A DNA stretch of 64,000 nucleotides from Citrobacter sp. R56 (lineage in GTDB: Bacteria > Pseudomonadota > Gammaproteobacteria > Enterobacterales > Enterobacteriaceae). The notes under the pieces were generated by a model. The model saw only the letters and a list, made by a program, of their open reading frames with translations, searched no databases and was not told where the DNA came from. The position numbers and the translations under genes were made by a program. Shown here in pieces: positions 1 through 64,000 of the stretch (its first letter is position 1; each line of letters opens with the position of its first letter). The DNA lies in contig NZ_CP069159.1 of NCBI RefSeq assembly GCF_016811995.1, positions 4,216,001 through 4,280,000 on the forward strand. Reading direction: 5' to 3'.

Positions 1-15
1 TTAAGGTTGGCTTAA
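1..15 (+). promoter_or_regulatory. PmrA (BasR) box upstream of eptA
   Basis: The window opens with TTAAGGTTGGCTTAA, two TTAA half-sites in direct repeat spaced as in the known PmrA box. It lies 48 bp before the eptA start. A possible -10 (TACTTT) follows at about 19-24. The first base of the box may be cut off by the window edge. This would make eptA-basR-basS autoregulated by its own response regulator, as in E. coli and Salmonella. Confidence 0.75.
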
Positions 16-62
16 CTTTACTTTGCGAGGATCTGCGCCACTTAGTTGATGGAACTTCCCTA

Positions 63-1703
63 ATGTTAAAGCGCCTTTTTAGAAGACCGACTCTCGGACA
101 AATTTCCTGGCTCCTGCTGTTCTCATTCTATATTTCCATCTGCCTGAACATTGCCTTCTATAAGCAAGTATTGCAGGACTTACCGCTGGACTCCCTGCGC
201 AACGTGCTGGTGTTTTTATCCATGCCGGTGGTTTCCTTCAGCGTGATGAATATTGTGCTGACGCTGGCCTCTTTCCTGTGGCTGAATCGCCCGTTGGCCT
301 GCCTGTTCATTGTGGTCGGCGCGGCGGCGCAATACTTCATCATGACCTACGGCATCATCATCGACCGCTCGATGATTGCCAACATGATGGATACCACTCC
401 GGCGGAAACATTCGCCCTGATCACGCCGCAAATAGTGCTCATGGTGGGCGTATGCGGTTTTCTGGCGGCGGTGATAGCCTGCTGGATCAAAATCAAACCA
501 ACCACGCCGGCATTGCGCGGTGCGGTGTATCGCGCCGTCAGCGTGTTGATTTCCGTGTTGCTGATTCTGCTGGTCGCCCTCTTTTTCTACAAAGACTACG
601 CGTCGCTGTTTCGCAATAATAAGCAACTCATCAAAGCACTCAGCCCATCGAGCAGCATTGTCGCAACCTCATCCTGGTATTCACACCAGCGTCTTGCCAA
701 CCTGCCGCTGGTGCGTATTGGCGAGGATGCCCATCGCAACCCGCTCATGCTCAAACAACCGCGTAAAAACCTGACCATCCTGATCGTCGGTGAAACGTCG
801 CGCGCCGATAACTTCTCGCTGTCGGGTTATTCGCGCCAGACCAATCCGCGTCTGGAAAAAGACAACGTGGTCTATTTCCCCCACACCACCTCCTGCGGTA
901 CTGCGACGGCGATTTCCGTACCGTGTATGTTCTCCGGCATGCCGCGAAAACACTATGACGAAGAGTTGGCGCATCATCAGGAAGGGTTGCTGGATATCCT
1001 CCAACGCGCGGGCATTAACGTGCAGTGGAACGACAACGACGGCGGCTGTAAGGGCGCGTGTGATCGTGTTCCACATCAGGATATGACGGTGCTGAATTTG
1101 CCGGGGCAGTGTATTGAGGGTGAATGCTATGACGAAGTCCTCTTCCACGGTCTGGAAGAATACATCGACAAACTCCAGGGGGATGGCGTCATTGTTCTGC
1201 ATACCATTGGCAGCCACGGCCCGACCTATTACAACCGTTATCCGCCGCAGTTTCGGAAATTTACCCCCACCTGCGACACCAACGAAATTCAGACCTGTTC
1301 ACAGCAACAGTTAGTGAACACCTACGATAATACTATCCTGTACATTGACTATATTGTTGATAAAGCGATCAATCTATTGAAATCACATCAGGATAATTTC
1401 ACCACCAGTCTGGTTTATCTTTCCGACCACGGCGAGTCCCTGGGAGAAAACGGTGTTTATCTCCACGGTCTGCCTTACGCCATTGCCCCGGATACCCAAA
1501 AACATGTGCCGATGCTGTTCTGGCTTTCTGATGATTATCAAAAGCGTTATCAGGTTGACCAGACGTGTTTACAAAAACAGGCAAGCTCGCAAGATTTCTC
1601 GCAGGACAATCTTTTCTCGACCATGCTGGGATTAACGGGCGTGCAGACGAAGTATTACCAGGCTGCAGATGATATTCTGCACCCCTGCAGGAGGCTAACT
1701 TAA
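63..1703 (+). CDS. eptA: Phosphoethanolamine transferase for lipid A (EptA/PmrC)
   Basis: This inner-membrane enzyme transfers phosphoethanolamine from phosphatidylethanolamine to lipid A phosphates, which lowers surface charge and gives polymyxin resistance. The 546 residues show about five N-terminal membrane segments (roughly 15-180) and then a periplasmic sulfatase-fold domain. Thr280 in HTTSCGTA is the expected nucleophile. GETSRADN (243-250) and SDHGES (454-459) supply metal ligands, and His468 lies in YLHGLP. Length and motifs are those of the E. coli family. The stop codon overlaps the basR start by one base (TAATG), so eptA-basR-basS are translationally linked. The PmrA box at the window start implies induction by acid, iron and PhoPQ/PmrD-type signals. 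Confidence 0.97.
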
Positions 1704-2371
1704 TGAAAATTCTGATTGTTGAAGACGATACGTTGTTATTGCAGGGACTGATTCTTGCCGCGCAAACCGAAGGATACGCCTGCGACGGCGTCTCCACTGC
1801 GCGTGCCGCACAGCATTGTCTGGAGACCGGTCATTACAGTCTGGTGGTTCTGGATCTGGGGTTGCCTGATGAAGACGGACTGCATTTTCTGGCGCGCATC
1901 CGGCAGAAAAAATACACCCTCCCGGTGCTGATCCTCACCGCCCGCGACACGCTCAACGATCGTGTCTCCGGGCTGGATGTCGGTGCCGACGACTACCTGG
2001 TCAAACCGTTCGCGCTGGAAGAGCTGCACGCGCGCATTCGGGCGTTGCTGCGTCGCCACAACAATCAGGGTGAGAGTGAGCTGGTTGTCGGTAATCTGAC
2101 GCTGAATTTAGGGCGTCGCCAGGTCTGGTTAAGCGGGCAAGAACTGATCTTGACGCCGAAAGAGTATGCGTTGCTGTCACGGTTGATGCTCAAAGCAGGC
2201 AGCCCGGTGCATCGCGAAATTTTGTACAACGACATTTACAACTGGGACAACGAGCCATCGACCAATACGCTGGAGGTGCATATCCACAACCTGCGCGACA
2301 AAGTGGGGAAATCGCGTATCCGCACCGTTCGGGGATTTGGTTACATGCTGGTTGTCGCTGAGGAAAACTAA
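1703..2371 (+). CDS. basR: Response regulator BasR (PmrA), OmpR family
   Basis: This cytoplasmic DNA-binding regulator of lipid A modification genes has 222 residues. The receiver domain (about 1-115) has acidic residues at EDD (7-9), phospho-acceptor Asp51 in VVLDLGLP, and Lys in the LVKPF motif. The winged-helix effector domain (about 125-218) ends with the typical VRGFGY turn. The start ATG shares a base with the eptA stop, and its own stop is followed directly by the basS GTG start. Its likely targets in this window are the two PmrA boxes, before eptA and before pmrR. Confidence 0.97.
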
Positions 2372-3454
2372 GTGAACCTGACGCGTTTTCTGCACAGACC
2401 CATGACCCTTCGTCAGCGTCTGATGCTAACCATCGGCCTGATTCTGCTGGTATTTCAGTTGATCAGCACCTTCTGGCTCTGGCACGAAAGCATTGAGCAG
2501 ATTCAGCTTTTCGAGCAGGCGCTACGCGAGAATCGAAACAATGACCGCCACATCTTGCATGAGATCCGTGAAGCGGTAGCCAGTCTGATTGTCCCCGCCG
2601 TGTTTATGGTCAGCCTGACGCTGCTCATCTGTTATCAGGCGGTTCGGCGCATTACCCGCCCACTTGCCGATCTGCAAAAAGAGCTGGAAACGCGTACGGC
2701 AGATAATCTGACCCCCATAGATATTCACAGCAGCACGATTGAGATAGACGCGGTGGTCACGGCGCTGAATCAACTGGTCACCCGCTTAACGACTACGCTT
2801 GAGAATGAACGCCTGTTCACCGCTGATGTCGCCCACGAATTACGAACCCCGCTTTCCGGAGTGCGTCTGCATCTGGAATTGCTCTCCAAAGCGCATAACG
2901 TGGATGTCGCGCCATTGGTGGCCCGTCTCGACCAAATGATGGATAGCGTGTCGCAATTGCTGCAACTCGCCCGTGTCGGCCAGTCATTCTCATCGGGAAA
3001 TTATCAGCATGTGAAGCTGCTGGATGACGTGATCCTGCCCTCTTATGACGAGCTGAGCACCATGCTGGACCAACGCCAGCAAACGCTGCTGCTGCCAGAC
3101 AGCGCAGAGGATGTCACGGTACGCGGCGACGCCACGCTGCTGAGTATGTTGCTGCGCAATCTGGTCGAAAACGCACACCGTTACAGCCCGAAAGGGACAA
3201 CCATTACGATCAGTCTCAACACCGATAACGATGCGATTATAGCCGTTGAAGACGAAGGTCCGGGGATTGATGAAAGTAAATGCGGGAAGCTCAGCGAAGC
3301 CTTTGTTCGCATGGACAGCCGATACGGCGGGATTGGGCTGGGGCTCAGTATTGTCAGTCGCATTACGCAACTGCATCGCGGGCAGTTCTTCTTACACAAC
3401 CGTGAAGGCACATCAGGTACGCGCGCCTGGGTCATACTGAATAAAAATCAGTAA
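2372..3454 (+). CDS. basS: Sensor histidine kinase BasS (PmrB)
   Basis: This inner-membrane kinase senses Fe(III), Al(III) and mild acid and phosphorylates BasR. The 360 residues contain TM1 (about 15-36), a short periplasmic loop (about 37-70), TM2 (about 70-90), a HAMP domain, the H-box VAHELRTP with His155, an N-box (NLVENAHRYSP) and G-boxes DEGPGID and GGIGLGLSIV. The loop has two ExxE motifs (E39-E42 and E64-E67), the type implicated in metal sensing in PmrB. Translation starts at a GTG directly after the basR stop. Its 3' end overlaps the end of the oppositely oriented pmrR by seven bases. Confidence 0.97.
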   Translation: MNLTRFLHRPMTLRQRLMLTIGLILLVFQLISTFWLWHESIEQIQLFEQALRENRNNDRHILHEIREAVASLIVPAVFMVSLTLLICYQAVRRITRPLADLQKELETRTADNLTPIDIHSSTIEIDAVVTALNQLVTRLTTTLENERLFTADVAHELRTPLSGVRLHLELLSKAHNVDVAPLVARLDQMMDSVSQLLQLARVGQSFSSGNYQHVKLLDDVILPSYDELSTMLDQRQQTLLLPDSAEDVTVRGDATLLSMLLRNLVENAHRYSPKGTTITISLNTDNDAIIAVEDEGPGIDESKCGKLSEAFVRMDSRYGGIGLGLSIVSRITQLHRGQFFLHNREGTSGTRAWVILNKNQ

Positions 3455-3537
3455 GTGGTCACCCAGATGTAGACAAAACTGCTGACGATCATGACGCTGA
3501 ACACGGTGGTTAAACTTTCGTAAACACGCTTTTTCAT
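3448..3537 (-). CDS. pmrR: PmrR, 29-residue membrane peptide inhibitor of LpxT
   Basis: Reading the minus strand gives a 29-codon frame, starting MKKRVYESLTTVFSV and ending VYIWVTTY. It has a basic N-terminus and one hydrophobic segment. I recognise it as PmrR, the PmrA-induced peptide that in Salmonella and E. coli binds the kinase LpxT and blocks extra lipid A phosphorylation, favouring phosphoethanolamine addition by EptA. Position between basS and proP is the conserved one. A strong ribosome site (GGAGGAG) sits four bases before the ATG, and a PmrA box lies 45 bp upstream. The stop lies inside the basS 3' end on the other strand. The ribosome site is contained in a perfect inverted repeat. 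Confidence 0.9.
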   Translation of the reverse strand: MKKRVYESLTTVFSVMIVSSFVYIWVTTY

Positions 3538-3571
3538 CACACTCTCCTCCGGGACGCTGGAGGAGAGTGTG
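3538..3571 (-). repeat. Perfect 13-bp inverted repeat covering the pmrR ribosome-binding site
   Basis: CACACTCTCCTCC (3538-3550) and GGAGGAGAGTGTG (3559-3571) are exact complements with an 8-base loop. Read on the minus strand, the downstream arm is the pmrR Shine-Dalgarno and runs directly into its ATG. No T-tract follows on either strand, so it does not look like an intrinsic terminator. It could fold in the pmrR leader and hide the ribosome site, depending on where transcription starts. Confidence 0.75.
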
Positions 3572-3581
3572 CACAATAGAG

Positions 3582-3598
3582 ATTAAGTGAACCTTAAG
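3582..3598 (-). promoter_or_regulatory. PmrA box upstream of pmrR
   Basis: The minus strand reads CTTAAGGTTCACTTAAT, a near-ideal PmrA box with two TTAA-type half-sites. It lies 11 bases beyond the proP stop codon and 45 bp upstream of the pmrR ATG. A possible -10 (TATTGT on the minus strand, about 3573-3578) follows. This gives pmrR a promoter separate from that of eptA-basRS. Confidence 0.8.
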
Positions 3599-3608
3599 TG
3601 TTTACCTG

Positions 3609-5111
3609 TCACTCATCAATACGCGGATGCTGCTGTACCAGACGCGAGCGTTTCGCCTGCAACTCAGCAATTTCCTGATCGATATCTTCGATTTTGTGTT
3701 CGATATTATCGTGATGCTCGCGCAAAATTTCTTTCGCTTCCTGAATGTCCGACGCCGCTGGCGTCGCACCTTTCAGCGGAAGATTGGCGGTCTCTTTCAT
3801 GGTGATGCCGGTCGCAAAGCCAACCAGCGCAATCACCATCAGGTAATAGGCAGGCATCATCAGATTCTGCGAACTTTCTACCAGCCATGCCGCCAGCGTT
3901 GGCGTCAGACCGGCAATCAGTACCGAAATATTAAACGCCGCCGCCAGCGCACTGTAACGAATGTGCGTCGGGAACATCGCCGGTAACGTCGCGGCCATCA
4001 CCCCAATGAAACAGTTGAGGATCACCGCCAGCATCAGCAAACCGGCAAAAATCAGACCGATAACATTACTGTTGATCAGCATAAAGGCCGGGATCGCCAG
4101 GGCAAACAGCGCAACGCTCCCCAGGATGATAAACGGACGGCGGCCATAACGGTCACTCAGCAGCCCCATAATCGGCTGGACAAACAGCATCCCGACCATA
4201 ATGGCGATGATAATCAGCACGCCGTGATCTTCGGAATAGTGCAGGTTATGCGAGAGATAGCTCGGCATGTACGTCAGCAGCATGTAGTAAGTGACGTTGG
4301 TTGCAATCACCAGACCAATACAGGTCAGCAGGCTGCGCCAGTGCTTGGTGGCAATCTCTTTAAACGACACTTTCGGGCCGTCCTGCAATCCTTCGCGGTC
4401 GCCCTGCTCCAGCTTTTCAACGTGCTGCTGAAACGCCGGGGTCTCTTCCAGCGCATGACGCAAATAGAGACCAATAATCCCTAACGGCAGCGCAATAAAG
4501 AACGGAATACGCCAGCCCCAGTCGAGGAAGTTTTCCTCGCCGACCACGGTCGAAATCAGAACGACGACTCCCGCGCCAAGCACAAATCCCGCAATGGAAC
4601 CAAAATCCAGCCAACTGCCCATAAACCCGCGTTTACGGTCGGGCGAATACTCGGCGACAAAAATCGACGCGCCGGTATATTCCCCCCCTACCGAGAACCC
4701 CTGCGCCATCTTACACAACAACAGCAGGATGGGTGCCCAGATGCCAATAGAGGCATACGAGGGAATCAACCCGATACAGAAGGTACTGATCGACATAATC
4801 ACAATGGTGATAGCGAGGATCTTCTGGCGACCGTATTTATCGCCCAACATACCGAAGAACAATCCGCCAAGCGGTCGAATCAGGAAGGGAACAGAGAAGG
4901 TGGCAAGCGCGGCAATCATCTGCACGCTGGGGTCAGCCCCTGGAAAGAATACTTTACCTAACGCATAGGCAACAAAGCCATAAACACCAAAATCAAACCA
5001 TTCCATCGCGTTACCCAGCGACGCTGCGGTTATCGCTTTACGCAATTTACCGTCATCAATGATGGTTACGTCGCGAAGTGTGATCGGTTTTATTTTTTTC
5101 CTTTTCAGCAT
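3609..5111 (-). CDS. proP: Proline/glycine betaine/ectoine transporter ProP
   Basis: This osmosensory H+-compatible solute symporter of the major facilitator superfamily sits in the inner membrane. The 500 residues match the family length, with twelve hydrophobic segments. MFS loop motifs include DKYGRQK after the second segment and SDRYGRRP between the halves. The cytoplasmic C-terminus (about 456-500) is a charged, heptad-like stretch (KIEDIDQEIAELQAKRSRL), as in the antiparallel coiled coil that tunes the E. coli osmotic set point. The gene is convergent with basS and lies directly downstream of its own long regulatory region. A perfect CRP site lies about 215 bp upstream of the start. Confidence 0.97.
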   Translation of the reverse strand: MLKRKKIKPITLRDVTIIDDGKLRKAITAASLGNAMEWFDFGVYGFVAYALGKVFFPGADPSVQMIAALATFSVPFLIRPLGGLFFGMLGDKYGRQKILAITIVIMSISTFCIGLIPSYASIGIWAPILLLLCKMAQGFSVGGEYTGASIFVAEYSPDRKRGFMGSWLDFGSIAGFVLGAGVVVLISTVVGEENFLDWGWRIPFFIALPLGIIGLYLRHALEETPAFQQHVEKLEQGDREGLQDGPKVSFKEIATKHWRSLLTCIGLVIATNVTYYMLLTYMPSYLSHNLHYSEDHGVLIIIAIMVGMLFVQPIMGLLSDRYGRRPFIILGSVALFALAIPAFMLINSNVIGLIFAGLLMLAVILNCFIGVMAATLPAMFPTHIRYSALAAAFNISVLIAGLTPTLAAWLVESSQNLMMPAYYLMVIALVGFATGITMKETANLPLKGATPAASDIQEAKEILREHHDNIEHKIEDIDQEIAELQAKRSRLVQQHPRIDE

Positions 5112-5325
5112 AGCTGTCCTCGTAGACTAAGCCCGTCTCGCTACATATCGAATTCATTGGCGCAATGCGCTAACGTCACCGTCGAGCGTGGGGTCTGCAG
5201 GGATGCAGACGTTGTAACAAGCGTAGCAGGTTTACTTCCACTGACCGTTTGAGGCCTGTACAACCGAACCTGTTGACGCCTGATTGGGCGGTTAATGACT
5301 TCTTTACCCTACCAGCGTTTAAATG

Positions 5326-5341
5326 TGTGATCAACTTCACA
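5326..5341. promoter_or_regulatory. CRP-cAMP site of the proP promoter region
   Basis: TGTGATCAACTTCACA matches the TGTGA-N6-TCACA consensus exactly. E. coli proP P1 is known to have a CRP site in this position, where CRP represses and osmotic shift relieves repression. The link to proP rather than kdgT is inferred from distance and precedent. Confidence 0.8.
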
Positions 5342-5586
5342 CATATATATTCCCTTCGTCATCAACTGTAAATAAGGTCATTCTCAGTCGATTTTTTGCT
5401 TACGGAAAATAGCGTTTATTGACACTCGAACGCGTCGATCATTTACCTATGAAAATGAAATATCACTGCCGTCATTATTAAGCTGCCAGGTAAAAACCAA
5501 TCCTCCCTTTTTACAAAGCATTTACAGCATTTTTAATATTCCATGGCATCCGGAAATGTTTCCATAAAATATGTGATACAGGTAAC

Positions 5587-5601
5587 TAAAACGTCGTTTT
5601 A
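5587..5601. promoter_or_regulatory. KdgR-type operator upstream of kdgT
   Basis: TAAAACGTCGTTTTA is a palindrome matching the KdgR consensus core TRAAAYRNYRTTTYA at every position. It lies about 200 bp upstream of the kdgT start. KdgR represses ketodeoxygluconate genes in enterobacteria, so the match fits the adjacent gene. The large distance suggests a long leader or a remote operator. Confidence 0.65.
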
Positions 5602-5801
5602 TTTTGATTGAATCGTAATTCCAGAGAATGCAAGATGACAGCAGACACAACATCTCTGGGGATCGCGACACACAGTTAAAAACCGCATCCGATTTGTGCA
5701 CGCAAAGAGAAAGAGGCGATCCTTCGCTTCCTTATCAATATAAGCTTTTGAAATTAATATAATTTACTGACTTGTCCGCGCGACAAGTTGTGAGGACGCT
5801 T

Positions 5802-6797
5802 ATGAAAATTAAAGCCGCGATTGAACGTATCCCTGGCGGGATGATGCTGGTTCCTCTGGTACTGGGTGCCATCCTGAATACTCTGGCACCCAATACTGGT
5901 GCTTATTTCGGTGGTTTTACCAAAGGGATGATTACCGGTACCGTGCCGATTCTGGCGGTATGGTTCTTCTGTATTGGCGCCTCTATTAACTTGCGTGCCA
6001 CGGGTACCGTGTTACGTAAATCCGGGACGCTGGTGATCACCAAAATCGCCGTAGCCTGGGCTGTGGCAATGGTCTGCGCCATGTTTATTCCGGAAAACGG
6101 TATTCAAACCGGTTTCTTCGCCGGTCTGTCCGTTCTGGCGATTGTCTCTGCGATGGACATGACCAACGGCGGTCTGTATGCCAGCCTGATGAACCAGTAC
6201 GGCACCAAAGAAGAGTCTGGCGCCTTCGTTCTGATGTCTCTGGAATCCGGTCCGTTGATGACCATGCTTATCCTGGGTTCTGCGGGTCTGGCATCATTTG
6301 AACCCCACCATTTTGTGGGCGCTATCCTGCCATTCCTGATCGGTTTTGCGCTGGGTAACCTTGATAAAGACTTCCGTGATTTCTTCAGCAAAGCCACGCC
6401 AGTACTGATTCCGTTCTTCGGCTTCGCGCTCGGTAACACCATCAACCTGAGTGTGATTATGGACACCGGTCTGCTGGGTATCGTGCTGGGTGTGGCGGTG
6501 ATTATCATCACCGGTATTCCGCTGATTATCGCTGACCGTGTTATCGGTGGTGGGAACGGTACAGCAGGCGTCGCGGCCTCTTCCGCAGCCGGCGCCGCCG
6601 TCGCTAACCCGGTGATCATCGCGCAAATTAACCCGGCATTTGAACCGGTTGCCGCATCGGCCACCGCCCTGGTCGCCGCCAGCGTGATTGTGACCGCGAT
6701 TCTGGTGCCGATTATCACTGCCCTGTACGCCAAACGCTTCGGTAACGTCCCGGCACAAAGCGTTGCAGAGCAACCGGCTGACTCCTTAAATCACTAA
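5802..6797 (+). CDS. kdgT: 2-keto-3-deoxygluconate permease KdgT
   Basis: This inner-membrane H+ symporter imports 2-keto-3-deoxygluconate, a pectin and hexuronate breakdown intermediate. The protein has 331 residues with about ten hydrophobic segments and the family hallmarks [16 protein letters not shown] at the N-terminus, [12 protein letters not shown], and a glycine/alanine-rich [15 protein letters not shown] stretch in the C-terminal third. The ATG at 5802 is preferred over an upstream TTG (5772) because GAGGA lies nine bases before it and the protein then begins [10 protein letters not shown] as in E. coli. The gene stands alone and its stop overlaps the convergent yjcZ stop. In K-12 kdgT is elsewhere on the map, so this location differs. 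Confidence 0.95.
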
Positions 6798-7705
6798 AAC
6801 CTTCCCGTCCCCTCTGGGCTTACCAGAGGGGACGGCGCAAATATCTCCTCCACCATCGCATGCGCCAGCCGCTGCGCCGAACAGAGTCTCGGCATCCCTA
6901 ACGCCACATTTTTCCAGCGCTGCGTCACGGACCAGCACACCGGATGTTTATCAGCGTCACACCAGTCTCCAAGCCAGTTCAACAGATCATTATTGTCGTT
7001 TGTTCCCTGGGTATTGGGCGTATTGAGCCACTGCGAATAGTAGTGGCGGGTTGTCGGCGCGGCGTGAATGCTGTGCGCCAGTGCGTGGCTGGCCATCGCG
7101 CGCAAATTATCTTTCAGCATCGATACGACGTCGGCATTAGCCAAACGGCAGGCATCGCCGAAAGCCCCCCACCGTAGCTCCTCAAGCGCGACAAAACAGC
7201 GCCCCGGTAACGACCAGCCGTCGTACACTCCGGCTCGCCAGCGGGTAAAAACCTGCTCGCTATGCTCTCCTGCCTGTACCGTCAGCCCGCGTTGGGTCAG
7301 CGCTTTTTCTTTGTACGCGCAGCGTCGGGTAAACTCGTCGGACAACGCGTCGAGTTGCTGTCGGATGCCAGGAGTCGCGTATACACGGGGAAGTTCGCTG
7401 TGTCGCATCTGCATCAGATGCTGAGCAATACGGGTCAGCGCCAGATGGCCGTGATCAAGCATCCCCGCCAGTTTTTCCACCAGCGTGAAGCGCATCATCA
7501 AGTGCTCGCTGCCTCTCCCCGCCATCGCCCACGTACGAAGCTGTGCGTAGGTCAACATCTCTTTCAACAGGCGCTCGCGAAACGACTGCTCTTGCAGCGT
7601 GCCGCCAGACCGTTTGAGTTCTTCTCCCTGAACCAGAGAGACCATAAACTTCGGGTGAATGCATTCCAGCATCTGCCCCGGGCCTTCCCGTAACGTATTT
7701 GTCAT
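6794..7705 (-). CDS. yjcZ: YjcZ (RdcB), partner protein of the CrfC/RdcA GTPase
   Basis: The 303-residue protein is soluble-looking, Leu/Ala/Arg rich, with no signal peptide or membrane segment. It is recognised as YjcZ by position and similarity. In E. coli YjcZ (RdcB) acts with the dynamin-like GTPase next door (RdcA) on the diguanylate cyclase DgcE, linking the pair to c-di-GMP control. The start ATG overlaps the crfC stop (ATGA), so the two are co-translated. The last codons (from about 6835) form one arm of a perfect hairpin, and its stop overlaps that of kdgT by three bases. No catalytic motif is visible. Confidence 0.85.
6805..6835. terminator. Perfect 13-bp hairpin at the kdgT/yjcZ convergence
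   Basis: CCGTCCCCTCTGG (6805-6817) pairs with CCAGAGGGGACGG (6823-6835) around a GCTTA loop. It begins eight bases after the kdgT stop, so it could end kdgT transcription. It lacks a T-tract and is inside the yjcZ coding sequence (codons for PEGTG). It is called a terminator with reserve. Confidence 0.45.
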
Positions 7706-10050
7706 GTCTGCTCAGTCGCAAAAAGGGTTTGGATATCGTCACGCAACAGACGGGAGTCCTCATATATCCACGCCACGGTAGAAAGACTGTGCTGCAATTG
7801 CAGGCTCTGCGCCGTCACCGCAGATTCATTCTGTTGTCGCATCGCCAGGCTTTCCCGCAAGCTCTCCTGCAGCCCCGACAGACACTGTGAAAAATCAGCA
7901 AAGAACGTTGTCATACCTGCCGTGACAGAAGCATCAACCTGAGCCGCCAACACTTTACGGATTTGCTGGCTAAAGTGGCGGACATACTCCTCAAGACTGG
8001 AATGCAATGTCGTAAAATGAATGAGGTAACGCACTTTTGTTTCCACATAATCTCTCCCCCCCCAGTTAGGCTGGTTCAGCCAACGTGAGAAGGTTTCGCG
8101 TACGCTTGCGCAAGGCGGATTCTGCGCGTCTTGCAGGTTCTCCTGGCTCATCGCCTCCCTGAACAAAGGTTGGGTATTGAAATTAAGCAGCGCAGCATGA
8201 AATGCCGGGAAGCTGATCCGCGCCCGAAAACCGGTATGACTCAGCGCCTCTTTAACCCGCGCTTCAATCGGGCGCATCGCATCCGTAAACACCCGCGCCA
8301 GCGTCGATTCGAGTTGCTCAAAGCGTAACGCCAGTTCGCGGCTGACATTCTCCTGCGCCCTTAATAACACGACCTCACAGGACGCCCGGATTTTGCTTAA
8401 AACGACCTGCGCCTGACTTTCGTCGTATAACACCAGCGTTTCGCCGACGATTTCGGCTTCGGGTATCGGTGAAAGCGTGTCGCGTTTTGACATCGCCACG
8501 ATGTTTTCTTCACTGAATAAACGGCTGATGTCGCGTAAAATGACGGCATCCTGCTGGTTCAGCAATGCGTTAGCCGCATCCATCGCCAATGCGACTTCGT
8601 GGCGCACTTCATCGCCTACAGACGCCTCGCTCGCCCGTAACTGCTGTAAATCCGCTTCGACCAGGGCGATATTCACCTGCAGCTTTTCCTGCGCAACCGT
8701 CAGACCGTTAAAGCGAAAATCGAGATAATCGCGTGTGCTCTGAGCATAATTTAATAACTTATGCGACGCCGAGCGCAGGGCATACAACGAGGCATTGGCA
8801 TACGCCGCCTGCATCAGCGTTTGCATGGGAAGTGCAAACAGCGAATCCTCCCACAGCAAATCCGCCGCATGGCGAATGTGTTCAGTATCGTCAAGATCGG
8901 CCAGCCGCCAGCGCCGACCGAGCGCGGCTTGCGCAAAATCCTGAACCCAGCGTTGTTCCTGAGGATCAGGCAACCGACCGTGTACCGACAGTTCGTGACG
9001 CGCCCGATTCGCCAGATATCCCCACATTGAAGAAACCGGATAAATGTGCCCCGGCGTAATACAGCCCTTCATCAACGTGCCGGAAATCATCGCCCGGACT
9101 TGTTCTGCATCGTCACTGTTGCGGTCTTTTTGATCGAACTTGTTCACCAGCGCATACAGCGGGACGGATTTGCCCACCGCGGCGATCGCCTGGCGCACCT
9201 CTTCATCGGAGATAGACTTCAGTTGGGTGTAGTCCATCACCGCCAGCACCGCAGAAGCGCGAGTCAACAGGTCGTTGAGCATCGTTTGCAGGTGCGGTTG
9301 TCCGGCTTCGTTTGGCCCTGGCGTATCCAGCAAAGTCAGTTGTCCTGGCGCATTCTCCAGCCCCGCCAGATGCACAAACTCAACGTCAATTACCGGAATA
9401 TTTTCAATGGCAGCGTAGGCGGAAAACGGAAAATCAACCTCCAGCGCTTTCGACAAACGCACCAGATCGTTCAGGCTCTTCAGACAGTGGAAAATAGGCT
9501 GCGCGCCCAGGTAATGACGCTCGAACGCCTCGCCTTGTTCAATGCGCTGGATGAGGTCATCCATGTCTTTGTCGATTTCCAGCGCCAGTGTCAGATGCTG
9601 GCGATCACACGCTTGCAGTCGTTGTTGCAACGTGTGCATCAGGGTATCAATCGGGGCGACATGGGAAAAAAGTAGCACCGGTTCCTGCTGACCCGGGGTG
9701 TGACGGATCAACGTCGGCAGTGCAGTCATCGGGCGATTGCGGTTGGGCAACACTTCCGTTCCGACAATCGCGTTAATGGTCGTCGATTTTCCCGCTTTCA
9801 TGGTGCCAACGATAGCCAGAACCATTTCCAGCCGCGTAATTTTACGCAACTCATTGTTCAGCATAGCGTGTTGGGCAGCAATGCCACGGGCGCTAAAATG
9901 TGGGGGAAGAATACTCTCCCCACTTTTGTCGTTTCCCTCACTCTCCAGCATCGTCGGCGAAAATGCGGCTATTTGACTCAGATGCGAGAGCGCGAGTAAT
10001 AACAAACGCTCGGCTTCCTGACTTAATTCATAGATTGTCTGTGTGTGCAT
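7702..10050 (-). CDS. crfC: Dynamin-like GTPase CrfC (RdcA)
   Basis: This is a large cytoplasmic dynamin-family GTPase of 782 residues. The P-loop GTMKAGKST is at 82-90, the G3 motif DTPG at 242-245 and the G4 motif NKFD at 303-306. Long helical, coiled-coil-like stretches fill the C-terminal half. In E. coli the homologue was described as a sister replisome colocalisation factor that binds the DNA sliding clamp, and as RdcA, a GTPase input to the diguanylate cyclase DgcE. It is slightly longer than the K-12 protein (about 742). The N-terminal segment (about 20-60) differs from K-12 as I remember it, and no QLxLF-like clamp-binding motif is obvious. It is followed by yjcZ with a four-base overlap. 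Confidence 0.93.
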   Translation of the reverse strand: MHTQTIYELSQEAERLLLLALSHLSQIAAFSPTMLESEGNDKSGESILPPHFSARGIAAQHAMLNNELRKITRLEMVLAIVGTMKAGKSTTINAIVGTEVLPNRNRPMTALPTLIRHTPGQQEPVLLFSHVAPIDTLMHTLQQRLQACDRQHLTLALEIDKDMDDLIQRIEQGEAFERHYLGAQPIFHCLKSLNDLVRLSKALEVDFPFSAYAAIENIPVIDVEFVHLAGLENAPGQLTLLDTPGPNEAGQPHLQTMLNDLLTRASAVLAVMDYTQLKSISDEEVRQAIAAVGKSVPLYALVNKFDQKDRNSDDAEQVRAMISGTLMKGCITPGHIYPVSSMWGYLANRARHELSVHGRLPDPQEQRWVQDFAQAALGRRWRLADLDDTEHIRHAADLLWEDSLFALPMQTLMQAAYANASLYALRSASHKLLNYAQSTRDYLDFRFNGLTVAQEKLQVNIALVEADLQQLRASEASVGDEVRHEVALAMDAANALLNQQDAVILRDISRLFSEENIVAMSKRDTLSPIPEAEIVGETLVLYDESQAQVVLSKIRASCEVVLLRAQENVSRELALRFEQLESTLARVFTDAMRPIEARVKEALSHTGFRARISFPAFHAALLNFNTQPLFREAMSQENLQDAQNPPCASVRETFSRWLNQPNWGGRDYVETKVRYLIHFTTLHSSLEEYVRHFSQQIRKVLAAQVDASVTAGMTTFFADFSQCLSGLQESLRESLAMRQQNESAVTAQSLQLQHSLSTVAWIYEDSRLLRDDIQTLFATEQT

Positions 10051-10612
10051 GAAAAAATCTTTCCTTAACGCAAATTTATATTACTTTTATTTAGCCGTGA
10101 TTTTTATTATGAATTTTCGGCATATTTAATTACGTATAGAAAATATTAAAAAAATAAACCCCTGAGGGTTATAAGGAATGTATCAACACTTGCTGACCGC
10201 TTCTTGCTGACCGTTAACCATAAGAAAGATAAAGAAAGGCGTTCAGTACATGTCACTTAAATTATGATGAACATATAAATTTTCAGACTCAATAGCGTCA
10301 TTTTTACCTACCTGAATTAGGGGGTAAGATTGCGCTCACTAACAAAAACCGAGGATGTGTTAGTGCCGCTGGATCATTATTATAAGAAGGTTTGCCTCAC
10401 CTTATCTTAAATAGCAAAACGTAGCAATTTCCCTTAAAAAATCGTCATGACATTTTTTGGCCCTCACCGCGACCTTCAGTCGCGGGGTGGCATATTCTTA
10501 AGTTGGGAATAGTCCCGACAACGTTAAGGATTTTATGTATAATTGCGGCCTTTTTCGGCAATCTGCCATTTTTGGGCGCTTTTGCCCCTGCTGACCTTTT
10601 GAGGAAATCCAC
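10051..10612. other. crfC-yjdM intergenic region, 562 bp
   Basis: No credible gene is visible. It is AT-rich near crfC. A hairpin (CCGCGAC/GTCGCGG, 10467-10485) lies about 130 bp before yjdM without a T-tract in either direction. A sigma-70-like promoter for yjdM is visible: CCGACA (10515-10520), a 17-bp spacer, TATAAT (10538-10543). The central 300 bp hold nothing I can name. Confidence 0.6.
10515..10543 (+). promoter_or_regulatory. Sigma-70 promoter for yjdM
   Basis: CCGACA and a perfect TATAAT are separated by 17 bp and lie about 70 bp upstream of the yjdM ATG. The -10 is consensus and the -35 is weak. It has not been compared with mapped starts. Confidence 0.55.
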
Positions 10613-10948
10613 ATGTCATTACCCCATTGCCCACAATGCAACTCCGAATACACCTACGAAGATAACGGCATGTTCATCTGCCCGGAATGTGCTCACGAAT
10701 GGAACGATGCCGAACCGGCTCACGACAGCGATGAGCTGATCGTGAAAGATGCCAACGGCAATCTGCTGGCAGACGGCGACAGCGTCACCGTGGTTAAAGA
10801 TCTGAAAGTGAAAGGCAGTTCTTCAATGCTGAAGATCGGTACCAAAGTGAAGAACATCCGCCTGGTCGAAGGCGACCATAACATCGATTGCAAAATTGAC
10901 GGTTTTGGCCCCATGAAGCTGAAATCCGAGTTCGTGAAAAAGAACTGA
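10613..10948 (+). CDS. yjdM: Zinc-ribbon protein YjdM (PhnA family)
   Basis: This small cytoplasmic protein of 111 residues is the PhnA-domain family member known in E. coli as YjdM (formerly PhnA). Two Cys pairs, CPQCN (about 6-10) and CPECAHEW (about 24-31), form an N-terminal zinc ribbon. The C-terminal part is a small beta-rich domain ending [16 protein letters not shown]. Despite the old name it is not a phosphonoacetate hydrolase and its role is not established. It has its own promoter and is followed by a REP pair, so it is probably monocistronic although it adjoins the phn operon. Confidence 0.94.
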
Positions 10949-10953
10949 TTTTT

Positions 10954-11024
10954 GTAAGCCGGATTAGGCGTTTACGCCGCCATCCGGCATTTATTGCCCG
11001 GTGGCGCTTCGCTTACCGGGCCTA
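10954..11024. repeat. REP pair (BIME) between yjdM and yjdN
   Basis: Two REP units face each other: one ending CGCCATCCGGCA and a second GCCCGGTGGCGC/GCTTACCGGGC. They fill the space between yjdM and the yjdN ribosome site, where they probably stabilise or end the yjdM message. Confidence 0.85.
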
Positions 11025-11068
11025 CGATAACTACACTTAACTGGCTTCTTTTACCTGAGGTAAACATT

Positions 11069-11515
11069 ATGCCGTTAAGTCCCTACATCTCTTTTGCCGG
11101 CAATTGTGCCGACGCCATCGCGTACTACCAACAGACACTGGGCGCGGAACTGCTCTACAAAATCAGCTTCGGTGAAATGCCCAAATCGGCGCAGGACAGC
11201 GAGGACGGTTGCCCGTCCGGAATGGAATTCCCCGATAACGCCATTGCCCACGCCAACGTGCGCATTGCGGGTAGCGATATCATGATGAGTGATGCCGTTG
11301 CACCAGGCAAAGCACACTACTCCGGCTTCACGCTGGTGCTTGATACGCAAAATGTCGAAGAAGGGAAGCGCTGGTTTGACAACCTTGCCGCCAAAGGTCA
11401 AATCGAAATGGACTGGCAAGAAACCTTCTGGGCACACGGATTCGGTAAAGTCACCGATCAATACGGCGTGCCGTGGATGATTAACGTTGTGAAACAGCAG
11501 CAACCGACCGAGTAA
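11069..11515 (+). CDS. yjdN: YjdN (PhnB), glyoxalase-fold protein
   Basis: This is a 148-residue vicinal-oxygen-chelate (glyoxalase/DMT-like) protein. It opens MPLSPYISFAGNCADAIAYY, ends PWMINVVKQQ, and has the usual paired beta-alpha-beta-beta-beta pattern. E. coli YjdN has no proven activity, and the phn link is by map position. The start at 11069 is chosen because TGAGG precedes it by six to nine bases and the N-terminus aligns with the family; an upstream in-frame start would read through part of the REP element. A hairpin follows the stop. Confidence 0.93.
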   Translation: MPLSPYISFAGNCADAIAYYQQTLGAELLYKISFGEMPKSAQDSEDGCPSGMEFPDNAIAHANVRIAGSDIMMSDAVAPGKAHYSGFTLVLDTQNVEEGKRWFDNLAAKGQIEMDWQETFWAHGFGKVTDQYGVPWMINVVKQQQPTE

Positions 11516-11518
11516 CCT

Positions 11519-11541
11519 GACGGGAGGCTCGCCCTCCCGTT
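11519..11541 (+). terminator. Putative terminator after yjdN
   Basis: ACGGGAGG, a short CTC/G loop and CCTCCCGT form a stable hairpin just after the yjdN stop. Only a short T-rich tail (TTCTGT) follows. It would separate yjdN from the Pho-controlled phnC promoter. Confidence 0.5.
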
Positions 11542-11586
11542 CTGTCATCAATCTCTCCTCAACTCTTCATCATCAAGTCACCAACG

Positions 11587-11604
11587 CTTAACAAAATCGT
11601 CACA
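11587..11604 (+). promoter_or_regulatory. Pho box of the phn operon
   Basis: CTTAACAAAATCGTCACA has two 7-bp repeats spaced 11 bp start to start, matching the PhoB box pattern CTGTCAT-N4-CTGTCAC with several departures in the first repeat. It lies 44 bp before phnC, the position known for the E. coli phn promoter. This predicts induction by phosphate starvation through PhoBR. Confidence 0.75.
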
Positions 11605-11647
11605 TTAATCCGCCACGATGGGGCCACTTTTTTAGTGAGGCCGCACC

Positions 11648-12436
11648 ATGCAAACGATGATTCGTGTCGAGAAACTCTCCAAAACGTTCAATCAGCAGCA
11701 GGCGCTACACGCCGTTGATATGGACATCGCTTCCGGTGAGATGGTGGCTCTGCTTGGCCCGTCCGGTTCCGGCAAATCCACCCTTTTACGTCACTTAAGC
11801 GGGTTGATTACCGGCGATAAATCGCCAGGCAGTCATGTGGAGCTAATGGGGCGTACCGTCCAGCGCGAAGGCCGTCTGGCACGCGACATCCGCAAAAGCC
11901 GCGCCCACACGGGCTACATCTTCCAGCAGTTCAATCTGGTGAACCGTCTGACCGTGCTCGAGAACGTGCTAATAGGCGCACTCGGCAGCACGCCGTTCTG
12001 GCGTACCTGTTTTAACTGGTTCAGCCTGGAGCAGAAACAGCGCGCATTGCAGGCGCTGACCCGCGTCGGGATGGCGCAGTTTGCGTATCAGCGCGTTTCA
12101 ACACTCTCTGGCGGCCAGCAGCAGCGCGTGGCTATCGCCCGCGCTCTGATGCAGCAGGCGAAGGTCATTCTGGCCGATGAGCCGATCGCCTCGCTGGACC
12201 CGGAATCGGCGCGCATCGTGATGGACACCCTGCGCGATATCAATCAGACCGACGGCATCACCGTGGTCGTCACGCTGCATCAGGTGGATTACGCCCTGCG
12301 CTACTGCGAACGCATTGTCGCACTGCGCCAGGGACACGTGTTCTTTGATGGCAGTAGCCAGCACTTTGATAACGATAGATTTGACCATCTCTACCGCAGC
12401 ATGAACCGCGTCGAACAGAGCGCGCAGGCTGCTTAA
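11648..12436 (+). CDS. phnC: Phosphonate ABC transporter ATPase PhnC
   Basis: This cytoplasmic ATPase powers phosphonate uptake with PhnD and PhnE. The 262 residues have Walker [10 protein letters not shown] (37-45), Q-loop around FQQF, signature LSGGQQQR (153-160), Walker B VILADEP (173-179) and the switch His in VTLHQ. It is the first gene of the fourteen-gene operon, 44 bp after the Pho box and 24 bp before phnD. Confidence 0.97.
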
Positions 12437-12460
12437 TTTAGTCCGAACCGAGGATAAAAA

Positions 12461-13477
12461 ATGAATTATAAAGCCGTTGCCGCGCTGGCCTTCACCAGCA
12501 TGTTCAGCATCAGCACCTTGTTAAGCCCGGCTCATGCCGAAGAACAAGAAAAAGCACTGAACTTTGGCATTATTTCGACCGAATCACAGCAAAACCTGAA
12601 GCCGCAGTGGGAACCGTTCCTGAAGAACATGGAAAAGTCGCTGGGCATAAAAGTGAACGCTTTCTTCGCCCCGGACTACGCCGGGATCATCCAGGGGATG
12701 CGCTTTAACAAAGTCGATATCGCCTGGTACGGCAACCTTTCGGCGATGGAAGCGGTGGATCGCGCCAATGGTCAGGTCTTTGCCCAGACGGTCGCGGCCG
12801 ATGGATCACCCGGCTACTGGAGCGTGTTGATCGTCAACAAAGACAGCCCGATCAACAACCTGAACGATCTGATCGCCAAACGTAAGGATCTGACCTTCGG
12901 TAACGGCGATCCCAATTCCACGTCAGGCTTCCTCGTCCCCGGTTACTACGTCTTCGCCAAAAACAACATCGCCGCCAGCGACTTCAAACGCACCGTCAAC
13001 GCCGGACACGAAACCAACGCGCTGGCCGTCGCCAACAAGCAGGTGGATGTCGCCACCAACAACACCGAAAACCTCGACAAGCTGAAAACCTCCGCGCCGG
13101 AAAAGCTGAAAGCGCTGAAGGTTATCTGGAAGTCGCCGCTGATCCCCGGCGATCCGATCGTCTGGCGTAAGAATCTCTCCGAAACCACCAAGGACAAGGT
13201 GTACGACTTCTTCATGAATTACGGCAAAACGCCGGAAGAGAAAACCACCCTGGAACGTCTGGGCTGGGCACCGTTCCGTGCCTCCAGCGATCTGCAACTG
13301 GTGCCGATTCGCCAGCTGGCGCTGTTTAAAGAGATGCAGGGCGTGAAGGACAACAACGGGCTGAACGAGGAAGAGAAAACCAGCAAAACCTCGGCGCTGA
13401 AGGCGCAGCTGGATGACCTCGACCGTCTGACCGCCGCGCTGGGTGCGATGACCAGCGTGAATAAAGTGGTGCAGTAA
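12461..13477 (+). CDS. phnD: Periplasmic phosphonate-binding protein PhnD
   Basis: PhnD binds alkylphosphonates (2-aminoethylphosphonate best in E. coli) and delivers them to PhnE/PhnC. It has 338 residues. A signal peptide of about 26 residues ends in LSPAHA before EEQEKALNFG. The mature part is a two-lobed type II binding protein with GNGDPNSTSGFLVPGYY lining the ligand site. A ribosome site (GAGGA) lies upstream. A REP pair separates it from phnE. Confidence 0.97.
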   Translation: MNYKAVAALAFTSMFSISTLLSPAHAEEQEKALNFGIISTESQQNLKPQWEPFLKNMEKSLGIKVNAFFAPDYAGIIQGMRFNKVDIAWYGNLSAMEAVDRANGQVFAQTVAADGSPGYWSVLIVNKDSPINNLNDLIAKRKDLTFGNGDPNSTSGFLVPGYYVFAKNNIAASDFKRTVNAGHETNALAVANKQVDVATNNTENLDKLKTSAPEKLKALKVIWKSPLIPGDPIVWRKNLSETTKDKVYDFFMNYGKTPEEKTTLERLGWAPFRASSDLQLVPIRQLALFKEMQGVKDNNGLNEEEKTSKTSALKAQLDDLDRLTAALGAMTSVNKVVQ

Positions 13478-13482
13478 CGGAT

Positions 13483-13550
13483 TGCCCGGTGGCGCGATGC
13501 TTACCGGGCCTACACACGTAGGCCGGATAAGGCGGAGCCGCCATCCGGCA
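13483..13550. repeat. REP pair inside the phn operon (phnD-phnE)
   Basis: GCCCGGTGGCGC/GCTTACCGGGC is followed by GTAGGCCGGATAAGGCG and CCGCCATCCGGCA in opposite orientation. It occupies most of the 95-bp phnD-phnE gap. REP elements at this place are expected to protect the upstream phnCD message and so raise binding protein over permease. Confidence 0.85.
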
Positions 13551-13572
13551 AAACAGAACAACGGAGCCAAAT

Positions 13573-14352
13573 ATGCAAACCATCACCGTCGCCCCGCCGA
13601 AACGTAGCTGGTTCTCGCTGCTGAGCTGGGCCATCCTGCTCGCCGTGCTGGTTGTCTCGTGGAAGGGCGCTGAAATGGCCCCGCTCACGTTGATCGAAGA
13701 TTCCGGCAATATGGCGACCTTCGCCGCCGACTTCTTCCCGCCGGACTTCAGCCAGTGGCAGGACTATCTCGGCGAAATGGCCGTCACCCTGCAAATCGCC
13801 GTCTGGGGAACCGCCCTCGCCGTCGTTCTCTCAATTCCTTTCGGCCTGATGTGCGCCGACAACCTCGTGCCCTGGTGGATTTACCAGCCGATGCGCCGCC
13901 TGATGGACGCCTGTCGCGCCATCAACGAAATGGTCTTCGCCATGCTGTTCGTGGTCGCCGTCGGTCTTGGTCCTTTTGCGGGCGTCATGGCGCTGTTTAT
14001 CCACACCACCGGGGTGCTCTCCAAGCTGCTTTCCGAAGCGGTAGAAGCCATTGAGCCTGGCCCGGTTGAAGGCATTCGCGCCACCGGTGCCAACAAGATT
14101 GAAGAGATCCTCTACGGCGTTCTGCCCCAGGTGATGCCGCTCCTCATCTCCTATTCGCTGTACCGCTTTGAGTCCAACGTCCGCTCGGCAACCGTGGTCG
14201 GAATGGTCGGCGCAGGTGGTATCGGCGTCACGCTGTGGGAGGCGATTCGCGGCTTTCAGTTTCAGCAAACCTGCGCCCTGATGGTGTTGATCATCGTCAC
14301 CGTCAGCCTGCTGGATTTCCTCTCCCAGCGTTTGCGTAAGCACTTCATCTGA
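13573..14352 (+). CDS. phnE: Phosphonate ABC transporter permease PhnE (intact)
   Basis: This inner-membrane permease has 259 residues and about six hydrophobic segments. The EAA loop is clear ([20 protein letters not shown]), the coupling element that contacts PhnC. E. coli K-12 carries a frameshifted, cryptic phnE; here the frame is continuous, so phosphonate use is predicted to be functional. It is followed after 20 bp by phnF. Confidence 0.97.
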
Positions 14353-14372
14353 TCAGCGAGGCATTGATTGCT

Positions 14373-15098
14373 ATGCACTTGTCTACACATCCGACCAGCT
14401 ATCCAACGCGTTATCAGGAAATTGCCGCCAGACTTGAGCAGGAGCTTCGTCAACATTACCGCTGCGGCGACTACCTTCCGGCGGAGCATCAGCTTGCCGC
14501 CCGCTTTGAGGTGAACCGCCACACCCTGCGCCGCGCCATCGACCAGCTGGTGGAGAAAGGCTGGGTACAGCGTCGTCAGGGCGTCGGCGTGCTGGTGCTG
14601 ATGCGCCCGTTCGATTACCCACTCAACGCCCAGGCACGCTTCAGCCAGAATCTGCTGGATCAGGGCAGCCATCCCACCAGCGAAAAGCTGTTGGCGGTGC
14701 TGCGACCAGCCTCCAGCCCGATTGCCGACGCACTGAGCGTCAACGAGGGCGACAACGTCATCCACCTGCGCACCCTGCGTCGGGTGAACGGCATCGCCCT
14801 GTGTCTGATTGACCATTACTTTTCCGACCTCACGCTCTGGCCGCTATTGCAGGATTTTAGCAGCGGTTCGCTGCACGACTATCTGCGCGAGCACGCGGGT
14901 CTGGCGCTGCAACGCACGCAAACGCGCATCAGCGCCCGCCGCGCGCAGGCCAAAGAGAGCCGGTGGCTTGAAATCCCCAATATGGCGCCGCTGCTGTGCG
15001 TGCGCACCCTGAACCACCGTGAAGGCGAAGCACAGGCAACGGAATACTCCGTCAGCCTGACCCGCGCCGACATGATCGAATTCATCATGGAGCACTGA
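14373..15098 (+). CDS. phnF: GntR/HutC-family regulator PhnF
   Basis: This predicted repressor encoded within the phn operon has 241 residues. The N-terminal winged helix (about 10-75) contains LAARFEVNRHTLRRAIDQL as the recognition region, and the C-terminal UTRA ligand domain (about 95-240) ends SVSLTRADMIEF. The ATG at 14373 is preferred to a TTG at 14364 because it gives the MHLSTHPTSYPTRYQEIA start of the family. In E. coli PhnF is not needed for phosphonate breakdown. It ends one base before phnG starts. Confidence 0.95.
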   Translation: MHLSTHPTSYPTRYQEIAARLEQELRQHYRCGDYLPAEHQLAARFEVNRHTLRRAIDQLVEKGWVQRRQGVGVLVLMRPFDYPLNAQARFSQNLLDQGSHPTSEKLLAVLRPASSPIADALSVNEGDNVIHLRTLRRVNGIALCLIDHYFSDLTLWPLLQDFSSGSLHDYLREHAGLALQRTQTRISARRAQAKESRWLEIPNMAPLLCVRTLNHREGEAQATEYSVSLTRADMIEFIMEH

Positions 15099-15551
15099 AT
15101 GCACTTTGATACTCCTACCCGCCAGCGCTGGATGCGTGCGCTGGCTTACAGCCACGCCGAGGCACTGAACGCGCGCATCAAGGCGCTGGGGCTGACACCG
15201 GAATATGAACTGATTCGCGCCCCGGAAACCGGACTGATGCAGATTCAGGCGCGGATGGGCGGCACCGGCAACCGCTTCTTCGCTGGGGATACCACCCTTA
15301 CCCGCGCGGTGGTGCGTCTTGCCAGCGGCACGCTGGGCTACAGCTATCTGCTGGGACGCAACAAACGCCACGCCGAGCAGTGCGCCGTCATCGACGCGCT
15401 GCTCCAGGAACAGACGCATTTCCAGAACCTAATGGAAACCTTAATTGCCCCACTGGAAGCGGAACGCGACGCACAGAGAAACGCTCGCCGTGCCGACGTC
15501 AACGCCAGCCGGGTCGACTTCTTCACGCTGGTACGCGGAGATAACGCATGA
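15099..15551 (+). CDS. phnG: C-P lyase core subunit PhnG
   Basis: PhnG is a subunit of the PhnGHIJ core complex that, with PhnM, converts alkylphosphonates to 5-phosphoribosyl phosphonates and then cleaves the C-P bond. It has 150 residues; conserved segments include [12 protein letters not shown] near the start and [11 protein letters not shown] in the centre. It starts directly after the phnF stop and overlaps phnH by four bases. Confidence 0.96.
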
Positions 15552-16144
15552 CACGATCGACAGCACTACTGACCGCCTTTCACTCACCGGTTCAGGACGC
15601 CCAGCAGAGCTTTCGCCGCCTGCTGAAAGCAATGAGTGAACCCGGCGTCATTGTTGCCTTACATCAACTGAAACACGGCTGGCAGCCGCTGAATCTCGCC
15701 ACCACCAGCGTGCTGCTAACACTGGTTGACGGCGATACGCCGGTCTGGCTTTCGCCCGCCGTGAACAACGACATCGCCAGTCAGAATCTGCGCTTTCACA
15801 CCAGCGCAACCCTGGTGGAACAACCGCAACAGGCGACCTTTGCCGTAGCCGACGAGCGCATCAGCAGCGAGCAGCTTAACGCCCTCTCCGCCGGTTCTGC
15901 CGTGGCGCCGGAAACCAGCGCCACCCTCATCGTACAGGTCGCCAGCTTGAGCGGCGGACGCATGCTGCGCCTCACCGGCGCGGGCATCGCGGAAGAGCGC
16001 ATGATCGCGCCACAGCTGCCGGACTGCCTGATCCACGAGCTTACTGAGCGCCCGCATCCTTTCCCGCTGGGGGTCGATCTGCTCCTCACCTGCGGAGACC
16101 GGCTGTTGGCTATTCCACGAACCACCCATGTGGAGGTGTGCTGA
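15548..16144 (+). CDS. phnH: C-P lyase core subunit PhnH
   Basis: PhnH has 198 residues and is a core-complex subunit with a PLP-transferase-like fold but no known catalytic site. The protein opens with [20 protein letters not shown] and has the glycine-rich C-terminal [11 protein letters not shown]. It overlaps phnG by four bases and its TGA shares a base with the phnI ATG, indicating tight translational coupling for complex assembly. Confidence 0.96.
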
Positions 16145-17211
16145 TGTACGTCGCCGTTAAAGGGGGCGAAAAGGCGATAGCCAACGCCCACGCGCTGCAG
16201 GAGAACCGACGCCGGGGCGACAGCACGATTGCCGAACTGAGCGTGGCGCAAATCGAACAGCAGATGAATCTCGCCGTCGACAGGGTGATGACCGAAGGCG
16301 GTATCGCTGACCGCGAACTGGCGGCGCTGGCGCTGAAACAGGCCAGCGGCGATAACGTCGAAGCGATCTTCCTGCTGCGTGCTTACCGCACCACCCTGGC
16401 GAAGCTGGCGGTTAGCGAACCGCTGGATACCGCCGGAATGCGCCTGGAACGCCGTATCTCCGCCGTTTACAAGGACATTCCCGGCGGGCAGTTGCTGGGG
16501 CCAACCTACGACTACACCCATCGCCTGCTTGATTTTACGCTGCTGGCCAATGGCGAGACGCCGCCGCTGCGTCCCGCAGAAAGTACGCAGGAACTGGCCC
16601 CGCACGTCTTTTCACTGCTGGCCAGGCAGGGACTGGCGAAGCGCGAAGAAGATAATGGCGCTCAACCAGACGATATCACCCGCACGCCGCCGGTTTACCC
16701 CTGCTCACGTTCCTCGCGCCTGCAACAGCTGATGCGCGGCGACGAAGGCTACCTGCTGGCGCTGGCCTACTCCACCCAGCGCGGTTACGGGCGCAACCAC
16801 CCGTTTGCCGCCGAGATCCGCAGCGGTTTTGTCGGGATTGACATCGTGCCAGAAGAGCTGGGATTTGCGGTGAACGTCGGCGAACTGCTAATGACCGAGT
16901 GCGAAATGGTTAACGGCTTTGTCGCGCCGGAAAATGAAGCCCCGCATTTTACCCGTGGTTACGGACTGGTGTTCGGCATGAGCGAACGCAAAGCGATGGC
17001 AATGGCGCTGGTGGACCGCGCCCTACAGGCACCCGACTACGATGAAACGGTCACCGGACCGGCGCAGGACGAGGAGTTCGTGCTGGCGCATGCGGATAAC
17101 GTCGAGGCGGCGGGGTTTGTTTCGCACCTCAAACTGCCCCATTACGTCGATTTTCAGGCCGAGCTGGAACTGCTCAAACGCCTGCAACAGGAGGCCGCCC
17201 GTGACCACTAA
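16144..17211 (+). CDS. phnI: C-P lyase nucleosidase subunit PhnI
   Basis: PhnI, in complex with PhnG, PhnH and PhnL, replaces the adenine of ATP with phosphonate to form ribose 5-triphosphate 1-phosphonate. It has 355 residues beginning [12 protein letters not shown]. Conserved blocks include GGQLLGPTYDYTHRLLDF, YPCSRSSRLQQLMRGDEGYL and AYSTQRGYGRNHPFA. The ATG at 16144 overlaps the phnH stop by one base; an upstream in-frame codon at 16138 would add only two residues. Its end overlaps phnJ by 11 bases. Confidence 0.96.
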   Translation: MYVAVKGGEKAIANAHALQENRRRGDSTIAELSVAQIEQQMNLAVDRVMTEGGIADRELAALALKQASGDNVEAIFLLRAYRTTLAKLAVSEPLDTAGMRLERRISAVYKDIPGGQLLGPTYDYTHRLLDFTLLANGETPPLRPAESTQELAPHVFSLLARQGLAKREEDNGAQPDDITRTPPVYPCSRSSRLQQLMRGDEGYLLALAYSTQRGYGRNHPFAAEIRSGFVGIDIVPEELGFAVNVGELLMTECEMVNGFVAPENEAPHFTRGYGLVFGMSERKAMAMALVDRALQAPDYDETVTGPAQDEEFVLAHADNVEAAGFVSHLKLPHYVDFQAELELLKRLQQEAARDH

Positions 17212-18049
17212 CCTCTCCGGCTACAACTTTGCTTATCTGGATGAGCAGACCAAACGGATGATCCGCCGCGCCATTTTGAAAGCGGTGGCGATTCCAGGCT
17301 TCCAGGTGCCGTTTGGCGGCCGTGAAATGCCGATGCCTTACGGTTGGGGCACCGGCGGTATCCAGTTGACCGCCAGCGTGATTGGCGAACCGGACGTGCT
17401 GAAAGTGATTGATCAGGGTGCGGATGACACCACCAACGCGGTGTCGATCCGCAACTTCTTCAGGCGCGTCACCGGAGTGAACACCACCGAGCGTACCGAA
17501 GACGCTACGCTGATCCAGACCCGTCACCGGATCCCGGAAACGCCGCTGACTGAAGATCAGATCATTATCTTTCAGGTGCCGATCCCGGAACCGCTGCGCT
17601 TTATCGAACCGCGCGAAACGGAAACCCGCACCATGCACGCGCTGGAAGAGTACGGCATCATGCAGGTGAAGCTGTATGAAGATATCGCCCGCTTCGGCCA
17701 CATCGCCACCACTTATGCCTACCCGGTGAAGGTCAACGGGCGCTACGTGATGGACCCGTCGCCAATTCCAAAATTCGATAACCCGAAGATGGACAGGATG
17801 CCCGCCCTGCAACTGTTTGGCGCAGGCCGCGAAAAACGCATTTACGCCGTGCCGCCGTACACCCGCGTGGAAAGCCTCGATTTCGACGATCACCCGTTTA
17901 CCGTTCAGACCTGGGATGAGCCGTGCGCCATCTGCGGTTCGACCCACAGTTATCTCGATGAAGTGGTGCTCGATGACACCGGCAAACGGATGTTTGTCTG
18001 TTCCGACACCGACTACTGCCGCCAACAGAGCGAGGCCCTCAACCAATGA
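17201..18049 (+). CDS. phnJ: Alpha-D-ribose 1-methylphosphonate 5-phosphate C-P lyase PhnJ
   Basis: PhnJ is the radical-SAM-type enzyme that breaks the C-P bond. The 282 residues start at a GTG (17201) with an AGGAGG ribosome site eight bases upstream, inside the end of phnI. The open frame continues far upstream but that part is phnI in another frame. The Fe-S cysteines are present as C242-x2-C245-x21-C267-x5-C273, matching the E. coli cluster and the catalytic Cys near the C-terminus. The stop overlaps the phnK start by four bases. Confidence 0.96.
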   Translation: MTTNLSGYNFAYLDEQTKRMIRRAILKAVAIPGFQVPFGGREMPMPYGWGTGGIQLTASVIGEPDVLKVIDQGADDTTNAVSIRNFFRRVTGVNTTERTEDATLIQTRHRIPETPLTEDQIIIFQVPIPEPLRFIEPRETETRTMHALEEYGIMQVKLYEDIARFGHIATTYAYPVKVNGRYVMDPSPIPKFDNPKMDRMPALQLFGAGREKRIYAVPPYTRVESLDFDDHPFTVQTWDEPCAICGSTHSYLDEVVLDDTGKRMFVCSDTDYCRQQSEALNQ

Positions 18050-18804
18050 CGCAACCGCTGCTTTCGGTTAACAACCTGACCCATCTCTACGCGCCGGGCA
18101 AAGGCTTCAGCGATGTCTCTTTTGACCTGTGGCCTGGCGAAGTGCTGGGCATTGTCGGGGAGTCCGGTTCCGGCAAAACCACCCTGCTGAAATCGATCTC
18201 TTCGCGCCTGACGCCGCAGTCGGGCGAGATTCAGTACCAGAACCGTTCGTTGTACGGCATGCACGAAGCTGACCGTCGCCGCCTGCTGCGCACCGAATGG
18301 GGCGTGGTGCATCAGCACCCGCTGGACGGTCTGCGCCGTCAGGTGTCGGCGGGCGGCAATATCGGCGAACGCCTGATGGCCACCGGCGCGCGTCACTACG
18401 GCGAGATCCGCGCCACCGCGAAGCGCTGGCTGGAGGAGGTGGAGATCCCCGCCTCACGTATCGACGATCTGCCAACCACCTTTTCCGGCGGCATGCAGCA
18501 GCGTCTGCAGATCGCCCGTAACCTCGTCACTCACCCGAAGCTGGTGTTTATGGACGAACCCACCGGTGGGCTGGACGTTTCCGTGCAGGCCAAACTGCTG
18601 GACCTGCTGCGCGGGCTGGTGGTGGAACTGGATCTGGCAGTGGTGATTGTCACCCATGATTTGGGCGTCGCGCGCCTGTTGGCGGACCGCCTGCTGGTGA
18701 TGAAGCAGGGCCAGGTGGTGGAAAGTGGGTTAACCGACCGTGTGCTCGACGATCCGCATCACCCTTATACCCAGTTGCTGGTGTCGTCGGTTTTACAGAA
18801 TTGA
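18046..18804 (+). CDS. phnK: C-P lyase ABC-type subunit PhnK
   Basis: PhnK is a soluble ABC ATPase that binds the PhnGHIJ core at PhnJ rather than a permease. It has 252 residues, with Walker A GESGSGKTT, signature FSGGMQQRLQIARNL, Walker B LVFMDEPTGGLD and switch His in IVTHDLG. It is most like oligopeptide-type ATPases in sequence style. A REP cluster separates it from phnL. Confidence 0.96.
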   Translation: MTQPLLSVNNLTHLYAPGKGFSDVSFDLWPGEVLGIVGESGSGKTTLLKSISSRLTPQSGEIQYQNRSLYGMHEADRRRLLRTEWGVVHQHPLDGLRRQVSAGGNIGERLMATGARHYGEIRATAKRWLEEVEIPASRIDDLPTTFSGGMQQRLQIARNLVTHPKLVFMDEPTGGLDVSVQAKLLDLLRGLVVELDLAVVIVTHDLGVARLLADRLLVMKQGQVVESGLTDRVLDDPHHPYTQLLVSSVLQN

Positions 18805-18815
18805 CCGTTGATTGT

Positions 18816-18907
18816 GTCGGGTGGCGCTGCGCTTACCCGACCTACGAAAAACATGCATTTGTAGGCCGGATAAGGCAACGCCGCCATCCGGCGATCGGAC
18901 ATCCGGC
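18816..18907. repeat. REP cluster inside the phn operon (phnK-phnL)
   Basis: One REP-like hairpin (GTCGGGTGGCGC/GCTTACCCGAC) is followed by GTAGGCCGGATAAGGC and CGCCATCCGGC, with a further ATCCGGCA copy at the end. It fills most of the 124-bp gap between phnK and phnL. Confidence 0.85.
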
Positions 18908-18928
18908 AAAAAGAACCAAGAGGCCAAC

Positions 18929-19609
18929 ATGATCCGCGTAGAAAACGTCAGTAAAACCTTTGTGCTCCACCAGCAAAACGGCGTGCGCCTGCCGGTGCTG
19001 CAAAACGCCTCTCTGGAGGTAAAAAAGGGCGAATGCGTAGTGCTGCACGGCCACTCGGGCAGCGGCAAATCCACGCTGTTACGCTCCCTGTACGCTAACT
19101 ATTTGCCTGATGAAGGACACATCCACATTCGCCACGGCGGCGAATGGGTGGATCTGGTACAGGCTCCCGCCCGTAAGGTGCTGGAAGTCCGTCGTTCAAC
19201 GATTGGCTGGGTCAGCCAGTTCCTGCGGGTGATCCCGCGCGTCTGCGCGCTGGATGTGGTGATGCAGCCGCTGTTGGATCTGGGCGTATCACGCGAGGCG
19301 TGCGCCGCCAAAGCCGCGAACCTGCTGACCCGTTTGAACGTGCCGGAACGGCTGTGGCATCTCGCCCCTTCCACCTTTTCCGGTGGCGAACAGCAGCGCG
19401 TGAACATCGCCCGTGGGTTTATTGTCGATTACCCCATTTTGCTACTTGATGAACCCACCGCCTCACTGGACGCCAAAAACAGCGCGGCGGTAGTGGCGCT
19501 GATTGAAGAGGCAAAAGCACGCGGCGCGGCGATTGTCGGCATTTTTCACGATAGCGCCGTGCGCGAGCGCGTGGCGGACCGTTTGCACCTGATGGGAACA
19601 ACAGCATGA
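18929..19609 (+). CDS. phnL: C-P lyase ABC-type subunit PhnL
   Basis: PhnL is the second soluble ABC-type ATPase of the pathway, required with PhnG, PhnH and PhnI for the nucleosidase step. It has 226 residues: Walker [10 protein letters not shown], signature [14 protein letters not shown], Walker [13 protein letters not shown] and switch His in IFHD. The ATG at 18929 follows an AGAGG ribosome site. The open frame extends upstream into the REP cluster, which I exclude. Its end overlaps phnM by four bases. Confidence 0.95.
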
Positions 19610-20742
19610 TTATCAACAATGTAAAGCTGGTGCTGGAAGATGAAGTCGTGCACGGATCGCTGGAAATGCAGGATGGCGAGATTCGCGCCTTTGCGCAAAG
19701 TCAGAGCCGTCTTCCCGAGGCGCTGGACGGCGAAGGCGGCTGGCTACTGCCGGGACTGATAGAGCTGCATACCGACAATCTCGACAAATTCTTTACCCCG
19801 CGTCCGAAGGTGGACTGGCCCGCCCATTCGGCAATGAGCAGTCACGACGCGCTGATGGTCGCCAGCGGCATCACCACCGTGCTGGACGCGGTGGCGATTG
19901 GCGATGTGCGCGACGGCGGCGACCGTCTGGAAAACCTGGAGAAGATGATCAACGCGGTGGAAGAGACGCAGAAGCGCGGGGTCAACCGCGCCGAGCACCG
20001 TCTGCATCTTCGCTGTGAGCTGCCGCATCACTCCACCCTGCCGCTGTTTGAAAAGCTGGTGGGTCGTGAACCGGTGACGCTGGTGTCACTGATGGATCAC
20101 TCGCCGGGGCAGCGCCAGTTCGCCAGCCGCGAAAAATACCGCGAATATTATCAGGGCAAATATTCTCTCACCGATGAGCAGATGGCCCGCTATGAAGAGG
20201 AACAGCTTCAGCTTGCGGCGCGCTGGTCGCAGCCGAACCGTACCGCCATTGCACAGTTGTGTCGCGAGCGGCATATCGCTCTGGCGAGCCATGATGACGC
20301 CACCCACGATCATGTACGGGAGTCACATCAACTTGGCAGCGTAATCGCCGAATTTCCTACCACGTTCGACGCCGCACTTGCTTCTCGCCAGCATGGAATG
20401 AACGTGCTGATGGGCGCACCCAACATCGTGCGCGGCGGTTCGCACTCCGGCAACGTGGCGGCGCATACGCTGGCGGAAATGGGGCTGCTGGATATCCTCT
20501 CGTCGGATTACTATCCCGCCAGCCTGCTGGATGCGGCGTTTCGCGTCGCAGATGACGAAGCCAACCGCTTTACGCTGCCGCAGGCAATTCGGCTAGTCAC
20601 CCGCAACCCGGCACGGGCGCTGAACCTTGACGATCGCGGCGTGATAGCCGAAGGCAAACGCGCCGACCTGGTGCTGGCGCACCGCAAAGGCGATCATATT
20701 CATATCGACCATGTCTGGCGGCAGGGAAAAAGGGTGTTCTGA
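19606..20742 (+). CDS. phnM: 5-phosphoribosyl 1-phosphonate diphosphohydrolase PhnM
   Basis: PhnM is an amidohydrolase-superfamily enzyme that removes diphosphate from ribose 5-triphosphate 1-phosphonate. It has 378 residues. Metal-site motifs are ELHTDNLDK (about 49-57, the HxD variant), LMDHSPGQ in the middle, and [10 protein letters not shown]. The C-terminal beta strand [11 protein letters not shown] is typical of the superfamily. It overlaps phnL by four bases and precedes phnN by two. Confidence 0.96.
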
Positions 20743-20744
20743 CG

Positions 20745-21293
20745 ATGGGAAAACTGATCTGGCTGATGGGGCCATCCGGCTCCGGGAAGGACAGCCTGTT
20801 GGCGGAACTTCGCCAACAGGAACCTGCGCAGTTGCTGGTGGCGCATCGTTATATCACCCGGTCGGCCAACGCCGGGCATGAAAACCATATCGCCCTCAGT
20901 GAACACGAGTTTTTTACCCGCGCCGGGCAGAATTTGCTGGCGCTAAGCTGGCACGCCAACGGCTTTTATTACGGCATAGGGGTAGAGATTGACCTTTGGC
21001 TACACGCCGGTTTCGACGTGGTGGTCAACGGTTCACGCGCGCATCTGGCGCAAGCGCAGGCACGCTACGGTATATCGCTGCTTCCTGTCTGTTTAGAGGT
21101 TTCTTCTGCTATCCTGCGCCAGCGCTTACAGGCTCGCGGGAGAGAAAATGAAACGGAGATCGCCGCTCGCCTCGAACGCGCCGCCCGTTACGCGCCATTT
21201 AACTGTCATAAGCTGAATAACGACGGAAGTTTATTGCAGTCCGTCGATGCGTTACTCACGCTGATGGGTCGCAAGGAGAAAATTGATGTTTGA
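20745..21293 (+). CDS. phnN: Ribose 1,5-bisphosphokinase PhnN
   Basis: PhnN phosphorylates ribose 1,5-bisphosphate to PRPP, salvaging the sugar left after C-P cleavage. It has 182 residues with a guanylate-kinase-like fold and P-loop GPSGSGKDS (9-17), then [12 protein letters not shown] as the acceptor region. Its end overlaps phnO by eight bases. Confidence 0.95.
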
Positions 21294-21720
21294 CTGTGAA
21301 CTACGCCATGCCACCCCAGCAGATAGCGACGATGTTTACGCGCTGATCTGCGAGCTAAAGCAGGCCGAATTTAACCGCCAGGCCTTTAGCGCCGGGTTTG
21401 CCGCTAATTTGCAGGATAGCAATTTGCGCTACCAACTGGCGCTGCTCGACGGCCAGGTCGTTGGCATGATTGGCCTGCATTTGCAGTTTCATCTGCATCA
21501 CGCCAACTGGATTGGCGAAATTCAGGAACTGGTGGTGATGCCGCATGCGCGCGGGGGAAAAGTCGGCAGTCGGCTGCTGGCATGGGCAGAAGAGGAAGCA
21601 CGCCAGGCGGGGGCAGAAATGACCGAGCTCTCCACCAGCGTGACGCGTCACAACGCGCACCGTTTTTACCTGCGCGAAGGGTATGAACGGAGCCATTTCC
21701 GTTTCACCAAAACGTTGTGA
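21286..21720 (+). CDS. phnO: Aminoalkylphosphonate N-acetyltransferase PhnO
   Basis: PhnO is a GNAT acetyltransferase that N-acetylates aminoalkylphosphonates, needed in E. coli for use of 1-aminoalkylphosphonic acids. It has 144 residues. The acetyl-CoA motif A region reads [18 protein letters not shown] and is followed by [15 protein letters not shown]. The ATG at 21286 follows an AAGGAG site eight bases upstream; a TTG three bases earlier is less likely. Confidence 0.95.
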
Positions 21721-21725
21721 GGTAC

Positions 21726-21761
21726 GTAGGCCGGATAAGACGCTCGCGTCGCCATCCGGCA
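21726..21761. repeat. REP element between phnO and phnP
   Basis: A single REP, GTAGGCCGGATAAGACG and CGTCGCCATCCGGC, fills most of the 63-bp gap. It is the third REP location inside the phn transcription unit. Confidence 0.85.
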
Positions 21762-21783
21762 CGATACGACAAGGGGAGACACG

Positions 21784-22542
21784 ATGAGTTTGACCATCAC
21801 GTTAACCGGCACCGGCGGCGCACAGCAGGTGCCCGCTTTTGGTTGCGACTGCGCCGCCTGTCGTCGCGCGCGTTTGCAGGCGCACTATCGCCGCCGCCCC
21901 TGTAGTGGATCACTCAAATTCAACGACGCGGTAACGCTGCTGGACGCTGGTCTGCACGATCTTATGGATCGCTGGCCTGCCGGATCTTTCCATCAGTTTC
22001 TGCTCACGCACTACCACATGGATCATGTCCAGGGACTGTTTCCACTTCGCTGGGGCGTGGGTGCGACGATCCCGGTATACGGCCCGCCTGACGAGCAGGG
22101 CTGTGACGATCTGTTTAAGCATCCTGGTATTCTGGATTTCAGCCACACGGTGAAGCCGTTTGTGGTGTTTGATTTGCAGGGATTACAGGTCACGCCGCTG
22201 CCGTTGAATCACTCAAAGCTGACGTTTGGCTATCTGCTGGAAACCGCGTACAGCCGCGTGGCGTGGCTTTCTGACACCGCCGGATTGCCAGACAAAACGC
22301 TGAAATTTCTGCTGAACAATCAGCCGCAGGCGATCATTATCGACTGTAGCCACGCACCGCGCGCGGAGCCTGCGCGTAACCACTGTGATTTAAATACCGT
22401 CGTGGCACTCAATAACGTCCTCCGCTGCCCACGGGTGATCCTCACCCACATCAGCCATCAGTTCGACCTGTGGCTGATGGAAAACCCGCTGCCGGAAGGC
22501 ATTGAAGCGGGCTTTGACGGAATGGAGATTGTGCTGGATTAA
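21784..22542 (+). CDS. phnP: Phosphoribosyl cyclic phosphodiesterase PhnP
   Basis: PhnP is a metallo-beta-lactamase-fold enzyme that opens 5-phospho-ribose 1,2-cyclic phosphate, the product of PhnJ, to ribose 1,5-bisphosphate for PhnN. It has 252 residues. The metal-binding motif is THYHMDH (about 76-82), with further ligands in WLSDTAG and LTHISHQ. CDCAAC near residue 20 is the structural zinc site typical of PhnP. It is the last recognisable phn gene. Confidence 0.96.
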
Positions 22543-22612
22543 CGCCACTTCATCGTCTCTTCACTTACGCAGACTACTTTCCCTGCAGAGAAAACACGCT
22601 GAGGGGGAACCT

Positions 22613-23083
22613 GTGAACATAAAAACACACCGTATTATCCATCATGCCTGCTGGTTTACTGTGTTGGGGCCGTTTACCGGCGTTCCCCTCACCGCCGCCA
22701 TCACGGCGCTCTATTTTAGAGATTCTCCGTGGGAATTGCTGTTCGATATCAGCAGAGTGTTACCACAGTTTCTGGTATTAACGTGGCTAATCGGCGCGAT
22801 CCCGGCGCTGGCGACAGGGGTACTTAGCGCCTGCCTGCCGGACAGAATTTACGACTCACGTTACTGGCGCAGCCTCGCCTGCGCGGCCATCGGCGGCGCG
22901 ATCTCGTTGGTTTACGAACTCATTCCCCATGCGCTTAGCGCCAGGGCATTATTCACTCATGAGTTTGTGTGGATAGTCTTTTGTACTGGCCTGTTCGCAG
23001 GGGGCGCGTTGGGCTTTTTAGTCCCTCGCCTCGCCGGGCATGGCAATCGCCTCAGCGCGGTTCAGCCCGAAACCAAAGGGTAA
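22613..23083 (+). CDS. Unrecognised small inner-membrane protein
   Basis: I do not recognise this 156-residue protein. It has about four hydrophobic segments (roughly 10-32, 42-70, 82-102, 120-140), a short basic N-terminus (NIKTHRIIHH), and a glycine-rich last segment. A GTG start at 22613 is chosen because GAGGGGG lies six bases upstream; the open frame extends back into phnP. It is 70 bp after phnP on the same strand and could be read from the phn operon, but no shared function is evident. K-12 has no gene here as I recall. Confidence 0.7.
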   Translation: MNIKTHRIIHHACWFTVLGPFTGVPLTAAITALYFRDSPWELLFDISRVLPQFLVLTWLIGAIPALATGVLSACLPDRIYDSRYWRSLACAAIGGAISLVYELIPHALSARALFTHEFVWIVFCTGLFAGGALGFLVPRLAGHGNRLSAVQPETKG

Positions 23084-23147
23084 ACGCGCACTTTGTATTA
23101 TCACGAACGCTGACAGAGTGTGTGCCGAAACCGCGAAGGATTAACGG

Positions 23148-23480
23148 CTACCGGTAGTAGTCCTCTTCCATCCTTCGCTCGTCATCTTCTAGCTGACGAC
23201 GCTCCTGATCGAGCTGGCGCTGGCGCTCGTCTAACTGGCGACGCCGGTCTTCAAACTGACGACGCCTGTCGTCGTACTGTCTGCGGCGATCGTCACTCAT
23301 CTGCCGTTGCCCGTTGTCATACCGAGAGTCATCGTCATAGCGGCGGTCACTATCGGGTTTATAGGCATCGCTGATCGCCTGCTGAATGTTGCCGATGGCG
23401 TCATCGATAATGTCGGCATAGGCCAGTGGACTGCCTAAAGTGCACAGACTCAGTAACAGAGCGATAGAGTAACGTTTCAT
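23148..23480 (-). CDS. yjdP: YjdP, secreted Arg/Gln/Asp-rich protein
   Basis: This 110-residue protein is recognised as YjdP by sequence and by its place beside the phn operon. A signal peptide of about 22 residues ends PLAYA, followed by DIIDDAIGNIQQAI. The C-terminal half (about 55-108) is low complexity, built of DDRRRQ(Y/F)-type units, then RQLDERQRQLDQERRQLE, which should form a highly charged helix in the periplasm. Its function is unknown. It is transcribed alone toward the phn side. Confidence 0.88.
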   Translation of the reverse strand: MKRYSIALLLSLCTLGSPLAYADIIDDAIGNIQQAISDAYKPDSDRRYDDDSRYDNGQRQMSDDRRRQYDDRRRQFEDRRRQLDERQRQLDQERRQLEDDERRMEEDYYR

Positions 23481-23549
23481 AAGACCAGTCTCGCAGGTGA
23501 GCTGGCTCTACGTTAATAAAAGGTAAACGCGGGGAGTAGCGGAGGAATC

Positions 23550-24212
23550 TCAATTTCGCCAGGACGCCGTCGCTGCCATTAACTGGCTAGCGCGCCGTTT
23601 GTCCTCTGCAACCAATACGACCCCCTGGCATTTTTGATCCGGAGAAATACTCCAGATACGCTCCTCAGGAATACAGCCGCCATCATAAATGACCTTACTG
23701 CCATCATAGGGCCAGAATGCCCCTTGTTCCGTATCTAACACAAAAACGGAAATCTGATCGGACTCACGCGCGATCTTTTGCCAGAGCATTTTCCCACCAT
23801 CGTACTGCTCAAAATCACTGATAAGCGTGATACCGCATCGCAGAATCAGAGCCTCATACAAACGTGTCGCCAACCCTTTATCGCGTTCAACCGGTTCAAC
23901 ACAGATACCTTCCACCTGAAGCACGTTGGTCTCTTCCCAACAGCGTTCAACGGCAACGATATCCTTCCCTAAGGCGTCTTTTCGCTGTAAATCGAGAGCC
24001 GCAATGACACGATGGCGGGGAACGCCTTCAAACATTTCAACGTCCGCTTCGATAATGGCCGCTCTTGGCGTCTGAGGGTCATAAATGACGTGCAAAACCC
24101 GTCCTGAAAGTTCAAATTCTTCCACGACGTTAAAAGAGCGGGCGACAGTCATTGGGCTGTACGTTGTGGGCATCACAATCATCTGTGAGTCACCTTTTGT
24201 CAGTACCGGCAT
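23550..24212 (-). CDS. Unrecognised acetyltransferase-like protein
   Basis: I cannot name this 220-residue protein. The centre has EGICVEPVERDKGLATRLYEAL (paraphrased: a VEP...GLATRL block at about 105-120), which resembles the acetyl-CoA binding motif A of GNAT enzymes. The rest gives no strong family. There is no signal peptide or membrane segment. The start at 24212 has an AAGGAA site seven bases upstream. It lies 146 bp downstream of the hybrid kinase on the same strand, so it could be cotranscribed, but nothing else links them. Confidence 0.7.
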   Translation of the reverse strand: MPVLTKGDSQMIVMPTTYSPMTVARSFNVVEEFELSGRVLHVIYDPQTPRAAIIEADVEMFEGVPRHRVIAALDLQRKDALGKDIVAVERCWEETNVLQVEGICVEPVERDKGLATRLYEALILRCGITLISDFEQYDGGKMLWQKIARESDQISVFVLDTEQGAFWPYDGSKVIYDGGCIPEERIWSISPDQKCQGVVLVAEDKRRASQLMAATASWRN

Positions 24213-24358
24213 AATTCCTTTTATATCCCAATCAGACAGTATTTGCTCAGATTAACATCACCTGTTTTGCTTCCACGCCTTAAGAATGCCTAAACTCGCC
24301 GAAATTTTTGATTCTCTGAATCACGCGCGCAAACCCAATGTAAGCACCTTCTGAATTC

Positions 24359-26671
24359 TCAATTCGTCTGCTGTTCTGTTGCCACATTCGCTGGCGCACT
24401 GTCGCTTTTTATCACTGCCTGATGCAGCGCCTGCACAAGCTGTACCCGGGTAAACGGTTTACGCAACAGCGCCACATCCGGCAGTGCAGGATTGTCTGCC
24501 GGGCGTAAATCCTGACCGCTGATCAGCAGCAGCGTCAGATGGGGATAGTGTTTCAGCGCATGATTCACCACATCCGCGCCGCTTAACCCGCCGGGTAGCA
24601 TTAAGTCACTGATAAAAATGTCGATCTCTGAGGAGGCGGCGAGCATCTGCATCGCCTGCTCGCCGTTGACGGCTTCCAGCGTCAGGTAGCCCAACAAATG
24701 CAGCTGCTCGCACAGCGTCTGGCGTACATCGGCCTCATCTTCGAGAACCAGAACCAGTTTATCCGTGCGGGCCACATCCTCCTCTGCCAACGGTTCCGCA
24801 GCGGTCGCAACAGGTACAATCGCGCGGGGCAGTTGCAGTCTGACTATCGTTCCCTGCCCCGGCGCACTCTCGATTTCCACCCGTCCGCCGGACTGGCGCA
24901 CAAATCCGTACACCATAGACAGCCCCAGGCCACTGCCGCTGCCGGTCTGTTTGGTGGTGAAGAACGGCTCAAAAACCTGCGCTTTGATCTCCTGCGACAT
25001 CCCGCAGCCGTGATCCGCTATCTCCAGAATCACCATATCCTCTTTGCGCCCGCTGGTGCGGGTGACTCGCTGGTTCCAGGTACGAATTTTGATGGTACCC
25101 ATCTGCCCCTCCATCGCATCGCGGGCGTTCATCACCAGATTGATGAGGGCATTCTCCAGTTGGCTAACGTCAATCCACGCGGGCCAGGCGGGCGACTGGG
25201 CTTCAATGTCCAGCGTCAGGGTCGCGGGCAACGAGTGACGCATCAGTTCGCCAAGATTCTCCAGCAACGTTCTCAACTCCACCGCATGGGGATGCAGGGA
25301 CTGTTTGCGGGAAAAGGCCAGTAACCGCTGGGTCAGCAACGCCCCACGTTCCGCCGCTTTCAACGCCCGCGAAATACGCGCCGCATCCGGCGAGTCGGGA
25401 TTAACCAGCTCCAGACTGCCAATGATCACCGCCAGCAGATTGTTAAAGTCATGCGCCAGCCCTCCCGTCAGTTGCCCTACCGCTTTCATTTTCTGGCTGT
25501 GCAGCAGCGCTTCCTCCAGCCCTTTGCGTTCGATTCGGTCGAGTTCCAGTTGCGTGCTTTTTTCCTTCAATAGGCGCGAGGTGTGCTCCAGCGAGGCGGT
25601 ATTACGGGCAAAAACGTTGAACGCACGCGCCAGCTCTCCCAGTTCGTCGCGCCGCTGTAAGGCAGGGACGCTGACGTCCGACTCGCCGTGTGCCAGGCGG
25701 GTCATTGCCCGCGAGATAGCCGTCAGGTTGGAGCCGAGATTGCGATAAATATACCAGCCCGCAAAACCGGTAATGACAATCGCCAGCAGGGCAAATGTCA
25801 TGATAAACATGATGATAGACTGCAACTCCTGATGGCTTTGCGCCACACGCTGCTCTGAACTGGCCGCCACCTGCGCCACATATTGATTGATGTCGCTGTT
25901 GAGGATCGCCACCAGCGCTTTGATGTGGAACATATGCCAGATGATCGCCAGATCGCTTTGTTCCAGCGCCGCCGAGAGCGGTTCAAGCTGGAGTAATTCC
26001 TGATTGAAGTCACTGAGGATGCCATTGACCAGCGGGCGGGCGTTACGCGTTGGCAACAGAGGCATCACGCCATCCAGCTGCTTGACCACCGAGCGCGGCG
26101 TGGGCGTTTCGATGGCCGCCACAATCAGCCTGTCCATCTGAGCAAGCAACACCGCATCCTGCGCCGCATTGATCGTTTGCAAATGCCGCAGATAGCTCAA
26201 ATTCTGATACAGCGAACTCAGTAGCGCGTTACGCTCCAGATGCCGTCGCTGCCCGCGCTGGAGCATGCCCGCCACGCTGGTTTGCAGTTCGTTGCTGCGC
26301 TGGATGATGCGGGCGACCAGGTCCGGCTCCTGCTGCGCCAGCGGGGCGGCGGCCAGTTGTTCCAACGACTGTTTCAGCGCACGCTGCGTCTCCTGTAAGC
26401 GTTCCGCCTCACTTTTATATTCCAGCGCGCCAACCACCTGTGACAGTCGCACTGCCGCCGTCGCCACGTTGGCGGTGTCGCGCGCCAGATTCATGCTGCC
26501 GGTCATATCATCAACCGTCTGCTGTTGTACCTGCTCCTGAATCTGGCTGGCGTGCCGAAAACCGAGCACCGCCACGCCGCTCACCATCAGCGTGACCGCC
26601 ACCACCAGCAGGTTAAAGAACAGCAATCGCCCGCGCGCGCTGGCGAAAAAGTGACGCCCAGGCTGCGGCAT
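24359..26671 (-). CDS. Hybrid sensor histidine kinase with receiver domain
   Basis: This membrane sensor kinase has 770 residues. Order of parts: TM1 (about 17-38), a long mostly helical periplasmic domain (about 40-285) resembling the TorS-type sensor, TM2 (about 287-308), HAMP (about 309-362), a coiled linker, a kinase core with H-box LAHDFNNLL and His407, N-box NLVMNARDAM, G-boxes DHGCGM and GSGLGLSMVYG, and a C-terminal receiver (about 638-755) with Asp689. I see no HPt domain. The ATG at 26671 has GGAG six bases upstream; 26683 is an alternative. The open frame reaches 27577 but that part is antisense to the transporter gene. It is divergent from the sugar operon, and its probable partner regulator is at the other end. 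Confidence 0.85.
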   Translation of the reverse strand: MPQPGRHFFASARGRLLFFNLLVVAVTLMVSGVAVLGFRHASQIQEQVQQQTVDDMTGSMNLARDTANVATAAVRLSQVVGALEYKSEAERLQETQRALKQSLEQLAAAPLAQQEPDLVARIIQRSNELQTSVAGMLQRGQRRHLERNALLSSLYQNLSYLRHLQTINAAQDAVLLAQMDRLIVAAIETPTPRSVVKQLDGVMPLLPTRNARPLVNGILSDFNQELLQLEPLSAALEQSDLAIIWHMFHIKALVAILNSDINQYVAQVAASSEQRVAQSHQELQSIIMFIMTFALLAIVITGFAGWYIYRNLGSNLTAISRAMTRLAHGESDVSVPALQRRDELGELARAFNVFARNTASLEHTSRLLKEKSTQLELDRIERKGLEEALLHSQKMKAVGQLTGGLAHDFNNLLAVIIGSLELVNPDSPDAARISRALKAAERGALLTQRLLAFSRKQSLHPHAVELRTLLENLGELMRHSLPATLTLDIEAQSPAWPAWIDVSQLENALINLVMNARDAMEGQMGTIKIRTWNQRVTRTSGRKEDMVILEIADHGCGMSQEIKAQVFEPFFTTKQTGSGSGLGLSMVYGFVRQSGGRVEIESAPGQGTIVRLQLPRAIVPVATAAEPLAEEDVARTDKLVLVLEDEADVRQTLCEQLHLLGYLTLEAVNGEQAMQMLAASSEIDIFISDLMLPGGLSGADVVNHALKHYPHLTLLLISGQDLRPADNPALPDVALLRKPFTRVQLVQALHQAVIKSDSAPANVATEQQTN

Positions 26672-26785
26672 ATCACGCTCCATGAAGAAAAATATCACTA
26701 TGACAAATATGAACGGCTTCTGACATTTTGCATTTACTTTCCTGTGATGGACTGCTGATATCGACAACCCCGCAGGAGATCCGCC

Positions 26786-28306
26786 ATGAGCAGGGCACCG
26801 GTTCTGGAGATGCGCAATATTGCCAAAGCCTTTGGCAAATTTTACGCACTGAAAGGGGTCGATCTGACGGTATATCCCGGCGAAATCCACGCATTGATGG
26901 GTGAAAACGGTGCGGGAAAAAGCACCCTGATGAAGGTGCTTGCCGGGGCGTACAGCGCCACCAGCGGCGAGATCCTGATTGACGGTCAGCCTTTCCATAT
27001 CAAAGGGCCAAAAGATGCCCTGAGTGCAGGCATTACCCTGATTTATCAGGAGATGCAGCTCGCCCCGAACCTGACGGTCGCTGAGAACATTTTCCTCGGC
27101 AGCGAACTGTCGCGCGGCGGACTGGTGCAACGCAAAGAGATGGTTCTTCAGGCGCAGCAGGTTATCGACCGCCTCGGCGCACAGTTTAAAGCCAGCGATA
27201 AAGTGATGCGGCTGACCATCGCCGAACAACAGCAGGTGGAAATCGCCCGCGCCCTGCACCGCAACAGCCGAATTCTGGTGATGGATGAACCCACCGCCGC
27301 CCTCTCCTCGCGTGAAACCCACCGCCTGTTTGAACTGATCATGCGCCTGCGTGATGAAGGGATGGCGATTATCTATATCAGCCACCGCATGGCGGAAGTG
27401 TACGAGCTTTCGGATCGGGTCAGCGTGCTGCGCGACGGGCAGTACGTCGGCAGCCTGACCCGCGACAAACTCAACGCCGCCGAACTGGTGCGCATGATGG
27501 TGGGTCGGCCACTGAGCGATCTGTTTAACAAAGAGCGCGATATTCCACTCGGAAATGTGCGCCTGAACGTGCATCACCTGACCGACGGCGGCAAAGTGCA
27601 GCCGTGCAGTTTACTGGTGCGTTCCGGGGAAATTGTCGGCCTGGCAGGACTGGTCGGCGCCGGGCGATCTGAACTGGCGCAACTGATTTTTGGCGTACGC
27701 AAAGCCACCGGCGGCATGATTGAAGTGGATGGCGAGCCGGTGGTGATCCACTCCCCACGCGAAGCCATCGACTATGGCATCGGTTATCTCACCGAGAACC
27801 GCAAAGAACAGGGGCTGTTTTTAGAGCTGGCAGCGGCGGAGAACATCACCATGGCGACGCTGGAGCGTGACGCCACCTGGGGCATGCTCAACCGTAAAAA
27901 AGCGCAGACGATCTCCGACGATGCCATTAAGTTACTCAACATCCGTGTGCCACATGCGCAGGTGCGGGCGGGCGGGCTTTCCGGCGGCAACCAGCAAAAG
28001 CTGTTGATTTCGCGCTGGGTGGCGATTGGTCCGCGCATTTTGATCCTTGATGAACCGACGCGCGGCGTGGATGTCGGCGCCAAAAGCGAGATCTATCGCA
28101 TCATGAATGACATGGCGCGCCAGGGCGTGGCGATCCTGATGATCTCCAGCGAACTGCCAGAGGTCGTCGGCATGAGCGATCGGGTGTACGTCATGCACGA
28201 AGGCAGCATTGCCGGAGAGCTGGACGGAAAACACATTTCTCAGGAAAACATTATGACGCTGGCCACCGGCGCGAACGACTCCCACCCTCAGGCGAGGCAC
28301 CCATGA
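26786..28306 (+). CDS. Sugar ABC transporter ATPase, duplicated type (RbsA/AraG-like)
   Basis: This cytoplasmic ATPase of a CUT2-family monosaccharide importer has 506 residues and two fused ABC halves. The first half has Walker [10 protein letters not shown] (about 38-46) and Walker [12 protein letters not shown]. The second has the degenerate Walker [10 protein letters not shown] and signature [14 protein letters not shown] with [12 protein letters not shown], the usual asymmetry of this family. It is the first gene of the sugar operon, divergent from the hybrid kinase over a 114-bp gap, and overlaps the permease gene by four bases. The K-12 als operon has an analogous transporter at a similar map site but the downstream enzymes differ. 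Confidence 0.93.
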
Positions 28307-29298
28307 ATAATTCACCCACTCCCCAGCAGGTGGCGAAATCCGCCTCCGCCAAAAAAATGCTGATGGGCGATCTGATGCAAACCATCGGCATCCTGCCCAT
28401 TCTTATCCTGATTGTTGCCGTGTTTGGCTTTATCGCGCCCAACTTTTTTACCGAGAGCAACCTGCTGAATATTACCCGCCAGGCATCGATCAACATCGTG
28501 TTAGCGGCGGGCATGACCTTCATCATTCTGACCGGCGGTATCGATCTTTCTGTCGGTTCGATTCTTGGCACCACGGCGGTGGCGGCGATGGTGGTTTCAC
28601 TGATCCCTGAATTCGCCATGCTCTCTGTGCCCGTCGCGCTGATGCTCGGCATGCTGCTGGGCTTGTTTAACGGCGCGCTGGTGGCCTTTGCCGGACTGCC
28701 GCCGTTTATCGTCACTCTCGGCACCTACACGGCGTTGCGCGGGGCAGCCTACCTGCTGGCGGACGGCACCACGGTGATTAACTCCAATATCAGCTTCGAG
28801 TGGATCGGCAACAACTATCTCGGACCAATTCCGTGGCTGGTGGTGATTGCGCTGGCGGTCATTATGATGTGCTGGTTTATTTTGCGCCGCACCACGCTGG
28901 GCGTTCATATCTACGCAGTCGGCGGCAATATGCAGGCGGCGCGCTTAACCGGCATCAAAGTGTGGCTGGTGCTGCTGTTTGTATACGGCATGAGCGGCCT
29001 GCTCTCCGGGCTTGGCGGGGTGATGAGTGCCTCACGTCTGTACAGCGCCAACGGCAACCTGGGCATGGGTTACGAACTGGACGCCATTGCCGCGGTGATC
29101 CTCGGCGGCACCAGTTTTGTCGGCGGGATCGGCACGATCACCGGCACGCTGGTGGGGGCGTTGATCATTGCCACCCTCAACAACGGCATGACACTGATGG
29201 GCGTCTCCTACTTCTGGCAACTGGTGATCAAAGGGGCGGTGATCATCATTGCGGTGCTGATCGATAAATACCGTACCCGACATCATCAAAGTGCATAA
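28303..29298 (+). CDS. Sugar ABC transporter permease (RbsC-like)
   Basis: This is an inner-membrane permease of a CUT2 importer, 331 residues with about ten hydrophobic segments. Family hallmarks are the [10 protein letters not shown] block after the second segment, [20 protein letters not shown], and the C-terminal [19 protein letters not shown] coupling region. It overlaps the ATPase gene by four bases. A REP pair follows, before the binding-protein gene. Confidence 0.93.
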
Positions 29299-29302
29299 CA
29301 CA

Positions 29303-29362
29303 CCTGCCGGCCTTATCCGTCCTACAAGCCCGTAGGGCTGATAAGCGTAGCGCCATCAGGCA
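29303..29362. repeat. REP-like pair between permease and binding-protein genes
   Basis: GCCGGCCTTATCCGTCCTAC is followed by GTAGGGCTGATAAGCG and CGCCATCAGGCA, two facing REP-type units. They fill the permease-binding protein gap, as often in operons where the binding protein is made in excess. Confidence 0.8.
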
Positions 29363-29398
29363 ATGACAACAAAAAGTACCCTACGTGAGGAAAAGACT

Positions 29399-30340
29399 AT
29401 GCGTTTGAAGCCATTAGTAACCGCGCTCTGTGCAGGCGCGCTGCTGACCGCAGCACCGTTTACGCAGGCCAAAGATCTCAAATCGATCGGCGTGACGGTG
29501 GGCGATCTTGCCAATCCGTTCTTCGTGCAGATAACCAAAGGCGCGGAGCTGGAAGCCCGCAAGCTGGCGGGTGACGGCGTGAAAGTGACGCTGGTTTCCA
29601 GCGGTTACGATCTGGGCCAGCAGGTGTCGCAGATAGACAACTTTATCGCCGCCAAAGTCGACATGATCATTCTTAATGCGGCGGATTCTAAAGGGATCGG
29701 CCCGGCGGTGAAGCGGGCAAAAGACGCGGGGATCGTGGTCGTCGCGGTTGACGTCGCGGCGGAAGGCGCTGATGCCACCATTACCTCCAATAACACCCAG
29801 GCGGGGGAAATGGCGTGTAAATACATCACCGATCGCCTGAAAGGTAAAGGCAATGTGGTGATCATCAACGGGCCGCCGGTATCTGCCGTACAGAACCGGG
29901 TGGAAGGCTGCCAGACCGAATTCAAAAAACATCCAGATATCAAGGTACTTTCCGATAACCAGAACGCCAAAGGCAGTCGTGAAGGCGGACTGGAAGTGAT
30001 GACCGCCCTGCTGGCGGCGAATCCGAAGATCGACGGTGTGTTTGCGATTAACGATCCGACGGCGATCGGTGCCGATCTCGCGGCAAAACAGGCGCAACGT
30101 AACGAGTTCTTTATTGTCGGTGTCGATGGCAGCCCGGATGCAGAAGAGGCGCTGAAGCGTGAGAACTCGCTGTTTGTCGCCACGCCTGCGCAAGATCCAC
30201 AGGTTATGGCGGCAAAAGCGGTAGAGATCGGCTATGACATTCTACAGGGGAAACCTGCGCCGAAAGAGCCTGTGCTGATCCCGGTGACGATGATCGATAA
30301 GAGCAACGTCAGCGGCTATAAGGGTTGGACGGTGAAATAG
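29399..30340 (+). CDS. Periplasmic sugar-binding protein (RbsB-like)
   Basis: This is the periplasmic binding protein of the CUT2 importer, 313 residues. A signal peptide of about 23 residues ends PFTQA. The mature protein is a type I (RbsB) fold with NPFFVQITKGAE near the start, ILNAADSKGIGPAVK, INGPPVSAVQNRVEGC and FAINDPTAIGADLAA. Ligand cannot be read from sequence; the adjacent isomerase suggests lyxose, mannose, fructose or a similar sugar. The ATG at 29399 has GAGGAAA upstream; an in-frame start at 29363 lacks support. Confidence 0.92.
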   Translation: MRLKPLVTALCAGALLTAAPFTQAKDLKSIGVTVGDLANPFFVQITKGAELEARKLAGDGVKVTLVSSGYDLGQQVSQIDNFIAAKVDMIILNAADSKGIGPAVKRAKDAGIVVVAVDVAAEGADATITSNNTQAGEMACKYITDRLKGKGNVVIINGPPVSAVQNRVEGCQTEFKKHPDIKVLSDNQNAKGSREGGLEVMTALLAANPKIDGVFAINDPTAIGADLAAKQAQRNEFFIVGVDGSPDAEEALKRENSLFVATPAQDPQVMAAKAVEIGYDILQGKPAPKEPVLIPVTMIDKSNVSGYKGWTVK

Positions 30341-30353
30341 CGGAAAGCGGCCT

Positions 30354-30390
30354 CTGCCCAGGCCTGATAAGCGCAGCGCCATCAGGCCTG
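30354..30390. repeat. REP-like element between binding-protein and isomerase genes
   Basis: CCCAGGCCTGATAAGCGC and GCGCCATCAGGCCTGG form a hairpin of REP type in the 82-bp gap. Confidence 0.75.
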
Positions 30391-30422
30391 GAAGGCGACA
30401 TCACACAAGGAGAATCCAGTCC

Positions 30423-31106
30423 ATGAAACGCTCCGAAATAAACGAAATCCTCGGTCATACACGGCAGTTTTTTTCCATGCATGACGTCCATCTTCCGCCC
30501 TTCGCCAGTTTTGCGCCAACGCAATGGCGACAGCTGGATGCCGACGCCTGGCGTGAAGTGTTCGATCTCAAGCTCGGCTGGGATGTGACGGCTTTTGGCG
30601 GGGAAAACTTTGCCGCCTTAGGGTTAACGCTGTTTACCCTGCGCAACGGTTCACCCAACGCCTTCCCTTACGAAAAGTGCTACGCCGAAAAAATCATGCA
30701 TGTGCGGGACGCGCAAATCACGCCGATGCATTTTCACTGGCGCAAGCATGAGGACATCATCAATCGCGGCGGCGGTAATCTGATCGTGGAGTTATGGAAC
30801 GCCGACGCCCACGATCAAACAGATAACAGTGCTGTCACGGTGGTGATTGATGGCTGCCGACAAACTCATGCGGCGGGCAGCCAGTTGCGCCTGATGCCCG
30901 GAGAGAGCATCTGCCTGACGCCCGGTCTGTATCACAGCTTTTGGGCAGAGTCTGGCTTCGGCGATGTGCTGGTCGGCGAAGTCTCTTCCGTCAATGACGA
31001 CGACCACGACAACTACTTCCTGCAGCCACTCGCCCGTTATAACGACATTGAAGAAGATGAACCGGCGCAACTGGTGCTGTGTAACGAGTATCGACTGTTC
31101 CGTTGA
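30423..31106 (+). CDS. D-lyxose ketol-isomerase (cupin-type sugar isomerase)
   Basis: The enzyme interconverts D-lyxose with D-xylulose and, in the E. coli O157:H7 homologue, also D-mannose with D-fructose. It has 227 residues and a cupin fold. The metal ligands of the O157 enzyme are all present at the same numbers: His103, His105, Glu110 (in MHFHWRKHED) and His171 (in GLYHSFW). It starts with an AAGGAG site upstream. It lies between the transporter genes and the aldolase, so it should act first on the imported sugar. The true substrate is not decided by sequence. Confidence 0.9.
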   Translation: MKRSEINEILGHTRQFFSMHDVHLPPFASFAPTQWRQLDADAWREVFDLKLGWDVTAFGGENFAALGLTLFTLRNGSPNAFPYEKCYAEKIMHVRDAQITPMHFHWRKHEDIINRGGGNLIVELWNADAHDQTDNSAVTVVIDGCRQTHAAGSQLRLMPGESICLTPGLYHSFWAESGFGDVLVGEVSSVNDDDHDNYFLQPLARYNDIEEDEPAQLVLCNEYRLFR

Positions 31107-31120
31107 ACAAGGAGGCTGTT

Positions 31121-31981
31121 ATGCCACTGATTTCTCTTGCTGATGGGCTCGCCCACGCCCGTGAGCATCGCTACGCGTTAGGGGCGTTTAACGTGCTGGA
31201 TTCCCACTTTTTGCGCGCGCTGTTTGCCGCTGCGAAACAGGAACGCTCGCCGTTTATCATCAATATTGCCGAAGTGCATTTTAAGTATGTCTCGCTGGAT
31301 TCACTGGTCGAGACAATTAAATTCGAGGCTGCCCGCCACGACATTCCGGTGGTGCTTAATCTTGACCACGGTCTGCATTTTGAATCGGTGGTTCAGGCGC
31401 TACGTCTGGGCTTTAGTTCGGTGATGTTTGACGGCTCGACACTGGAGTATGAAGAGAACATTCGCCAGACCCGCGAAGTGGTGAAAATGTGCCACGCCGT
31501 GGGCGTATCCGTAGAGGCTGAACTGGGGGCCGTCGGCGGTGACGAAGGCGGCGCGCTGTATGGTCATGCCGACGAATCGCTGTTTACCGATCCGCTGCTG
31601 GCGCGGGACTTCGTCGACAGAACCGGGATTGACGCCCTCGCGGTCGCCATCGGCAACGCGCACGGTAAGTACAAAGGCGAGCCGAAACTCGACTTCCCAC
31701 GCTTAGATGAGATCCGCCAGCAGGCCGCGATCCCCCTGGTGCTGCACGGCGGTTCCGGCATCAGCGACGCGGATTTTCGTCGCGCCATCGAACTGGGCAT
31801 TCACAAAATCAACTTCTACACCGGAATGTCGCAGGCGGCGCTGGCCGCCATCGAATTGCGCATGACGAACCGCCAGCCGCTGTACGATGAATTTGCCGAG
31901 CTATTGCTGGGCATTGAGGCCGCAATTACCGATACCGTCTCTGAGCAAATGCGCATTTTTGGCAGCGCGGGGCAAGTGTGA
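31121..31981 (+). CDS. Class II ketose-(bis)phosphate aldolase
   Basis: This is a zinc-dependent aldolase of the FbaA/GatY/KbaY family, 286 residues. Visible motifs are LDHG with Asp82 and His83 (catalytic base and zinc ligand), FDGSTLEYEENI, EAELG, GNAHGKYKG, LHGGSGI and KINFYT (phosphate and DHAP binding). The ATG at 31121 is chosen for its GGAGG site five bases upstream; a TTG at 31103 overlaps the isomerase. Known relatives cleave fructose or tagatose bisphosphates. In this operon it may cleave a ketose phosphate made by the neighbouring kinase. Its stop shares a base with the kinase start. Confidence 0.9.
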   Translation: MPLISLADGLAHAREHRYALGAFNVLDSHFLRALFAAAKQERSPFIINIAEVHFKYVSLDSLVETIKFEAARHDIPVVLNLDHGLHFESVVQALRLGFSSVMFDGSTLEYEENIRQTREVVKMCHAVGVSVEAELGAVGGDEGGALYGHADESLFTDPLLARDFVDRTGIDALAVAIGNAHGKYKGEPKLDFPRLDEIRQQAAIPLVLHGGSGISDADFRRAIELGIHKINFYTGMSQAALAAIELRMTNRQPLYDEFAELLLGIEAAITDTVSEQMRIFGSAGQV

Positions 31982-32982
31982 TGGAACGCAAAGGCATCAT
32001 CGCTGCGGGCAATATGCTGGTCGATCACGTGCATCAAATTGTGCAGTGGCCGGAGCGCGGCTGGCTGGCGGAAATTAGTCACAGCGAGCGTTCCACGGGC
32101 GGCGCGCCGCTCAACGTCTTGTTGACGCTGGCAAAAATGCATACCGGTTTGCCTTTGCAGGCGGTGGGGCTTATCGGTCAGGACAGCGACGGCGACTACA
32201 TTATGGCGATGCTGGAGCAGTATCATGTCAATCGCCAGCATGTGCAGCGCACCACCTTCGCGCCGACCTCAATGTCGCAAGTGATGACCGACCCCAGCGG
32301 CCAGCGCACCTTTTTTCACTCGCCTGGCGCGAACCGCCTGCTGGATCTGCCCGCCTTTGATCGGCTCGACAACACGATGAAAATCTTCCATCTCGGTTAT
32401 CTGCTGCTGCTCGACAGTCTGGATATGCCGGATGGCCAGTACGGTACGCGCAGCGCGCGGCTGTTGGCGCAGATGCGCGAGAATGGGTTTGAAACGTCGC
32501 TGGACCTGGTCTCGCGCAAGGGCGACCCGCGTTATCAGCCGCTGGTGTTGCCCACGTTGCCTTATCTTGATTATCTGGTGATTAACGAGCTGGAAGCCGG
32601 GGAGTTCAGCGGTCTGGAGATTCGTTATCCGGACGGCGGGCCGCATATTCCGCACATCGCCAGCATCGCGCGGGAGTTGCTCAACGCGGGCGTTCGACAG
32701 CGCGTGGTGATCCACTGCCCGGAAGGGGCGTGGGGGGAAACGCCGGACCAGCCTGGCGTCTGGATACCGTCGCAGAAACTGGCGCAGGAGGAGATCGTCG
32801 GCAGCGTTGGCGCAGGCGACGCCTTTTGCGCGGGCTTCCTGTACGGCTGTCATGAGTCATGGTCACTGGCCGACAGCATTACGCTGGCGCATGCCTGCGC
32901 ACGGGCTAGCCTGCTGTGTGCGAACGCCATTGACGGCGCCAAAACGCTGGCGGAGTTAAAAGCGGAAATGCCTGCTACTTGA
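31981..32982 (+). CDS. PfkB-family sugar kinase
   Basis: This is a ribokinase-superfamily carbohydrate kinase of 333 residues. The first signature region is STGGAPLNVLLTLAKM (about 38-53) and the second GSVGAGDAFCAGFLYG (about 272-287), with the catalytic Asp in GAGDA. It starts at an ATG sharing a base with the aldolase stop; GTG three bases earlier is possible. It would phosphorylate the ketose made by the isomerase. Whether the product is a 1-phosphate or a later bisphosphate cannot be told. It is the last gene of the operon. Confidence 0.9.
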   Translation: MERKGIIAAGNMLVDHVHQIVQWPERGWLAEISHSERSTGGAPLNVLLTLAKMHTGLPLQAVGLIGQDSDGDYIMAMLEQYHVNRQHVQRTTFAPTSMSQVMTDPSGQRTFFHSPGANRLLDLPAFDRLDNTMKIFHLGYLLLLDSLDMPDGQYGTRSARLLAQMRENGFETSLDLVSRKGDPRYQPLVLPTLPYLDYLVINELEAGEFSGLEIRYPDGGPHIPHIASIARELLNAGVRQRVVIHCPEGAWGETPDQPGVWIPSQKLAQEEIVGSVGAGDAFCAGFLYGCHESWSLADSITLAHACARASLLCANAIDGAKTLAELKAEMPAT

Positions 32983-32989
32983 TGAATTG

Positions 32990-33006
32990 TGTAGGCCGGA
33001 TCACCA
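32990..33006. repeat. Truncated REP beside the regulator gene end
   Basis: GTAGGCCGGATCAC is one arm of a REP with no second arm, abutting the response-regulator stop. It looks like a REP broken at this junction. Confidence 0.5.
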
Positions 33007-33009
33007 ACA

Positions 33010-33741
33010 TTATGCCGCCTTGTCGTGATGCTGGACGTCGGCGGCAAACACATACCCCAGACCGCGTATCGTTTTTATGAGCGTCGGCTGGTGCGGATTG
33101 GCTTCGATTTTGCGGCGCAAACGCATGATTAACACATCAATGGTACGGTCAAACACCTCGATGCTGTCGCTGTGCGTGAGCGCCAGTAACTGCTCGCGGC
33201 TCAACACCCGACGGGCATTTTGCGCCAACGCCAATAGCAGACTGTACTCCCCTTGCGTCAGATCTATCGTTTGCTGCTGCGGATCACGCAACTGGCAACG
33301 CCCGGTATCCAGATGCCAGCCGTTAAAAGAAAGGCCGCAGATTTGCGTCACGCCGCCTTCGGCTACCGGTACGCCGCCCCGGCGCAACACGGCTTTGACG
33401 CGCGCCACCACCACCCGGGGATTAAACGGTTTGCAGATGTAATCATCCGCCCCCATTTCCAGCCCCACCACCACATCAGACTCGCTGCTTATCCCTGTCA
33501 ACATCACCACGGGCAACGTCGGCCTGATTTTCTGGACCTGCTGCAACACCATCAATCCGTTGATGTCGGGCAGCATCATGTCCAGCAGTACCAGCGCAAT
33601 CTCGGGGCGCTCTTCGACGCAACGTATCGCCTCCTGTCCGGTATGGCAGGTGGTGACCGCAAAAACATGCTCGCTCAACACATCCTGCAGCAGTGCGCAG
33701 ATTGCGGTGTCATCATCCACGATCAAAACAGCAGGCTTCAT
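33010..33741 (-). CDS. OmpR-family response regulator next to the sugar operon
   Basis: This DNA-binding response regulator has 243 residues. The receiver domain (about 1-118) has DDD (9-11), phospho-acceptor Asp54 in LLDMMLP, and Lys in ICKPF. The winged-helix domain (about 130-236) ends TIRGLGYVF. It is convergent with the kinase gene of the operon. Of two adjacent ATGs (33744 and 33741) the second has the better spacing from AGGGG. The hybrid kinase at the far end of the operon has no other regulator beside it, so the two are the likely pair. Confidence 0.88.
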   Translation of the reverse strand: MKPAVLIVDDDTAICALLQDVLSEHVFAVTTCHTGQEAIRCVEERPEIALVLLDMMLPDINGLMVLQQVQKIRPTLPVVMLTGISSESDVVVGLEMGADDYICKPFNPRVVVARVKAVLRRGGVPVAEGGVTQICGLSFNGWHLDTGRCQLRDPQQQTIDLTQGEYSLLLALAQNARRVLSREQLLALTHSDSIEVFDRTIDVLIMRLRRKIEANPHQPTLIKTIRGLGYVFAADVQHHDKAA

Positions 33742-33852
33742 CATCCTTCCCCTTTCGTCTCTCACTCAGATGAGTGTGAATGATTCTGCCCGGAGTAACA
33801 GAAATTGCGCAGGAGGAGATGCTGGAAACATAAGCACCGTCACATTGACTGG

Positions 33853-33891
33853 CTGTCACATATTTTGAATTCGTCACGTCAAAACTGACGA
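33853..33891 (+). promoter_or_regulatory. Candidate FhlA upstream activating region of fdhF
   Basis: About 100-135 bp upstream of the predicted fdhF start point is a stretch with GTCACAT, CGTCACGTC and CTGACGAC elements, flanked by the inverted arms GGCTGTC (33851-33857) and GACAGCC (33890-33896). The distance matches the FhlA site of E. coli fdhF. Assignment rests on position and on precedent. Confidence 0.6.
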
Positions 33892-33961
33892 CAGCCTGCT
33901 TTTCGTCAGCATTTTGCCCAAAATTTGCCCGTAATATCAGGGAATGCCCACAATAAAAAGA

Positions 33962-33977
33962 TGGCATAAAAGATGCA
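33962..33977 (+). promoter_or_regulatory. Sigma-54 promoter of fdhF
   Basis: TGGCATAAAAGATGCA has GG and GC doublets in -24/-12 spacing. It lies about 52 bp upstream of the fdhF ATG, as in E. coli. Transcription should need RpoN and the formate sensor FhlA. Confidence 0.9.
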
Positions 33978-34028
33978 TACTGAAGGCGACAGCGCGTATG
34001 CGCGATTTGATTAACTGGAGCGAGACCG

Positions 34029-36176
34029 ATGAAAAAAGTCGTCACGGTTTGCCCGTATTGCGCATCAGGTTGCAAAATCAACCTGGTGGTCGATAACGGC
34101 AAAATCGTTCGGGCGGAGGCGGCGCAGGGGAAAACCAATCAGGGTACCTTGTGTCTGAAGGGCTATTATGGCTGGGATTTTATCAATGATACCCAGATCC
34201 TGACCCCACGCCTGAAAACCCCTATGATCCGTCGCCAGCGTGGCGGCAAACTGGAATCCGTGTCCTGGGATGAAGCGCTGAATTACGTTGCTGACCGCCT
34301 GAGCGCCATCAAAGCGAAGTATGGCCCGGATGCCATTCAGACTACCGGCTCCTCCCGCGGTACCGGTAATGAAACCAACTATGTAATGCAAAAATTCGCG
34401 CGCGCCGTTATTGGTACCAATAACGTTGACTGCTGCGCTCGCGTCTGACACGGCCCATCGGTTGCAGGTCTGCACCAATCGGTCGGTAACGGCGCAATGA
34501 GTAATGCTATCAATGAAATTGATAACACAGATTTAGTGTTCATCTTCGGGTATAACCCGGCGGATTCCCACCCTATCGTGGCGAATCACGTGATCAACGC
34601 TAAACGTAACGGGGCGAAAATTATCGTCTGCGATCCGCGCAAAATCGAAACTGCGCGTATTGCCGATATGCACGTTGCATTGAAAAACGGCTCGAATATC
34701 GCGCTGCTGAATGCGATGGGCCACGTCATTATTGAAGAAAACCTGTACGACCAGGCGTTTGTCGCCTCCCGTACGGAAGGGTTTGAAGAGTATCGTAAGA
34801 TTGTCGAAGGCTATACGCCGGAGTCCGTCGAAGACATTACTGGCGTTAGCGCACAGGAAATTCGTCAGGCTGCGCGTATGTACGCGACCGCGAAAAACGC
34901 GACAATCCTGTGGGGCATGGGTGTTACCCAGTTCTACCAGGGCGTCGAAACCGTGCGTTCACTGACCAGCCTCTCCATGCTGACCGGCAACCTCGGTAAA
35001 CCAAGCGTGGGCGTTAACCCGGTGCGTGGCCAGAACAACGTTCAGGGCGCCTGCGACATGGGTGCGCTGCCGGATACTTATCCGGGCTACCAGTACGTGA
35101 AGTTCCCGGAAAACCGCGAGAAATTCGCCAAAGCCTGGGGCGTGGAAAGTCTGCCTGCACATACCGGCTATCGCATCAGCGAACTGCCGCACCGTGCGGC
35201 GCATGGCGAAGTTCGCGCCGCGTACATCATGGGTGAAGATCCATTACAGACCGATGCGGAACTCTCTGCTGTGCGCAAAGGGTTTGAGGATCTGGAACTG
35301 GTCATCGTGCAGGACATCTTCATGACCAAAACCGCCGCTGCCGCAGACGTTATTTTGCCGTCTACGTCATGGGGTGAGCATGAAGGCGTCTTCTCTGCCG
35401 CTGACCGTGGTTTCCAGCGCTTCTTCAAAGCGGTTGAGCCGAAGTGGGATCTGAAAACAGACTGGCAAATCATCAGTGAAATCGCGACCCGTATGGGCTA
35501 TCCGATGCACTACAACAACACCCAGGAAATCTGGGATGAGTTGCGCAATCTGTGCCCAGAATTCTACGGTGCCACCTACGAGAAGATGGGCGAACTGGGC
35601 TACATCCAGTGGCCATGCCGCGATACGTCGGATGCCGATCAGGGGACCTCTTACCTCTTTAAAGAGAAGTTCGACACCCCGAACGGCCTGGCGCAGTTCT
35701 TCACCTGTGACTGGGTAGCGCCTATCGACAAGCTCACCGAAGAGTATCCGATGGTGCTCTCCACGGTGCGTGAAGTCGGCCACTACTCTTGCCGTTCGAT
35801 GACCGGCAACTGTGCGGCGCTGGCAGCACTGGCGGATGAACCTGGCTATGCGCAAATCAATACCGACGACGCTGAGCGTCTGGGTATTAAAGATGAAGAG
35901 CTGGTGTGGGTTAACTCACGCAAGGGCAGAGTCATCACCCGTGCAGCCGTGAGCGATCGTCCGAACAAAGGCGCGATTTACATGACCTATCAGTGGTGGA
36001 TTGGTGCATGTAATGAACTGGTGACCGAGAACTTAAGCCCGATTACCAAAACGCCAGAGTATAAATACTGTGCCGTCAACGTTGAACGCATCGCCGATCA
36101 GCGCACTGCCGAACAGTATGTGATTGACGAGTACACCAAGCTGAAAACCCGCCTGCGCGAAAGTGCGATGGGCTGA
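34029..36176 (+). CDS. fdhF: Formate dehydrogenase H, selenoprotein FdhF
   Basis: FdhF oxidises formate to CO2 in the formate hydrogenlyase complex on the cytoplasmic side of the inner membrane. The coding region is 716 codons and reads through an in-frame TGA (34446-34448), codon 140, which encodes selenocysteine in the context CCARV-U-HGPSVAGLHQ. The N-terminus has the [4Fe-4S] motif CPYCASGCK (about 8-16) and a further Cys in GTLCLKGYYGWD. The rest is a molybdopterin oxidoreductase with bis-MGD binding blocks such as GMGVTQF and SRKGRV. It is monocistronic: sigma-54 promoter upstream, strong terminator downstream. Gene callers that treat TGA as stop will split it at this codon. Confidence 0.97.
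34446..34485 (+). promoter_or_regulatory. Selenocysteine UGA and SECIS hairpin in fdhF
   Basis: The TGA is followed by sequence that folds into the bacterial SECIS form. The apical stem is TGCAG/CTGCA with a bulged T and a GT loop (about 34460-34476), the elements read by SelB in E. coli fdhF. Confidence 0.85.
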
Positions 36177-36210
36177 TCGGTTTTACCGGTCAACGTTTGA
36201 TATCCGCCTC

Positions 36211-36239
36211 AACAGCCTCCTTCTGGAGGCTGTTTTTTT
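36211..36239 (+). terminator. Rho-independent terminator of fdhF
   Basis: AACAGCCTCC, TTCT loop, GGAGGCTGTT form a perfect 10-bp stem followed by seven T residues, 35 bp after the fdhF stop. Confidence 0.92.
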
Positions 36240-36292
36240 ATCCAAAAGATCGCTCTATACTGCCTATTCCGTACCCTAAACATAAAAATAAG

Positions 36293-36982
36293 ATGAAACG
36301 ACTTTTCGCATTGATGTTAATGATGACATGCGTTGCCCATGCCGAAGAGCCAGAGCCGGGCAGCCAGTATTTGAAGGCCGCTGAATCCGGAGACCGCCGT
36401 GCGCAATACTATCTCGCAGACAGTTGGTTTAGCTCAGGTAACCTGAGCAAGGCCGAATTCTGGGCGCAAAAATCAGCGGATAACGGTGATGCGGACGCCT
36501 GCGCATTACTGGCGCAAATCAAGATAACCAATCCGGTGAGTCTGGATTACCCCGAGGCCAGGACGCTCGCCGAAAAAGCCGTACAGGCGGGAAGTCTGCC
36601 GGGCGAAATTACGCTGGCGCGTATTTTAGTCAATACCCAGGCGGGTCACCCCGATTACCCAAAAGCGATTTCACTACTGCAAAACGCCTCTGAAAATCTG
36701 GAAAATGACTCTGCCGTCGATGCGCAAATGCTGCTCGGGTTGATTTACGCCAACGGTGTGGGGATCCCCGCAGACGATGATAAAGCCACCTGGTACTTCA
36801 AGCGTAGCTCCGCGATTTCCCGTACCGGATATTCCGAATACTGGGCCGGAATGATCTTCCTGAACGGTGAACAGGGTTTTATCGAGAAGAATAAACAGAA
36901 GGCGCTGCACTGGTTGAATCTGAGCTGTATGGAAGGATTTGATACCGGCTGTGAAGAATTTGAAAAGTTAACCAATGGGTGA
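36293..36982 (+). CDS. yjcO: YjcO, secreted Sel1-repeat protein
   Basis: This is a periplasmic protein of 229 residues with a signal peptide of about 17 residues (LMMTCVAHA). The mature part has Sel1/TPR-like helical repeats, seen as AAESGDRRAQYYLA, AQKSADNGDADACALLA, AEKAVQAG and a last repeat ALHWLNLSCMEGFDTGCEEF. It is recognised as E. coli YjcO by position between fdhF and gltP and by length. Its function is unknown; Sel1 proteins usually scaffold other proteins. The start at 36293 is the first ATG giving a proper signal peptide. Confidence 0.9.
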   Translation: MKRLFALMLMMTCVAHAEEPEPGSQYLKAAESGDRRAQYYLADSWFSSGNLSKAEFWAQKSADNGDADACALLAQIKITNPVSLDYPEARTLAEKAVQAGSLPGEITLARILVNTQAGHPDYPKAISLLQNASENLENDSAVDAQMLLGLIYANGVGIPADDDKATWYFKRSSAISRTGYSEYWAGMIFLNGEQGFIEKNKQKALHWLNLSCMEGFDTGCEEFEKLTNG

Positions 36983-36988
36983 ATCAGA

Positions 36989-37069
36989 TTGCCTGATGGC
37001 GACGCTCTCGCGTCTTATCAGGCCTACAAAGGAAGTGTAGGCCGGATAAGCGAAGCGCCATCCGGCAAT
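36989..37069. repeat. REP pair between yjcO and gltP
   Basis: TTGCCTGATGGCGACG/CGTCTTATCAGGC and GTAGGCCGGATAAGCG/CGCCATCCGGCAA face each other between the convergent stops of yjcO and gltP. Confidence 0.85.
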
Positions 37070-37083
37070 CAACCCGCAATCAA

Positions 37084-38397
37084 TTATTGATCGGCGGTTT
37101 TATCGAATTTGCCCAGCACTTCGCGCTCATACGCCAGCGCTTTTTTACGGTCAAATTTGTGTTCCCACTTGGCAATTACCAGCACCGCCAGCGCATTGCC
37201 CACCACGTTCAACGCCGTACGCGCCATGTCGAGGATACGGTCAACACCGGCAATAAACGCCAGACCTTCCAGCGGGATCCCCACGCTACCCAACGTTGCC
37301 AGCAGCACCACGAAAGAAACGCCCGGCACGCCGGCAATCCCTTTCGATGTCACCATTAACGTCAGCACCAGCACGATTTCCTGCCACAGCGACAGGTCGA
37401 TGCCGTACAGTTGCGCGATAAAAATGGCCGCAATACTCTGGTACAACGTTGAGCCATCGAGGTTAAAGGAGTACCCGGTTGGCACCACGAAACTGGTGAT
37501 CGACGCCGGTGCGCCGTAAGCTTCCATCTTCTCAATGATGCGCGGCAGCACGCTCTCCGAGCTGGCCGTCGAGTATGCCAGAATCAGTTCATCCTTCAGG
37601 ATACGAATCAGGATCCAGATGCTCAGTCCGCATATCCGCGCCACAATTCCCAGCACCACCAGGGCAAAGAACAGAATCGCGAAGTGAACCAGCAGCACCA
37701 GTTTCGCCAGCGGCCACAGCGACGCAAAACCAAAGTTGGCGACGGTGACGGCGATCAATGCAAACACACCGACTGGCGCATAGCGCATCACCATGTGCGT
37801 CACTTTGAACATGGTTTCTGAAATGGAGCGGAACACTGCCACCAGCGGTTCGCGGTGCGTTGACGGCAACGATGACAGGCCGAGACCAAACAGTACCGAG
37901 AAGAAGATAATCGGCAGCATGTCACCTTTCGCCATCGACGCGATGATGTTGGTCGGCACCAGCGACAAGATGGTGCCCATCAAGCCATGCGCGTGGCTCT
38001 GCACCTCTGCCGTCGTGTTCTGATATTTCGAAATATCCGCCGTCGCCAGCTGCGACATATCGATCCCGGAACCGGGCTGGAACACGTTCGCCAGGGTAAT
38101 CCCAAGGATAATGGCAACCGTCGTGATCACTTCGAAATAGATAATGGTTTTGGCGCCAATACGCCCCAGTTGCTTCGCGTCACCGACGCCTGCAATACCA
38201 ACCACAAGGGTAGAGATCACAATCGGCACAACGATCATTTTGATCAGGTGGATAAAGATATCACCCGCCGGAGAGAGCAGGTTTACCACCAGCCATTCGC
38301 GGCTGTCACTGTGATAATGCAGATAACTGCCCAGCAGAATGCCCAGCACCATCGCCAGCAAAATTTGCCAGGCCAGGCTGATTTTCATGTTTTTCAT
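37084..38397 (-). CDS. gltP: Glutamate/aspartate:proton symporter GltP
   Basis: This inner-membrane dicarboxylate/amino acid:cation symporter takes up glutamate and aspartate with H+. It has 437 residues, the E. coli length. Family motifs include the serine-rich AYSTASSESVLPR hairpin, VVPTGYSFNLDGST (transport core), and GIAGVPGVSFV. The ATG at 38397 has a GAGGAAG site nine bases upstream; the frame extends six codons further without support. It lies downstream of nrfG on the same strand, 345 bp away, and converges with yjcO. Confidence 0.96.
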   Translation of the reverse strand: MKNMKISLAWQILLAMVLGILLGSYLHYHSDSREWLVVNLLSPAGDIFIHLIKMIVVPIVISTLVVGIAGVGDAKQLGRIGAKTIIYFEVITTVAIILGITLANVFQPGSGIDMSQLATADISKYQNTTAEVQSHAHGLMGTILSLVPTNIIASMAKGDMLPIIFFSVLFGLGLSSLPSTHREPLVAVFRSISETMFKVTHMVMRYAPVGVFALIAVTVANFGFASLWPLAKLVLLVHFAILFFALVVLGIVARICGLSIWILIRILKDELILAYSTASSESVLPRIIEKMEAYGAPASITSFVVPTGYSFNLDGSTLYQSIAAIFIAQLYGIDLSLWQEIVLVLTLMVTSKGIAGVPGVSFVVLLATLGSVGIPLEGLAFIAGVDRILDMARTALNVVGNALAVLVIAKWEHKFDRKKALAYEREVLGKFDKTADQ

Positions 38398-38742
38398 AAC
38401 GACAGACTTCCTCAATGAAGCGCCATTCTACGTGCGCTGACGTGAGAATGGTTACATACTGAAAGGGTATGAATTGTGTTGCGTACGTTTGTAGTGTTTT
38501 TTCACGGGCATAATCAGTACCATTTACACGGCATCTTGTGCAACCCTTTAAGAACGAGGCATTTCGCTAATTTAATGCATAATAATGCGAGTTTATCGCG
38601 ATAATCATCAATAACCATTTGTTATGAAAAGATTTTTATAGCCATTGTTTTGAATAATACACTTTTGGAATCATTTTAATCTTTTTGTTCATTTGATTAT
38701 TTTATAATCATCAAAAAAGACCAAAATCACAAAAAAGTGAAA
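38398..38742. other. gltP-nrfG intergenic region, 345 bp
   Basis: No gene is visible. It is very AT-rich near nrfG. A short palindrome TGATTAT-TTT-ATAATCA (38694-38710) lies about 33 bp after the nrfG stop and may be a weak terminator. The gltP promoter must be here but I cannot place it with confidence. Confidence 0.55.
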
Positions 38743-39474
38743 TCATTTCTGCTGATTCCGCAACAATTTCGCCATATTAATAGCGTCTATGAGTTGCACG
38801 CGGTTAACTCTCGGCGAGTTCAAATCCAGTAATTGTTGCCACAATGAAATGGCTTGTACGTAGTTAGCCTGCATAAACGCATCAGAGGCCAATAACATCA
38901 ACGCCGTCACTTCCGTCGCATCCAGCGCCAGCGCTTTATCAATCATTTCCCGCGTCGCTGGCGTCATATGCTGCCCGGACTGGTAGTACAACACCGTTGC
39001 CAGCGCCGAATAGATCTCCGCGTTTTCGCCCTTCAGGCGCAGTGCCTGACGGTAGGCCAGCAGCGCATTCTGATACGCGTTGCGCCACAGATAATACTCG
39101 CCGAGCATCGCCCACTGCTCACTGTCCTGCGGATTTGCACGAATCTTCGCCTGCAACGCCAGCAGCTGCTTTTCAGGGGTCTGCTCATCAGCAAAAACGT
39201 GTAGCGGGTCCGCCAGCCGCTGCTGCTCCTGGCGCACCGCATGCCATTTCGGGCTAAGCAGATAACCGCCGACGCATAGCAGCAACACGCCCGCCGCAAC
39301 GGCAGTCATCGCTTTCACCGGCAACGGACGTAAGGGTACGCCCATCACCACCGGTTCTGCCAGATCGTGATGTAGTTCACACTGCAAGGGTGTTGCGACC
39401 CCCTCAGACATCTGCTGACTCGCCTGGCGCTGGCTGTGACGCAGCAGCTGTACGCTCACCTGATGCAAACTCAT
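38743..39474 (-). CDS. nrfG: Cytochrome c552 maturation protein NrfG, with N-terminal extension
   Basis: NrfG is the TPR subunit of the NrfEFG heme lyase that attaches the special CWSCK heme of NrfA. It has 243 residues. The first 45 or so ([20 protein letters not shown] onward, with many Gln and Glu) precede one membrane segment (about 54-73), then a periplasmic TPR region with [13 protein letters not shown] and INMAKLL at the end. K-12 NrfG is about 198 residues and begins just before the membrane segment, so this protein has an extra cytoplasmic lead resembling the same region of CcmI. The start overlaps the nrfF stop (ATGA). An internal start near the membrane segment is possible. Confidence 0.85.
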
Positions 39475-39977
39475 TCGCCCTCCTTTTTGCTCTGGCTGAC
39501 GCTCGCCTGCCATAACAGGAAGCCTGCCAGCAATAACAGAACGCAGGGCAACGCCCACAGCACGATCGTTTGGCCCGTCAACGGTGGGTTATAGAGGACA
39601 AATTCGCCGTAACGTTGCGTCATCCAGCGCGTGATCTCCTCTTCGCTTTTCCCTTCTGCCACCATGGTGAAAACCTGGTGGCGCATACTCACCGCAACAG
39701 GCGCATTGGATTCCAGCAAGTTTTGATTCTGGCACTGCGGACAACGCAACTGGCTGGCAATAAACAGGGACTTTTCCTGCTGTTGCGGGCTTTCAAAGGC
39801 CCAGGTGTCTACAACCTGGGCGTGGCTGGTAAAGGAGATGAAAAACAGCACCAAGGCTAAGAGTAAAAATGTGATGCCGGATGGCGGCGTAAACGCCTTA
39901 TCCGGCCTACGGGGTGCGCCAATTCCAGGCCGGATAAGCGTAGTGCTATTCGGTAAAAATGGGGTCATCTTAGGCAT
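39471..39977 (-). CDS. nrfF: Heme lyase subunit NrfF, with REP-derived N-terminus
   Basis: NrfF is the CcmH-like thioreductant subunit of NrfEFG that presents the apo-NrfA CWSCK motif. The conserved part starts at about residue 34 with a hydrophobic segment ([16 protein letters not shown]), then [15 protein letters not shown], and the redox motif [10 protein letters not shown], followed by a C-terminal membrane segment (about 140-158). The only ATG giving this frame is at 39977, overlapping the nrfE stop, and codons for about residues 10-33 are REP sequence. K-12 NrfF is 127 residues and lacks this. A TTG within the hydrophobic segment is an alternative start but leaves a very short signal. 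Confidence 0.8.
39873..39953. repeat. REP pair overlapping the nrfF 5' end
   Basis: TGCCGGATGGCGGCG/CGCCTTATCCGGCC is followed by AGGCCGGATAAGCG and a decayed arm (GTGCTATTCGGTA). It lies between nrfE and the conserved part of nrfF and is in frame with nrfF. Confidence 0.85.
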
Positions 39978-41847
39978 CGCGTTTTCTCCCTCGCCATCCG
40001 CTGAGCAGCGCGCCAAGCACCATCAACAGCCCACCGCCCCATATCCAGCGTACGCCGGTCTGTACGTACAAACGCATGGCGTAACGGTCCTGCCCGGTTT
40101 TTTCGCCGATGACCGCATACCAGTCGTGGAGCAGATTCCAGCGAATTCCCGGTTCCATCATCTGCTGGCGACGCGCAGCATAGAAGCGACGTTCAGGCAG
40201 CAGACTGCCAATACGCGTCTTATCCTGCCACAGCGAAATCAGCGCTTTCTCGGTGGTGTAATTCCCCTTTGCTTCCAGGTCGAGGCGCTCATAACGGAAG
40301 GTGTAGCCCGCCAGCTCAACCTGCTGTCCCGGACTCAGATTAAGGCTGACCTCCTGTCGGCTCCCGCTGGAGAAGATGATCCCCGCCGCCACCATCAGTA
40401 CCCCACTGTGCGCCAGCAGCGCCGGAAGCTGACGGCGCAACGCATCAGCAGGCTGAAACCAGAGCCTCAGCATCACTGCCGCCACCAGGCCGCACGCCAG
40501 CGCTTCTGCCGCACCGAGCGACCAGCACAGCGCTACTGCCAGCAACCCAATCGCAAAGGGCCATACCCGACGGCGCAGGGAGATGGGCGGCGAACGTTTC
40601 CAGAATCCGCCTGCCGAGAGCCCTATCACCACCAGCATCAGCAGACCAAAAGGCAATGTGGCGCGGTTAAAATAGGGGGCGCCAACAGAGAGTCGCCCCC
40701 ACCCCAACAGGCCGTAGAGCATGGGGTAGAGCGTACCGATGAACACTATCAGCAGTATCGCGCTAAAAAACAGCAGTGCCGCCAGAATCATCATTTCGCG
40801 CGACCAGAGGGTGAATCGCGCAGCCTGCTGTGTGACCCGCGCCCGCCAGCCGTACAGTCCCAGTGAGGCCAGACTCAGGGCGCAGAAAAGTCCAAACAAC
40901 GGTACGGCGCGCACGTTATCCAGCGCAAAGGCGTGTACGGAAACCAAAATGCCGGAGCGCACAATCAGCGTGCCCAACAGCGAAAGGATCAGGGTCAGAA
41001 TGGCCAGCAGCAGCGACCAGTGGCGGAAGATGCCACGCTGACGTGAGACATACAGGCTGTGCAGCAACGCGCTGGCGGAAAGCCAGGGCAATAAGGAAGC
41101 GTTTTCCACCGGGTCCCAGAACCACCAGCCGCCCCAGCCCAGCTCGCAATACGCCCACCATGAACCGAGAATGATGCCGAGCGTCAGCGCACACCAGCCG
41201 GGCAACGCCCAACGCCAGCAGACCCAGGCCGTTGCCGCGCTAAAACCGCCGCGCAATAGCGACGCTAATGCCACACCCGCCGCCACCATCAAACCGCCGT
41301 AACCAAGATAGAGCAGCGGAGGATGAAGAATTAACCCGAGATGTTGCAGCATCGGATTGAGATCGCGTCCTTCGATGGCAGGCGGAAACAGACGCACAAA
41401 CGGATCGGACCACACCACCACGAACAGCAGCAGTAAGGCCGTGATGACTGACAAAATGCTGAGCGTCAGCGGGAACAGAGGATCAGACTGCCTGCGATAA
41501 CGCCAGGCAAACAGCGCCCCCCAGCCGGAAAGCAGCAGCACCCACAGCAGCAGAGATCCTTCGTGACCACCCCACACCGCTGCCAGTTTTAGTCCCCACG
41601 GCAACAAACGGTAGCTGTGCTGGGCAACGTAAACGACCGAGAAGTCGCTGGTGAGAAAGCAGATGACCAGAATGGAAAACGCGAGCAGTAACAGGACAAA
41701 CTGCGCCAGCACGCCCACCGTCGCCAGAGGCATAACACGCTGCCAGCGCAGGCGAACGCCTGCCAGCGTAACAAGCGGGGTCAACACGTTGACCCCGAGA
41801 CTCAATAGCAGCGCCAGAAACCCGGCTTCAGGAAGGAAGAGATCCAA
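39970..41847 (-). CDS. nrfE: Heme lyase subunit NrfE (CcmF-like)
   Basis: NrfE is a polytopic inner-membrane heme-handling protein of the NrfEFG lyase. It has 625 residues with about 14-15 hydrophobic segments. The tryptophan-rich WWD domain is clear (ELGWGGWWFWDPVENASLLP), with histidines in VWGGHEGSLLLW and in FRHWS that are typical heme ligands. No ATG suits the start; TTG at 41847, four bases after the nrfD stop, is the best candidate. It is longer than the K-12 protein (552) as I recall. It overlaps the predicted nrfF ATG. Confidence 0.92.
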   Translation of the reverse strand: MDLFLPEAGFLALLLSLGVNVLTPLVTLAGVRLRWQRVMPLATVGVLAQFVLLLLAFSILVICFLTSDFSVVYVAQHSYRLLPWGLKLAAVWGGHEGSLLLWVLLLSGWGALFAWRYRRQSDPLFPLTLSILSVITALLLLFVVVWSDPFVRLFPPAIEGRDLNPMLQHLGLILHPPLLYLGYGGLMVAAGVALASLLRGGFSAATAWVCWRWALPGWCALTLGIILGSWWAYCELGWGGWWFWDPVENASLLPWLSASALLHSLYVSRQRGIFRHWSLLLAILTLILSLLGTLIVRSGILVSVHAFALDNVRAVPLFGLFCALSLASLGLYGWRARVTQQAARFTLWSREMMILAALLFFSAILLIVFIGTLYPMLYGLLGWGRLSVGAPYFNRATLPFGLLMLVVIGLSAGGFWKRSPPISLRRRVWPFAIGLLAVALCWSLGAAEALACGLVAAVMLRLWFQPADALRRQLPALLAHSGVLMVAAGIIFSSGSRQEVSLNLSPGQQVELAGYTFRYERLDLEAKGNYTTEKALISLWQDKTRIGSLLPERRFYAARRQQMMEPGIRWNLLHDWYAVIGEKTGQDRYAMRLYVQTGVRWIWGGGLLMVLGALLSGWRGRKRDA

Positions 41848-41851
41848 AAAG

Positions 41852-42808
41852 CTATGCCACCGTCAGTTGCCCTGCATAAAGAATAAAGAAGCGCAGCAAC
41901 AACACACCGGTCAGACTGGCGCCGCACACCGCCAGCACGCCATGAAATGTCGAACCGCGATTTGCCCAGGGTTTCAGCAGCATCGGCACAATCAATCCCA
42001 ATCCCGCAACGCCCAGCCAGAACCACCAGGTCCAGAATCCACCGCCCAATGCCGCCGACAGCGCGCGCATTTTGCCGTCATCACCCAGCGCCAGCCCGAC
42101 GAAAAACGCCGCCAGCAGGAAGATCTCCAGCCACACCACCGGGGTTTCCATGCGATGCACAAAGTGCGCTTCGGTGCTGTGCGGATTGCCGCGATGGCGC
42201 AAAGCCATGGCAATCAGCGCTACCGCCGCCCCGGAAGAGATCCCCGAGAACAGGAACAGGACCGGCAAAATCGGGTTATTCAGGAACGGATAGGACTTCA
42301 GCGCCGAGAGCAGAAAACCGGTATACGCCCCGAGCAGCACCGCCAGAACCAGCATCACCGTTTCAAGCAAACGGTGGAACGGCGTCAGCAGCGTGAGTAC
42401 CTTCTGTACCAGTCCCAGGCGTGGCAACCAGCGCTGTTGCAGGGCAATCACCTCTTTTTCAAAGATTTTTGCCAGCCACAGGGCAAGCACCACCATATAA
42501 AGCTGGAACAGCATGACCCCCATCGACATCACCGAGGTGAAACTGTAGTGGAACATCAGCTTCCAGAAGGTCCACGGGCGCGTCAGGTGGAAGACAAGGA
42601 TCAGCAGGCCGAGAATAATCGCGCCCGGCCCCACCACCAGCGTGGTGCGCAGCAGCGTACTGTCGGCCCCGCCCGCCTCCGGATGGAAACGCCGCAACAA
42701 AATGGCCAGTGTGACCAACCCGGCGGAGATCCCAATCAAAAACAGGTAGATGGCGATGGGCCAGTCCCACACCAGCGATTCAAAATGGAAAGCAGAAGCG
42801 TGTGTCAT
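41852..42808 (-). CDS. nrfD: Membrane quinol dehydrogenase subunit NrfD
   Basis: NrfD is the integral membrane subunit that oxidises menaquinol and passes electrons to NrfC and NrfB. It has 318 residues with about eight hydrophobic segments in the NrfD/PsrC family pattern. Conserved features include WDWPIAIYLFLIGISAG at the N-terminus and LSALKSYPFLNNPILP. Its start overlaps the nrfC stop by four bases. Confidence 0.95.
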   Translation of the reverse strand: MTHASAFHFESLVWDWPIAIYLFLIGISAGLVTLAILLRRFHPEAGGADSTLLRTTLVVGPGAIILGLLILVFHLTRPWTFWKLMFHYSFTSVMSMGVMLFQLYMVVLALWLAKIFEKEVIALQQRWLPRLGLVQKVLTLLTPFHRLLETVMLVLAVLLGAYTGFLLSALKSYPFLNNPILPVLFLFSGISSGAAVALIAMALRHRGNPHSTEAHFVHRMETPVVWLEIFLLAAFFVGLALGDDGKMRALSAALGGGFWTWWFWLGVAGLGLIVPMLLKPWANRGSTFHGVLAVCGASLTGVLLLRFFILYAGQLTVA

Positions 42809-43476
42809 TGGCTCACCTCCCCAAATTTAAAGGGAACGCGGTAGACCTTCGGTTTAGTCCCCAACGCCAGCTTGTAGCGGTAGGTCGTTTTCTGCTGCAA
42901 CAAGCGAGAAATATCGCTGTTGGGATCGTCCAGATTGCCGAACGTCAGCGCCTTCGTCGGGCAGGACTCGACGCAGGCTGGCAGCTTGCCCGCTTTCAGA
43001 TTGGTCTTCCGGCAGAAATCGCACTTATCCGCCGTCTTCGTGACCGGGTGGATAAACCGCACGCGGTACGGACAGGCGGCGATGCAGTACTGACAGCCGA
43101 CGCAGAGATCCGGATCCACATCCACAATACCGCTGGCGGCATCACGGAATGAGGCTCCCGTCGGGCAGACGTCAACGCAGGGCGCATGGTCGCAGTGCTG
43201 GCACGAGTGACGGAAAAAGCGATATTTCACATCCGGGAATGTGCCCTGCGGCTCGCTACGAATAATCGTCAGACGCGATACCCCTTCCGGCACCTGATTC
43301 ACTTCCCGGCAGGCATCCATACAGGCGGTACAGCCGATGCACAATGTTTCATCATGCACCATACCGTAACGTACTCCGTTGATGTTCAACGTTTTCGCCA
43401 CCACGCGTCCAGCCGTTGCGCTCACCGCCACCAGCGCGCCGACGCGGGTGATAAACTGGCGACGGGAGCAACTCAT
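42805..43476 (-). CDS. nrfC: Periplasmic 4x[4Fe-4S] ferredoxin NrfC
   Basis: NrfC carries electrons from NrfD to NrfB. It has 223 residues. A Tat-type signal is visible ([20 protein letters not shown]), so it is exported folded. Four cysteine clusters follow: [37 protein letters not shown], and CDFC with CVESCP, consistent with four [4Fe-4S] centres. It overlaps both nrfB and nrfD by four bases. Confidence 0.96.
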
Positions 43477-44039
43477 GGATGCTCCTTAAGCAAGGGAACG
43501 GACGCCGGATTAAAGTTCGGATTGTTACGCTGATCGCTGTGGCAATCGACGCAAATCTTGACCCGTTCTTTATCATTTAACGTCTGCATCGTGTCTTGCT
43601 TTGGATGCAACGTGTGGCAACTGGCGCACGTCACTTTCGTCACATGGACATCGTGAGGCCAGAACGCTTTTTGCAACTGCTCGGGCAGGTGGCAGGACAT
43701 ACAGACGCTGTTCTGCTGCTCTACGTTGTACATCGGCTCGTTAAAGCGCATCACATCCTTCACCCCTTCGCGGTGCTGGGGCGACGGCTGGCCATGACAG
43801 TTAGTGCAGGTGACCGGCAGTTTGTTGTTCGGGTTAATGGCAGCGGCATGTTTACCATGCATACCTTCGGTGTCCGGCTTGTGGCAGTCCAGGCAAGCGG
43901 CATCAGGGCTGCGCTGCTGAGTCACCGTCCAGCGTTGTTCAGACTCCTGCGGCGTTGGCGTGGCGGTCATTCCACTCAGGCTCCAGAACAGACCTGACGC
44001 CAGCACCCCAGCAGTTAATAACGAACGTAATACGCTCAT
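43473..44039 (-). CDS. nrfB: Pentaheme cytochrome c NrfB
   Basis: NrfB is a periplasmic electron donor to NrfA. It has 188 residues, with a signal peptide of about 25 residues and five CxxCH heme sites: CLDCH, CTNCH, CMSCH, CASCH and CVDCH. The ATG at 44039 has GGAG five bases upstream; a GTG six bases earlier is less likely. It lies 44 bp after nrfA. Confidence 0.96.
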
Positions 44040-44083
44040 ATTCACTCCGTTGAGTTATCTGCCCCTTGCGGAGCAGAAGGGGG

Positions 44084-45565
<1,482 letters not shown>

Positions 45566-45651
45566 TTATTGTTCTCCCATAACAGCAACCGCACGAACAC
45601 TGTTATGACATTACTCCCCTCTATGTGTAACAAATAACCACACTTAAAATG

Positions 45652-45665
45652 TTGTTTTTAATCAA
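45652..45665. promoter_or_regulatory. FNR site of the nrfA promoter
   Basis: The minus strand reads TTGATTAAAAACAA, nine of ten consensus bases of TTGAT-N4-ATCAA. If centred at -41.5 as in E. coli, transcription starts near 45617. Confidence 0.65.
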
Positions 45666-45802
45666 TTGTAAGTGCATGTTAAATACCACTTTAGAGTTAT
45701 CAACCTCCTTTATCGCCCACTTCTTTTATCAACTTTCGACACAACGCACACTTTCAAGAAAAAACTTATAACGTCATGTTATAGAAAGAATTAACTCATT
45801 TT

Positions 45803-45818
45803 TGCGAGTTCCCTTCAA
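45803..45818. promoter_or_regulatory. Candidate CRP site II of acs
   Basis: TGCGAGTTCCCTTCAA is a weak TGTGA-N6-TCACA match centred about 123 bp before the predicted acs start point. E. coli acs has its second CRP site at -122.5. The call depends on that spacing. Confidence 0.5.
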
Positions 45819-45856
45819 AAAACAGTTTGCCGCTAATTTGCACAATTCCGTTATTG

Positions 45857-45872
45857 CGTGATCTGCCGCGCA
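45857..45872. promoter_or_regulatory. Candidate CRP site I of acs
   Basis: CGTGATCTGCCGCGCA is centred about 69.5 bp before the predicted start point, the class III activator position of E. coli acs CRP I. The right half-site is degenerate. Confidence 0.55.
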
Positions 45873-45921
45873 AATACTAAACAAAACTGCCAAAGCCCCT
45901 ATATTTAACGTTTATGAGACA

Positions 45922-45927
45922 TATTAT
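45922..45927 (+). promoter_or_regulatory. -10 element of the acs promoter
   Basis: TATTAT places the start point near 45934, about 20 bp before the acs ATG, as for E. coli acsP2. The -35 is poor, fitting CRP dependence. Confidence 0.6.
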
Positions 45928-45954
45928 TAACATCTTACAAGGAGAACAAAAGCC

Positions 45955-47913
45955 ATGAGCCAAATCCATAAACACGCTATTCCCGCAAACATTGCGGATC
46001 GTTGCCTGATCAATCCGGAGCAGTACGAAGCCAAGTATCAACAGTCAATTAACGATCCCAATACGTTTTGGGGCGAACAGGGCAAAATTCTCGACTGGAT
46101 CAAACCGTATCAGAAGGTGAAAAACACCTCCTTTGCTCCAGGTAATGTCTCAATTAAATGGTACGAGGACGGCACGCTGAATCTGGCGGCAAACTGCCTT
46201 GACCGTCACCTGCAAGAAAACGGCGATCGCACCGCCATCATCTGGGAAGGCGACGACGCCTCACAGAGCAAACACATTACCTATCGCGAACTGCATCGCG
46301 ACGTCTGCCGTTTCGCCAACACCCTGGTTGAGCTGGGCATTAAAAAGGGCGACGTCGTGGCCATCTATATGCCGATGGTGCCGGAAGCGGCAGTCGCGAT
46401 GCTGGCTTGTGCCCGTATCGGTGCCGTGCATTCCGTTATCTTTGGCGGCTTCTCACCGGAAGCCGTTGCCGGGCGCATTATCGACTCCAGCTCACGTCTG
46501 GTGATTACCGCCGATGAAGGGGTACGCGCCGGGCGCAGCATCCCACTGAAAAAGAACGTCGATGACGCGCTGAAAAATCCTAACGTGAAGAGCGTTGAGC
46601 ATGTGGTGGTGCTGAAGCGCACGGGCGGAAAAATTGACTGGCAGGAAGGTCGTGACCTGTGGTGGGGCGATCTGATTGAGCAGGCCAGCGCCGATCATCA
46701 GCCTGTCGAAGTGAACGCCGAAGACCCGCTGTTCATCCTTTACACGTCCGGCTCCACCGGCAAACCTAAAGGCGTGCTGCATACCACCGGGGGTTATCTG
46801 GTGTATGCCGCCACCACGTTCAAATATGTCTTTGACTATCACCCAGGCGATATCTACTGGTGTACCGCCGATGTGGGTTGGGTCACCGGACACAGCTACC
46901 TGCTGTACGGCCCGCTGGCCTGCGGCGCAACCACCCTGATGTTTGAAGGTGTACCGAACTGGCCGACCCCTGCGCGGATGTCGCAAGTGGTGGACAAACA
47001 CCAGGTCAACATTCTCTACACCGCACCTACCGCTATTCGCGCCCTGATGGCAGAAGGCGATAAGGCCATTGAAGGTACTGACCGCTCTTCCCTGCGTATC
47101 CTCGGTTCGGTTGGCGAACCTATCAACCCGGAAGCCTGGGAATGGTACTGGAAGAAGATCGGTAACGAGAAATGCCCGGTGATAGACACCTGGTGGCAGA
47201 CGGAAACCGGTGGCTTTATGATCACGCCAATGCCGGGCGCTACTGCGTTAAAAGCAGGCTCCGCGACACACCCCTTCTTCGGCGTACAACCTGCGCTGGT
47301 GGATAACGAAGGCAATCCGCAGGAAGGCGCAGCCGAAGGCAATCTGGTGATCACCGACTCCTGGCCTGGCCAGGCGCGCACACTGTTTGGCGATCACGAG
47401 CGCTTTGAGCAAACCTACTTCTCTACCTTCAAAAATATGTATTTCAGCGGTGATGGCGCGCGTCGTGACGAAGACGGCTATTACTGGATCACCGGACGCG
47501 TCGATGACGTGCTGAACGTTTCCGGTCACCGTCTGGGAACGGCGGAGATCGAGTCAGCGCTGGTGTCGCATCCAAAGATCGCCGAAGCGGCGGTGGTCGG
47601 TATCCCACACAGCATCAAGGGACAGGCGATTTATGCCTACGTGACGCTGAATCATGGCGAAGAACCGTCACCGGAGCTGTATACCGAAGTGCGTAACTGG
47701 GTGCGTAAAGAGATTGGCCCGCTGGCGACACCAGATGTGCTGCACTGGACCGACTCTCTGCCCAAAACCCGTTCAGGCAAGATTATGCGCCGCATTCTGC
47801 GCAAGATAGCGGCAGGCGATACCAGCAATCTGGGCGATACCTCGACCCTCGCCGATCCGGGCGTGGTAGAGAAACTGCTCGAAGAGAAGCAGGCCATCGC
47901 AATGCCTTCATAA
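45955..47913 (+). CDS. acs: Acetyl-CoA synthetase Acs
   Basis: Acs activates acetate to acetyl-CoA via acetyl-AMP and scavenges low acetate. It has 652 residues, the E. coli length. The AMP-binding motif [11 protein letters not shown] lies at about 264-274, WWQTETGG in the centre, and the C-terminal [11 protein letters not shown] carries Lys609, which is acetylated in the Pat/CobB control system. It heads acs-yjcH-actP; a REP and an ERIC element lie between it and yjcH. Confidence 0.97.
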
Positions 47914-47922
47914 GAAAAATAT

Positions 47923-47960
47923 TCCGGATGGCGGCGCGTAAGCGTCTTATCCGGCCTACA
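47923..47960. repeat. REP element after acs
   Basis: ATTCCGGATGGCGGCGC and GCGTCTTATCCGGCCTAC form a REP ten bases after the acs stop. It may protect the acs part of the message from decay. Confidence 0.8.
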
Positions 47961-48019
47961 AATCTGCCCCTACCCTCCCTTCACCGGGAGGGAATTATAA
48001 AAACCTCCCCCAAAGGATT

Positions 48020-48130
48020 TCGTGTTACAGGAAGGCGGCAAGCGAGCACATCCCCGGCAGCATAGTTCACTATGTGACTGGGGGGGTTGAGTGCGGCCAA
48101 CAAACCTGTGGCGCGAAAGACGAAGGGAAT
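48020..48130. repeat. ERIC element between acs and yjcH
   Basis: The stretch contains ACAGGAAGGCGGCAAGCG, then CATCCCCGGCAGCATAGT, then ACTATGTGACTGGGG with TTGAGTGCGGCCAAC, the diagnostic parts of an enterobacterial ERIC element including its palindromic centre. It lies in the space between acs and yjcH and ends just before the yjcH ribosome site. Confidence 0.8.
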
Positions 48131-48148
48131 ACCTCTGGAGACTCTGTG

Positions 48149-50109
<1,961 letters not shown>

Positions 50110-50120
50110 TCTCTCCTCCT

Positions 50121-50153
50121 CCCCGGCCATTATGGCCGGGGATCACATTTTTA
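50121..50153 (+). terminator. Terminator after actP
   Basis: CCCCGGCCAT and ATGGCCGGGG form a strong stem 12 bases after the actP stop, with a T-rich tail (CATTTTTA). Confidence 0.85.
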
Positions 50154-50262
50154 GAATTGCGTTCTCCCCCTCTCCTGCAATAGCGATACAGTACCCAAAC
50201 TGAATTGAAACGCCGTTTTTATTACATCAACACATTAATTCATTTAGTGAAAAGAGGATGCT

Positions 50263-51552
50263 ATGAAAAAATATGCCCTGGTGGGAACCGGTGGGCGTGC
50301 GGGACTGTATATCTCGGCGATTGGCGGGCAGTGGCAAGAGAACGCCCGGCTGGTCGCCTTTTGCGATACCAACCAAACCCGTATGAACTACGCCAATCAG
50401 TTGCTGGAGAAAGAAGGCGCAGTCCCCGCCTCCACCTGGAAAGCCCAGCAGTTTGAAGAGATGATCCGCGAAACCCGTCCGGATATCATTATTGTCACGA
50501 CAATGGATCGCACCCATGACGATTACATCGTCCGGGCGCTGCACGCTGGCTGCGATGTGATCACAGAAAAGCCGATGACCATCGATGAAAAGCGCGCGCT
50601 GCGCATCCTTGATGCCATTGAGGAAACCGGCAGGCAAGTACGGGTCGCCTTTAACTATCGCTATGCCCCACACCACAGCAAAGTGCGTGAACTGTTGATG
50701 AACGGCACCATTGGCGAGGTTTACTCCGTTCATTTTGAATGGCTGCTGAATACGGAGCACGGGGCCGATTATTTCCGTCGCTGGCACCGTGAAAAACGCA
50801 ACAGCGGCGGTCTGCTGGTGCATAAATCCACCCACCATTTTGACCTGATGAACTTCTGGCTGGAGAGCTACCCGGAGCGCGTTTATGCCGAAGGCGGCCT
50901 GCGTTTTTACGGTAAAGAGAACGCCGAACGCCGTGGCGTGACGCAATTTTACCCGCGCGCCCACGGTTACTCACACGCCAAAGATGATCCGTTTGCGCTA
51001 CAGATGGCAGAAAATCCGCAGCTTAAAGCGCTCTATCTGGATGCCGAACATGAGGACAATTACTTCCGCGATCAAAGCGTGTTCAGTGACGGCATTACCA
51101 TTGAAGACACCATGTCGGTGCTGGTGAAATACCAGAATCAGGTGCAGCTTACCTACTCACTGAATACGTATTTGCCCTGGGAAGGGTTAAACGTGGTCTT
51201 TAACGGCAGTGAAGGACGCCTGGAGATGAAGATTGTTGAGAAATCTTACGTGAACGCAGGGGGTGAACGTGAGAATGAGGGCAGTCTTGAGGCCTGCGAT
51301 ATCACCGTTTATCCGATGTTTGCCGCACCGTGGAAAGCGGAGTTCACGCTGGGAGAAGGCGGACATGGGGGTGGCGATAACGCCATGCTGGCAGACCTGT
51401 TCGGCGAGCCACAGCATGACCCCCTCCAGCGCGCCGCCGACCACCGCGCCGGAGCGATGTCGATTCTCACAGGCATCGCCGGAAATCTCTCTATACAGCA
51501 ACAGCGTCCGGTGAACTTTACCGAGTTTGAACTGGTTTCGCGATTGAAATAA
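50263..51552 (+). CDS. Gfo/Idh/MocA-family oxidoreductase
   Basis: This is an NAD(P)-dependent dehydrogenase-like protein of 429 residues. The Rossmann nucleotide site is GTGGRAGLY (8-16), and the family catalytic motif is TEKPM (101-105) with Lys103. A second conserved block, VHKSTHHFDLMNFW, gives the His/Asp of the active site. The C-terminal beta-sheet domain contains a DITVYPMF stretch. Family substrates are sugars, inositols or amino sugars; none can be chosen here. It stands alone between actP and a convergent gene, with a ribosome site AAAGAGGA upstream. K-12 has no counterpart here as I recall. Confidence 0.85.
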   Translation: MKKYALVGTGGRAGLYISAIGGQWQENARLVAFCDTNQTRMNYANQLLEKEGAVPASTWKAQQFEEMIRETRPDIIIVTTMDRTHDDYIVRALHAGCDVITEKPMTIDEKRALRILDAIEETGRQVRVAFNYRYAPHHSKVRELLMNGTIGEVYSVHFEWLLNTEHGADYFRRWHREKRNSGGLLVHKSTHHFDLMNFWLESYPERVYAEGGLRFYGKENAERRGVTQFYPRAHGYSHAKDDPFALQMAENPQLKALYLDAEHEDNYFRDQSVFSDGITIEDTMSVLVKYQNQVQLTYSLNTYLPWEGLNVVFNGSEGRLEMKIVEKSYVNAGGERENEGSLEACDITVYPMFAAPWKAEFTLGEGGHGGGDNAMLADLFGEPQHDPLQRAADHRAGAMSILTGIAGNLSIQQQRPVNFTEFELVSRLK

Positions 51553-51594
51553 ATCGCGAGCGCCATGCGGTGACAAGCCGCGTGGCGCTTTTCC

Positions 51595-52542
51595 CTACCC
51601 CACGGTAACGCTGCCAACCAGTCTGAGTTTTCCGTCAATCAGCTTAAAAATGTAAGACGACGCGCCATCGCAGTACTCAGAAAGGCCGGGGAGCTGTTTA
51701 TTGGCGCTGGTCCCCAGATAAAGACGCAAACTCCCCTCTTCGAACTCGCCGCCAGCAACGGTATCGCACGTCCCTTCAACGGTATGCTTTTGCCCATTTT
51801 CCTCGTAAAAGAACATCCCATCGTCTTCTGCTGGAAAGTAGTGCCGTTTTTGTTCTTCTTCAGATAACGCATTTATCCTGCGCTCGCCGAGGGTCTGCAC
51901 ATCAGGATTCACCATGATTTCACTGAGCATCTGCAAGCTATCAATGACTTTTGTCGCATTTTTGTCAAAAACGGCCTCGGTGAGTTTTTCCGGTTCCTGC
52001 GAATCAATATGAGGGAAAAAGCCCCACGTATCGCCCTCAACCGGAAACACAAAATATGTTTTCAGCGCGGCAACGTCCTTTTCTCGCAGCGCCTGCTGGA
52101 ACTGTTGCAACTGAACCAACATGCTCTTTTTCTGCTCTGGCGTGGTCGCCCCGCTGACCTCTTTTACATCATCCAACAGGAGTAAAACGGACGTGAAGTG
52201 CCAACCAGACTGCAAATACTGGGTTTCCCCCGTTACGATGACCTCTTTATCCAGACTCGGCGCGATGTCGGCGTAAGTGACTTTCGTCTTATCGATGAAA
52301 ATAAGCTGCACTTCAGGAACCTGTTCGTCTGCGCTGGTGATATTGCATTCAAGAGGCTCGTTAAGCTGCAAAAAATCGTAAGTCAGCGCTTCGTCACCCT
52401 CCTCGATGCTTTCGAAATTCGGCGGGCCAGGGTAAGTGTGCTGCACCAGCTTACCCTGCAGGGTAATGTGTTGATTTTCATCAGGACACCAGGCCAAAAC
52501 GGACTGGCTAAATAATAGGGCAGACAGCCATAAATACTTCAC
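51595..52542 (-). CDS. Secreted DUF4431-like protein of unknown function
   Basis: This is a periplasmic or secreted protein of 315 residues. A GTG start at 52542 is chosen because it begins a good signal peptide (WLSALLFSQSVLA) with AAGGA nine bases upstream; the frame extends 34 codons further without support. The N-terminal part (about 20-115, ITLQGKLVQHTYPGPPNFES) resembles DUF4431, a small beta-rich domain. The remainder has a conserved-looking TCDTVAGG and a C-terminal GKLRLVGSVTVG. I cannot assign a function. It lies 82 bp downstream of the LrgB-type gene on the same strand. Confidence 0.75.
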   Translation of the reverse strand: MKYLWLSALLFSQSVLAWCPDENQHITLQGKLVQHTYPGPPNFESIEEGDEALTYDFLQLNEPLECNITSADEQVPEVQLIFIDKTKVTYADIAPSLDKEVIVTGETQYLQSGWHFTSVLLLLDDVKEVSGATTPEQKKSMLVQLQQFQQALREKDVAALKTYFVFPVEGDTWGFFPHIDSQEPEKLTEAVFDKNATKVIDSLQMLSEIMVNPDVQTLGERRINALSEEEQKRHYFPAEDDGMFFYEENGQKHTVEGTCDTVAGGEFEEGSLRLYLGTSANKQLPGLSEYCDGASSYIFKLIDGKLRLVGSVTVG

Positions 52543-52624
52543 ACTTTGTATCCTTACATCAGCGAGTAGAGTTACCCGCCAGTGTAATGAGTACGCAGAG
52601 TAATGAACATTGCCGACCGCAAAA

Positions 52625-53314
52625 TCAGAACATAACTCTGGCAACCAGCGGCGCCGCCAGCACGGTCACTACCCCTGAAAGCATCATCACCAGGCTCGCC
52701 ACAACCCCTTCCTGCTGACCCAGTTCATAGGATCGCGCGGTGCCCGCGCCGTGGGAAGCGGCGCCAAATCCCGCCCCTTTTGCCATCCCTTCGCGAATAG
52801 AGAGACGCAAAAACAGCGCGTCGCCAACCGCCATGCCAAATACCCCGGTGACCACGACAAACAGCGCGACTAAATCCGGTTGCCCACCCAACGGCTCTGC
52901 CGCCGCCAGCGCAAAGGGCGTGGTGATAGAGCGCACCGCCAGACTGCGCTGGATCTCATCTGGCAATGTAAATAAGCGTGCCAGCCAGACGGAACTGGTG
53001 ATAGCCACCACCGTCGCCGTCACCACGCCTGCGGTCAGCGACATCCAGTGGCGTTTGATGATCGCGATGTTATCGTAAACCGGTACGGCAAACGCAATGG
53101 TCGCCGGGCCGAGCAGCCACAACAGCCAGTGCGATTCGCCAATGTAGTTTTGCCAGGAGATATGTCCAAACACCAGCATCAACACCAGCAGCGCGGGAGT
53201 GAGTACCAGCGGCATTAACGGCAGTTTACGAAAACGACGATACAGACGTTTGTTGGCGAAATAGATAACCAGCGTGACAGCCAGGCACAGTATGCTTAAC
53301 TGGAAATTACTCAC
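52625..53314 (-). CDS. LrgB/CidB-family membrane protein
   Basis: This is an inner-membrane protein of 229 residues with about six hydrophobic segments. The conserved LrgB block is RSITTPFALAAAEPLGG (about 128-144) and a second block is GFGAASHGAGTARSYELG (about 176-193). In other bacteria LrgAB/CidAB pairs act in holin-like murein hydrolase control or pyruvate and glycolate transport. The eight-base overlap with the upstream LrgA-type gene marks a two-gene operon. It resembles YohK of E. coli but at another map place. Confidence 0.9.
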   Translation of the reverse strand: MSNFQLSILCLAVTLVIYFANKRLYRRFRKLPLMPLVLTPALLVLMLVFGHISWQNYIGESHWLLWLLGPATIAFAVPVYDNIAIIKRHWMSLTAGVVTATVVAITSSVWLARLFTLPDEIQRSLAVRSITTPFALAAAEPLGGQPDLVALFVVVTGVFGMAVGDALFLRLSIREGMAKGAGFGAASHGAGTARSYELGQQEGVVASLVMMLSGVVTVLAAPLVARVMF

Positions 53315-53717
53315 GGTTTAACCTGCTTAACTCGTAGCGATACACTTTGTCCACCACCCATGCGGTGGTGCCCAGCACCATCAGGGTGCTGATGGCGATC
53401 ACCGCAAAGATTCGCCATCCGTCCACCAGCAGCAGTTGCGTGTAGTTGACGACAGCGACCACCGCCGGAATAAAGAACAGCAGCATTTCGGCCAGCAACC
53501 AGTGTGCGCCCGCCCGAACCCATTTGAGCGGAACTACCCGACAGACAATCAACGCCAACATCAACACCATCCCGACCAGATTGGCGGGTAACGGCAGATG
53601 CAGCCAGGCGACGAGATATTGGGCAAAAACAAATAAACCTGCATACAGCAGTACCTGAACCGGTACCTGGAGTCGTTGCACAACGGCAGGCGTAACGCGG
53701 CTTATCGCCACAGCCAT
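53307..53717 (-). CDS. LrgA/CidA-family holin-like membrane protein
   Basis: This is a small inner-membrane protein of 136 residues with four hydrophobic segments and the family block LPLPANLVGMVLMLALI (about 41-57), followed by WLLAEMLLFFIPAVVAVV. It is the first gene of the lrgA-lrgB-type pair, divergent from a LysR regulator over 103 bp. A 12-bp palindrome lies just upstream of its start. Function is inferred from family only: partner of the LrgB protein. Confidence 0.9.
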   Translation of the reverse strand: MAVAISRVTPAVVQRLQVPVQVLLYAGLFVFAQYLVAWLHLPLPANLVGMVLMLALIVCRVVPLKWVRAGAHWLLAEMLLFFIPAVVAVVNYTQLLLVDGWRIFAVIAISTLMVLGTTAWVVDKVYRYELSRLNRE

Positions 53718-53718
53718 G

Positions 53719-53730
53719 AGGACATGTCCT
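53719..53730. promoter_or_regulatory. Palindrome at the lrgA-type start
   Basis: AGGACATGTCCT is a perfect 12-bp palindrome one base upstream of the ATG of the LrgA-type gene. It may be an operator or simply provide the AGGA ribosome site. It is not a typical LysR T-N11-A box. Confidence 0.35.
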
Positions 53731-53820
53731 GAAAAATAATACGAAGCGCCAGTATAGAGAGCCTCCGCCCTGGACTGAAATGAATTAAACTCATTGCAGG
53801 CATAGTCTTAAGGAATAATC

Positions 53821-54723
53821 ATGGATATCAGAACGCTGCGTTATTTTGTCGAGGTGGTGCGCCAGCAAAGTTTCACCCGCGCAGCGGAGAAGTTATTTGT
53901 CACCCAGCCTACCATCAGCAAAATGCTGAAGAACCTTGAAGATGAACTCAACTGTACGCTGCTGATCCGCGACGGGCGGCGGCTTTTGCTGACCGATACG
54001 GGGCGCGTGGTCTTTGAGCGCGGACTGGCGATTCTCGCAGAGTTCCGCCAACTGGAAGCCGAGTTGGGGGATATTAACCATCTCAACAAAGGCGTGTTGC
54101 GCCTCGGCATTCCCCCAATGGTGGGCATGTTAATGGCGGGACCAATTAGCCTGTTTCGCCAGCGCTACCCCGGCGTGGAACTGAAGATTTCAGAGTTTGG
54201 CGGCCTGACGGTGCAGCAGGCGGTGAGCAATGGCGAGCTGGATGTCGCCATGACCGCGCTGCCTGTCGAAGAGGAAAGCGGACTGGCAACGTTGCCGCTC
54301 TTTAGCCATCCCCTGTGCGTGCTGGTGCCGCGCTCCGGCCAGTGGATGAAATGCGAGTCGATTTCCCCGGAGGCGTTGGCGGAACACCCATTGCTTATCT
54401 ACAACGAAGATTTTGCGTTGAGCCGCCAACTGATGCAGCTTTTTCACCAGCATGGCGTGAAGCCGCGCATTGCCGTGCGCAGCGGGCAGTGGGATTTTCT
54501 GGCGGCCATGGTGCAGGCGGGCGTTGGCATTGCCATTTTGCCGGAACCGATTTGTCAGCGTCTGGATAAGAACACACTGCGCTGGCTCCCGCTGGAGAGC
54601 GACTTGCGCTGGCAACTGGGGATGATCTGGCGCGAAGGCGTTTACCTGTCGCATAGCGCCCAGGCATGGTTGAAATGTTGCGAAGGGTTTTGGTTAACGC
54701 AGGAACGGCGCATTGCCCGGTAA
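53821..54723 (+). CDS. LysR-family regulator divergent from the LrgAB pair
   Basis: This is a DNA-binding activator or repressor of 300 residues. The winged helix (about 1-60) opens MDIRTLRYFVEVVRQQSFTR and contains AAEKLFVTQPTISKMLKNLE as the recognition part. The periplasmic-binding-like ligand domain (about 90-295) follows, with LRLGIPPMVG and VGIAILPEPIC. The divergent layout makes the lrgA-lrgB-type operon its likely target. Its last codons are supplied by a REP element. Confidence 0.92.
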   Translation: MDIRTLRYFVEVVRQQSFTRAAEKLFVTQPTISKMLKNLEDELNCTLLIRDGRRLLLTDTGRVVFERGLAILAEFRQLEAELGDINHLNKGVLRLGIPPMVGMLMAGPISLFRQRYPGVELKISEFGGLTVQQAVSNGELDVAMTALPVEEESGLATLPLFSHPLCVLVPRSGQWMKCESISPEALAEHPLLIYNEDFALSRQLMQLFHQHGVKPRIAVRSGQWDFLAAMVQAGVGIAILPEPICQRLDKNTLRWLPLESDLRWQLGMIWREGVYLSHSAQAWLKCCEGFWLTQERRIAR

Positions 54724-54742
54724 GCGAAACGCCACCGGGCAA
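54712..54742. repeat. REP unit overlapping the LysR gene end
   Basis: TTGCCCGGTAAGCG and CGCCACCGGGCAA form a compact REP. The LysR stop codon (54721-54723) lies inside it, and it separates the convergent LysR and yjcE genes. Confidence 0.8.
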
Positions 54743-54750
54743 CACGAGGC

Positions 54751-56397
54751 TTACTGATTTTCGATCAGCAGCGCTTCCAGCAAATCGAGATCGTGCAGCA
54801 GTTTCTGCAACGTTTCATTGCTGATCTCGCGCGTGGCGCGCAGGTGATACAACTCAGCGCGTTCGGAGCGTAATGCCGCCAGACGGAATCGCCGCTCAAG
54901 GTTTTCCTCCTGCATTGAACTTTCGACATCATTACGCCCATCGGCACGACGGCGTAAATTACCAATCACGCGGGAACTGACCTCCGTCAGCAACTGGTTA
55001 TCGATGTTCTCTTCGCTATCCGCCGCCAGACGTTCTTCCATTTTCTGGATGGCGACAATCGCCACCTCAGCCGTCGCCGCCCGCGCGATCCGCATCTCTT
55101 TCTGCTGCTGAGAGTGGTCGGCCACTTCCAGATGTTGCAGCAGAATCGGCAGCATCACCACACCGACAAACAGCGAAAATAAAATCACCCCAGCGGCCAA
55201 AAAGACGAGTTCGTAGCGCGCGGGAAAGACACTGCCATCAGGTAGCAGCAGCGGGATAGAAAGGACACCCGCCAGGGTGATCGCCCCACGAACACCGGCA
55301 AAAGAGGCAATCAGAATCTCACGCGTCGTCCAGGAGCCAAATTCCATTGGTTTTTTCTTCAGGAAACGCTGGCTGAAATTTTTCATCGTCCACAACCAGC
55401 CAAATCGAACCAACATCAGCGCCACGTAAATCAGCACAATATCGGTAAACAGCATCCACATTTCAACGTTCGGATCGGCTTCTGCCGCCACCAGCGACGA
55501 TTCCAGGATGCCCGGCAATTGCAGCCCCAACAGCAGGAAGACCATGCCGTTAAACACAAACTCCAGCATCGCCCAGGTACTGTTAGCACGCAGACGCATC
55601 GCCAGCGGCGCACGGCGCATAACACCAGAGCGGGTGATAGTCATCCCGGCCGCCACCGCAGCCAGGATGCCGGACACGCCAATATGTTCCGCAATCAGGT
55701 AGGAGGCAAACGGCAGCAGGAACAGCAGAACGATTTGGGTTGCCGGTTCATCGCCACCCCAGCGGCTCAGGAAGCGCAGAGAGCGACCATAGAGCCAGCT
55801 GACCACAAACCCCGCCAGAACCCCACCAGCCGCCACCTTAAAGAACTCTACCGTTGCGCCGCCGATGGTGAACACCATCGTGCCCATCGCCACGGCCACC
55901 GCAAACTTCAACGACACCAGGCCGGAGGCGTCATTCATCAACGCTTCACCCTGCAGGATGCCCATAATTTTTTTCGGGATCCGCCCTTCACCGACAATCC
56001 CGGAGAGCGCCACCGCATCGGTCGGCGACAGTACCGCAGCCAGCGCAAAAGCCGGTATCAGCGGAATGCCCGGCACCAGCCAGTAAATCATAAAACCAAT
56101 CCCAACCACCGTGACGATCACTAACGCCAGCGCCAGCCCCAAAATCTCTCGCCCGTGCTCAAGGAATTCGCGGGTAGGCGTCTTCCAGCCATCCGCAAAC
56201 AGCAGTGGCGGGATAAAGAGAACCAGAAACAGTTCAGGGTCAAATTCCACATGCAAACCAAACGTTGGCCACGCCAGCAACGCGCCAACGGCGATCTGCA
56301 TGAGGGGGAGAGGGAGTTGAAAGGGTAATACGCGAGTCACTACCCCGGACAGCGAGACCACGAGGGTCATAATGAGTATCGTGAAGAAAATTTCCAT
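54751..56397 (-). CDS. yjcE: Putative Na+/H+ antiporter YjcE (CPA1 family)
   Basis: YjcE is a cation:proton antiporter in the inner membrane, 548 residues. About twelve hydrophobic segments are followed by a long charged cytoplasmic tail (about 430-548). CPA1 motifs are FIPPLLFADGW, AVLSPTDAVALSGI and GEALMNDASGLVSLK (the ND ion-binding pair). The ATG at 56397 begins MEIFFTILIM as in E. coli; the frame runs 43 codons further without support. Ion preference is unproven. Confidence 0.95.
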   Translation of the reverse strand: MEIFFTILIMTLVVSLSGVVTRVLPFQLPLPLMQIAVGALLAWPTFGLHVEFDPELFLVLFIPPLLFADGWKTPTREFLEHGREILGLALALVIVTVVGIGFMIYWLVPGIPLIPAFALAAVLSPTDAVALSGIVGEGRIPKKIMGILQGEALMNDASGLVSLKFAVAVAMGTMVFTIGGATVEFFKVAAGGVLAGFVVSWLYGRSLRFLSRWGGDEPATQIVLLFLLPFASYLIAEHIGVSGILAAVAAGMTITRSGVMRRAPLAMRLRANSTWAMLEFVFNGMVFLLLGLQLPGILESSLVAAEADPNVEMWMLFTDIVLIYVALMLVRFGWLWTMKNFSQRFLKKKPMEFGSWTTREILIASFAGVRGAITLAGVLSIPLLLPDGSVFPARYELVFLAAGVILFSLFVGVVMLPILLQHLEVADHSQQQKEMRIARAATAEVAIVAIQKMEERLAADSEENIDNQLLTEVSSRVIGNLRRRADGRNDVESSMQEENLERRFRLAALRSERAELYHLRATREISNETLQKLLHDLDLLEALLIENQ

Positions 56398-56505
56398 GCG
56401 ATCCCTGTTTGCGATGTTTCTTATGATAAGTACTGAGAGGCGTCGTGCCTCAATTCTATCTTCCTCAGAGTAACGCAAAAGACAACGGGATGTGCTCCGA
56501 AAATA

Positions 56506-56534
56506 AAAACGGGCGGCAAAAGCCACCCGTTTTT
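56506..56534 (-). terminator. Terminator after ghxP
   Basis: Read on the minus strand, AAAACGGGTGGC, TTTT loop, GCCGCCCGTTTTT forms a stem with one mismatch and a T-tract. It lies 17 bp beyond the ghxP stop and looks bidirectional. Confidence 0.85.
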
Positions 56535-56550
56535 AGAGGGTTCGACAGGA

Positions 56551-57900
56551 TTAGATAGCCCAGCCGCCCGCGTAGAATGCGACCAGCGCCACCGCGATCA
56601 CCACTGTACCGATGTTCAGCTTACGCCATTCGCCAGAGACCAGACGACCAATCACCAGCGTCGCAAAACCGATCATAATGCCGGTCACGATGTTACAGGT
56701 CAGGACGATAAACACCGCAGTGACCAAACCGGCCATCGCATCGACAAAATCAGTAAAGTCGATTTTGCCCACGTTGCTCAGCATCAGCAGGCCGACATAC
56801 ATCAGCGCTGGCGCTGTTGCATAGACCGGCACCAGGTAGGAGAGCGGGGAAAGGAACAGGATAAACAGGAACAACACGCCAACGGTAATGGCCGTCAGAC
56901 CGGTTTTTCCGCCTGCCGCCGTACCGGCTGCTGATTCAATGTATACCGCAGCCGGAGCCGCACCGACCAGCCCGGAGAATACGCTGCTCAGGGAGTCCGT
57001 GGTCAGCGCTTTACCGCCGTCGATAATCTGCCCGTCTTTATCCAGTAGGTTCGCCTGACCGGCGACCGCACGGATTGTGCCTGTGGCATCAAACACCGCC
57101 GTCATCACCAACGCCAGTACGCTCGGCAGCACAACAGGGTTCAGCGCGCCCATAATGTCCAGGCTGCCAATCAGCGAGTTACCGTTCTCATCGCTCAGAG
57201 ACGGCATGGCAAAAATACCGGAGAAATGCACGTTCGGGTCGAAGATCAGGCCAACAACGGAAATACCGATGATGGTGAGCAGAATGCCGCCAGGCACTTT
57301 CAGTTTTTCCAGACCGACAATCACCGCCAGACCAATCAGCGACATGATCACCGGGAAGGAGTCAAAATGACCCAGCGCAACCGGCAGGCCGTCCAGCGGG
57401 TTCTTAATGACCAGACCCACGCCGTTCGCGGCAATCAACAGCAGGAACAGACCGATACCAATACCCGTACCATGCGCCACACCCTGCGGCAGGTTTCGCA
57501 GGATCCAACTACGGATACCCGTTGCGGAGATAACCGTAAACAGCACGCCCATCAGGAACACCGCGCCAAGCGCGACCGGTACGCTGATGTGCTGGCCCAG
57601 CACCAGACTAAACGCGGTGAAGGCGGTCAGAGAAATCGCACAACCAATGGCCAGCGGCAGGTTCGCCCACAGACCCATCACAATCGACCCCACACCCGCC
57701 ACCAGACAGGTCGCCACAAATACGGCGGCTGGTGGGAATCCTGCTTTACCCAGCATCCCCGGAACGACGATCACAGAGTAGACCATCGCCAGAAACGTCG
57801 TTAATCCGGCAACCACTTCCTGACGGACGGTACTTCCACGGTGTGAAATTTTAAACCAGGCGTCAAGTGAACCGCCGGTACGCGCTGAAGGCGTAGACAT
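56551..57900 (-). CDS. ghxP: Guanine/hypoxanthine permease GhxP
   Basis: GhxP is an inner-membrane H+ symporter for guanine and hypoxanthine, in the AzgA-like branch of the nucleobase permeases. It has 449 residues with about fourteen hydrophobic segments. Family blocks are [35 protein letters not shown] and [20 protein letters not shown], plus [14 protein letters not shown]. The ATG at 57900 starts [10 protein letters not shown] as in E. coli; an ATG three codons earlier is possible. Three PurR-like boxes lie upstream. Confidence 0.96.
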
Positions 57901-58013
57901 AGAAAACATCCCCTGAGAGTTTATTTTTCGTCGATATGCGTGGTGGACAATCCACTGCCAGCGAAACGTCATCTCCATGTGCTACGTTTGCAACAATAGG
58001 GGTGTCGCAAAAA

Positions 58014-58029
58014 AAGCAAACGTTTAGCT
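58014..58029. promoter_or_regulatory. PurR-like box 1 upstream of ghxP
   Basis: AAGCAAACGTTTAGCT matches the PurR core GCAAnCGnTT. It lies about 120 bp from the ghxP ATG. Confidence 0.6.
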
Positions 58030-58057
58030 CCGCGCATAAAAAACAGGTAGTAAAAAA

Positions 58058-58073
58058 AAGCAAACGATTATCC
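58058..58073. promoter_or_regulatory. PurR-like box 2 upstream of ghxP
   Basis: AAGCAAACGATTATCC shares the GCAAACG core with box 1 and lies 44 bp from it, about four helical turns, in the same orientation. Confidence 0.55.
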
Positions 58074-58156
58074 AGCGATTCTACGGGGGTTTTCAACCTA
58101 ACTTTGTCCCTTTTTACGCATTTCTTTTTAGAATGGCGAAGAAACAGACAATCGAT

Positions 58157-58172
58157 GCGCAAACGTTATCGT
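58157..58172. promoter_or_regulatory. PurR-like box 3 upstream of ghxP
   Basis: GCGCAAACGTTATCGT is close to the PurR consensus ACGCAAACGTTTNCNT. It lies 99 bp from box 2, about 60 bp before the stop of the GST gene. Confidence 0.55.
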
Positions 58173-58232
58173 CAATGCGCAATCTGATAACAATTTTCTC
58201 CTGCGCTGTTCATAAATCAACCAGAAAACATC

Positions 58233-58901
58233 TTACCCGCCGGGGATCTCGAATGCGCCGCCCTGATGAATCGCGCGTTGCCAGGCGGGTCGCGTCTCCA
58301 CCCGTTTTTTCCAGGCGCTGATGTGCGTCAGGTCCTCAATTCCGCTTCTGGCAAGCAGCGCAAACAGCGGGAAACTCATTTGAATGTCCGCCATGCTGAT
58401 ATGCTCTCCGGCAAACCAAGGGCGTTCCGCCAGATGCGCATCAATATAGCGGGCATGCGTTTCCAGTTGCGGATTGAGCCAGGCTTTTTGCACCCCTTGT
58501 CCCAGCACGCCGCCCAGCGTACGCAACCCAAAGGGGACGGGAGGTTTACCGAGGCTCACGAAGACCAACTTCAGCAGTAACATCGGCATCAGCGAACCTT
58601 CAGCATAATGAAGCCAGAACCGGTACTGCCGTTTCTGTTCGCTATCAACCGGTTTAAAGTGTCCTGCGCTGTCATAGGTTTCCTGCAAATACTCAAGTAT
58701 TGCCCCGGATTCGGCGAGGATGGCGCCGTTGTCTTCAACCACCGGGGATTTACCAAGAGGGTGGATTTTTTTCAGCGCCGGCGGCGCCAGCATCGTCTTT
58801 TCACGCTGATAACGAATAATCTGGTACGGCAGCGATAACTCCTCTAATGCCCACAGTACGCGCTGGGATCGGGACTGATTCAAGTGATGTACTGTCAGCA
58901 T
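58233..58901 (-). CDS. Glutathione S-transferase-family protein
   Basis: This is a cytoplasmic protein of 222 residues. The N-terminal thioredoxin-like domain has LNQSRSQRVLWALEELSLPY (about 7-26, active-site Ser/Tyr region) and HPLGKSPVVEDNG with the cis-Pro (about 47-59), then the glutathione-binding AESGAILEYL (about 63-72). The helical C-terminal domain has HISMADIQMSFPL (about 167-179). It is transcribed toward ghxP. Substrates are unknown. Proximity to soxRS hints at a redox role but does not prove it. Confidence 0.9.
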   Translation of the reverse strand: MLTVHHLNQSRSQRVLWALEELSLPYQIIRYQREKTMLAPPALKKIHPLGKSPVVEDNGAILAESGAILEYLQETYDSAGHFKPVDSEQKRQYRFWLHYAEGSLMPMLLLKLVFVSLGKPPVPFGLRTLGGVLGQGVQKAWLNPQLETHARYIDAHLAERPWFAGEHISMADIQMSFPLFALLARSGIEDLTHISAWKKRVETRPAWQRAIHQGGAFEIPGG

Positions 58902-59022
58902 GTTTGCCTCCTGTCTTTCATTCCAATTAACTATAGAAAATTGTCGAAGATGGCGTAAAAATTTCGGCTAAATAATCGACATAACAGTGGCAAACCTGCG
59001 GTCGTGGCATACAATTACAGTA

Positions 59023-59166
59023 TCAACACAGACCGGAACCTCCACCACGTGCTCGACTGAGGGGTGTTGACGTCGGGGGAAACCCTCCCGTGAACCAGCG
59101 GGATAGAGTGAAAGACAAAGACCGGAAACAAACTAAAGCGCCCTCCTGTGGCGCTTTAGTTTTGTC
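59023..59166 (+). ncRNA. sraL: Small RNA SraL (RyjA)
   Basis: The sequence between the GST gene and soxR matches the E. coli/Salmonella sRNA SraL in place and in form. A -10 (TACAAT, 59010-59015) precedes ATCAACACAGACCGGAACC, and the RNA ends in a perfect hairpin AAACTAAAGCGCC/GGCGCTTTAGTTT (59130-59162) plus a T-tract. It runs toward soxR, which is transcribed the other way. SraL in Salmonella is RpoS-dependent and represses the chaperone gene tig. The exact 5' end is inferred. Confidence 0.8.
59130..59163 (+). terminator. Bidirectional terminator of sraL and soxR
   Basis: A perfect 13-bp stem with a CTCCTGT-type loop and T-tracts on both strands can end sraL on the plus strand and soxR on the minus strand. 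Confidence 0.85.
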
Positions 59167-59258
59167 CTGTTATTGCTGGAAAGTACGTTTTCCGCCCTAC
59201 AATAACGCGTAAATGGCAACCCTGGTAAACATCGCGCCAGCGGGTCAACACAAACCGT

Positions 59259-59717
59259 TTAATCATCTTCCAGCAATCGCGCGCCCGTCCCCTGCTCGCC
59301 TAACTGATCGCCAGGGTTACGCAATGGGCAGTCACTACGTGAAAGACAACCGCAGCCAATACACCCGTCCAGTTCATCACGCAACGCCTCCAGCGTGTGG
59401 ATGCGCCTGTCTAGCTCCTCACGCCACTGCGATGAAAGCTGCCGCCACTCTTTTACACTCAATGTATGGCCTTCCGGCAGTACGCCCAGCGCCTCGCTAA
59501 TGGTCGCCAGGGGAATGCCAATTCGCTGAGCAATTTTGATGATCGCCACATAACGCAACACATCGCGTTTATATCGTCGCTGATTGCCGCTGTTGCGAAT
59601 ACTGCTGATCAGCCCTTTGCTTTCGTAAAAGTGCAAAGCGGATACCGCCACGCCGCTACGCTTTGCCACCTCGCCCGGCGTCAAAAGGGCTTTAATGCGG
59701 GGTAATTTCTTTTCCAT
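59259..59717 (-). CDS. soxR: Redox-sensing regulator SoxR
   Basis: SoxR is a MerR-family activator that senses redox-cycling compounds through a [2Fe-2S] cluster and switches on soxS. It has 152 residues: winged helix (about 10-80, [20 protein letters not shown]), dimerisation helix (about 85-118), then cluster cysteines C119, C122, C124 and C130 in [12 protein letters not shown]. It is divergent from soxS, with its own start 12 bp from the SoxR box. Confidence 0.97.
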
Positions 59718-59724
59718 AAATCGC

Positions 59725-59755
59725 TTTACCTCAAGTTAACTTGAGGAATTATACT
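59725..59755 (+). promoter_or_regulatory. soxS promoter with SoxR box
   Basis: CCTCAAGTTAACTTGAGG (59729-59746) is a perfect 18-bp palindrome, the SoxR operator. It sits between a -35 (TTTACC, 59725-59730) and a -10 (TATACT, 59750-59755) spaced 19 bp, the long spacer that MerR-type activators correct by twisting DNA. Confidence 0.95.
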
Positions 59756-59803
59756 CGCCAGCAGACAAAACGACGAATTGAACACTGAGAAAGAGGCAGC
59801 AAT

Positions 59804-60127
59804 ATGTCCCATCAGCAGATTATTCAAACCCTTATTGAATGGATTGATGAACATATCGACCAACCGCTGAACATTGATGTGGTCGCAAAAAAATCAGGTT
59901 ATTCGAAGTGGTACTTGCAGCGAATGTTCCGAACGGTGATGCGCCAGACGTTGGGCGACTATATTCGCCAGCGTCGGCTCCTGCTGGCCGCCGTTGAACT
60001 ACGAACGACCGAACGCCCCATTTTTGATATTGCGATGGATCTGGGATATGTGTCGCAACAAACCTTTTCGCGTGTCTTCCGCCGCGAGTTTGATCGCACC
60101 CCCAGCGACTATCGCCATAGCCTGTAA
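59804..60127 (+). CDS. soxS: Superoxide response regulator SoxS
   Basis: SoxS is an AraC/XylS-family activator of the oxidative stress regulon. It has 107 residues, a stand-alone pair of helix-turn-helix motifs: VVAKKSGYSKWYLQRMFRTV (about 26-45) and FDIAMDLGYVSQQTFSRVFR (about 72-91). It is divergent from soxR and converges with pdeC, whose stop is two bases away. Confidence 0.97.
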   Translation: MSHQQIIQTLIEWIDEHIDQPLNIDVVAKKSGYSKWYLQRMFRTVMRQTLGDYIRQRRLLLAAVELRTTERPIFDIAMDLGYVSQQTFSRVFRREFDRTPSDYRHSL

Positions 60128-60129
60128 TA

Positions 60130-61716
60130 TTACTGCTCGTGCTGCATCATGCTCACGAGCGGTCGTTGTAACCATTGCATGAACTCTTGCGGCGGTAGCG
60201 CTTTCGCAAAGTGCCATCCCTGACAGTAATGGACGCCGCGCTTAAGCAACCAGGTGACCTGCTCTGGTGTTTCCACCCCTTCCGCAATGGTCTTCAGACG
60301 CAGGCTTTGCGCCATCTCAATAATATGTTCCGCGATAAGATGGCTGGTACTGTTGGTGGTCAACGTATCGACAAACGATTTGTCGATCTTCAGAATGTCG
60401 ACATTCAACGAATACAGATTGTGCAGGTTCGAATACCCTGTGCCGAAATCATCAATGGCGACTTCGTAGCCCGCCTGACGAAACGCCTGAATCACCGGCG
60501 TCATTTTGGGCACATCAATAAATCCGCGCTCCGTCACTTCCACTTTAATTTGTTGCGCAAGCACCGAATGCTGGCGTGCTTTCTCAGCGATTAACGCAAT
60601 CAGACGCGAGGAGTGAAAGTCGGAAGCCGAGAGGTTGATCGAAATATACAGATGGGGATGCCGCGCCAGGAAATGGCCCAAATCATTGAACACCCCTTCT
60701 ACGACATAATCCGTAAGCTGTTCAATCATCCCCTCTTTTTCTGCCAGTTGGATAAACTCCGTGGGGCTCATGACCTGCCCTTCACATCCCGGCCAGCGTA
60801 ACAGTGCCTCCGCACCGACGCATTTTTCATTTTTGACATCAATGATCGGCTGGTAATGAACACAGAGTTGACGTTTATCAATTGCACGCTGCAGCAAACG
60901 GCGGGGAGAGTGATATTCCCGGCGGGTACGCCACCCCATCAGCAGCAAAATAATGCTACAGATAATGCCTAACGGCAGTGTCAGCGTGGCCTGGTGATAC
61001 AGATTCTGGTAAAAACGATCGCTTGAAGACGAAACAATCACCGCAATCGGGCGTTTTTCGGAATGCACAATAGTGTAGAAACGATTGTCTTCCTGAAAAA
61101 CTAATTTATCACGGCGTATCAGCGGGAGTAATTGTTCAACATTGGCCCACTCGCTGACAGAGAAAAATGATTCGGTGACCGTATCGTACACTCCCCAGGC
61201 CAGGGACTGATCGTCAGACATCACTTCGCTGTAAGATAACGGATTTATCACCGCCACATAGTTTCCCCTTTGCATATACGTCATTTTATAGCCTGCAAAA
61301 AAAGGGGTGTCGCGATAGTAATAAATAGCGGTATCAGGTTTTCGTTGATAATTGGCGGAGGGAATAATATAAGGACTGGCGGGTGCCATAACGGTCGAAC
61401 ACAAGAAATGATCGCCCTGGGCATAAATTAGCTCGCTAATATACAAGCGACCACGAATAATATTCAGCATGCGTTGCTGATGCGCGGAAGTGCACGCTTT
61501 GCCATGATACTGTTCTGCTGCATCACGCGCTAAATCAGCCTGTAAGATAACCAGCTCTGTTTTATCTAACGCCAGTTGTGCAAAAGAGTGAAGTTGGTTA
61601 TGCGTTTCTGATACCGCGCGTCCCTGAGCGAACCATAGCGCCAGCATCACGGGGAGCAATGCCACCATGATTGTTCCGAGGAACTTCAGCATCTTGCTGC
61701 GCGCACTACGATTCAT
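60130..61716 (-). CDS. pdeC: c-di-GMP phosphodiesterase PdeC (YjcC)
   Basis: PdeC is an inner-membrane EAL phosphodiesterase with a periplasmic redox-sensing domain. It has 528 residues: TM1 (about 11-30), periplasmic CSS-motif domain (about 31-240) with Cys75 and Cys106, TM2 (about 243-262), and EAL domain (about 270-520). The EAL set is complete: EALLRW, INLSASDF, EVTERGF, DDFGTGYSN, KIDKSFV, EGVETPEQ and QGWHFAKAL, so it should be active. The motif at Cys75 reads CTS, not CSS. In E. coli, DsbA/DsbB-dependent disulfide formation inhibits the enzyme. Next to soxRS it may be part of redox control. Confidence 0.95.
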   Translation of the reverse strand: MNRSARSKMLKFLGTIMVALLPVMLALWFAQGRAVSETHNQLHSFAQLALDKTELVILQADLARDAAEQYHGKACTSAHQQRMLNIIRGRLYISELIYAQGDHFLCSTVMAPASPYIIPSANYQRKPDTAIYYYRDTPFFAGYKMTYMQRGNYVAVINPLSYSEVMSDDQSLAWGVYDTVTESFFSVSEWANVEQLLPLIRRDKLVFQEDNRFYTIVHSEKRPIAVIVSSSSDRFYQNLYHQATLTLPLGIICSIILLLMGWRTRREYHSPRRLLQRAIDKRQLCVHYQPIIDVKNEKCVGAEALLRWPGCEGQVMSPTEFIQLAEKEGMIEQLTDYVVEGVFNDLGHFLARHPHLYISINLSASDFHSSRLIALIAEKARQHSVLAQQIKVEVTERGFIDVPKMTPVIQAFRQAGYEVAIDDFGTGYSNLHNLYSLNVDILKIDKSFVDTLTTNSTSHLIAEHIIEMAQSLRLKTIAEGVETPEQVTWLLKRGVHYCQGWHFAKALPPQEFMQWLQRPLVSMMQHEQ

Positions 61717-61776
61717 TTCAGCCCTATTTCCCTGCAGTATATGTGCCTGTCATCATCAAGGCTGGATGTTCTATCT

Positions 61777-61909
61777 CAATAATTCGAGTTGCAGGACCAG
61801 GCGTAGTGACACGGCACGTAAAAGCGAACCCAGGCACTAACAAAACGCAATGACCGGGGTGAACGAATGCAGCCGTAGCACATGCAACTTGAAGCACGTC
61901 GAGTCTATA
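61777..61909. repeat. ERIC element upstream of pdeC
   Basis: Begins CAATAATTCGAGTTGCAGGA and ends CATGCAACTTGAAG then CACGTCGAGTCTATA, the two inverted ends of ERIC. Inside is CAATGACCGGGGTGAACG, a variant of the conserved ERIC2 primer region. The central palindrome is degenerate. It lies 60 bp upstream of pdeC. Confidence 0.8.
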
Positions 61910-62329
61910 ACAAACAGGTGATTAAATTGCATGAATCTATCAACATTAGCAACAGACTTTTCTTAGTAAAAGTCTGATATTGACGGATGATGATAATATT
62001 TTCCCGTAAGGCAAACTTGAAGTTACGCTTATTTTTATTAAGGAATACGCGGCCCGACAAGAATTCGGATTTTTCTTAAATGAATGACATGCGTATTTTT
62101 AAAAAATTTCGTTAATTTTTCTGAATGGTTAATTTTACTGAAAATATAAAAGAGTAATAAAGATACATCTTTATTATCCAACGCCTGGCGCTAAATAATT
62201 TGAATAACAGCGCATGCAACCTGAAACATGACCACCAGAAATCCTCTCCCATCCTTGTTTACCACATATTTATTGTGGTTATAAAACAGGCAAAAAAGGG
62301 CGTCCCACGCTGGCGAATAAATCACTCAA

Positions 62330-62345
62330 TGTGATATAGTTCACA
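62330..62345. promoter_or_regulatory. Perfect CRP site upstream of yjcB
   Basis: TGTGATATAGTTCACA matches TGTGA-N6-TCACA exactly. It is about 133 bp upstream of the yjcB ATG. It could act on yjcB or on the divergent pdeC (about 615 bp away); yjcB is more likely. Confidence 0.7.
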
Positions 62346-62477
62346 AAACAAATGAAACAAAAACAACGTTTCATTAAGTCTTGTTCTCAAAGCCCGCCGA
62401 TAGCCAGAGTGCACCACGTCTCCCGTGAACAGCACCGTGCTGTCCAGGGCAGCAGCTACTCTCAGAGGATTTGTTTC

Positions 62478-62759
62478 ATGGCAACCATCACCACTGGCGT
62501 GGTTCTTCTCCGCTGGCAATTGCTGAGCGCCGTGCTCATGTTTTTAGCCAGCACGCTGAATATTCAGTTTCGTAAATCAGACGCGATTGGGCTGTCAGTC
62601 ATCAGTAGCGCTCTTGGCGTGGTCTCCGCCTGTTGGTTTGCAACCGGTCTGCTCGGTATTACTCTGGTGGATATCTCGGCCATCTGGAGCAATATCGAAT
62701 CGGTGATGGTGGAGGTGATGAGCCATACGCCACCCGAGTGGCCGATGGTGTTAGTCTGA
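62478..62759 (+). CDS. yjcB: YjcB, small membrane protein
   Basis: This 93-residue protein begins MATITTGVVLLRWQLLSAVL and has two or three hydrophobic segments (about 5-27, 36-62). It is recognised as E. coli YjcB by sequence and by place between pdeC and ssb. No function is known. The ATG at 62478 follows AGAGGA eleven bases upstream; the frame is open for 42 codons before it but that part lacks a good start. A terminator follows. Confidence 0.88.
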   Translation: MATITTGVVLLRWQLLSAVLMFLASTLNIQFRKSDAIGLSVISSALGVVSACWFATGLLGITLVDISAIWSNIESVMVEVMSHTPPEWPMVLV

Positions 62760-62767
62760 CGTTGAGA

Positions 62768-62793
62768 AGAGCCTCCTCCGTGGAGGCTTTTTA
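62768..62793 (+). terminator. Terminator of yjcB
   Basis: AGCCTCC, TCCG loop, TGGAGGCTTTTT lies ten bases after the yjcB stop. Confidence 0.85.
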
Positions 62794-62802
62794 TTAGGCA
62801 AT

Positions 62803-62830
62803 AAAAAACCCCCTGTCGAGACAGGGGGTT
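62803..62830 (-). terminator. Terminator of ssb
   Basis: CCCCCTGTC and GACAGGGGG pair around a two-base centre, with AAAAAA on the plus strand giving a U-tract for the ssb transcript. It lies about 35 bp beyond the ssb stop. Confidence 0.9.
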
Positions 62831-62864
62831 GCAGAAAACACGTTACCGTATTAACCCATCATTA

Positions 62865-63395
62865 TCAGAACGGGATGTCGTCATCGAAATCCATCGGCGG
62901 TTCGTTAGACGGCGCTGGTGCAGACTGCTGCGGACGAGACTGCGCGCCGCCGCTGAACTGATTGCCGCCCTGAGGCTGCTGAGGCTGACCCCAACCACCC
63001 TGCTGCTGACCACCTGCACTACCGCCTGCCGGAGCACCGCCGCCCTGACGGCCACCCAGCATCTGCATGGTGCCGCCCACGTTAACCACCACTTCCGTCG
63101 TGTATTTTTCTACGCCGGACTGATCGGTCCATTTGCGGGTACGCAGCTGACCTTCAATATAGACCTGAGAACCTTTACGCAGGTATTCGCTGGCCACTTC
63201 CGCCAGTTTGCCAAACAGCACAACACGGTGCCATTCGGTCTGCTCTTTCATCTCACCGGTCGCTTTATCACGCCAGGATTCGGAAGTAGCCAGCGTAATG
63301 TTGGCAACTGCGCCACCATTCGGCATATAGCGTACTTCCGGGTCCTGGCCCAGATTACCGACGAGAATCACCTTGTTTACGCCTCTGCTGGCCAT
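62865..63395 (-). CDS. ssb: Single-stranded DNA-binding protein SSB
   Basis: SSB coats single-stranded DNA in replication, recombination and repair. It has 176 residues. The OB-fold domain (about 1-112) begins [20 protein letters not shown] and has conserved Trp residues in [21 protein letters not shown] glycine/glutamine-rich linker (about 113-165) follows, and the C-terminal tip MDFDDDIPF binds partner proteins. It is divergent from uvrA, with a LexA box between. Confidence 0.97.
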
Positions 63396-63543
63396 GATCG
63401 TGTCTCCTGAAAAACGTTTCTTAATAAGTGTAAGCGCGGGATTGTAGCATTTCCAATAGCGCTTTTACTACGTTGCGAGGTCGATTCCAGTCAACAACCT
63501 CAGCCGGACATTGTTGCACAGACACCTGCGTTTTGCATTCCAA

Positions 63544-63563
63544 TACTGGATATCCATTCAGGT
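63544..63563. promoter_or_regulatory. LexA (SOS) box between ssb and uvrA
   Basis: TACTGGATATCCATTCAGGT has the CTG-N10-CAG core of the LexA operator. It lies about 82 bp before uvrA, in the position known to control uvrA (and one ssb promoter) in E. coli. Confidence 0.9.
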
Positions 63564-63645
63564 TTTATTGTGTCATAATTAACCGTTTGTAGTCACCGGT
63601 GGCTCCATGCGACCGGGAAAAAAGCGTTTAATCCGGGAAAGGTGA

Positions 63646-64000
63646 ATGGATAAGATCGAAGTTCGGGGCGCCCGCACCCATAATCTCAAAAACATCAACC
63701 TCGTCATCCCCCGCGACAAATTAATTGTCGTGACCGGGCTTTCGGGTTCTGGCAAATCCTCGCTCGCTTTCGACACCTTGTATGCCGAGGGGCAGCGTCG
63801 TTACGTTGAATCCCTTTCCGCGTATGCGCGTCAGTTTCTGTCGCTGATGGAAAAGCCGGACGTCGACCATATTGAGGGGCTGTCGCCCGCCATCTCAATT
63901 GAACAGAAATCGACGTCCCATAACCCGCGCTCCACGGTAGGGACAATTACCGAAATCCACGACTACCTGCGTCTGTTGTTCGCCCGCGTCGGTGAGCCGC
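63646..64000 (+). CDS. uvrA: Excinuclease ABC subunit A, UvrA (5' part only)
   Basis: UvrA is the damage-recognition ATPase of nucleotide excision repair. Only the first 118 codons are present before the window ends. The protein opens [20 protein letters not shown], with Walker [10 protein letters not shown] (31-39), and continues into [20 protein letters not shown] as in the family. AAAGG lies upstream of the ATG. A LexA box lies about 82 bp upstream. Confidence 0.97.

What the first reader, a model, noticed from the sequence alone, without database searches (positions are those of the whole stretch)
24359..33741. Sugar operon flanked at both ends by the halves of a two-component system
Six genes (CUT2 ABC importer, cupin-type lyxose/mannose isomerase, class II aldolase, PfkB kinase) are bracketed by a hybrid histidine kinase on the left and an OmpR-type regulator on the right. 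Neither has another partner in the window. Kinase and regulator genes are normally adjacent. The enzyme order predicts import, isomerisation to a ketose, phosphorylation and aldol cleavage, perhaps through a ketose 1-phosphate giving DHAP plus an aldehyde rather than the usual xylulose 5-phosphate or fructose 6-phosphate route. Sensing by a membrane hybrid kinase is unusual for a sugar operon and may involve the periplasmic binding protein.
Basis: partly seen in the sequence, partly recalled or inferred. Interest (0 to 1): 0.72.

Follow-up and report, generated by a model that had tools for sequence, protein, structure and literature searches.

The report
Sugar operon bracketed by its regulators
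The split pair of regulator genes around this sugar-import operon is real, and is the Citrobacter version of a lyxose/mannose system already tested in one E. coli pathotype; comparing genomes shows that the arrangement is old and widespread and hints that the importer's binding protein helps the sensor detect the sugar.

Summary
A hybrid kinase (24359-26671, minus) and an OmpR-type regulator (33010-33741, minus) bracket a six-gene importer/isomerase/aldolase/kinase operon. It is the orthologue of LmvK/LmvR with lmuXYZIAK, tested in E. coli O157:H7 in 2023 (PMC10128022), so the main idea is in print.

Added here: of 392 family genomes, all 76 with the kinase have the regulator; in 75 of 75 with both on one contig they bracket, 3.7-20 kb apart, never adjacent. 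The importer lies between them in 75 of 75; isomerase, aldolase and kinase in 63, 51 and 56. The LmvR site lies 83-92 bp before lmuX in all 114 distinct regions scored. A genome of another family keeps the whole bracket. The sensor is predicted to have the TorS fold (Z 18.6; McpS 17.8); TorS works with a periplasmic binding protein. One genome that keeps kinase and regulator without the importer has lost the sensor domain.

Most likely: mannose/lyxose-induced local control, LmuZ perhaps the co-receptor (inferred). New member of a known kind.

The parts
24359..26671 (-). lmvK orthologue: hybrid histidine kinase (TM - helical periplasmic sensor - TM - HAMP - HisKA - HATPase - receiver; no PAS or Hpt match); alternative start 26683
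   Evidence: 81% identical to the E. coli loci; His 408 and receiver Asp 690, numbered from 26674, conserved in every aligned row that reaches them
25805..26551 (-). periplasmic sensor domain of the kinase, predicted TorS-type helical fold (borders approximate)
   Evidence: best Z 18.6 with TorS sensor 3i9y (rmsd 2.5, 211 residues); McpS 17.8 is tied
26698..26712 (+). LmvR-type direct-repeat site CTATGA-CAA-ATATGA in the divergent promoter region
   Evidence: EHEC footprint ATATGA-N3-ATATGA (PMC10128022)
26786..28306 (+). lmuX orthologue: CUT2 ABC ATPase
   Evidence: 93% to E. coli
28303..29298 (+). lmuY orthologue: CUT2 permease
29363..30340 (+). lmuZ orthologue: periplasmic sugar-binding protein (a later start, about 29396, is possible)
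   Evidence: 96% to E. coli; PDB 4rwe at 556 bits
30423..31106 (+). lmuI orthologue: D-lyxose/D-mannose isomerase
   Evidence: PDB 3kmh/3mpb at 451 bits
31121..31981 (+). lmuA orthologue: class II ketose bisphosphate aldolase family (ORF opens at TTG 31103)
31978..32982 (+). lmuK orthologue: PfkB-family sugar kinase
   Evidence: no PDB sequence match at E 1e-10
33010..33741 (-). lmvR orthologue: OmpR/PhoB-type response regulator, convergent with lmuK
   Evidence: 79% to E. coli

Best explanation
This is the Citrobacter orthologue of the LmvK/LmvR two-component system with its lmuXYZIAK operon. A sugar (D-mannose and D-lyxose, by orthology) reaches the periplasm and is bound by LmuZ. The kinase, predicted to carry a TorS-type helical sensor, becomes active; the phosphoryl group reaches LmvR, which binds the direct repeat at 26698-26712 and switches on lmuX and the genes behind it. 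LmuXYZ imports the sugar, LmuI makes the ketose, and LmuK and LmuA are accessory steps. Shown by others in E. coli EDL933: regulator pair, target site, inducers, fructokinase activity of LmuK (isomerase activity cited there from earlier work). Shown here: orthology, invariant architecture, site conservation, predicted sensor fold, loss patterns. Inferred: that LmuZ is the co-receptor (about 0.45), and how phosphate passes the kinase's own receiver (direct or receiver-gated transfer as in VirA/VirG, or a borrowed Hpt).
For: Same gene order and 79-96% protein identity to two E. coli loci. Function of that system: PMC10128022. Co-occurrence 76 of 76 and bracketing 75 of 75. Importer in 75 of 75 bracketed loci, isomerase, aldolase and kinase in 63, 51 and 56. 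LmvR site 83-92 bp before lmuX in all 114 distinct regions scored, 112 with 10 or more of 12 matches against 1.7 expected from mononucleotide shuffles; exact TATGACAANNATGA once in the 4.71-Mb genome. Complete bracket with site in a genome of another family of the order. Sensor fold TorS, Z 18.6. G003: kinase without sensor, importer absent. L207: XYZ - kinase - second binding protein - small kinase - regulator.
Against: McpS, a ligand-binding domain solved with malate and succinate, ties with TorS (Z 17.8), so the fold does not prove a binding-protein partner; no Foldseek match passed E 0.001 and its first row was a ciliary protein. The sensor-loss case is a single genome. G208 and G217 carry parts of the set without the complete bracket. 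No recognisable LmvR site lies before the window's own lmvR, though EHEC LmvR is autoregulated. With up to 2 mismatches the repeat is not enriched in the window (5 matches, 2.2 expected). No experiment in Citrobacter was found. An Hpt partner is unidentified: the genome's four Hpt matches lie in frames of 701-921 aa elsewhere.
Confidence: 0.88

Rival explanations
1. LmvK binds the sugar itself through its helical sensor; LmuZ serves import only, and the importer is kept simply because a sugar system needs one.
For: The sensor model matches McpS, solved with malate and succinate, nearly as well as TorS (Z 17.8 against 18.6). The EHEC authors drew sensing by LmvK, without naming a binding protein.
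Against: The importer, not the enzymes, is the invariant partner; the genome that lost it also lost the sensor; in L207 a second LmuZ-like protein sits between kinase and regulator. None of these is decisive.
Confidence: 0.35
2. Signalling follows transport or an internal product (permease coupling, or metabolite sensing by the cytoplasmic part), not a periplasmic ligand.
For: Some orthologues carry a PAS-type insert between HAMP and HisKA (19 of the 47 rows scored; PAS_7 in L209 and L204); the importer is invariant.
Against: The window kinase and 26 other distinct sequences lack the insert, and the window kinase keeps the large periplasmic domain; the enzymes are dispensable.
Confidence: 0.15
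3. The bracket is a recently acquired virulence island, as described for OI167 in EHEC.
For: Patchy in E. coli: 401 of 5426 genomes in each of two searches; described as a horizontally acquired island tied to EHEC.
Against: The bracketed loci of the family sample fall in 30 genera. phn genes and/or fdhF lie beside it in 71 of 80 named loci, both in 45. Divergence of its genes from an E. coli locus is like that of the flanking phn genes (fourfold sites 49-69% against 48-65% identical; near saturation, so weak). Differential loss at an old address fits better.
Confidence: 0.12
4. Chance neighbours: kinase and regulator are two orphans that happen to flank the operon.
For: They are not adjacent, and each could have other partners.
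Against: 76 of 76 co-occurrence, 75 of 75 same bracket; deletion of either gene lowered operon expression on mannose in EDL933.
Confidence: 0.01

Closest known systems
LmvK/LmvR with lmuKAIZYX (OI167) of E. coli O157:H7 EDL933, PMC10128022 (abstract, sections 5, 7, 8, 10, 12 and passages read)
   Same: Same eight genes, order, domain plan and LmvR direct-repeat site; 79-96% protein identity to the two E. coli loci compared here (EDL933 itself was not fetched)
   Different: Other genus; not tied to EHEC; CTATGA instead of ATATGA in the first half-site; no site found before lmvR
TorS/TorT/TorR (PDB 3o1h, 3o1i, 3o1j: TorS sensor with TorT; from listings)
   Same: Helical periplasmic sensor fold; hybrid kinase; OmpR-type regulator (recalled for TorR); binding protein of the same superfamily (LmuZ matches the TorT model weakly, 44.5 bits against cut-off 200)
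   Different: About 12% identity in the sensor; no Hpt match in LmvK; LmuZ is also part of an importer
VirA/VirG with ChvE (PMC4705274, abstract read)
   Same: Hybrid kinase with terminal receiver, a ChvE-sugar signal; the receiver recruits the regulator
   Different: LmvK and LmvR score far below the VirA-like and VirG cut-offs; no such operon bracket known to me
AauS/AauR with AatJ of Pseudomonas syringae (PMC7386598, abstract read)
   Same: Importer locus whose binding protein and two-component system were co-opted to control a type III system
   Different: Amino acids, not sugars; homology not tested
LevQRST of Streptococcus mutans (PMC3043104, abstract read)
   Same: Fructose/mannose sensing by a kinase plus sugar-binding proteins
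   Different: Two carbohydrate-binding proteins, controls a PTS; homology not tested

Membership tests
LmvK/LmvR-lmuXYZIAK system | kinase - XYZIAK - regulator in this order and orientation | tested here: met
LmvK/LmvR-lmuXYZIAK system | LmvR direct repeat ahead of lmuX | tested here: met
   11 of 12 positions at 26698-26712
LmvK/LmvR-lmuXYZIAK system | phospho-accepting His and receiver Asp of LmvK conserved | tested here: met
   His in 124 of 124 rows, Asp in 123 of 123 rows that reach it; the window is in the alignment twice, as 'ref' and 'window'
LmvK/LmvR-lmuXYZIAK system | induction by mannose and lyxose through LmvK/LmvR | not testable with these tools
   shown in EDL933, not in Citrobacter
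LmvK/LmvR-lmuXYZIAK system | autoregulation of lmvR through a site of its own (reported for EHEC; I do not count it as defining) | tested here: inconclusive
   no site with 2 or fewer mismatches ahead of 33741; more degenerate sites would be missed
D-lyxose/D-mannose isomerase NF051472 | score above curated cut-off | tested here: met
   432 bits against 350
TorS/TorT-type binding-protein-coupled kinase | TorS-type helical sensor fold | tested here: met
   predicted model, Z 18.6, rmsd 2.5 over 211 residues; McpS tied at 17.8
TorS/TorT-type binding-protein-coupled kinase | signalling through a bound periplasmic binding protein | not testable with these tools
   only indirect support
TorS/TorT-type binding-protein-coupled kinase | C-terminal Hpt domain (recalled for TorS) | tested here: not met
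   no Hpt match in LmvK at E 0.001
VirA/VirG | equivalog score to the VirA-like and VirG models | tested here: not met
   204 bits against cut-off 647 for PRK13837; VirG model 177 against 344

The most novel reading that the evidence does not exclude
The core is a signalling unit in which the importer's binding protein LmuZ is an obligate co-receptor of the split LmvK/LmvR pair. The enzymes are an exchangeable payload, and the virulence role in EHEC is a late co-option of an old sugar sensor shared by Enterobacteriaceae and a second family (probably Pasteurellaceae).
Probability: 0.42. Interest if true: 0.55.

Novelty: new member of a known kind. Interest (0 to 1): 0.38.

Why it matters
It moves a system described as an EHEC island to an old, widespread sugar-sensing unit. 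It makes the open question of how LmvK detects mannose testable (binding-protein deletion). It also offers a natural experiment: a genome that lost the importer and, with it, the sensor domain.

Tried and rejected
Chance neighbours: rejected by co-occurrence. A solved-structure sequence search with the sensor profile found no relative (best E 0.23); only the fold comparison did. Aldolase and kinase sequences did not settle the phosphate position: family scores and PDB matches are to bisphosphate aldolases (the longer-chain aldolase YdjI is also in the list), and LmuK has no PDB sequence match at E 1e-10. A search for EspA (PF03433) in the own genome found nothing, but nothing rang in the 14 controls either, so it shows nothing. 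The promoter/terminator consensus scan gave nothing useful (promoters 2 found, 4.5 expected; terminators 14 found, 10.6 expected). A first attempt to measure the PAS insert was placed wrongly and gave no information; it was redone by motif distance, where 77 of 124 rows lacked the exact motifs and were left out. In one search, 158 stretches went in; 114 distinct regions were scored; L141 (length 0) and L186 (3577 bases) were dropped, identical regions were counted once, and stretches without a match near both gene starts were skipped. In the order-wide sensor search a fragment with stops (G560, E 9e-5) was ignored. L205 and L206 are decayed copies and were only described. The second structure job was not used.
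Full report
What is there. The ORFs as listed overlap by a few bases at lmuX/lmuY, lmuI/lmuA (if lmuA starts at TTG 31103) and lmuA/lmuK; lmuK and the regulator are convergent with 27 bases between them. The kinase start is 26671 or 26683 rather than the start of the 1072-aa ORF.

What it is. Two searches of 5426 E. coli genomes each gave 401 genomes with at least 80% of the query half; the listed full-length hits are 80.4% and 78.6% identical in DNA (I did not check that the two sets of 401 are the same genomes). Two annotated loci show the identical order: kinase, lmuX, Y, Z, I, A, K, regulator, with phn genes on the left; protein identities are 79-96%. This matches OI167 of EHEC, whose kinase and regulator were named LmvK and LmvR and whose operon lmuKAIZYX was tested in 2023 (PMC10128022; abstract, sections 5, 7, 8, 10, 12 and passages read). 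There, deletion of either regulator lowered operon expression on mannose; LmvR bound ATATGA-N3-ATATGA ahead of lmuX; mannose and lyxose induced the operon; lmuI and lmuZYX, but not lmuK or lmuA, mattered for growth on lyxose; LmuK had fructokinase activity. On mannose, deletions had no effect in the wild type or within 50 h in a manA mutant; only LmvR overproduction revealed a contribution. The authors proposed an unknown Hpt.

Is the bracket more than local? In 392 genomes of the family (drawn evenly from a larger group), the kinase's sensor region hit 79, of which three at E about 1e-3 were set aside; the regulator hit 79 at E 1e-50 or better, one at 42% identity set aside. All 76 kinase genomes have the regulator. 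In one (G282) they are on different contigs; in the other 75 they are on one strand, bracket the interval in the same orientation and are 3.7-20.2 kb apart. Of 66 genomes with the isomerase above cut-off, 64 have both. Two genomes have the regulator without a kinase hit: G208, where LmuY, LmuZ, LmuI and the regulator remain and no kinase or orthologous LmuX is in the 16 kb fetched, and G003 (below). G217 has isomerase, aldolase and kinase genes with neither importer nor regulators in the 14 kb fetched.

What lies between. I fetched these 75 loci and mapped the window proteins. LmuX, LmuY and LmuZ are present in 75 of 75, though in pieces in L040 (a genome rated 49% complete) and, for LmuX, in L043. 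The isomerase is in 63, the aldolase in 51, the kinase in 56 (partial in L043); combinations: all three 50, isomerase only 12, none 7, kinase only 4, isomerase plus kinase 1, aldolase plus kinase 1. The aldolase never occurs without the kinase (0 of 51); the kinase occurs without the aldolase in 5. Six of 30 genera hold more than one combination, so the enzymes have been lost or gained repeatedly while regulators and importer stayed. Among 80 named loci (the best 80 of 144; Citrobacter, Escherichia, Enterobacter, Leclercia, Kosakonia, Raoultella, Klebsiella pneumoniae, Buttiauxella and others), 77 show X, Y and Z; the other three lie at contig ends. Fourteen stretches end before, or do not show, the regulator, most because of contig ends or inserted DNA that I did not resolve one by one.

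The exception. G003 has the regulator (69%) and a kinase whose HAMP-PAS-kinase-receiver part is intact (76% over the kinase part), but the periplasmic domain is gone: the first membrane helix runs almost straight into the second. The importer is absent and an acyltransferase-SGNH protein lies between them, all three on one strand. It is one genome; a search of its genus returned no other genome.

Beyond the family. In an order-wide sample of 295 genomes, one genome of another family (f9, about 2.1 Mb; Pasteurellaceae is my inference from genome size, not tested) has the whole set regulator-K-A-I-Z-Y-X-kinase, with LmuZ 78%, regulator 53%, LmuK 32% and a sensor at 26-30% identity, and a TTATGACAAATATGA site before lmuX; two relatives hold decayed copies. 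In a third family, L207 has X-Y-Z, a kinase with PAS and a weak receiver match, a second LmuZ-like binding protein (43%), a uridine-kinase-like protein and an OmpR-type regulator in a row.

The promoter. The best match to the EHEC repeat lies 83-92 bp ahead of lmuX in all 114 distinct regions scored; 112 match at least 10 of 12 positions, against 1.7 expected from mononucleotide shuffles. In the window it is CTATGA-CAA-ATATGA at 26698-26712. The strict form TATGACAANNATGA occurs once in the 4.71-Mb genome, here; with one mismatch there are 23 more, against 15 matches in all for the reversed control pattern. So in this organism LmvR looks like a mainly local regulator. No site was seen ahead of lmvR itself; with up to two mismatches the window has 5 matches against 2.2 expected, not an excess.

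The sensor. AlphaFold2 on 42 sequences gave mean pLDDT 82, pTM 0.62. Foldseek found nothing at E 0.001; TorS-TorT complexes ranked second, fourth and sixth (E about 0.002) among long-helix proteins. VIA-align put TorS first (3i9y Z 18.6, 2.5 A, 211 residues), McpS at 17.8, TorS-TorT complexes at about 17, PilJ and McpZ at 16. The tool notes that helical models without a clear match typically reached 14; these stand above that. TorS works with TorT, a binding protein of the LmuZ superfamily; LmuZ itself matches the TorT model weakly (44.5 bits, cut-off 200). McpS was solved with malate and succinate, so direct binding remains open.

Phosphorelay. The phospho-accepting His is conserved in 124 of 124 rows and the receiver Asp in 123 of 123 that reach it. 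There is no Hpt match in LmvK; the genome's four Hpt matches are parts of frames of 701-921 aa far from the locus. VirA/VirG is a precedent in which the kinase's receiver recruits the regulator (PMC4705274, abstract).

Origin. phn genes and/or fdhF lie beside the locus in 71 of 80 named loci, both in 45 (some stretches were too short to show both). Divergence of the eight genes from an E. coli locus is like that of the neighbouring phn genes, although fourfold sites are near saturation. This fits an old locus, lost in most E. coli, better than a recent island; the published reading is acquisition.

Literature. Searches for lmvK/lmvR, OI167, lmuKAIZYX and combinations with lyxose isomerase, Citrobacter, Klebsiella and sensor kinases showed, among the rows listed (some searches matched more papers than were listed), only PMC10128022 on this system; 'periplasmic' does not occur in its main text. 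Within that library and those searches I saw no report of LmuZ as co-receptor or of the family-wide bracket.

Verdict. Real, ordinary in kind, already tested in one organism; the comparative pattern sharpens it to an importer-plus-sensor core with exchangeable enzymes.

Noticed in passing
L209 565-6059 (genome G003): Regulator, an acyltransferase-SGNH-DUF7024 protein and a kinase lacking its periplasmic sensor stand in a row on one strand; the importer is absent.
   Followed up: partly
window 24359-26671; L046, L062, L209 and others: Some orthologues carry a PAS-type insert of roughly 87-99 residues between HAMP and HisKA (19 of 47 rows scored); the window kinase and 26 other distinct sequences lack it.
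   Followed up: partly
L207 1712-10458: Importer XYZ, kinase, second LmuZ-like binding protein, uridine-kinase-like protein and OmpR-type regulator in one row, which looks like a version with a dedicated sensing binding protein.
   Followed up: partly
L205 and L206 (family f9): Decaying copies of the bracket: broken or missing importer and enzyme genes beside a kinase frame that is still open in L206.
   Followed up: no
L037, L046, L081, L102: Unrelated gene blocks (by eye: insertion-element, siderophore-uptake, fimbrial and VgrG-like genes) lie between operon and regulator, or within the operon, while the bracket is kept.
   Followed up: no
L109 (G208) and L110 (G217): Partial sets: regulator with LmuY, LmuZ, LmuI but no kinase or orthologous LmuX; and LmuI, LmuA, LmuK with no importer or regulators in the stretch.
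   Followed up: no
window 34029-36176: Formate dehydrogenase fdhF appears as two ORFs parted at 34448, as expected for a selenocysteine TGA (inferred).
   Followed up: no
window 23550-24212: Acetyltransferase-like ORF (220 aa) beside lmvK, 83% identical to one in an E. coli locus; no Pfam match at E 0.001.
   Followed up: no
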